From positions 1 through 33,511 of the forward strand of contig CAIKOL010000256.1 of the NCBI GenBank assembly GCA_903829085.1: 33,511 nucleotides of DNA, read 5' to 3'. Source of the DNA: an uncultured Anaerolineales bacterium. Lineage in GTDB: Bacteria; Chloroflexota; Anaerolineae; Anaerolineales; Villigracilaceae. Position numbers and translations under genes: made by a program. Of this stretch, positions 1 to 33,511 are shown piece by piece. The notes under the pieces are model-generated. The model ran no database searches and was not told the DNA's origin. It worked only from the letters and a program-made list of their open reading frames with translations. Each line of letters opens with the position of its first letter. Positions within the stretch are counted from its first letter, which is position 1.

Positions 1-2
1 AC

Positions 3-467
3 CTGGGTTTACTTTACTCGGTCGAACAACAACATGAAGAGGCAGTCAATGCTTTTCAGATCGTTCTCCGGAAGAACCCGGATTATGTTCTGGCTCACAG
101 TGCCCTGGCAGGTGTCTATCACCGTATGGGGCTTGAAAACAAAGCCAACCACCATATTTCCACAGCGTTACCTAAAATGAATACTGAGAGCGCCTATAAC
201 CGGGCCTGTTTTTATGCAATTTGTGGGGACACAGAACTCGCTTTCGAGTTCCTCCGCCTTGCGCTTATGAATAAAGACACGACGATTGAATGGATAAAAT
301 CCGATCCCGACTTGGATCCGATAAGAACCGATCAACGCTATCAGGAATTGGTTTCCGGGACGGATCAATCTGCCCCAGAAACCGCAAAAGAAAATTACTT
401 TTCATCTGATGTGGAGAGTATGCATAATCGGCTGCTCCCAATATTGAACAATTCCCTGGCGAGGTGA
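3..467 (+). CDS. TPR-repeat protein, C-terminal part (5' truncated by the window edge)
   Basis: The frame of the 126..467 ORF stays open upstream to the window start (LGLLYSVEQQHEEAVNAFQIVLRKNPDYVLAHSALAGVYHRMGLE...), which is TPR-like; ends ...DPIRTDQRYQELVS. Confidence 0.7.
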   Translation: MGLLYSVEQQHEEAVNAFQIVLRKNPDYVLAHSALAGVYHRMGLENKANHHISTALPKMNTESAYNRACFYAICGDTELAFEFLRLALMNKDTTIEWIKSDPDLDPIRTDQRYQELVSGTDQSAPETAKENYFSSDVESMHNRLLPILNNSLAR

Positions 468-1816
468 ACAAAATGTCCATTACCATATTCCTCAATGTTT
501 TAATCGGTCTTTTCCTTACATGGTCATTGCTAAGCCTGGCATCCATGCAAATTCAAGAATGGATCGCTGCCAGGCTAAAATGGCGTTCCCGAATGCTGGA
601 GAAAACGCTTGGAAAAATGCTGACTGATTTCACACTTGTGGACCAATTCTATAACCACCCATTGATCCGCAGCCTCTATACCGGGAAGAATAACTCGGAC
701 AAACCTTCGTATATACCGGTCAGTCAATTTTCCAAGGTCATGATTGATCTCCTTTCAACCAACGGGACGGAATCCTCCCTTATCCAGCAGCAGCTTTACA
801 GACTCTATAGCGAAACCCAGAGACTGCCTAAAAAGAACCGCAGCGATGCACGCGGACGAATTAGCTTGATGCTGGGAATGATCCGTAAAGCGTTGGTATC
901 TGAAACTGGAGAAGAGGCTTGCGCTGAAATCATGGATACTGTAAAAAACGATCTTTTAACCATGGGGCAGGATATTCCACGGTTTCAAGGCGCTGTGGAT
1001 GCCTTTTTCCATACCATTAGAATCCAGAAGCAGCAAATTAATGACGCGCTGGTTAAATTATCCCTAAAGGCAAATGCTTCCGAAGATGAGACAGCCAACA
1101 AAATCCGGGCTGGTGTTACTGCGCTGAGTATCACCCACCCCCAGTTAAAACAGACTTTGTATGCCATTCTAAATGGTATGCCTCCATCCGTAACCCAAAA
1201 AGAAAGCGAAATGGAGTTGGTTCGAACCAACATCGAGGATTGGTTCAATAACTCCATGAATCGGTTGACTGGTTGGTACAAACGCCGCTGTCTCATTACA
1301 ACTTTGTTCCTGGGAATATTATTGGCAGTCACCGTGAATGTAGACTCGATCAACCTCGTCGGTCGTTTGTGGAGAGAACCAGATTTGCGCATAGCAATCC
1401 TGAACAATATCGAGTCCATTCTTACACAAAATAATACGACGACATTGGATGTGGGACAAATATCTAATATCGAGCAACAATTCACAGATATCAGCCTTCC
1501 GGTAGGCTGGTTGGGATCCCCTGTTTCGCTTAAAAGTGACCAGGGAACAAACCTGTCAGGTGCATGCAGCCTTTTTCCTCAACAGGAAAATGAAATCTAC
1601 GGTTTATTTATTTCGGGCGAATGTTATCCAATCATTAACTCCCCCCAGGTGACTGACCTGACTGGTTGGCTCATAAAACTTGCCGGGATATTTATTTCCG
1701 GGATCGCTGCCAGCCCTGGAGCGTCCTTCTGGTTTGATATGCTCAAGAAGATCATTAACGTGCGCCTTACAGGCATCAAGCCATCGGAGTTAAGTCCCAG
1801 TGCAACAAGCGGGTAA
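464..1816 (+). CDS. hypothetical membrane protein, TM segments at N-terminus, middle and near C-terminus
   Basis: Long ORF overlapping the upstream stop (GTGA); hydrophobic segments ITIFLNVLIGLFLTWSLLSLA and CLITTLFLGILLAVTV; HPLIRSL and PSYIPVSQF motifs. Start may be GTG 464 or ATG 473. Confidence 0.75.
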   Translation: MNKMSITIFLNVLIGLFLTWSLLSLASMQIQEWIAARLKWRSRMLEKTLGKMLTDFTLVDQFYNHPLIRSLYTGKNNSDKPSYIPVSQFSKVMIDLLSTNGTESSLIQQQLYRLYSETQRLPKKNRSDARGRISLMLGMIRKALVSETGEEACAEIMDTVKNDLLTMGQDIPRFQGAVDAFFHTIRIQKQQINDALVKLSLKANASEDETANKIRAGVTALSITHPQLKQTLYAILNGMPPSVTQKESEMELVRTNIEDWFNNSMNRLTGWYKRRCLITTLFLGILLAVTVNVDSINLVGRLWREPDLRIAILNNIESILTQNNTTTLDVGQISNIEQQFTDISLPVGWLGSPVSLKSDQGTNLSGACSLFPQQENEIYGLFISGECYPIINSPQVTDLTGWLIKLAGIFISGIAASPGASFWFDMLKKIINVRLTGIKPSELSPSATSG

Positions 1817-1881
1817 TACCAGCAAACCCGGAGATAGAAACCAGGCAGCAAGAACCCGCGGTTTTTACAAAGATGGGGTTT

Positions 1882-1920
1882 GGAGGGTTGGTGAGTGGCT
1901 TTTCCACATACCAACCTTCC
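1882..1920. terminator. hairpin in intergenic region (possible terminator or structured RNA)
   Basis: GGAGGGTTGGT ... ACCAACCTTCC (one G-T wobble), inner GTGG/CCAC. Confidence 0.4.
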
Positions 1921-2117
1921 AAAGAGCCTCTTTTAGTCGAGGTGGCTATCACGAAAAGGATCCTCCCGGTGTTCTTTCGGGATATCCTACCTGTAAAAGT
2001 ATCATTGAGAAACGAGGCTCCGAAATCACGCCCTGGGACGGTGGACACCAGGCGCGCACAACCTGTTTCCTCTACTTTTTAATAGCTGACCAGAAGCCGG
2101 AATGCTATGAACAGGTA

Positions 2118-2126
2118 TGCTATAAT
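2118..2126 (+). promoter_or_regulatory. possible extended -10 promoter for the GH25-like gene
   Basis: TGCTATAAT (TGnTATAAT) about 80 bp upstream of the ORF at 2205; weak -35. Confidence 0.35.
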
Positions 2127-2204
2127 TATTAACTGGAAACCTGTCTATCATAATGGAGTCCCAGTAACTTTCTGTTTTCCTGGAAATTTGATTTAGGAGG
2201 AAAA

Positions 2205-3233
2205 ATGTCTGCAACCATTATTACTGATCGGGTATTGGTCACTGACCACAGTCATTGGGAGGTGATGCTCAAGCCTCAGGAACTCATTGATGGTGGCGTG
2301 ACGGATGTAGTTCTTAAAGCCGGGTCAGGTATGCAGATTGACTCAAGCTTCCAGAAGAATGGGGAGAATGTAGCTAAATTTTCCAAGTACCTGCGTCTGC
2401 ATGCCTATTGGTGGGATGATCCCATCGTCAGTGCGAATAACCAGGTAGAATTTGCAGGCCAGACATTGAAGAAAAGTGGCTTGCCTGTGCTCTCCCTCTG
2501 GGGGGATTTGGAACAATGGTGGTCTGATTGGAATAAATGGACGGAAGCCAGATTAGGCAGGCTGAACTGGAGCGCAGTACCTGTTTTTAAACCCGCACCG
2601 CTGGATAGCCATTGCAAGGCATTTGCTGAAGCTCTGGCTAAAATATGGCCAGTAACCGGATTATATACAGGGCGTGGGTATATTACAACCTATGCCCCCA
2701 CCATGAAAACCTGGCTCGGAAATTATAAGATCTGGATCGCGGCATACGCAAAACAGCCCAGCGTTGCAACCAAGATGACCTGGAAGGATTTAAAGGATAA
2801 GTGGCTTCCAGATTACGATCCGATCTTCGCGGATACCGGGATTGTGAAGGGGAATATTGTTGGGCATCAATTTACTGGTGACAAATGTTTGTTACCAGGC
2901 GGTTATCAGGATATCCTGGGTTTGACCCGCATCGCGATGGACGTAAGTGTTTTCCAACGCACCTTTATGGAACAGCTCGGAGAGGTTGGCTCTGGCGGAC
3001 CCATCAATCCCACTCCCGTGGACCCCAATCCGGTTCCTGTTCCTGTTGGCACACCGTACATCTTCCTGGGGGCGCACCTGTGGGTGCGGGATCAGCCAAA
3101 TGAATTGACCGCCAGGCTGATCGACAGTCTCACAAAAGACCAGCGGGTAAATGTGCTGGAGATCAAGGGCGACTGGGCACGGTTGGAGAAACCAGCCGGG
3201 TGGGTGCGTTTAAGCTGGCTTACCAAGCTGTAA
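2205..3233 (+). CDS. glycoside hydrolase family 25-like lysozyme with C-terminal SH3-like domain
   Basis: DHSHW, VVLKAGSG, HAYWW, LWGDLEQW (DxE), GLYTGRGY, WIAAYA, GHQFTGDK...MDVSVF; C-terminal LWVRDQP..GWVRLSWL SH3-like; SD TAGGAGG. Confidence 0.75.
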   Translation: MSATIITDRVLVTDHSHWEVMLKPQELIDGGVTDVVLKAGSGMQIDSSFQKNGENVAKFSKYLRLHAYWWDDPIVSANNQVEFAGQTLKKSGLPVLSLWGDLEQWWSDWNKWTEARLGRLNWSAVPVFKPAPLDSHCKAFAEALAKIWPVTGLYTGRGYITTYAPTMKTWLGNYKIWIAAYAKQPSVATKMTWKDLKDKWLPDYDPIFADTGIVKGNIVGHQFTGDKCLLPGGYQDILGLTRIAMDVSVFQRTFMEQLGEVGSGGPINPTPVDPNPVPVPVGTPYIFLGAHLWVRDQPNELTARLIDSLTKDQRVNVLEIKGDWARLEKPAGWVRLSWLTKL

Positions 3234-3292
3234 CAACCGTAGGATGGGCAGGCGCAGCCTGAAAATTAGCGGCTGATAATCAGGTTTGTCTG

Positions 3293-3325
3293 AAAGTAGG
3301 GCAGGATGCGAACTTGCCCTACTTT
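3293..3325 (+). terminator. intrinsic terminator-like hairpin after the GH25 gene
   Basis: AAAGTAGGGCA-N11-TGCCCTACTTT, perfect 11-bp arms. Confidence 0.6.
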
Positions 3326-3476
3326 ATATAATCTAGACAACTGAGTATCTATCCGAAAATTATTGAAGAATCGCGTTTTGAGTGTGTGCAGTGGAGCCGC
3401 ACACATTCAAAATGTGAACCCTCTACTGAATTTTCAGATAGGTTCTGAATAGACGGCTTCTAAACCAGGAGTCAGT

Positions 3477-4964
3477 ATGAAATCTTCAGATATGAAAATG
3501 TCCCGACGAACCATGCCAATTGCGTTCATGGTTCTGGCAATCGGCCTGGCGTGCACATGCAATGGGTTTTCCGTGATCAGTACGCCAACAGGCTTCCCCT
3601 CCTTGCCCCCCACTCCACCTCCGACCGTGTTTGAGTTGCCAACTCCGGGGCAGATTGGGCTTAACCCCTCCGCGCCCTGGATGATTATCGGTTCCACCGA
3701 TGGTGTTTGGACTGCCAATCCCGATGGTACTGGTTTGCAGCAGGTAATTGCCGGGACTCACTGGCAGAGCGATTTCTCCAGGGCGATCCAGCCCAACGGG
3801 AACCTGGTGGTAGTACTGACCAGTGGAGCGGATCCTTATCACCAATTGGCGCTAAACCTGCTTTCGCTTCCGGATGGCAGCCTGCAGAAGATCACGGACC
3901 TGTCCAGTTCTCAAACCGAACCGGCTCCCGATGAAGGCCCCGGTTCAAATAACATGGAAGCCATGCGGGCGATCGCTGAACGTACCAGTTACAATTGGTC
4001 GCCGGACGGGACCAGGCTGGCCTTCATCGGGGCGATGGATGGGTCGAGTGCGGATGTATATCTCTATGACATTACCACAAGGGTGATTACACGCGTATCC
4101 ACGGATGCCGCCCAGGACTTTTCACCTTTCTGGTCACCGGATGGAAATCATTTACTCTTCCTTGGCGCAGATGGATTTGGGACCGGAGCCGGGATGGTCA
4201 TGAACGGTGTCTGGTCAGCGGATGGTGATGGTTCGAATGTTGCCTTGCTCTATCCGACTACGAGTGCGGGCGAGGTAATGGTTGGATGGCTGGACAATGC
4301 CACCGCAGTGCTGGAAACCTGGGATGTGGTCAACGGGCTGGCCCATTTACGCCTGTATGATATTACGACCGGGCAGGTCACCAGCCTGGTGGATGGCCCG
4401 GTTTCGGGTGCGGTTGCCGATGCCGGGAACCTGGTCCCCGCGACCGACCCGGGGGCATTGATGTTCGGGTCTGAGACAGGGCTTTTCCTCCTGCCTTCGA
4501 CTGATACAATACCGACCCAGCTTTCGGGCAGCCAGGTTGATTCTGTCCAATGGATCCGGGACAGTTCCATGTTCGAAGTGAGATTCACCGATGGCAGCCT
4601 GGCAACGTTTCAATCAGATGGCGGTAATCGCCAGGATGCTCCTGCCAGTTTATCCAGTGCGGGATATGGCACCATCAACGTGGCAATGTACGGGCTAATC
4701 TGGGCGTGGGTGGAAAGCGATGGGGACACCCCGGGTGCCTGGATCAACGGACCGGGCCTGGATATACCGCAGATTTTCACCGGACCTGCAACTGCACCAC
4801 TCTGGGATCCCCATAACAACCTGACCTTCTTTAGCGGGGGCAGTCTCTACCGGGTGACCTTTGACAGTTATTATACGGACCTGGCGCAAGTTGTAAATCT
4901 CTCCAGGGATGTCGTGGATGCCTCCTGGGTGGGAGCCAAAGGATTCGACATCTATGGTCGTTAG
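3477..4964 (+). CDS. TolB/PD40-like beta-propeller lipoprotein
   Basis: Signal/lipobox-like start (VLAIGLACTC), Pro/Thr linker, repeated YNWSPDGTRLAFIG / FSPFWSPDGNHLLFLG motifs. Confidence 0.75.
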   Translation: MKSSDMKMSRRTMPIAFMVLAIGLACTCNGFSVISTPTGFPSLPPTPPPTVFELPTPGQIGLNPSAPWMIIGSTDGVWTANPDGTGLQQVIAGTHWQSDFSRAIQPNGNLVVVLTSGADPYHQLALNLLSLPDGSLQKITDLSSSQTEPAPDEGPGSNNMEAMRAIAERTSYNWSPDGTRLAFIGAMDGSSADVYLYDITTRVITRVSTDAAQDFSPFWSPDGNHLLFLGADGFGTGAGMVMNGVWSADGDGSNVALLYPTTSAGEVMVGWLDNATAVLETWDVVNGLAHLRLYDITTGQVTSLVDGPVSGAVADAGNLVPATDPGALMFGSETGLFLLPSTDTIPTQLSGSQVDSVQWIRDSSMFEVRFTDGSLATFQSDGGNRQDAPASLSSAGYGTINVAMYGLIWAWVESDGDTPGAWINGPGLDIPQIFTGPATAPLWDPHNNLTFFSGGSLYRVTFDSYYTDLAQVVNLSRDVVDASWVGAKGFDIYGR

Positions 4965-5049
4965 GTAATCCATTAGGAGACGGAAAATTATTGGATCGCA
5001 ACCGCGACTACCGCCAACCGTATTTGAAAAAACCAAGGAGGTTTCGCAA

Positions 5050-5481
5050 ATGGAAAAGAAGGATACACTAACCAAAATACTGGCAGTTTTTGGAACAGTG
5101 CTGGCGTGGTTTCCAATTCTGGCGCCAGTTGTGATCTCTGTTGTTGCATTAATGGCAGATCATCGTTTCCGGTTCGATTATTTGATGCCGGCTGAATTTT
5201 TCCCAGTAGCTTTGCTCGGTGGAGGGCTGCTGTTGTGGTCGGCCTTGCGGAGGCGTTCGCGGCAGAAACTTATCGTCTGGGGATTGGTCTGCGCCGTCGG
5301 GCTGTTGGGTGCCAGCCAGGGGTTGGCTGTTGTGACCGGGCTGGCATCGGGCGCCACCACGCCAAACGGCTGGTGGTGGGCATTGGCACTGGTGGCGATC
5401 GCTGGATATGCCCTGGCGTTGGTGGTCGTCGGTGTGGGTGGTGTATTATTGCTAGGCGACCTGTTCAAACGCTCCCGTTAA
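5050..5481 (+). CDS. small membrane protein of unknown function
   Basis: Four hydrophobic segments; SD AAGGAGG upstream. Confidence 0.6.
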   Translation: MEKKDTLTKILAVFGTVLAWFPILAPVVISVVALMADHRFRFDYLMPAEFFPVALLGGGLLLWSALRRRSRQKLIVWGLVCAVGLLGASQGLAVVTGLASGATTPNGWWWALALVAIAGYALALVVVGVGGVLLLGDLFKRSR

Positions 5482-5548
5482 CCTGCACCGAGATCATGTC
5501 TGGATGAAGAGGGGGGTTCGGATTTCCGAACCAGTTTCACCTGCCTGC

Positions 5549-5577
5549 TTGACTCCAGGCAAGCAGAACTGTATGAT
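5549..5577 (+). promoter_or_regulatory. predicted sigma70-type promoter of the AMMECR1 gene (leaderless arrangement)
   Basis: TTGACT-N17-TATGAT followed by 6 nt and then ATG at 5584. Confidence 0.5.
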
Positions 5578-5583
5578 AATGAC

Positions 5584-6153
5584 ATGGGCGAACATTTGAC
5601 TCTTGAAGAAAAACAAACTTTGCTCCGGTTGGCGCGACAGGCTCTCGAAACCGGAGTGCGCGGAAAACCATTTCCGCCTCTTGATGAAGCCTGCCTGACT
5701 CCGGTCCTGCGCGCGCAGGGCGCCTCGTTTGTCACCTTGACCGTGCATGGCGACCTGCGTTGTTGCATCGGCGCTCTTGAACCGTACCAATCCCTGGTTG
5801 AAGATGTGCGCGAACACGCCGTGGCCGCCGCACTGGAGGATTATCGCTTCCCGACTGTGCGGGAAAGCGAACTGGCGGGTATCGAGATCGAAGTCTCGCG
5901 GCTGACGGTACCATCGCCGTTGGAATACGGGGATGCTGAGGATTTGCTTGCCAGGCTGCGCCCTGGGTTGGATGGAGTGATCCTGCGGGATGGCTTCCGG
6001 CGGGCAACTTTCCTGCCGCAGGTGTGGGAGAAAATCCCCGACCCGGCAGAATTCCTGGCAAACCTGTGTCATAAAATGGGTGCCGCCCCCGACACCTGGA
6101 GACGCAAGCACCTGGTGGTGCTGGTTTACCAGGTGGAAGAATTCCATGAATAG
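5584..6153 (+). CDS. amrA: AMMECR1 domain protein (AmmeMemoRadiSam system protein A-like)
   Basis: FVTLTVHGDLRCCIGALEPYQSLVEDVREHAVAAALEDYRFP...ELAGIEIEVSRLTVP, ...GLDGVILRDGFRRATFLPQVWEK. Confidence 0.85.
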   Translation: MGEHLTLEEKQTLLRLARQALETGVRGKPFPPLDEACLTPVLRAQGASFVTLTVHGDLRCCIGALEPYQSLVEDVREHAVAAALEDYRFPTVRESELAGIEIEVSRLTVPSPLEYGDAEDLLARLRPGLDGVILRDGFRRATFLPQVWEKIPDPAEFLANLCHKMGAAPDTWRRKHLVVLVYQVEEFHE

Positions 6154-6160
6154 AAACCTT

Positions 6161-6183
6161 CGCCCCGGTGATGAGCCGGGGCG
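6161..6183. terminator. bidirectional terminator hairpin between convergent genes
   Basis: CGCCCCGG-TGATGAG-CCGGGGCG. Confidence 0.6.
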
Positions 6184-6188
6184 GTCTA

Positions 6189-7634
6189 TTACAGGTTTTC
6201 CTTTTCAATTCCCTGCCAGGTTTCTGCTGGCAGGCGCATGTACTTTGCCAGCAAGGGATGGACACAGCGGATCTCCTCCGCTACCCGTTGCGCCACGCGA
6301 CGCATCGAGAAGTGAGCATTCGGGGCTGAACGCAACTGGCAGAAGGCGAATGCTTCCCTCAGGTTCATCGTGAAGAGCACACGTCGGTTGAACCCGTTGG
6401 GGACAACATAACTGGCGACGTGTCGATTCCACTCTGACAATTCTTCGTATGCCTCCTCTGCGGCTCTCATGGCAGAGGAGTAAGGAGCTTCGAACCCGGC
6501 CTCCACAACCTGGCGTGGGAGCGCATATCCCAGCCGAGTGGTCAGCGCTTGCGGCGTCTGTGTCATCATGCGATGGCGTTTGAACTCTGCATATCCGCCC
6601 TGGTCCAGGATAAGATCGAATGTGTATGTGGCGTATTCCAGTTCGCGTAAGGGTGTGTCGTACTCGCCCAGACCTGCAAGCAGGGATTCCGCCAGTTTAA
6701 CACGTTCTGGCTCGGGGGCGCAACGCACCGTCTCCAGCGCCTCGGCAAAAGACATTCTGCCAAACCGGTACAGTGCTGCCGCCAGTACTTTCGTTTCGCC
6801 TTCAGGGTCGAAATCGACCATTGTGCACCAATCCTGGGAATCCACCAGGGAACCCGCAGGGTCTATAGAGATTTCCATTTTATTTTCTTCGTGATCTGTG
6901 TGGCTTCTGTTGTAAAAGTCTGCCCCTGTTTCAACCAGGTAAGGCACTGCCTCGGCATACTTAACCAGTGTCGGTGTTTCGGTCTTCGCGGCCAGTTTTA
7001 TTTCCTCGCCGATTTCCCTCACCTCTGCCAGAGGATGTGAAAGCATTTTACAGATGGCATGTTCCAGCGTACGTGCGTTGGCAGTCAACCCCAGGTTGGC
7101 GAGGGAGGCCGCCGGCAGCAGGAACCGGCACGAATCGACATACTGTGAGCGGATTCGACGTTCATATGCCTCGTGGGCCTCATTTCCGTGAGGTGGATTT
7201 CGAGATGCCACTAATGTGCGCACAGGCGCGAGCGATTGTGCATAGGTGTCAAAGAGCAATTTGCAGCTCTGTAAAAACACTTCGCGCAAGGGGATACCAT
7301 CCAACTCGGGTGGGACGAAAAAGCTGCCAGCATCCCACTTTTGGTAGCGGGTCGATTTTTCAGTATAGGAAGCCAGCCGGTTGGACTCGATGCATTCCAC
7401 TGCCAGGCGGGACACGTTTTCAATGGCAATGTGCAGTACGGCATGTTCAGCAACCGAGGCGTGCCCATAGCCTACCACCCAATGCTCATGGAATTTTGCG
7501 CTGGTTTCATCGGTCAATTGGGCGGCAATCTCGTGGAAAGTCTCGGGCGAACGGGATGTCTTGGCGAATGCAACCGCGATGGTTTCGGGAGAGAGTTCCC
7601 TGGGTGAAAGCAGATAAATCTGGCGTTTTGACAT
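6189..7634 (-). CDS. tandem ThyX (Thy1)-like flavoprotein, two fused ThyX-like domains
   Basis: N-domain VSRLAVECIESNRLASYTEKSTRYQKW and C-domain RHRMMTQTPQALTTRLGYALP plus ThyX-like NLREAFAFCQLR; start taken at MSKRQIYLL (7634), not the track's 7697. Confidence 0.75.
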   Translation of the reverse strand: MSKRQIYLLSPRELSPETIAVAFAKTSRSPETFHEIAAQLTDETSAKFHEHWVVGYGHASVAEHAVLHIAIENVSRLAVECIESNRLASYTEKSTRYQKWDAGSFFVPPELDGIPLREVFLQSCKLLFDTYAQSLAPVRTLVASRNPPHGNEAHEAYERRIRSQYVDSCRFLLPAASLANLGLTANARTLEHAICKMLSHPLAEVREIGEEIKLAAKTETPTLVKYAEAVPYLVETGADFYNRSHTDHEENKMEISIDPAGSLVDSQDWCTMVDFDPEGETKVLAAALYRFGRMSFAEALETVRCAPEPERVKLAESLLAGLGEYDTPLRELEYATYTFDLILDQGGYAEFKRHRMMTQTPQALTTRLGYALPRQVVEAGFEAPYSSAMRAAEEAYEELSEWNRHVASYVVPNGFNRRVLFTMNLREAFAFCQLRSAPNAHFSMRRVAQRVAEEIRCVHPLLAKYMRLPAETWQGIEKENL

Positions 7635-7784
7635 GCTTTGTAATATAGACGAAAACGTATAACAAGTCAACTCCAGCCCATACCGCAAAATGCTCATCCG
7701 TCCTTTACTTCACCAAGCTTATCCCCAAACAAGCCTGTGTGATAGCAGTCAAATTTCATAGTAGAATCAAATCCTATCAATATG

Positions 7785-7827
7785 GTGGGGTGGGTGAGCG
7801 CGGCTACGCCGGACCCAGCCACCCCAC
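7785..7827. repeat. GC-rich intergenic palindrome
   Basis: GTGGGGT GGGT gagcg CGGC tac GCCG g ACCC agcc ACCCCAC nested dyads. Confidence 0.45.
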
Positions 7828-7881
7828 TCCCAGGTTTATTGAAAAGTTCCGTGGAATTTTGCAATCCAGGTAAAGGAATAA

Positions 7882-9891
7882 ATGAAAAAATCTACATCCA
7901 CTCTTCTTCTCATTATCGGGATCGTATTGGTGGCGTGTTGCTGCCTGGTGGTTTTCCTGAGTGTTATGGGGTTGGGTTTCTACCAATTCCGGAAAGTGAT
8001 TCCGACCATCCAGGCGATATATACACCCTTTACACTTGATGTTTCCACCCCCACTCCTTTTGAGATCACACGACAACCTGTGGATGAGAATAACTCCAGC
8101 ACCCAGCACTTGCTTGAGCAGTCCGCTGTACCTGACCGGGACCAGGTTGTGCTGGCATGCCGCCTCAAGAACATCTGTGATGTTCCTCCAACGGTTGCCC
8201 CGCCCCCCGCACCGCTCGAGGTGGGCGCACAGACTCAGCTTTGGTTATTAAATACAGATACCACCAGTTACACCAATATTGATGTCACCCTTCAAGTCGT
8301 CACTCCACACGCATACTTGTGGGTGGAAGACGGTGTCAGTTTTAACCAGAATGATGCCCAAGATTTGATCAATACTTTTGAGAACAACATCTATCCCACT
8401 GACCGGGAGTTCTTCGGCTCGGAATGGACGCCTGGCGTGGATGACGACCCGCATATCTACATTGTCTACGCCCGTAACTTGGGTAGCACAGTCGCCGGTT
8501 TCTACAATTCCGGGGATGAATACCCGCCCCAGATCAGCCAGTATTCCAATGCTCACGAATCGTTCTACATTGACGCCTCGCAGAACCTGGCAGACAACTA
8601 CACCTACGGAACCCTTGCGCATGAATTCCAGCATATGATCCACTGGTACCAGGACCGGAATGAGAGTTCCTTCCTGAACGAAGGATTCTCTGAACTGGCG
8701 GTTTTTCTCAATGGTTACGACACCGGCGGATTTGACTGGTACTTCACTTCCAATCCGGACATGAACCTAACCGACTGGTTGGGAGGTTCGGGGGATAACA
8801 GTGCTCATTATGGTGCCAGTTTCCTCTTTGTCACTTATTTTCTTGACCGGTTCGGCAAGGAAGCCACCCAGGCGCTTGTCCATGACCAGCAGAATGGTCT
8901 GCAGAGCATGGATGACGTGCTGCAGCAGATGAATATTACTGACCCTCTCACCAGCCAACCAATTACTGCGGACGATTTCTTCCTGGACTGGACCCTTGCC
9001 AATTTCATCCACGATCCAAGTGTGGGTGATGGACGGTATTCCTATTCCAACTACCCTGATTCGCCCACAGCGAGTGACACTGAGGATGTGACCAGTTGCA
9101 CCCAGGCACAGGGCACGCGCACGGTAAACCAGTACGGTGTGGATTATATTCGTTTCACCTGTCCAGGAAACTACACGCTCGATTTCACCGGCTCCACTCT
9201 CACCCGTCTCCTGCCTGCTGATCCTCATTCGGGAGCTTATGCCTTCTGGTCAAACAAGGGCGATGAATCCGACATGACGCTTACCCGTCAGTTCGATCTG
9301 TCAGGAGTCTCCGGACCGATCACGTTCTCCTACTGGACCTGGTATGACATCGAAAACGATTACGACTATGTCTACCTGGAAGCCTCCACGGATGGCACCT
9401 CCTGGAATATCCTGAAAACCCCATCTGGTACGGACGCGAATCCCTCTGGCAATTCTTACGGTTGGGGCTACAACGGTCAATCCAATGCCTGGATTCAGGA
9501 AACGGTGGATCTATCACAGTTTGTCGGAAAGACCGTTTCGCTGCGCTTCGATTACATTACCGACGCGGGGGTTAATGGGGAAGGCTTCCTGCTGGATGAC
9601 ATCGCCATCCCTGAAATTGGCTATGCCGAGGGTTTTGAATCCGGTACGGGTGGTTGGGATGGAGCCGGTTTTGTCCGCATCCAGAACATTCTGCCCCAAA
9701 CATTCCGCCTGGCCCTGATCACGCATGCCAGTAGTGGGACGACTGTGGACATTCTCCCGGTCAGTGCTGACCGGACGGTGCAAATCCCGGTCCAGATCGG
9801 CAGCAATGGTGTTAAGGATGTAGTATTGGTGGTCACCGGTACAACGCGCTTCACGCTCGAGCAAGCTGCATACCAGTTTGATATTCACTAA
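7882..9891 (+). CDS. secreted immune-inhibitor-A-like zinc metallopeptidase
   Basis: N-terminal TM/signal; LAHEFQHMIHW...FLNEGFSELA zinc motif; C-terminal MAM/immune inhibitor A-like domain (FSYWTWYDIENDYDYVYLEASTDGTSW...GFLLDDIAIP). Confidence 0.75.
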   Translation: MKKSTSTLLLIIGIVLVACCCLVVFLSVMGLGFYQFRKVIPTIQAIYTPFTLDVSTPTPFEITRQPVDENNSSTQHLLEQSAVPDRDQVVLACRLKNICDVPPTVAPPPAPLEVGAQTQLWLLNTDTTSYTNIDVTLQVVTPHAYLWVEDGVSFNQNDAQDLINTFENNIYPTDREFFGSEWTPGVDDDPHIYIVYARNLGSTVAGFYNSGDEYPPQISQYSNAHESFYIDASQNLADNYTYGTLAHEFQHMIHWYQDRNESSFLNEGFSELAVFLNGYDTGGFDWYFTSNPDMNLTDWLGGSGDNSAHYGASFLFVTYFLDRFGKEATQALVHDQQNGLQSMDDVLQQMNITDPLTSQPITADDFFLDWTLANFIHDPSVGDGRYSYSNYPDSPTASDTEDVTSCTQAQGTRTVNQYGVDYIRFTCPGNYTLDFTGSTLTRLLPADPHSGAYAFWSNKGDESDMTLTRQFDLSGVSGPITFSYWTWYDIENDYDYVYLEASTDGTSWNILKTPSGTDANPSGNSYGWGYNGQSNAWIQETVDLSQFVGKTVSLRFDYITDAGVNGEGFLLDDIAIPEIGYAEGFESGTGGWDGAGFVRIQNILPQTFRLALITHASSGTTVDILPVSADRTVQIPVQIGSNGVKDVVLVVTGTTRFTLEQAAYQFDIH

Positions 9892-9920
9892 AAGCTGATC
9901 CCTTTTTTTCATTTTGATAT

Positions 9921-10256
9921 TTGGAGGATACCATGTCTACTGCACCCAATTCCGAAATCCTGGAAATGACCCACCTGGCAGAATACCAGAGCGAGGCAAT
10001 CGTCTCCCGCCAGGTCACCAAAGCCGAAGGTGGGAACGTGACCCTCTTCGCTTTTGACGAAGGCCAGGAATTGAGCGAACATACCGCTCCGTTCGATGCC
10101 CTGGTCCAAGTTCTGGATGGAGAGGTAGAGATCAAAATCTCTGGGAAGCCTTTCCTTCTGAAAACAGGTGAAGCCATTATCATGCCCGCCAATCAACCCC
10201 ATGCAGTAAAGGCGGTCAAACGCTTCAAGATGCTGTTGACAATGATCAAGGCATAA
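9921..10256 (+). CDS. cupin domain protein
   Basis: GGNVTLFAFDEGQELSEHTAPFDALVQVLDGEVEIKISGKPFLLKTGEAIIMPANQPHAVKA. Confidence 0.85.
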   Translation: MEDTMSTAPNSEILEMTHLAEYQSEAIVSRQVTKAEGGNVTLFAFDEGQELSEHTAPFDALVQVLDGEVEIKISGKPFLLKTGEAIIMPANQPHAVKAVKRFKMLLTMIKA

Positions 10257-10347
10257 CATTAATTCTCAATAACCAGGTCTGCGGAGTGGGTCGCCCTCGA
10301 TGGAATTAGGCGGTATGAAATGGTGCAATTCGATCTGGGTGTGGAAT

Positions 10348-10383
10348 AATTCAGAGACCACGGATTAGGGTGGTCTCTGAATT
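10348..10383. terminator. bidirectional terminator between convergent cupin and lpd genes
   Basis: AATTCAGAGACCAC-N8-GTGGTCTCTGAATT, perfect 14-bp arms. Confidence 0.75.
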
Positions 10384-10418
10384 TTATTCGATGACTGCTT
10401 AAATTTCCTCCCTGTTGG

Positions 10419-11834
10419 TTAGATGTGGATCGCTCGGCCTTCAGCGGCATGCGCGGCTTCCATCAGCGCCTCTGAGAGGGTCGGGTGGGCGTGGATGTTG
10501 CGGGCAATTTCAGTCGGGGTCAATTCCATCATGCGTGCCAGGGTCAGTTCAGGCAGCAGTTCGGTCACTTCCGGGCCGACCAAAGTGGCCCCCAGGATCT
10601 CGCCGTATTTCTCATCCACCACCAGTTTGACCCAGCCAGCGTAGTCTGCCAACCCAAGCGCCTTGCCATTGGCCTGGAAGGGAAAGCGTCCAACCTTGAC
10701 CGTATGACCGCGTTCCTTTGCCTGTGCCTCGGTCATGCCAAAGGAAGCCACCTGTGGTGAGCAGTAGGTGGCGCGCGGCATCATCTCGTAATCCAATTTG
10801 ACCGTCTCGTGACCGGCAATATTCTCTGCACAGACTATCCCCATGGCCGAACCGACGTGTGCCAGCATCAACTTACCGGTCACATCGCCAATGGCCCACA
10901 CGCCGGGGATATTGGTTGCCATGCGCTCGTCGATCTCTACAAATCCGCGTTCACTGATCTTTACACCGGCTTCCTCCAGCCCCAGTCCCCTGGAATTGGG
11001 ACGGAAACCGATTGCCACCAGTGCCTGCTCGGCTTCGAGCAACTTCGTCTCACCAGTGGCAGAGACCGTGACCCTGACACTGCTCCCGGTACTTTCAACC
11101 GCCTCGACTTTGTGTCCAACCATTATTTTCACCCCGCGTTTGGTATATGCCTTGGCTACTTCGGCAGCGGCTTCCTCATCCTCCAGAGGTAGCACGTGCG
11201 GCAGCATCTCCACTACTGTCACATCCACGCCGTAGGAATTCCAGACGGTGGCAAACTCCATCCCGATGGCACCTGCGCCGATGATGATTGCGCTGGTGGG
11301 GAGTTTCTCCTGCAGGATCGCTTCCAAATAAGTGACAACCTTCCCCTCATCCATTTTCCAGGCAGCGGGTAGTACGGCTGAAGCGCCGGTCGCCACGATG
11401 ACGTCTTTAGCGGCCAATTCAGTCAAGGTGCCTTTTTTATCGGAAATGGACACAGTTTTTAATTCGCTTGATGGATCGGCACTCAATTTCGCCGTACCCA
11501 TAAAGACGGAGATGTTATTCTTCTTCATCAAGAAACCCACGCCCTTTACCAGGCGATCTGAGACCTGGCGTGATCGCTTGACGGCTGCGGAATAATCCAA
11601 TTTCAGATTATCAAATGAAAAACCAAATTCCTTACTGCGGCTCCTCAGGATATGGGCGATCTCAGCATTACGCAGGAGCGCCTTCGAGGGGATGCAACCC
11701 ACATTCAAGCACACGCCCCCCAGCCACTGCTTGTCCACAATGGCGGTCTTTAATCCCAACTGGGCTGCGCGGATCGAGGCCACATAGCCAGCTGGCCCTG
11801 CACCGATCACGATAAGATCATAGATTTCAGCCAT
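10419..11834 (-). CDS. lpdA: dihydrolipoyl dehydrogenase
   Basis: MAEIYDLIVIGAGPAGYVASIRAAQLGLKTAIVDKQWLGGVCLNVGCIPSKALL; SD AAGGAGATA upstream of 11834. Confidence 0.9.
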   Translation of the reverse strand: MAEIYDLIVIGAGPAGYVASIRAAQLGLKTAIVDKQWLGGVCLNVGCIPSKALLRNAEIAHILRSRSKEFGFSFDNLKLDYSAAVKRSRQVSDRLVKGVGFLMKKNNISVFMGTAKLSADPSSELKTVSISDKKGTLTELAAKDVIVATGASAVLPAAWKMDEGKVVTYLEAILQEKLPTSAIIIGAGAIGMEFATVWNSYGVDVTVVEMLPHVLPLEDEEAAAEVAKAYTKRGVKIMVGHKVEAVESTGSSVRVTVSATGETKLLEAEQALVAIGFRPNSRGLGLEEAGVKISERGFVEIDERMATNIPGVWAIGDVTGKLMLAHVGSAMGIVCAENIAGHETVKLDYEMMPRATYCSPQVASFGMTEAQAKERGHTVKVGRFPFQANGKALGLADYAGWVKLVVDEKYGEILGATLVGPEVTELLPELTLARMMELTPTEIARNIHAHPTLSEALMEAAHAAEGRAIHI

Positions 11835-11992
11835 AAATATCTCCTTATTGTTGTAAGGGCATAAAGACTGGGATATGGGGTGTGCAGGTGGTTTCACCGC
11901 CCGCTTACCCCATATCCGCCTCTTTTTATTGAGGAGGTCTTTATTTAAGATGGAACCAATTCCTTATTATAACAACTCATGCGAGCTGTACT

Positions 11993-12124
11993 TCACTTGT
12001 GGTTCTTTGGGAATTAGCATAGTGAGGCAGGAAACAGGGGGTGTTGGGGGGGCCGCCGCGCGGCCCGCCCAACACCCCCATCTCTTTCCCTACTTCACGG
12101 ACATTCCCAAAGAACCTCACTTGT
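11993..12124. mobile_element. MITE-like palindromic element (12001-12116) with 8-bp direct repeats TCACTTGT
   Basis: TIRs GGTTCTTTGGGAAT (12001-12014) / ATTCCCAAAGAACC (12103-12116), perfect 14 bp; nested arms GGGGGTGTTGGG/CCCAACACCCCC (12037-12048/12068-12079) and GGGCCGC/GCGGCCC; TCACTTGT at 11993-12000 and 12117-12124. Confidence 0.8.
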
Positions 12125-12240
12125 CGGTTCATGGGAGTTCTCCCGCTCTGGCTCCAAATTTATCCTTCTGCTTCTTGCATAAATAACTGAATTGAAAATG
12201 CCATAAAGCTGTGGAATATAGCCGGCATAAGTACAATTAT

Positions 12241-13605
12241 TTACGCAGTACTCTGTAAATCAGGCTGTGTTGCTGGAATGACGGGACAAACAACCGGAAG
12301 GGTGAGTAATGCATGCGGCACAATCAGCACTTTGCAGGCAGGCCCCAATTCGATCCTGGCGAGTTCCAGGGCAGCCTCCATTGTAGCTGCGGGGATCATT
12401 TTACAGGCAGCTACCAGTTCCGGGCATTCACTTCCCACAATAATGACGCGCGCTTGCTCCAGTACTTTAGCCATTACGAAGGCGCGCTGCTGACCGGGGG
12501 GGTAGCCATCGCGGCGGGCATTTTCCATAATAGACTGGATATTAGGCGCATCCCGCATGGCAGCCAGGAAACGCTGTTCTCCAACTCCGTACCCGGCTCC
12601 TTCTTCGCAACGGGCTGGGATGATCAGGATTCCACCGGGTCGCACTACCGCGGTGGGAGCAAAGAAAAGATAGGATGCAGCGCGGCTGGCCTGGTAAAGG
12701 TTGGTGTCCTTGGGGAAACCAACCCCGCCGATGGCAATATCGTACTGGTGGGGGATATTGACTTCGTAGATGGATCTCGCAAACGGAACCAGTTCCTGAA
12801 AGGTCTGAGCTGGCTCGCCGGCCATCACGCGCAGGATCTGCTTGTCATCATCCAGCACAACATTCACGATAAAGCGCAGGTTCGCACGCCTGGCGACCTG
12901 AGCCACTGCTTCCTGAAACGGGTTACCTTCGATACGTCCCAGGCGGGTGCCGGGATGATCAATGAAGCGAGGGCCATGCGTGTAGGCAATCAGTTTCTCT
13001 CCAGCTGCACCGATCGCCACTGTTTTCCACCCACCGGAGTACCCGGCATATTGATGCGGTTCCACGATCCCGGTTGCGATGACCAGGTCCGCTTCCAGGA
13101 CAGCGGTGTGCAATATGACCGGCATACCGCCCGGCATGACCCCCAGGTCTGCAAGGACCAGTGGATTTTGGGGTTCATTATCAATCACCCGGTAACGCTC
13201 TACAATTCGAGAGCCCAACTTGGTGATCTTTTCTGCCTGGGTTGAGGGCCGGTGCATCCCAACGCCGCACAGCAAGGTAATATCCTCGTCCCTGACCCCG
13301 GCCTGCTCCAATTCGAGCAATACAGGTGGAACAAGCAGGTGGTCCGGGCAGGCACGGGTGATATCGGTAAAAACGATGCAGACGGTGGTAGCAGACCCGG
13401 CCAGCTCCCGAATCGGTTTTGTCCCGGTAGGATGGGCAAGCGCGGTTCTGATTGCGGCAGGCACATCCAGGATGGGCTTTACCGGCTGCGAGGCGATTAC
13501 AGAAGCTTGCATTGTGCCGGGGAGAGTAAACTCAAGGTACGTCTTGCTATATGGGACCCGGAATTTCTGGCTTCCCATCGAATTGGAGTATCTTTTGGAT
13601 TTCAT
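12241..13605 (-). CDS. larA: LarA family protein (nickel-dependent lactate racemase-like, DUF2088)
   Basis: FTDITRACPDHLLVPPVL, LLCGVGMHRPST, EPHQYAGYSGGWKT, DHPGTRLGRIEGNPFQEAV; start taken at MKSKRYSN (13605), MGSQKF (13578) also possible. Confidence 0.75.
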   Translation of the reverse strand: MKSKRYSNSMGSQKFRVPYSKTYLEFTLPGTMQASVIASQPVKPILDVPAAIRTALAHPTGTKPIRELAGSATTVCIVFTDITRACPDHLLVPPVLLELEQAGVRDEDITLLCGVGMHRPSTQAEKITKLGSRIVERYRVIDNEPQNPLVLADLGVMPGGMPVILHTAVLEADLVIATGIVEPHQYAGYSGGWKTVAIGAAGEKLIAYTHGPRFIDHPGTRLGRIEGNPFQEAVAQVARRANLRFIVNVVLDDDKQILRVMAGEPAQTFQELVPFARSIYEVNIPHQYDIAIGGVGFPKDTNLYQASRAASYLFFAPTAVVRPGGILIIPARCEEGAGYGVGEQRFLAAMRDAPNIQSIMENARRDGYPPGQQRAFVMAKVLEQARVIIVGSECPELVAACKMIPAATMEAALELARIELGPACKVLIVPHALLTLPVVCPVIPATQPDLQSTA

Positions 13606-13616
13606 ACAGCAATTAT

Positions 13617-13653
13617 AAAAGCAAATACGGCGACCGGCGGCCTCCGTATTTGC
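13617..13653 (-). terminator. intrinsic terminator of the chagasin-like gene (minus strand)
   Basis: GCAAATACGG...CCGTATTTGC, perfect 10-bp arms, followed on the minus strand by TTTT. Confidence 0.7.
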
Positions 13654-13678
13654 TTTGAATTTGAGGCTGTGTTCAGAC

Positions 13679-14074
13679 TTACTTGACTGTAACTGTGACC
13701 GTGAATGTGTCGGTTGGATCCACACCTGTTTCCCATGGGCGATGGTAGACCAACGTCAATGGGGCTGTACCTGCCTTCAGGGCTTTGAAGGTCAGGGTTA
13801 ATGTCCCGCCCGAACCGACCAGGCCCGGATTACTGCTGCTGAACGAAGGATCACCCACCTGCTCGAACATGGTTGTATCCAAATCTTTTACTTCCCATGT
13901 GTAACCGGTGGATGGATTGCCATCCAAGGTGATCACGATTTGCCCACCTACCTGAACTTCCGCTTTTCCAGCATTGTCGGCAGCGGTCAGCGAGACCTGT
14001 TTGGCGGAGCTGCAGGCGGTTGCCAGAATGAGTAATGCAACAAGCGGAATGAAAGACATAATTTTACGGACCAT
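13679..14074 (-). CDS. chagasin-like (protease inhibitor I42 family) lipoprotein
   Basis: Lipobox LATAC; NPSTGYTWEV, GSGGTLTLTF, YHRPWE motifs. Confidence 0.85.
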   Translation of the reverse strand: MVRKIMSFIPLVALLILATACSSAKQVSLTAADNAGKAEVQVGGQIVITLDGNPSTGYTWEVKDLDTTMFEQVGDPSFSSSNPGLVGSGGTLTLTFKALKAGTAPLTLVYHRPWETGVDPTDTFTVTVTVK

Positions 14075-14161
14075 ATTTTCTCCTTTTACAATGTTATTTC
14101 GATCTTATTATTGAAGAGACGCTGGCATCCCGAGTTATGTTCCTTGGGAAACACCCTGAAT

Positions 14162-15775
14162 TTAAGGAGAGTTACTGCTGATGGCGATAACATAATCCTT
14201 TGCTCCCTGGCAGACAGGTGTCAGGTGGGATGAGACGTGTTCCCAGTCCAGTGGTTCACCGCTTCTGCTGGTCTTGTTCACTGCCAGGCCCAGGCAACCA
14301 GGCCCGGCGTTGTAGTTGACCAGGGTGAATTGCCATAGGTCCACATATCCAACCGGGGCGTTTGAAATATTGTTCAGCTCAACAACCATTCCGGCCTGCG
14401 CACAATTGGCGAGCAGAGTCTCGGCAAAGGTACCCACGCTTTTCTCAGCGTGATCCAGATCTATCCCCAAGGCGCAATCTGGACAGGCGCCATCTACACT
14501 GACGACCAGGGCGTCGCGCAGGGTTTCCTGTTGGGCAGAAGTGAGGTGAGCATACCCCTGGCGGCAGGTGCCTGCATCCAACGTTGAAGAACAGAACTGT
14601 TCGTAGAAAGGCGGGTTCCACAGTAAGGTGACATCGGCTCCACCCATGGTCATCTGTCCCAGTCCGGCTTCTGGATGGCCGATCGTCACGCCAGGCCAGA
14701 ACTGGCTCTCACGGCTAAAGATGCTTTTAAGTACCCTGGCAGGTATACCGGTCTTTTGAGCTTCAGAGAAGATCAAACTATCAAAGCGGTTCTGCCAGTC
14801 ACCCACTGCGCTGCGCGAGGCCTCCAACCCGCAAGGACTGGCAACGCCATCCGCAAGCAGACCGCCGTCAGTACAAGAGGATACATCTGCCAGGCCGTGG
14901 GTGATCAATTTGGCTGCGAGGTAGTCGTAGGAGATGCTCGTTGCCAGGGTTTCGACGTCAGGCGGGTTGGAAAGCCAGGCTGGAACCCCACCAACGGGTG
15001 GAAAGGTTTTCCAGGTCTGTGAGCAGCTTGCCAGGGGCGTACCGCGCCATTGTGTGCTCAATACATCCACATACCAGGATTGATCGGTGGGATCCGCGGA
15101 GGAGGTTACCCGTACACGGGCATCAAAGAGTACACTGCTATCGCCATAACTGGAATTTGCCCAGAATTCAATGAGTATGCCTTCTTCATCAGTAGGAGCC
15201 AGATCCACCTGGCAGACCGGATCGCAAGTGAAAGCCTCGCCATCAAGCCGGCCAGCCAACCCGGTAATGGTTTCACCTGCCAATGGCTCCTCCCCGGTCA
15301 ATACCAGGGTTGGCAAAGTATCACAACGAAAGGTTGAATTGAAGGGGACACAACCGTCCAAAGTCACCCATACGACTGGAGGTGGCTGGACCGCGCTCAC
15401 TTGCCGTTGAGCCGATTCGGATTTGTTGAACAACAGGTAATATCCCAGGCAGGCGGAAGGATTATCATCCGATGTGTCGCATGGCCGGGTAGCCGACCAC
15501 TTTTGGGTAAGCGTCGCGCCGCACGAGGCATAGATCTCGCTGCTCGTCGGTAATCCCTCGTGGTCAACTTTGATCGTGCATGCGATCTTGTTATCTACCC
15601 AGCTGGTCAGCCACCACTCATAAGCTGTGTAATTTTGGGTGACTACTATGAAACGGTCTGGACCTGGAGGCTGAATCCCCGCGGCAGACACGTGCCAGGT
15701 CCCGAAAGCGGACACTGCCGCAAATAGAAACAGGAGGGTGATGGCCGCCCAGACGGCCCGGATGCGCGTCCTCAT
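14162..15775 (-). CDS. exported protein with C-terminal lytic-transglycosylase (SLT)-like region
   Basis: Signal-like N-terminus; KSIFSRESQF...AGLGQMTMGGADV...LVNYNAGPGC resembles the SLT E-S / GxGQM / NYNAG motifs. Confidence 0.6.
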   Translation of the reverse strand: MRTRIRAVWAAITLLFLFAAVSAFGTWHVSAAGIQPPGPDRFIVVTQNYTAYEWWLTSWVDNKIACTIKVDHEGLPTSSEIYASCGATLTQKWSATRPCDTSDDNPSACLGYYLLFNKSESAQRQVSAVQPPPVVWVTLDGCVPFNSTFRCDTLPTLVLTGEEPLAGETITGLAGRLDGEAFTCDPVCQVDLAPTDEEGILIEFWANSSYGDSSVLFDARVRVTSSADPTDQSWYVDVLSTQWRGTPLASCSQTWKTFPPVGGVPAWLSNPPDVETLATSISYDYLAAKLITHGLADVSSCTDGGLLADGVASPCGLEASRSAVGDWQNRFDSLIFSEAQKTGIPARVLKSIFSRESQFWPGVTIGHPEAGLGQMTMGGADVTLLWNPPFYEQFCSSTLDAGTCRQGYAHLTSAQQETLRDALVVSVDGACPDCALGIDLDHAEKSVGTFAETLLANCAQAGMVVELNNISNAPVGYVDLWQFTLVNYNAGPGCLGLAVNKTSRSGEPLDWEHVSSHLTPVCQGAKDYVIAISSNSP

Positions 15776-15786
15776 ATTTCAATAAA

Positions 15787-15816
15787 AAGAGCCCGCCATC
15801 ATTATAGCGGACTCTT
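15787..15816 (-). terminator. terminator downstream of the ccm cluster
   Basis: Minus strand AAGAGTCCGC-N10-GCGGGCTCTT followed by TTTATT. Confidence 0.7.
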
Positions 15817-15826
15817 GGTTTTGTTG

Positions 15827-15979
15827 CTATTGTTTCTTCTGGAATTCGTTGAGCGTTTGCAGGTCCCGCTTCAAGCTGCGCCAGCGGGTAAATAGACTGA
15901 TAATATAGAGGGCAAGCACGGTGAGGATGACACCATATCCGGCAAGCATATATTTAATTGAAATGGAATATTCAAGCAT
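15827..15979 (-). CDS. ccmD: CcmD-like small membrane protein (50 aa; not in the ORF track)
   Basis: MLEYSISIKYMLAGYGVILTVLALYIISLFTRWRSLKRDLQTLNEFQKKQ*; one TM plus a basic tail, directly after ccmC. Confidence 0.7.
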   Translation of the reverse strand: MLEYSISIKYMLAGYGVILTVLALYIISLFTRWRSLKRDLQTLNEFQKKQ

Positions 15980-15990
15980 GGCCTGATCCT

Positions 15991-16689
15991 TTACTGCAAT
16001 TCTTCGAGTTTGAGTTGTTCAACCTGTTGAGCCAGCTGGCCCTGGCGGATACGGTGCCAGAACAGGGTGATGAAGATGACCGAAAAGGAAAAAAGGGCAA
16101 AGAACATGGTGACAAGCATCTTTGAGGTCATATCAAAACTGCCTGTTGAAGCCGATGAATTCGTCCCAATGACCACGGGATGGATGGTGCGGAACAGCCG
16201 GATGGACATGAAGGTGATCGGAACGCTGATCGAGCCGATGAGCGTGTAAACTGCGCTGAAACGGGCGCGCCGGTCAGGGTCGTCAATACCCTGGCGCAAG
16301 AGGAGGTAGGCGATATATACCATCTCCAGGATGGCGGCAGTGGTCAGGCGCGGTTCCCAAGTCCAATATGCACCCCAGGTGGGACGGGCCCAGATGGAGC
16401 CAGAGATGATGGCAATTAGAAAGAAGACCAGGCTAATTTCCACAGCGGCCAGTCCCACGATATCCCATTTCTGGTCATGCTTGACCAGATAGAGTACCCC
16501 GGCAACCGCTGCAGCAATGAATCCGAGCATCCCAACCCAGGCGTTGGCGATGTGGAAATAAAAAATCTTCTGTACGTAGTTCATGGTTATTTCCAACGGC
16601 GCATAGAAAAAGACCATTCCAAGAGCTGACAGGAAGAGCAAAACTGAGATCACACTGAGCGCTTTTAAAGCAAGTGGTTGAGGTTTCAT
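15991..16689 (-). CDS. ccmC: heme exporter protein CcmC
   Basis: KIFYFHIANAWVGMLGF, SIWARPTWGAYWTWEPRLTT (WWD-type motif), multiple TM. Confidence 0.9.
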   Translation of the reverse strand: MKPQPLALKALSVISVLLFLSALGMVFFYAPLEITMNYVQKIFYFHIANAWVGMLGFIAAAVAGVLYLVKHDQKWDIVGLAAVEISLVFFLIAIISGSIWARPTWGAYWTWEPRLTTAAILEMVYIAYLLLRQGIDDPDRRARFSAVYTLIGSISVPITFMSIRLFRTIHPVVIGTNSSASTGSFDMTSKMLVTMFFALFSFSVIFITLFWHRIRQGQLAQQVEQLKLEELQ

Positions 16690-16730
16690 ATTTTTTATTC
16701 TCCAAAAGAGTGGAACCAGGGGAACCCCAT

Positions 16731-17441
16731 CTATTCTTCTACCACGTAATCAAAAACCATATATGCAGCCGCTGTAAAAATTACATCATAGACGATAAGC
16801 AGGTTGATGTAAGGCATCACTTCCGGTAATGCCAGTCCTTGCAGAAAACCGCTGCTGGCTTTTACTGCCGCGATCAGGATGGGGATGACGACCGGGAATA
16901 GCAGGATGGGCAGCATCACATCCCGGGTGCGGGTCTGGACTGCCATGCTGGACAGCAAAGTCCCGACGGCAACATAACCGACTGAACCGAGCAGGATGAC
17001 CACGATCAACCCTGGGTTGAAGAGGTTGGTGTTGTACAACACACTATAGACGGGAAGGACAATCACTTCGACGATCAGCATAAAAGCAAGGTTGCTGATC
17101 GTTTTCCCAAAATAGATTGCCGAGCGGTCAACCGGGGCGAGCAGGAGTCCATCGAGACACCCACGGTCTTTTTCGACCGCCATCGAGCGGTTCAACCCCA
17201 GTGTGCCGGCAAAGGCGAAAGTAGCCCACAGAATTCCCGGCGTTGCCACCCGGCGCGTCTGCGGATCCAGTTCAAGTGCGAAATTAAAGATCAGGATCAC
17301 CAGCAACGCAAAAACCAGCATAGCCGAAAGAAGCTCGCGCGAGCGTAGTTCGGCAGCCAGGTCTTTCCAGACAACTGCGCCAACAGCGCTTAAAAAATTG
17401 GAAGTTGGTTTGTGTTCTGCGGTGTGGATTTCGTTATGCAT
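16731..17441 (-). CDS. ccmB: heme exporter protein CcmB
   Basis: VVWKDLAAELRSRELLSAMLVFALLVILIF, GTLGLNRSMAVEKDRGCLDGLLLAPVDRSAIYFGK; start at MHNEIH (17441) just inside ccmA's end. Confidence 0.85.
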   Translation of the reverse strand: MHNEIHTAEHKPTSNFLSAVGAVVWKDLAAELRSRELLSAMLVFALLVILIFNFALELDPQTRRVATPGILWATFAFAGTLGLNRSMAVEKDRGCLDGLLLAPVDRSAIYFGKTISNLAFMLIVEVIVLPVYSVLYNTNLFNPGLIVVILLGSVGYVAVGTLLSSMAVQTRTRDVMLPILLFPVVIPILIAAVKASSGFLQGLALPEVMPYINLLIVYDVIFTAAAYMVFDYVVEE

Positions 17442-17442
17442 G

Positions 17443-18141
17443 TTAGCCTGCCAGCGCCTGACGATAGAAATCAAGCAGGTTGCTTTTACCCAGCTTGCTT
17501 CTGTTGGCCGAGGCAGAGATAACCCCGCGCGATAGTACATCAAAGCGGGATGCCAGGTCCTCAACGCGGGCCAAGTCGTGAGAGGTCATAACCACTGTCC
17601 GTCCCTGTCCCGCCACCTTGCGCAGGAGCCGGTCGAGCATATCACAGGCATCCTGGTCTAGACCGGTGTGCGGTTCATCGAACAGGAGTACGTTGGGGTC
17701 ATGCAAAATGGCCCGCCCGATGGCGAGGCGCTGTTGCATGCCGCGCGAAAAAGTCCGCACAAGGTCGCGGCGGCGGGAGGAAAGTCCCACCAGTTCCAGA
17801 ACCTCGTCGATCCGCTGACTCAATTCTTGAACGCCATAAAGCCTTCCATAGAAGCGCAGGTTTTCTTCAGCGGTCAAGTCGCCATACAACAAAGGCAGAT
17901 GCGAGACCACGCCCAGGTTGTGGCGGACGGCGGAAGCCTGGGATGGCAGCCTGTAACCTGCTATGCGAACTTCACCCAGGGTGGGCTGCGAGAGCGATGC
18001 CAGGATGCGCAGGAAGGTGGTCTTGCCGGCTCCGTTAGGACCGAGCAGGGCTACAAATTCCCCTTCCTGTACCTCAAAATCCAGGCCGCGCAGGACGGTT
18101 TTCAAGCCAAAGCGTTTGACGAGCTTTGTGACAGCGATCAT
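17443..18141 (-). CDS. ccmA: heme ABC exporter ATP-binding protein CcmA
   Basis: Walker A GPNGAGKTT, signature FSRGMQQRLAIGRA, Walker B VLLFDEPHTGLD. Confidence 0.85.
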   Translation of the reverse strand: MIAVTKLVKRFGLKTVLRGLDFEVQEGEFVALLGPNGAGKTTFLRILASLSQPTLGEVRIAGYRLPSQASAVRHNLGVVSHLPLLYGDLTAEENLRFYGRLYGVQELSQRIDEVLELVGLSSRRRDLVRTFSRGMQQRLAIGRAILHDPNVLLFDEPHTGLDQDACDMLDRLLRKVAGQGRTVVMTSHDLARVEDLASRFDVLSRGVISASANRSKLGKSNLLDFYRQALAG

Positions 18142-18214
18142 GTGATTAATTTATCTTACTTGTCGGGTTCATCCGTGTCTCCATGAGAAACCCGGATGAA
18201 CCTGGTAATACCCA

Positions 18215-19633
18215 TTAAGGCAGATTCTTGAGTCGCTCGATCAATTCGTCACGTCGCATCTCATAGGCTTCTTTTGAAATGTCACCAGTTTTATATTGGT
18301 CGTCGAGGGCGATAACGGCATCCATGATGCTGTCGCGATCTTCTCCGATGGCATCTTTTTCGCCTTCTTCTTCATCATCCTCGAATTCGTCTTCCATTTT
18401 CCTAAGTTTGCGGTCGCGCAGGAATAGAAAGATACCCAGGATGATCAGGATCAAGCCCACCGCACCCACGCCGATCATCAACAACGTGTTTGTGTTTAGA
18501 ACAAAGCCAGGCTTGTCACCGGGCATGCCGGAGATGGTCATACTCAATGTGCTGCCGGAGGCGAGACTGCTGGCTTGATACAGGTGGTAGGTTGCGACAG
18601 TGGTACCTGTGGAAGCTTGTGTACCAGCATCGGTCAATTGGTCACTCTTGACTTTGACGCCTTCAGGTACGATGATGGTTGCAGAAGAAACTGGCAGGTT
18701 GAATGGTTGGGTAAATGCCAGGCTCTTGGTATAAGGCAATGTGAATGTGGCAATTATCCCATATTGCAAATTCGCGCCTGGTAAAAGGGCAAAGCCACTT
18801 TTTGCGCTCATTAAAGGAGAGCTACTCTGGGCCAACTGATACTTTACATTGGTGGCGCTTTCTGGGATTTGAATGAATGGCACACTGGTTCCGTCGCTGG
18901 TGACAACCACGGTACTTCCCCCGGGATTGGTGATCACATATAGTACCATTACCTGTACCTGGGAGGCGGTCGAAAAGTCAAATTGCAGATGAGCCTGGGT
19001 GATGGTTAGAACACTCAGATCGGTTGTCGAATCATAGACGGTAATCGGCATATTAAACTGGAAAACCGTACCATCGAATTGCGCCGGGACAGAATCATAG
19101 GTAACATCTCCGTAATCCACCGATGTCAGATAGACAGTTGTTGTAGTCGCCGGCACGTTGGAAAACTCATAATTCCCACCTGCAAGGATGGGCGCGGTCA
19201 GGGTCTGCGTTACCTGTCCGGCTGTGGTATCGTAAACCAACAAGGTCGCGACTGTACCAGTTGGGATGACAGCGCCGGATGCAACCGTTACGGTCCCATC
19301 AATCACCACCATGCTGGGCTGGGCGGTGGGGCTTATCTCTGCGGCCGGGGTGGTCGAGTCCGTCGCGGCGGGAGTATTCGAGTCCGTCGCGACAGGAGTA
19401 TTCGAACCTGCTGTGGCAGGGGATGTTTCTGCGGTGGCTGTGGCTGTGGCTGGCTCCAGGGTAGGCGCGGAGGTTTTGGTCGCAGGAGGGATCGGCGTCT
19501 GTGTGGCTGGAAGGGTCACCGAAATGGAACTCGGTGTAGAATAATTGGCTGGCGGGGTGATGTCCTCAGCGAGGGAACAGGCTGCGAGTGCCAGGGAGAG
19601 AATTAAGACGAGAATGGTCAAGCGGGCTTTCAT
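18215..19633 (-). CDS. membrane-anchored lipoprotein with beta-rich ectodomain, C-terminal TM and acidic cytosolic tail; ccm-associated, unknown function
   Basis: Lipobox LALAACSLAED; PT-rich linker; TM LLMIGVGAVGLILIILGIFLFL; EDEFEDDEEEGEKD tail; start at MKARLTI (19633). Confidence 0.7.
   Translation of the reverse strand: MKARLTILVLILSLALAACSLAEDITPPANYSTPSSISVTLPATQTPIPPATKTSAPTLEPATATATAETSPATAGSNTPVATDSNTPAATDSTTPAAEISPTAQPSMVVIDGTVTVASGAVIPTGTVATLLVYDTTAGQVTQTLTAPILAGGNYEFSNVPATTTTVYLTSVDYGDVTYDSVPAQFDGTVFQFNMPITVYDSTTDLSVLTITQAHLQFDFSTASQVQVMVLYVITNPGGSTVVVTSDGTSVPFIQIPESATNVKYQLAQSSSPLMSAKSGFALLPGANLQYGIIATFTLPYTKSLAFTQPFNLPVSSATIIVPEGVKVKSDQLTDAGTQASTGTTVATYHLYQASSLASGSTLSMTISGMPGDKPGFVLNTNTLLMIGVGAVGLILIILGIFLFLRDRKLRKMEDEFEDDEEEGEKDAIGEDRDSIMDAVIALDDQYKTGDISKEAYEMRRDELIERLKNLP
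19356..19403. repeat. two tandem 24-bp repeats inside the lipoprotein gene (flanked by more diverged copies)
   Basis: GAGTCCGTCGCGGCGGGAGTATTC / GAGTCCGTCGCGACAGGAGTATTC, encoding NTP(V/A)ATDS. Confidence 0.7.
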
Positions 19634-19760
19634 TAAGGATCCTTTTCGTAATAGGGTAGTCATCAAAACGTTCTGAATAATTGCTAGAACAGGTTAAGAG
19701 GACTTCAAAAGTTATTCTCAATAATTGTAAAGGAGTGATGGGAACACACTATTCCATTAT

Positions 19761-20273
19761 TTATTGAGTTTTCACATTGCTTAAGGTGTTTCCACAAGCC
19801 GGGCAAAAAACATCCGATTGCAGCACGGGTTTTCCGCACTTGGGACAAAAACCAGCTGTCTTTTCCTTGCGAGCGCTGCGGCGTTTGGCAAGCAGGTCTT
19901 CAAGGTCATCATTCGTAAGCAGGGTTCCGGGTTTGGTCAAGGTGTCGGAAGGGAGCTCTTTTACGCCTGCAGGATTTGTAGCGATGGGGGTGAGGACGTC
20001 CAACTGGCGCAGAACCTCGACACCTTTTTGGAGTAAAGCCGAACGCTGGGCAGGGTAGTCTTCTGCCGGAATTTTCCCGAGGGCCTGGTCAAAACCCAAT
20101 TCCTGGATGGCGTTCAGCAGGCGCTCCCGCTCAGCCAGCAGGGATGAATATTCGTGGCCGCTTTCGGTGGCACGGGCGCGCTGCCGTTTGAAGAATGGAC
20201 GGGTTACGAAAAGCACAATGAAAGCCAGTACCAGGAGGAGCAGGAGAATTGCCAATGGTTCCATGGATGTCAT
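19761..20273 (-). CDS. CcmI-like membrane protein with C-terminal zinc ribbon
   Basis: N-terminal TM, coiled region LLAERERLLNAIQELGFDQALGKIPAEDY, C-terminal FCPKCGKPVLQSDVFCPACGNTLS. Confidence 0.75.
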   Translation of the reverse strand: MTSMEPLAILLLLLVLAFIVLFVTRPFFKRQRARATESGHEYSSLLAERERLLNAIQELGFDQALGKIPAEDYPAQRSALLQKGVEVLRQLDVLTPIATNPAGVKELPSDTLTKPGTLLTNDDLEDLLAKRRSARKEKTAGFCPKCGKPVLQSDVFCPACGNTLSNVKTQ

Positions 20274-20857
20274 CTCCCCGCCAGGATCGGATCAATGATC
20301 GCCTGGATTTCTGCCACGGATTGGAACGGTCCAATTTGGGTGTAACGCAGGATGCCCTGCTGGTCAATGACATAAGTTTCCGGCACACCCAGGTTGCGGT
20401 TGAATATTTGTGAGATGCGTGTGCCCATATCGGGACCATTCGGGTAACTCAGCTTGAATCGTGACATATATTCACGGGCTTCCGGTTCGGTATCCACATA
20501 ATCCACACCCAGGAAAACAACCTTGCCTGACTCTTGGTAAGAATTCCAGGCAGCTTCCACATCTGCGGCTTCGCTGGCACATGGCTGGCACCAGGAGGCC
20601 CAAAAATTGACCACCACAACTTTTCCGCTCAAGTCGGAAAGTTTTACTTCCAAACCATTATTGTATTCATAACCGGTGAAAAGAGGCAGGGTAAAATCGG
20701 GCACTGATGAGCCGACGGTCAGGATCGGATTCTTGGCTTTTACCAATCCTCCTGCCAAAAGGCCAAGTAAACCTAATAACCCAACCCAGACGATTATCTG
20801 CGCCCAAAGCGGGACGCCACGCTTCGGAGCAGGAGCAGTATTCGATTCTTGCGACAT
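20270..20857 (-). CDS. thiol:disulfide oxidoreductase, TlpA/ResA/CcmG family
   Basis: TM, then VVVNFWASWCQPCASEA, YPNGPDMGTRISQIFNRNLGVPETYVIDQQG. Confidence 0.9.
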   Translation of the reverse strand: MSQESNTAPAPKRGVPLWAQIIVWVGLLGLLGLLAGGLVKAKNPILTVGSSVPDFTLPLFTGYEYNNGLEVKLSDLSGKVVVVNFWASWCQPCASEAADVEAAWNSYQESGKVVFLGVDYVDTEPEAREYMSRFKLSYPNGPDMGTRISQIFNRNLGVPETYVIDQQGILRYTQIGPFQSVAEIQAIIDPILAGR

Positions 20858-20869
20858 TAATCCAGGCTC

Positions 20870-21418
20870 CTATTTTCGTTTCTTGAGTTCTTCTTCGAGA
20901 CGTTCTACGTACTTATCGTCCAAGGCAGGGCGCGCTGCTTCGATGGACGGCGGTGCTCCAGTTACAAGACCAGGCACAGGCAGTCCCGAAAGCTCAGTCC
21001 CGGGTGCCGTATTTTTTGCTGCCCGCTTCCAGGTCTGGAAAGCCCGCAAGAGCAGGTAGACTCCTGCCAGGAACGCCAGCGGGGGAACGACATAAACCAG
21101 CCAGTTAATCCCGCTGGTCGGCGGTTCAGACAGTACTCTGGCGCCATAATAATCCACAAAATACTGTTTGATCTCTGCTTCCGATTTCCCTTCCGCCAGC
21201 ATCTGGCGGATGAGTTCGCGCCATTGATGACATGCAGTGGTTGGGCAAACATCCAAGGGGGTGTTCTCACACACCGGGCAGTACAGCTGGCGTGCGATGG
21301 CATTTACTTCATCATCGGAAGGCGTTGGTTGCTGGGCAGAGACAGCCAGGGTGGGGATGAGGATGGCTGAAATCAACACCAGGGAAAGGATGAGAAGGCA
21401 AATATTCTTGGTTTTCAT
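20870..21418 (-). CDS. ccmH: cytochrome c maturation protein CcmH/NrfF family
   Basis: Signal peptide; IARQLYCPVCENTPLDVCPTTACHQWRELIRQMLAEGKSEAEIKQYFVDYYGARVL; start at MKTKNI (21418). Confidence 0.85.
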   Translation of the reverse strand: MKTKNICLLILSLVLISAILIPTLAVSAQQPTPSDDEVNAIARQLYCPVCENTPLDVCPTTACHQWRELIRQMLAEGKSEAEIKQYFVDYYGARVLSEPPTSGINWLVYVVPPLAFLAGVYLLLRAFQTWKRAAKNTAPGTELSGLPVPGLVTGAPPSIEAARPALDDKYVERLEEELKKRK

Positions 21419-23439
21419 ATTGTTCCTGCGCGCTTTTCTTCCTCGCGATCTGGCCAGGCTGCCACCAGGAAACCGAAAATAAACATCACGCTTCCAATCC
21501 AGAGCCAATTGACCAACGGATTATGATACACCTTAAAAGGCGCCTCGGCTGACGAGACATTCTCCCAATTGACCAGGACAACGTACAGGTCATCAGCCAG
21601 GGTGGAGCGTACCCCTGCGATGGTCATGGGCTGCCCATCGGGATAATAATCGTAGCGTGGGTAGAGTTCACCCAGGAATTTCCCATCTTTGAATACACTC
21701 ATGACAGCGCGCGTTACAATGCGCCCGTCTGTATAAGGGAACTGCGCCAGCGAGTCAAATCGCAGGGTATACCCGGAAATCTGGATATCTTCCCCAACTG
21801 CCAACGTCTTTTGCGTGGTGGTCTGGTAAAGTTCCATCCCCAGGATACCGATGGCCATCACCACCATGCTGAGATGGATCAGGTAGCCTCCATATCGGCG
21901 GCGATTGTGACCAGCCAACCGCCAGAAGGCGACCAGGAAATTCTCGTTTTGCTTTTTTTGACGGGAACGCGCTCCACGCCAGAATTCGAATAGCGTTACG
22001 AAGATCACTAATGCCACCAATGTGAATCCGACCAACGCGATCCAGTTTCGGACCCCCAGGATTACCAGAACGATCGGGACGATTGCCGCAGGGATGGATG
22101 GTTTCCACAGGGCGCGCCCCAGCGTCTTATAAGTCGATTTTCCCCAGGCCGAAAGTGGGGCGATACCCATCAAAGCCATCAGGGCGCCGAACAACGGCGC
22201 GTTGGCGCGCAGATAGAACGGAGGCCCGACCGTCACCTTCTGGCCTGTCACCAGTTCAGATATCAGGGGAAAGATTACGCCCCAGAAGCACACGATCAGT
22301 ACACCCATGAACAATAAATTATTAAGTAAGAATAACGCCTCGCGCGAAAAGAACGAGGTCATCTCCACTTCGGCGCGCAGGTCTTTCCAGCGATAGATCA
22401 GCAGGGCCACCGAAATGACAAAGGTGATGCCAATAAAGGCGAAAAACATTGGCCCGATGGCGCTTTCCGCGAACGCATGCACCGACGAAAGCACCCCTGA
22501 GCGGGTGAGGAACGTGCCAAAGATGACCAGTGAATAGGTCAAGATGATGAGAAGCATGTTCCATTGTTTGAACATACCTCGTTTTTCCTGGATCATGACC
22601 GAATGCAGGAAAGCCGTCCCGGTCAGCCAGGGCATCAGGGCAGCAATTTCCACCGGGTCCCAGGCCCAGTAACCTCCCCAGCCAAGAACGTCATAAGCCC
22701 AGCGCATACCGAGCACCAGGCCTAGAGACAGGAACAGCCAGGCAACCAGCGTCCAGCGGCGGGTAAGACGGATCCAACGGTCATCTGAGCGACCGGTGAC
22801 CAGTGCCGCGATGGCAAAAGCGAACGGGATGACAAAAGCAACAAAACCCAAGTACAACATAGGTGGGTGCAGGATCATACCGGGATGGCGTAGAAGCGGG
22901 TTCAGCCCCTGTCCATCCGAAGGAGTGACCGCGAGCGCCCCGGCTGGCGCAAACATACGCGGCACAAAATCACCCAATGCAGTTTGCCACCAACGCGCAA
23001 ATGGATTCTCGTAGAGGATTGACAAGGCAAGGAAAAAAGCCAGTGTAACCGAGGTGACCACGATCACCCACGGCAGCAATTCGCGGTCGCGTTCCCATTT
23101 GCGCAAGGTAATAGCCGAGGCGAAGGCAGACATCAACCACGACCACAAGACAAGCGACCCCGCCTGTCCACCCCATAAGGCGGTGACTTTTAGATAGAAC
23201 GGCATGTCATTGCTTGTCACCGCATAGACATATTGGAGTTCATAATGTCCTGTGACAAGCAGGTAAACGAGTGTCAGAGTCCCAAGGGTGATGAGCGGGA
23301 AGGTTAACAACATGGCTCGCCGGGCGGCTTCCACCCAGCGGTCAGAGTTGCCAAAATATCCCGCGACGGCTGCACCCACGCTGAAAAGCGCCAGCAGGAA
23401 TGTCAGCACAAACACGCCAAAGCCGAATTGAGCAAGCAT
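21415..23439 (-). CDS. ccmF: cytochrome c-type biogenesis protein CcmF
   Basis: LGWGGYWAWDPVEIAALMPWLTGTAFLHSVMIQEKRG, multi-TM, 674 aa. Confidence 0.93.
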   Translation of the reverse strand: MLAQFGFGVFVLTFLLALFSVGAAVAGYFGNSDRWVEAARRAMLLTFPLITLGTLTLVYLLVTGHYELQYVYAVTSNDMPFYLKVTALWGGQAGSLVLWSWLMSAFASAITLRKWERDRELLPWVIVVTSVTLAFFLALSILYENPFARWWQTALGDFVPRMFAPAGALAVTPSDGQGLNPLLRHPGMILHPPMLYLGFVAFVIPFAFAIAALVTGRSDDRWIRLTRRWTLVAWLFLSLGLVLGMRWAYDVLGWGGYWAWDPVEIAALMPWLTGTAFLHSVMIQEKRGMFKQWNMLLIILTYSLVIFGTFLTRSGVLSSVHAFAESAIGPMFFAFIGITFVISVALLIYRWKDLRAEVEMTSFFSREALFLLNNLLFMGVLIVCFWGVIFPLISELVTGQKVTVGPPFYLRANAPLFGALMALMGIAPLSAWGKSTYKTLGRALWKPSIPAAIVPIVLVILGVRNWIALVGFTLVALVIFVTLFEFWRGARSRQKKQNENFLVAFWRLAGHNRRRYGGYLIHLSMVVMAIGILGMELYQTTTQKTLAVGEDIQISGYTLRFDSLAQFPYTDGRIVTRAVMSVFKDGKFLGELYPRYDYYPDGQPMTIAGVRSTLADDLYVVLVNWENVSSAEAPFKVYHNPLVNWLWIGSVMFIFGFLVAAWPDREEEKRAGTI

Positions 23440-23505
23440 GAAAACTCCTGGAAATTACATAAATTACTAATCAGGCTGGAGCAATGATCTCAGAATGCCA
23501 ACGGG

Positions 23506-24021
23506 TTAGTTCCCGCCGACTACCTGACTGGGAACGGCTTCCTGGTATTTGGTGGGGCATTTAAGTAGAAGTTCATCGGCATAGAAGATACCATCCTCGC
23601 CCAGATGCCCGGTGATAATTGCCTGGGCCTCATCACGGAGCAAGTCGGGTTTCGGACCATTATAAATAATGGTCAGCCGTGCCCGGTTTGGATCCGTGAC
23701 TGCCGCGTGCAACACGGCTGCCAATCCACCACCCATCTCAATCGCGGCGTTATCGCCGGGAACATGGGCGATAACAAAAGTCAAATTCATGGTCTGCGGG
23801 TCGTATTGGATAGAATCGCCAACAACTGCTCCTGAGATGCGCAGACTGCGTCCTACCAGGCTTCCACTTTGGTTTTTTAATTCATTCACAGTCATAAAGT
23901 ATTCAGCATTGGCTTGTGTGGCTGAAACAATAAGATAAATTATGGCTGCCAGGATGAGCAAGCCGCCAATGATGAATTTAACTCTGCCTCGATTACCAGT
24001 TTGTGGGGATTTCTCCATCAA
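23506..24021 (-). CDS. ccmE: cytochrome c maturation protein CcmE (CxxxY variant)
   Basis: TM then YFMTVNELKNQSGSLVGRSLRISGAVVGDSIQYDPQTMNLTFVIAH...YADELLLKCPTKYQ. Confidence 0.88.
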   Translation of the reverse strand: MMEKSPQTGNRGRVKFIIGGLLILAAIIYLIVSATQANAEYFMTVNELKNQSGSLVGRSLRISGAVVGDSIQYDPQTMNLTFVIAHVPGDNAAIEMGGGLAAVLHAAVTDPNRARLTIIYNGPKPDLLRDEAQAIITGHLGEDGIFYADELLLKCPTKYQEAVPSQVVGGN

Positions 24022-24108
24022 TACCTCCAGGATTTCCTCTCATGATATCCAATCTAATTTTACATAAGTTCATTAACACAAGGTGAGAATGCAAAACCTC
24101 CGGGCTTG

Positions 24109-24804
24109 TTATTGCAAATGGATAAGTCCGGTGCGAATGGCAAATTTAACCAGTTCCGTCCTTGAATGCATTTTGAGCTTGTGCATGATCCGTTCTCGAT
24201 GACGGGCGATCGTTTTCGGGCTGAGTTCGAGTTGCTGCCCGATCTGCTGGTTATTCAGTCCATGCGCCACCAGTTCAAGCACCTGGCGCTCCCGCAAGCT
24301 AAGCACATCCAGCCCAATGACATCCGCCTCATCCATTTCGACCGGCAACGATGTCTGAGTTGCAGAAGACTGGCGTGCCAGCCGCTGGTAATCCTCAAGC
24401 AACCAGCGTGCCAGGGCCGGTTGGAGAAAAACATTTCCCGCGGATATTGCATGGATGGCCGCGATAAGATCATCCCCGGCAGCTTGCTTGGTAATGTAAC
24501 CAGACGCGCCGGCAGCCAGCATTTGCATGAAATACTGTTTATCATCGTGGACAGTTAAGGCCAGGATCAGGCATTTTGGACACAGGACGCGCAAGCGTCG
24601 GGTGGCTTCCAATCCGTCGACGCCGGGCATGGTGATATCCATCAGGATCACATCTGGATGTGTAGCCATGGCGCCGCTGACTGCTCCTTCCCCATCGCTG
24701 GCTTCGGCCACTACTTCGAAATCTTCCTGGGTCTGCAAGAAGTTCTTTAAGCCGACCCGCACAACTTCATGGTCATCCACAAGCATTAATCGAATTTTTT
24801 TCAT
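24109..24804 (-). CDS. NarL/FixJ-type response regulator (LuxR HTH)
   Basis: LMLVDDHEVVRVGLKNFLQ...DVILMDITMPGVDGLEATRRL; LSLRERQVLELVAHGLNNQQIGQQLELSPKTIARHRERIMHKLKMHSRTELVKFAI. Confidence 0.92.
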   Translation of the reverse strand: MKKIRLMLVDDHEVVRVGLKNFLQTQEDFEVVAEASDGEGAVSGAMATHPDVILMDITMPGVDGLEATRRLRVLCPKCLILALTVHDDKQYFMQMLAAGASGYITKQAAGDDLIAAIHAISAGNVFLQPALARWLLEDYQRLARQSSATQTSLPVEMDEADVIGLDVLSLRERQVLELVAHGLNNQQIGQQLELSPKTIARHRERIMHKLKMHSRTELVKFAIRTGLIHLQ

Positions 24805-24832
24805 GCTTTAATGATTCCTTTTACCATTGAGA

Positions 24833-26320
24833 TTAAGGGAGGATATCAAAGACAGGCACAACTACTTCAACGACCGTTCCTTTGCCCGGCTTCGATTCGA
24901 TACTTAATTGACCGCCAACCGATTCGACCCGTTCCCGCATTCCAGCCAGCCCCCAACCGCGCGGCGGGGCGAATGATTGTACAGGATTAAAACCGACGCC
25001 AGGGTCGGAAATATTCAGGGTGATCTCCTGATGCTGATACCCTAATATGATCCGGGCCTGTCGGGCTTCTGCGTGCCGGATTACATTATGCAGAGCTTCT
25101 TGCGCAACTCGAAACAGTACGGTTTCAATTACGGATTCAAGTCGCCGTGCTTTGCCTTGAATCTCAATGGAAACATCCAGCCCTGCCGAAATACTATCAT
25201 CCTTAAGATAATCCAGGGCAGAAATCAATCCAAGGTCATCCAATTGCGCTGGGCGGAGATCATGGACCAGGCGGTAGAGACCCTGCGACATCTGTTTGCT
25301 AAGTGCCTGCAGTCGGTCTACAAGGGCTTTAACCTCTGGACGGTCGCAAACGACAGTTCGTAATGTTGCCAGGTCGAGGGAAAAGGCCGTCAGGACCTGG
25401 GATGTTTCATCATGCAGCTCACGCGCAATACGGGCACGCTCTTCCTCCTGCGCCCGCACAGTGTGCCGCAACAACTCCCGCCTGAGCGCCTCCCGCTTGG
25501 TTAACTCATCCTGGACCCGTTCCAGTGCATCCAGGCGCGCCTGTTGTGCGACGAGTAATTGTTGCTGCCTTTCTCTTTCAACCGTCTGGGTGGCTCGCAA
25601 CAAGCTGAGCGTGATGAACACTGCCAGGAGAGCCCCGATGACTTGAATGGGGAACCCTGTAAAAGTCCGAAAAAGAGTCGAATTCAATTCGCGGGCTGGG
25701 AACATGTCAATGGCAGGCACGAAAAGTTGCGTCAGACCGTACAACCCAAATCCGATGGCGGCCCAGGTCAGGTAAACCATCACACGCCTGCGGTTATTTG
25801 CCAGCGCACTAAGCGCTTCAGCGCGCAAGGCCAGGGCAGCCAGGAACGCCGCGGGTACGGCCAACAGGTAACGGGCCAGTACATCAAATACATTTACCAG
25901 GAGGGTCGTGCCAGTCCGGTAGGTAAACACTGCGCTTGCCAGGATTCCGAGACCGTAAACTGCCAGCACACCCCAACCCAGGTAGGTGACCGTCCCTGGT
26001 TTTAAGGGATGAACACGCAGAGTCAGAACACCATAAATAAGAAGGGAAGAAAACGAAGCGATTAAAAGACCCAACCGCAACCAAAGAAGCCAGGCTGGTA
26101 ATTGGTACCCTTGGGATACAGGCAGTAAAATATATGAATCAAGCCATTCGTAAGCGCCATGGATCATGCCAAAAGCAGCTAACGGGCGAAGGATGCTCCT
26201 CTCTGCCAGGGCGGGGGAACGTCCGGATTCCAATGCCAGCGTAAGGCCCATGCCAAAAAAGGCGAGGCCATACGCAAAATAAAAAACCAGCAAACTTAGA
26301 TCGTAAGATTGACCAACCAT
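24833..26320 (-). CDS. multi-TM sensor histidine kinase (HisKA_3 type)
   Basis: About 7 N-terminal TM; ERARIARELHDETSQVLTAFSLDLATLR; ALHNVIRHAEARQARIIL, DPGVGFNP, GWGLAGMRERVESVGGQLSIESKPGKGTVVEV. Confidence 0.9.
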   Translation of the reverse strand: MVGQSYDLSLLVFYFAYGLAFFGMGLTLALESGRSPALAERSILRPLAAFGMIHGAYEWLDSYILLPVSQGYQLPAWLLWLRLGLLIASFSSLLIYGVLTLRVHPLKPGTVTYLGWGVLAVYGLGILASAVFTYRTGTTLLVNVFDVLARYLLAVPAAFLAALALRAEALSALANNRRRVMVYLTWAAIGFGLYGLTQLFVPAIDMFPARELNSTLFRTFTGFPIQVIGALLAVFITLSLLRATQTVERERQQQLLVAQQARLDALERVQDELTKREALRRELLRHTVRAQEEERARIARELHDETSQVLTAFSLDLATLRTVVCDRPEVKALVDRLQALSKQMSQGLYRLVHDLRPAQLDDLGLISALDYLKDDSISAGLDVSIEIQGKARRLESVIETVLFRVAQEALHNVIRHAEARQARIILGYQHQEITLNISDPGVGFNPVQSFAPPRGWGLAGMRERVESVGGQLSIESKPGKGTVVEVVVPVFDILP

Positions 26321-26390
26321 TTGTTCTTACTCATTGGGTATTTTACACCAACATCGGATATTTATTTAAACGCATTATCACGGATAGATA

Positions 26391-26404
26391 GTGACAAAAA
26401 TCAC
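26391..26404. promoter_or_regulatory. inverted-repeat operator candidate A1 (GTGA-N6-TCAC)
   Basis: ATAGTGACAAAAATCACG; same half-sites and spacing as at 28796-28809. Confidence 0.45.
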
Positions 26405-26441
26405 GTAGGTTTGCCTCATTTTCACCTGTAATTAATCGTTG

Positions 26442-26459
26442 TTGGGGTCATAAACCCAA
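26442..26459. promoter_or_regulatory. inverted-repeat box A2 (TTGGGG-N6-ACCCAA)
   Basis: TTGGGGTCATAAACCCAA, matches 28834-28851 TTGGGGCTAATAGCCCAA. Confidence 0.45.
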
Positions 26460-26517
26460 CTATTGGCATTATATACCCAAATCTGGCTGGGCTATCCATA
26501 GGCTGAATATTCAATAA

Positions 26518-26880
26518 CTTGGGTCAGGTGAAACAAAAAAACACCTCGAACTTGCTGGTGTTTGGATTCACCAAATTGAGATAAATCGCCGTTATTCATT
26601 TTTCACTTATTGGGATGCTTCCATCGCACCCATCTTCCAGTCCAGGTGCGGGATGTGCTGTGGGGCCTCTCTTGCAACAAATGGGCCTTCATTTGCCAGC
26701 CATGTAGATGCCCTGCGGGGTGCCAATGATGGTACCGTGATCTTCCTGGGGGACGCAGACGGCAACGAGTTGATGCAAATCCAATCCGCTGGATATCATT
26801 CAGCCCAGTTAAGCCCGAAAGAATTGACTGCAGTGAAGAATTGGATAGCGTTCTGGAGCCCTTTAATAATAGATTAAAAT
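26518..26880 (+). pseudogene. remnant of a c-type cytochrome C-terminal domain (CxxCH decayed to CxxCC)
   Basis: Open frame without a good start: ...APIFQSRCGMCCGASLATNGPSFASHVDALRGANDGTVIFLGDADGNELMQIQSAGYHSAQLSPKELTAVKNWIAFW, alignable by eye to the C-terminus of the next gene. Confidence 0.6.
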
Positions 26881-26883
26881 CTC

Positions 26884-26912
26884 TTGAGAAATCAATTAAA
26901 GAAGAGTAAAAT
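26884..26912 (+). promoter_or_regulatory. predicted sigma70-type promoter of the multiheme cytochrome gene
   Basis: TTGAGA-N17-TAAAAT, 49 bp upstream of ATG 26961. Confidence 0.5.
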
Positions 26913-26915
26913 GAT

Positions 26916-26938
26916 AAGGTCTGGTTAATCCAGACCTT
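26916..26938. promoter_or_regulatory. perfect inverted repeat (terminator of the remnant or operator at the TSS)
   Basis: AAGGTCTGG-TTAAT-CCAGACCTT, then GCCATTTTT. Confidence 0.55.
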
Positions 26939-26960
26939 GCCATTTTTGGCGGAGGATACA

Positions 26961-28655
26961 ATGAAGAAATTTGGTAATTGGCTGAAACGTATTTTTTTCC
27001 CACCTGCAACTGCACCTCTTTCCCTCCGCATACTTCCTTATGCAATACTGGCCATCCTGGCGATTGCTGTGTTAATCGGTGGGGTTTATGGTTGGGATTA
27101 CACCAATTCCCCAGGTTTCTGCGGTTACACCTGCCATACCATGCCGCCTCAAAATGCAACCTACCTGAACTCCCCACATTCGAATGTCTATTGCACCGAG
27201 TGTCATATCGGGCGTGGTTTTCTGGGTACCGAACTAAGCCGGAAAACCGAGGATGTTTACGAAATCTATTCATATGTCTTCCATACGTACACCTTTCCCA
27301 TTCAGGCAGCCCGCACACGGCCGGCGCTGCAAACCTGTGAGAAATGCCATCAACCTGAAGCTTTTTCAGCAGATAGCCTGCTGGTCATCAATCATTTCAC
27401 CCCCGATATGAATAACACGCCTTTCAATATTTACCTGGTCATGAAGACCGGAGGTGGTTCCAAGCAGCAAGGACTTGGCTTGGGCATTCACTGGCATATC
27501 ATGTCCAAGGTGGAGTATTACACCACCGATCCGTTGAGCCAGAACATCCCTTACATTCGGGTATATAACGATGATGGCACGATAACCGAATATGTGGATG
27601 CCACGGCAAATTTTGATCCTTCTACCATTAAAGAAAGCGACCTCAAGGTGATGGACTGCATTACCTGCCATAACCGGGTGACGCATGATTTCAAGCCCCC
27701 GGCTGATTCAGTGGATAATGCCATGGCACATGGTCTGATTTCCCCGACCATCCCCGAAATTCGCAAGAAGAGTGTGGAAGTTCTGAGTGTGGCCTATACC
27801 TCCCAGCCGGAGGCGATGTCTGGAATTGCCGGTTTGGGAAACTATTACAAACAATATTATTCCGATTTCTATACCAGTAATTCAGGATTGATTTCTGCCG
27901 CGATTTCTGCTGTTCAGGATATTTACAACCAGACCGTGTTCATCGATCAAAAAGTGGATTGGACCACCCACCCCAACAACCTCGGTCATATCAATTCGGC
28001 AGGCTGTTTCCGCTGCCATGATGGGAAACACCTGGACGCCCAGGACAATGCCGTTCGTTTGGAATGCAATCTCTGCCATTCCATCCCGGTGGTTTCCACT
28101 TCCCAGGACTTTGTAACCAATCTTGAGATCAGTAGTGGACCGGAGCCCAGCTTGCACCTGAATCCCAACTGGATCAGCCTGCACAATAGTGCTATTGATG
28201 CCACGTGTTCTAATTGTCATACTACTGGTGATCCCGGAGGCACTTCCAATACTTCATTCTGTTCGAATAGTGCCTGTCATGGAACGGATTACACATACGC
28301 CGGTTTCGACGCACCCGCCCTACGGAAAATCATCCTGCCTCAATTACCCACCCCGACTCCCGCGGCGACACCAGCCCCGGTCATCGGTGCTCCCACTTAT
28401 GTCGCGAATATTAAACCCATCTTTGATGCAGAATGTATTGTGTGTCATAACACAACATCTTTACTGGGTGGTCTTGATCTGAGTAACTATACCGGCGTTA
28501 TGAAAGGCGGAAAGGATGGTGCTATTGTCAATCCGGGTGATTCGGCGACCAGTTTGATCATAAAAATCCAAAGCGCAGCTCATTTCCATAATGCAACACC
28601 CGAAGAGTTGGTTCTGATCAAGCAATGGATCGATGCTGGTGCATTGGAAAAATAA
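26961..28655 (+). CDS. membrane-anchored multiheme cytochrome c, NapC/NrfH-like N-terminus, about 9 heme motifs
   Basis: N-terminal TM; CGYTCHTM, CTECH, CEKCH, CITCH, CFRCH, CNLCH, CSNCH, CSNSACH, CIVCH; start ATG 26961 after GGAGGATACA, not the track's TTG 26937. Confidence 0.88.
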   Translation: MKKFGNWLKRIFFPPATAPLSLRILPYAILAILAIAVLIGGVYGWDYTNSPGFCGYTCHTMPPQNATYLNSPHSNVYCTECHIGRGFLGTELSRKTEDVYEIYSYVFHTYTFPIQAARTRPALQTCEKCHQPEAFSADSLLVINHFTPDMNNTPFNIYLVMKTGGGSKQQGLGLGIHWHIMSKVEYYTTDPLSQNIPYIRVYNDDGTITEYVDATANFDPSTIKESDLKVMDCITCHNRVTHDFKPPADSVDNAMAHGLISPTIPEIRKKSVEVLSVAYTSQPEAMSGIAGLGNYYKQYYSDFYTSNSGLISAAISAVQDIYNQTVFIDQKVDWTTHPNNLGHINSAGCFRCHDGKHLDAQDNAVRLECNLCHSIPVVSTSQDFVTNLEISSGPEPSLHLNPNWISLHNSAIDATCSNCHTTGDPGGTSNTSFCSNSACHGTDYTYAGFDAPALRKIILPQLPTPTPAATPAPVIGAPTYVANIKPIFDAECIVCHNTTSLLGGLDLSNYTGVMKGGKDGAIVNPGDSATSLIIKIQSAAHFHNATPEELVLIKQWIDAGALEK

Positions 28656-28674
28656 GCAGATGATTTTATACCTC

Positions 28675-28709
28675 AAGAAGGTTGCCTCAGGCGACCTTCT
28701 TGTCTTTTA
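28675..28709 (+). terminator. intrinsic terminator after the multiheme cytochrome
   Basis: CAAGAAGGTTGCC-TCA-GGCGACCTTCTTG then TCTTTT. Confidence 0.8.
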
Positions 28710-28788
28710 AGGGAATAAAGCTTCCCGGGTTTTGGACCAAGAATATCTACAAATTCAAATAGGTGATTCAACAAAACGAACCTGACAG

Positions 28789-28816
28789 TTAAATAGTGAC
28801 ATTTGTCACTATTTAA
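28789..28816. promoter_or_regulatory. 28-bp near-perfect palindrome, operator candidate B1 (contains AGTGA-N6-TCACT)
   Basis: TTAAATAGTGACA-TT-TGTCACTATTTAA, perfect 13-bp arms. Confidence 0.7.
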
Positions 28817-28833
28817 TATGACAATTATTCTGC

Positions 28834-28860
28834 TTGGGGCTAATAGCCCAATGATATACT
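28834..28860 (+). promoter_or_regulatory. inverted-repeat box B2 (TTGGGGCTAATAGCCCAA) followed by a TATACT -10-like element
   Basis: TTGGGG-N6-GCCCAA at 28834-28851; TATACT at 28855-28860. Confidence 0.45.
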
Positions 28861-28983
28861 TCTAATGTAGTATTAATCTTTTGTAGATTGTGCTTAATGA
28901 CACAATAACAGGAGGCGCTCACCCCAAAATAAGCGAACGGTTTTACCTTCCACTATGCCCAAAAATAATTAGGAGAATGAAGA

Positions 28984-30015
28984 ATGTCAATTAAAAAAGG
29001 TTTGTTTATTACTGCTGTCCTGATCGCTGCTGCTTTCATCCTGACAGCCTGTGCCGGTCCTGCTGGCGCTGTCGGTCCTGCTGGCCCTGCTGGTCCCGTT
29101 GGCCCCACCGGACCTGTCGGAGCCGCTGGTACCAATCCGTCTGCAGCCGACCTGACCTGCACCCAATGCCATAACGATACAACCTTGATAACTGGACCGG
29201 AGACTTCCTATTCGACCTCCGTTCATGCGACCGGTATCGCCTTTGGAATTGCAGCTAGCAGATCAACCTGTACTGGCTGTCATACCGGTGTCGGCTTTAG
29301 TGAACGAATCGCGGCTGGGCAAACAAACCCAGACCTGTGGACGACCACATATGCCAATCCGACCCGCATTGATTGCCGTGCCTGCCACCAGGTCCATACC
29401 ACTTACACCAAGGATGACTTTGCCCTGGAAACCACTGCAGCGGTCCCTCTCTATGCCTTTACTGGGGTAACTTTTGACGGTGGCATGGGTAACCTGTGCG
29501 CCAACTGCCACCAGCCCCGTACAGTCATAACTGCCCCCGCAGCCGATGGCACGATCAACGTTAGCAGCACGCACTGGGGCCCCCACCATGGTCCACAGGC
29601 ATCAATGATGCTCGGTGTTGGAGGCGCTGGTACTGTAACAGGCACTCCCAGTCCGCATTATGCAAACGTTCCTGATACCTGTGTTGGATGCCACATGGGT
29701 GGCGATTCCGTTAACCATACATTGGTTCCGAGCGTCACGACTACCTGCGTCACCTGCCATCCCGGAGCCACGGACTACAACATGAATGGCGCACAGACTG
29801 CACTGGAAGCCAAGATCGCGACCCTAAAAGCTGATTTGACGACCGCTGGCTTGCTGGATAAGGATGGTAATATTGTTGTCGGGAATTACCCCGAAGCGAA
29901 AGCCAATGCCCTGTGGAACTATATCCTCGTAGCCATCGAAGACAAGAGCAATGGCGTTCATAACATGCCCTACGCTGAAGCATTGATTGACGACAGCCTG
30001 GCAGCGTTCAAGTAA
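28984..30015 (+). CDS. hexaheme c-type cytochrome lipoprotein with collagen-like linker
   Basis: Lipobox FILTAC; GPAGAVGPAGPAGPVGPTGPVGAAG; CTQCH, CTGCH, CRACH, CANCH, CVGCH, CVTCH. Confidence 0.88.
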   Translation: MSIKKGLFITAVLIAAAFILTACAGPAGAVGPAGPAGPVGPTGPVGAAGTNPSAADLTCTQCHNDTTLITGPETSYSTSVHATGIAFGIAASRSTCTGCHTGVGFSERIAAGQTNPDLWTTTYANPTRIDCRACHQVHTTYTKDDFALETTAAVPLYAFTGVTFDGGMGNLCANCHQPRTVITAPAADGTINVSSTHWGPHHGPQASMMLGVGGAGTVTGTPSPHYANVPDTCVGCHMGGDSVNHTLVPSVTTTCVTCHPGATDYNMNGAQTALEAKIATLKADLTTAGLLDKDGNIVVGNYPEAKANALWNYILVAIEDKSNGVHNMPYAEALIDDSLAAFK

Positions 30016-30043
30016 TTCATTTATTCAAACAAATCGGTAACCG

Positions 30044-30081
30044 ACATGGCCTGTCCTGAAGTGAAGGATGGGCCATGTTTG
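30044..30081 (+). terminator. terminator after the hexaheme cytochrome gene
   Basis: ACATGGCCTGTCC...GGATGGGCCATGT (imperfect) followed by TTTG. Confidence 0.55.
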
Positions 30082-30197
30082 TATTATCGAACAGCCCCTT
30101 GCAGGATGTACTTCTCCCCCGCTTGAAACGATCAACAATGTAACCGCGCCCGCGAAGATTGCTTGACCGGTCACTGGCACCGGGTTCGCAACCTGGC

Positions 30198-31100
30198 CTA
30201 GTCTTCTTTCCGCAAACGCGTCCCACATGTGCGGCAGAACACATCACCCGGCTGGGCGCGCTTGCCGCATTGATAGCAGTACACCTCACCGGTCTCGGCA
30301 ACTTGTTGTGTTTGTACGTGGCGTTTGCGCGCTGCCGGTGAACGACGTGTGCCCCGCTTCCACATGTATGATCCTGCCACAACTCCAACTATGATCAACG
30401 CCGCCCCAATCCCCGCCAATATCCACGGCAAAACACTGCTCATCGTCACCCGCCCGGGCGTGCTCGTCGTGAGTGGCTGCACCGATTGGACCGGGAGTCC
30501 TGTGGTACTTAATGTATCGGTCTCTTTCTGGTAATTGGCGGTCAAAGTGAAAGCTTGTCCCGCTGCCAAAGGCTGAGGCGCGGATTGATAATAAATGAAA
30601 CCATCCTGACCGAGACTGCTTTTTGGGAGCGCAGGATCTGTGACCATATCCGTTGCCCCGACTGGCTGCTGAACAGCGACTTCGAAAGCATCTACAGCGT
30701 AATCCCCGGCCCATTCATAAACAATGTTGCGGGTTGTCCCGTTCTTAACCAGGGCATCATAATATTCCACCTGCACATCCCGCGAATTGGCTGTGATTTT
30801 CAGGGTTGCCCATGTCCCTTCGACACTGCGATCATAAGGAGCATTGATTAATCCGCTTGTCGTGTCAGCTACAGCTACAGCAAAAACTTCGGCCTGGGCA
30901 GGTACCCGTAGGTTCAGGGTTGCCGGAAGGGGTGCATCCACGGACAGGGAAATATGATAAATTATCAGCACGGCTGGCTGGTCATATTCTGGCCAGATTT
31001 CCACGCTTACTGAACTCAGGTTCGTCCCACTCTGTGCCTGGGCAGGGAAGGAAATCCAAAGGGCAACCAGAACAACCAGGATGAGAAGACACTTCCTCAT
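30198..31100 (-). CDS. exported beta-rich protein with TM and C-terminal zinc ribbon
   Basis: Signal peptide MRKCLLILVVLVALWISFPAQAQ; TM WILAGIGAALIIVGVVAGSYMW; YCYQCGKRAQPGDVFCRTCGTRL; start at 31100. Confidence 0.7.
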   Translation of the reverse strand: MRKCLLILVVLVALWISFPAQAQSGTNLSSVSVEIWPEYDQPAVLIIYHISLSVDAPLPATLNLRVPAQAEVFAVAVADTTSGLINAPYDRSVEGTWATLKITANSRDVQVEYYDALVKNGTTRNIVYEWAGDYAVDAFEVAVQQPVGATDMVTDPALPKSSLGQDGFIYYQSAPQPLAAGQAFTLTANYQKETDTLSTTGLPVQSVQPLTTSTPGRVTMSSVLPWILAGIGAALIIVGVVAGSYMWKRGTRRSPAARKRHVQTQQVAETGEVYCYQCGKRAQPGDVFCRTCGTRLRKED

Positions 31101-31128
31101 CAAACACCTCCAATAAAATAAAAATTGT

Positions 31129-32043
31129 CTATATCTTAATCTTACCACCAACAGAAAGCGCATTTACCAGGTGCCAGACTGTCCGGTTGACCGGTACCTG
31201 GATATGTCTTTCCTCTGCCAGCCCTGCAACCGCGCCATTAATTGCATCAATTTCAGTCGGTGCCTCGCGCAGAACATCCTGAAGCATCGAAGATTGGTTC
31301 TCTGCCGTCCGCTGGGCCACATCTTCGGCGGCACGCCCTGCATCCAGAAATGGCAGCCTCACGCCCAGGCTTTCTGCCACCTCAGCGGTTTCGCGTGCCA
31401 GTTCTCCCATCAGTGTCCGGGCGGATGGGTGTTCGAGTATTCCGCCATTTTTTACCCGTAGCAGGGCGGTTAACGGATTAATGGCCGAACTGACCACAAG
31501 TTTGCCCCATACCAGGGATTGAACATCTTCCAAAACGTTAATTTCAAAACCTGCCCGTTGGAGCATCTCCGCCAGCGGGGTCAGGCGCGGATGGGACTCA
31601 AGCGATACCGGCCCCTGCCCGCCCAAGAGGACCAGGCCGGGTGCCAGCAGGGTCGCGCCCAGGGTGGTCACACCCCGGGCAACGCGCCGCACCCCCAGGC
31701 TATCGGCAAGGATTGCATCATTTCCAAGCCCGTTTTGGAGTGTCAAGGCTACCCCATCTTCAGGGAGGCATTCTGCCAGCTGGCGGGCGGCATGCCGCGT
31801 CTGCCAGGCCTTGACCAGTACCAATGCAAAAGGTGCGTATTTACATTCCGCTGGAATGCTTGTTGCGTGAACCTGAAATGTCCGGCCATCCCCATCTATT
31901 TTAGCCCCCTGGTTGCCCAGGGCAGCCAATCCATCCACCCAGGTACCGAGCATTGTTACAGATATGCCAGCCGATGCGAGCCGTGCTGCGAAGAGAGTGG
32001 CCAGCGCGCCGGAACCCACGATCAAGATCGAGTCGCTTTTCAT
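31129..32043 (-). CDS. panE: 2-dehydropantoate 2-reductase
   Basis: ILIVGSGALATLFAARLASAG, LVLVKAWQT, LTLQNGLGND, LVWGKLVVSSAINPLTAL. Confidence 0.85.
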   Translation of the reverse strand: MKSDSILIVGSGALATLFAARLASAGISVTMLGTWVDGLAALGNQGAKIDGDGRTFQVHATSIPAECKYAPFALVLVKAWQTRHAARQLAECLPEDGVALTLQNGLGNDAILADSLGVRRVARGVTTLGATLLAPGLVLLGGQGPVSLESHPRLTPLAEMLQRAGFEINVLEDVQSLVWGKLVVSSAINPLTALLRVKNGGILEHPSARTLMGELARETAEVAESLGVRLPFLDAGRAAEDVAQRTAENQSSMLQDVLREAPTEIDAINGAVAGLAEERHIQVPVNRTVWHLVNALSVGGKIKI

Positions 32044-32058
32044 GTTCTGATTTTCCGG

Positions 32059-32943
32059 CTAACCCTCTAGCTTGTCAATTAATTCTTCCCATTCTTCGTC
32101 GGGCATCTCGACGGTATGTTCCTGAGCCGGAAAATTCCGGTTTTGAACATCAGCGATATATGAAGTAAAAGCTGTCTGCATTGCAGTGTGCAAGTCGGCA
32201 TATTGGCGGACGAATTTAGGCGTGAAGCGGTCAAAAAGACCCAGGATATCATGTGATACCAATACCTGGCCGTCACAGCCTGCGCCTGCCCCGATCCCGA
32301 TGGTGGGGATGGCAAGCCGCTTTGAGATCACCTCCGCCAGGCGCGCCGGCACGGATTCGAGCACCAGGCTGAAACAGCCAGCTTCTTCGAGCAGGAGCGC
32401 ATCTTCGAGCAGCCTCCCTGCGGCAATTGCGGTGCGCCCCTGCGGGCGGAACCCCCCCAGCAGGTTGACCGATTGGGGTGTCAGGCCAAGGTGCCCCATA
32501 ACAGGTATTCCAGCCCCAAGGATGGCGCGGATGGCATCCAGGCGTTCCCGCCCACCCTCTAATTTGACAGCCTCCATACCACCTTGCTGGAGGAATCGCC
32601 CGGCATTTTGGACTGCATCTTCCTTTGATACCTGGTAGGACATGAAAGGCATGTCCCCGATCAACAATGCCGTCCTGGCGCCGCGGGCCACAGCCCGGCA
32701 ATGATGCAGCATCTCCTCCATCGTAACGGGAAGTGTGTTTTCGTAGCCCAGAACCACCATGCCAAGCGAATCACCCACCAGAATGGCATCTATCCCGGCT
32801 TGATCAAGAGCCAGTGCGGTCGGATAGTCATAACCGGTCAAGACTGCGATCGGTTCACCACGTTCCTTCTTTTGTCGGAAAGTCAGCGTGGAAATTTTCT
32901 TCCGGGTGTTCAGTGGGTTGAAATTTGGGGGAAGTGTGGACAT
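32059..32943 (-). CDS. panB: 3-methyl-2-oxobutanoate hydroxymethyltransferase
   Basis: IAVLTGYDYPTALALDQAGIDAILVGDSLGMVVLGYENTLPVTMEEM, GHLGLTPQSVNLLGGFRPQGR, IGIGAGAGCDGQVLVSHDILGLF. Confidence 0.95.
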   Translation of the reverse strand: MSTLPPNFNPLNTRKKISTLTFRQKKERGEPIAVLTGYDYPTALALDQAGIDAILVGDSLGMVVLGYENTLPVTMEEMLHHCRAVARGARTALLIGDMPFMSYQVSKEDAVQNAGRFLQQGGMEAVKLEGGRERLDAIRAILGAGIPVMGHLGLTPQSVNLLGGFRPQGRTAIAAGRLLEDALLLEEAGCFSLVLESVPARLAEVISKRLAIPTIGIGAGAGCDGQVLVSHDILGLFDRFTPKFVRQYADLHTAMQTAFTSYIADVQNRNFPAQEHTVEMPDEEWEELIDKLEG

Positions 32944-33276
32944 GGTACCCTCCTTTCAGGTAGGGGCCGGGGTGGTAGGATTTGTTTGGATTGGAATTGC
33001 ATTTGCCATCGCGTTCCACTGCTGCTGTCTGGATAAGCGTGAGCTAAGGACTGGCTTATATTTCAGCCTTTCAAACAGCTCTGTGTAAATGATACACGTA
33101 GCACAACTATTATTCCACAAAAATAGTACTTCGGCAATCTTCCATCAAGTTTCATTATGTTCTATAATATCGATGGTATCTTTTCAATCGACGTGAGAGG
33201 GAGAGTTACTTTCTACTCCCCGGTCGATCGAGATGATGGATAATTGCACATAAACCGTTAATCACAGGAGGCTTCC

Positions 33277-33492
33277 ATGCGACGGGCTGTTAGTTTCTTC
33301 ATCGGTTCATTAATCGGCGGGATCATTGGTGCGGTGCTGGCTCTACTCTTTGCTCCTTTACCGGGCACAGAACTGCGCGTTCAGATCAATGATCGCACCC
33401 AGGGATTGGCTGCGGATATTCGGCATGCGGCAATTTCAAAACGGATTGAACTGCAGGAGCGGTTGGAAACCTTGCGTTCTCCACGGGTATAA
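33277..33492 (+). CDS. small YtxH-like membrane protein
   Basis: FFIGSLIGGIIGAVLALLFAPLPGTELRVQI; SD AGGAGG upstream. Confidence 0.65.
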   Translation: MRRAVSFFIGSLIGGIIGAVLALLFAPLPGTELRVQINDRTQGLAADIRHAAISKRIELQERLETLRSPRV

Positions 33493-33511
33493 GCCCCTGG
33501 GGAGCCTCAAC

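Follow-up and report, generated by a model that had tools for sequence, protein, structure and literature searches.

A precedent in Microcystis

The closest precedent for the element described here is a 187-nt MITE of Microcystis aeruginosa PCC 7806, which has been attributed to transposases of the ISL3 family (PMC11448079). The Microcystis MITE is a non-coding stem-loop with imperfect terminal inverted repeats (TIRs) that start with GGCTCTTCG, as do those of ISL3-family insertion sequences (ISs), and it is flanked by direct repeats of 8 nt (PMC11448079). Our element resembles it in being a non-coding stem-loop with ISL3-shared ends and 8-bp flanking repeats, and differs from it in host phylum, length and interior and in that no partner IS was detected in the host's own draft genome. 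ISL3 ISs from the taxonomic family of the host (L051:159-1518 and those of G019, G143, G149 and G100) begin with the same GGYTCTYTGGGAWT... ends; two of them have 8-bp target-site duplications (TSDs) and some have a subterminal hairpin. These ISs are, however, 1.35-1.4 kb long, carry a transposase gene and have an interior unrelated to that of the MITE. As dispersed intergenic hairpins, the copies of the element also recall REP/BIME and other palindromic intergenic repeats, although REP/BIME-type repeats are not known to form TIR-bounded units carrying 8-bp target duplications. Our literature search found no paper on MITEs of this group.

A 116-bp non-coding palindrome between larA and lpd

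The window that we analyzed (the whole stretch of DNA, 33,511 nt, from an uncultured Anaerolineales bacterium) contains the complete 116-bp near-palindrome at positions 12001-12116 of the + strand. Its perfect 14-bp TIRs, GGTTCTTTGGGAAT on the left (12001-12014, + strand) and ATTCCCAAAGAACC on the right (12103-12116, equal to GGTTCTTTGGGAAT on the - strand), are abutted by the 8-bp duplication TCACTTGT on the left (11993-12000) and on the right (12117-12124). These features were read from the sequence and are further backed by the copy family, fold and TSD signal for the complete unit, by TIR searches for both TIRs and a comparison with IS ends for the left one, and by family-wide 8-bp flank duplication for the two copies of TCACTTGT. 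A first-pass annotation had already reported a 116-bp palindrome with 14-bp perfect TIRs and an 8-bp duplication; its coordinates proved exact on rereading, and TCACTTGT does lie immediately outside 12001 and 12116, as it had claimed.

The element strand folds at -76.6 kcal/mol (z = -10.5), and none of 200 dinucleotide shuffles was equally stable. The earlier description of nearly the whole element folding on itself needs one qualification: pairing is near-perfect only at the centre and over the 14 bp at each end, and is partial in the intermediate segments (~12015-12036 and ~12080-12102). The centre forms a hairpin, GGGGGTGTTGGG...CCCAACACCCCC, with a GC-rich tip (12037-12079, + strand), supported by the fold and by double-sided changes in the alignment of copies. 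A single ORF of 80 aa or more crosses the element (11875-12186, + strand, 103 aa); it is mechanical and runs antisense across the lpd start. The element is without coding capacity of its own, in agreement with the first-pass annotation, and so has the form of a MITE: a short non-coding unit with TIRs.

The element sits in the same-strand spacer of two co-directional genes, just downstream of larA (12241-13725, - strand), which codes for a lactate racemase-like protein with Lar_N and LarA_C domains (Pfam). Its left neighbour, lpd (10419-11897, - strand; start codon not fixed), codes for a dihydrolipoamide dehydrogenase-type protein with a Pyr_redox_2 domain (Pfam). In one congener (G003), lpd adjoins the 3' end of larA and the orthologous spacer lacks the element. 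Hence, the copy in the window is not fixed at the lpd-larA locus. This congener provides the element-free spacer, with both gene ends, that the first-pass annotation had proposed to look for; the single TCACTTGT also expected at such an empty site is not discernible there because the spacer is too diverged to display it.

A dispersed copy family

The host's genome assembly (G000) is a draft of 3.24 Mb in 410 contigs, with a completeness of 80%. BLAST searches of it returned 53 matches, which include single palindromes matched on both strands, at about 40 separate places. The best full-length copies were 84-91% identical. Furthermore, a search of the same genome with the TIR (at most one mismatch) gave 50 matches versus one for the control TIR read backwards. 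The recurrence of the element across the genome and the near absence of matches to the reversed TIR indicate that it is not a product of chance. Relatives of the element were also present in seven of the 11 genomes of the genus, the host's own included (six of the 10 others). The multiple dispersed copies expected of a MITE are thus found, and the BLAST check suggested by the first-pass annotation yielded dozens of copies in the host genome alone. No similar plasmid or phage records were found in record searches.

Members of the family are about 103-118 bp long and have a strong G-rich central hairpin. In the host genome they form two subfamilies with a common core hairpin, designated A (GGTTCTTTGGGAATTAGCGTAGTGAGGC..., which includes the lpd-larA copy) and B (GGTTCTCTGGGAATCGCCGGAGTGATGGG...). 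At L131:840-975 (contig C112), a subfamily-B copy with the TSD TAAATAAG is inserted exactly where a truncated subfamily-A copy ends. The majority of copies are situated between ORFs that are often co-directional (27/39, using a crude ORF caller), and within co-directional spacers these crude calls revealed no convincing bias of the copies towards either the stop upstream or the start downstream. Contigs C5, C44, C63, C149, C154, C222, C234, C279 and C340 end inside the element, making it a probable source of assembly breaks in the draft. We also considered half-copies located in mid-contig (C94, C182, C283, C343 and others) as the ends of a longer element and rejected the idea, as their continuations are mutually different; they resemble truncated copies or the products of assembly breaks related to the palindrome.

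All exact matches to the extended end of the family in named genomes came from Anaerolineae/Chloroflexi (UBA5796, CG2_30_58_95 and GWB2_49_20), in keeping with an Anaerolineales host. The GWB2_49_20 locus (L105) carries the same element, alike in both ends and core hairpin. The loci of UBA5796 and CG2_30_58_95 (L099-L104) are MITE-like and have the same ends; their interiors differ, which makes them other MITE families. A different central palindrome, GGTCACG..CGTGACC, is combined with ISL3-type ends in L053, L055 and L062 of G086 and in L100, L103 and L104 of UBA5796. The presence of several MITE families on one set of ends suggests the repeated birth of MITEs.

Target-site duplications and a filled/empty site pair

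The ends in all fetched loci were paired automatically to give 58 pairs, spurious or decayed ones included. At a spacing of 8 bp, the identity between left and right flanks was 64%, compared to 28-36% at spacings of 4-7 and 9-12 bp. At least seven of the eight flanking positions matched in 25 copies, against a mean of 0.54 and a maximum of 5 across 500 random re-pairings. Exact 8-mer duplications bordered 12 copies and were different in every one of them (for example, ATATCCCG, TGCAATCA, CTTTACTT and GATCTGAC). This 8-bp signal is the footprint of transposition into a target cut with an 8-bp stagger, and it supplies the target-site duplication that marks MITE insertions.

The genome also contains a natural pair of filled and empty sites. 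On contig C128 (L120:853-1068), a subfamily-B copy is nested in the repeat R2 (described below) with one copy of AATAATTG at either end of the MITE, and uninterrupted sister copies of R2 contain the AATAATTG stretch once. Empty sites are thus represented both by the sister R2 copies and by the G003 spacer that lacks the element.

ISL3-family insertion sequences with matching ends

A pattern search recovered the extended end in eight genomes among 152 of the taxonomic family; the reversed control had no match in any listed genome of this family-wide search. The best-matching IS (L051:159-1518, from G081 of the same taxonomic family) is 1360 bp long, has the ends GGCTCTCTGGGAATTAGCGTG and GGTTCTTTAGGAATTAGCGTGG, and matches the extended end of the element family at 19 of 20 bases. 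Its single ORF (415 aa) has the DDE_Tnp_ISL3 (PF01610, E=7.5e-64) and Zn_ribbon_ISL3 (E=6.3e-7) domains of ISL3 transposases (Pfam). Although this IS is itself without a TSD (3/8 positions), 1.4-kb relatives have exact 8-bp duplications (CAAACTTT in G143 and TTTTAATT in G100). Thus, the MITE has its ends in common with an IS encoding a PF01610 transposase and its 8-bp duplication in common with autonomous relatives. The link to ISL3 consists of these shared ends and TSD length, and not of an interior in common such as a deletion derivative would have. The first-pass annotation had proposed an ISL3 origin and recommended a search for an IS with the same TIR; the IS ends, the transposase and the 8-bp TSDs now support that proposal. 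None of the three observations that would have contradicted the first-pass annotation was made: there are other copies, an IS shares the TIR, and the spacer is not fixed.

Homologues of the G081-type transposase were detected in 38 of the 152 genomes of the taxonomic family. One congener (G001) retains a decayed stretch of the transposase, 59% identical and with an internal stop, that adjoins an end of the type GGTTCATTGGGAATCGCCGTGATT. The G081-type transposase was not detected in the host draft (80% complete, 410 contigs), which suggests that the mobilizing IS was lost or is missing from the assembly. A cognate transposase in the same genome would be expected if the family were active, but a MITE does not require one. 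The only ISL3 transposase in this genome (C103) belongs to a different element, which was rejected as the autonomous partner because its flanks lack the TIR of the MITE.

Taken from comparisons of sequence, the element is very likely a non-autonomous MITE moved by an ISL3-family IS transposase. Such a transposase would recognize ends of the GGTTCTTTGGGAATTAGCG type and insert the element into a target cut with an 8-bp stagger, whose repair would duplicate the target (here, TCACTTGT between larA and lpd). Because the element encodes no protein, its movement requires a transposase acting in trans; for the lpd-larA copy, this may have been a member of the ISL3 transposase group of the L051 IS. 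Lying between larA and lpd, where it would be transcribed, the strong hairpin may be merely tolerated or could act as an mRNA 3'-end stabilizer or a weak attenuator.

Alternative origins and the central hairpin

Target duplications of 8 bp occur in IS families besides ISL3. As they are not unique to ISL3, another IS family that generates them (e.g., IS66, IS6 or IS256) could have mobilized the MITE, in which case the ISL3-like ends would be convergent. This scenario is very improbable considering that the IS matching at 19 of 20 end bases has an ISL3 transposase as its single ORF and that the pattern read backwards had no match in any of the listed genomes of the family-wide search. The position of the palindrome in a same-strand spacer just downstream of larA would also suit an ordinary intrinsic terminator, or a chance palindrome with a fortuitous direct repeat. 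Yet dozens of copies elsewhere have different 8-bp duplications each, the orthologous spacer of G003 has no element, and the fold has a z of -10.5. The likelihood of a terminator or chance palindrome is negligible, and the copy family rules it out.

The central hairpin raises the separate prospect of a role in RNA. In 26 aligned copies, the central 17-bp stem was paired in 91.9% of cells, with changes on both sides at 8 of the 17 pairs; over the whole structure, double-sided changes affected 9 pairs versus 3.6 expected in shuffles. The covariation reflects either a function of the hairpin, exerted in RNA or at the DNA level during transposition, or templated correction that homogenizes palindromes. 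The stem is the best kept part of the element, copies are mostly between ORFs that are commonly co-directional, and diverged copies persist in several congeners, all consistent with a domesticated or selected intergenic hairpin of MITE descent (REP/BIME-like, terminator or mRNA-stability element) whose present role is in RNA and not in transposition. We consider this reading unlikely. No U-tract follows the hairpin, no terminator-like match was called on it, and no Rfam family matched in the window; clean TSDs, by contrast, show spread by transposition, and the lpd-larA copy is missing from the G003 spacer and so is not fixed there. Furthermore, survivorship alone predicts an intergenic location, and templated correction of quasi-palindromes can yield double-sided changes. 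It is also doubtful, and rather improbable, that the central GGGGGTGTTGGGCGGGC hairpin was co-opted, that is, selected as a portable RNA/DNA element (a 3'-end stabilizer, attenuator or protein-binding hairpin being the candidate roles) and spread through the operons of the genus by ISL3 transposition. Co-option, if true, would account for the better conservation of the hairpin relative to the ends and for its double-sided changes. The covariation of the central stem poses a small testable question, selection versus templated palindrome correction.

Read as an ISL3-mobilized MITE, the element represents a new family of a kind already known, the non-autonomous ISL3-type MITEs, probably one of Anaerolineales. 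It documents an abundant MITE family in uncultured Anaerolineales that has at least two subfamilies, occurs in several congeners and is tied to a transposase family. The family leaves the understanding of MITEs or ISL3 unchanged; it explains hairpin-rich spacers and some of the contig breaks in these draft genomes.

Other repeats in the lpd-larA spacer

We also identified a second, unrelated repeat (R2) of about 95 bp at positions 12164-12259 of the window. The host genome contains about 18 near-complete R2 copies at 88-98% identity, and diverged copies are present in eight congeners. The TIRs of R2 (TTACTGCTTCTTGCATAAATA and TTACAGRGTACTGCGTAAATA) are imperfect and bordered by TA, and there is no duplication beyond this dinucleotide. 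Judging from these ends, it resembles a MITE of the TA-target (IS630/Tc1-like) type. In addition, a 50-bp imperfect palindrome, GGGATATGGGG...CCCCATATCC, is located just upstream of lpd (11866-11916). It is absent from the G003 spacer, has one relative (79%) in the host genome (C157) and is a possible third insertion in the lpd-larA spacer.
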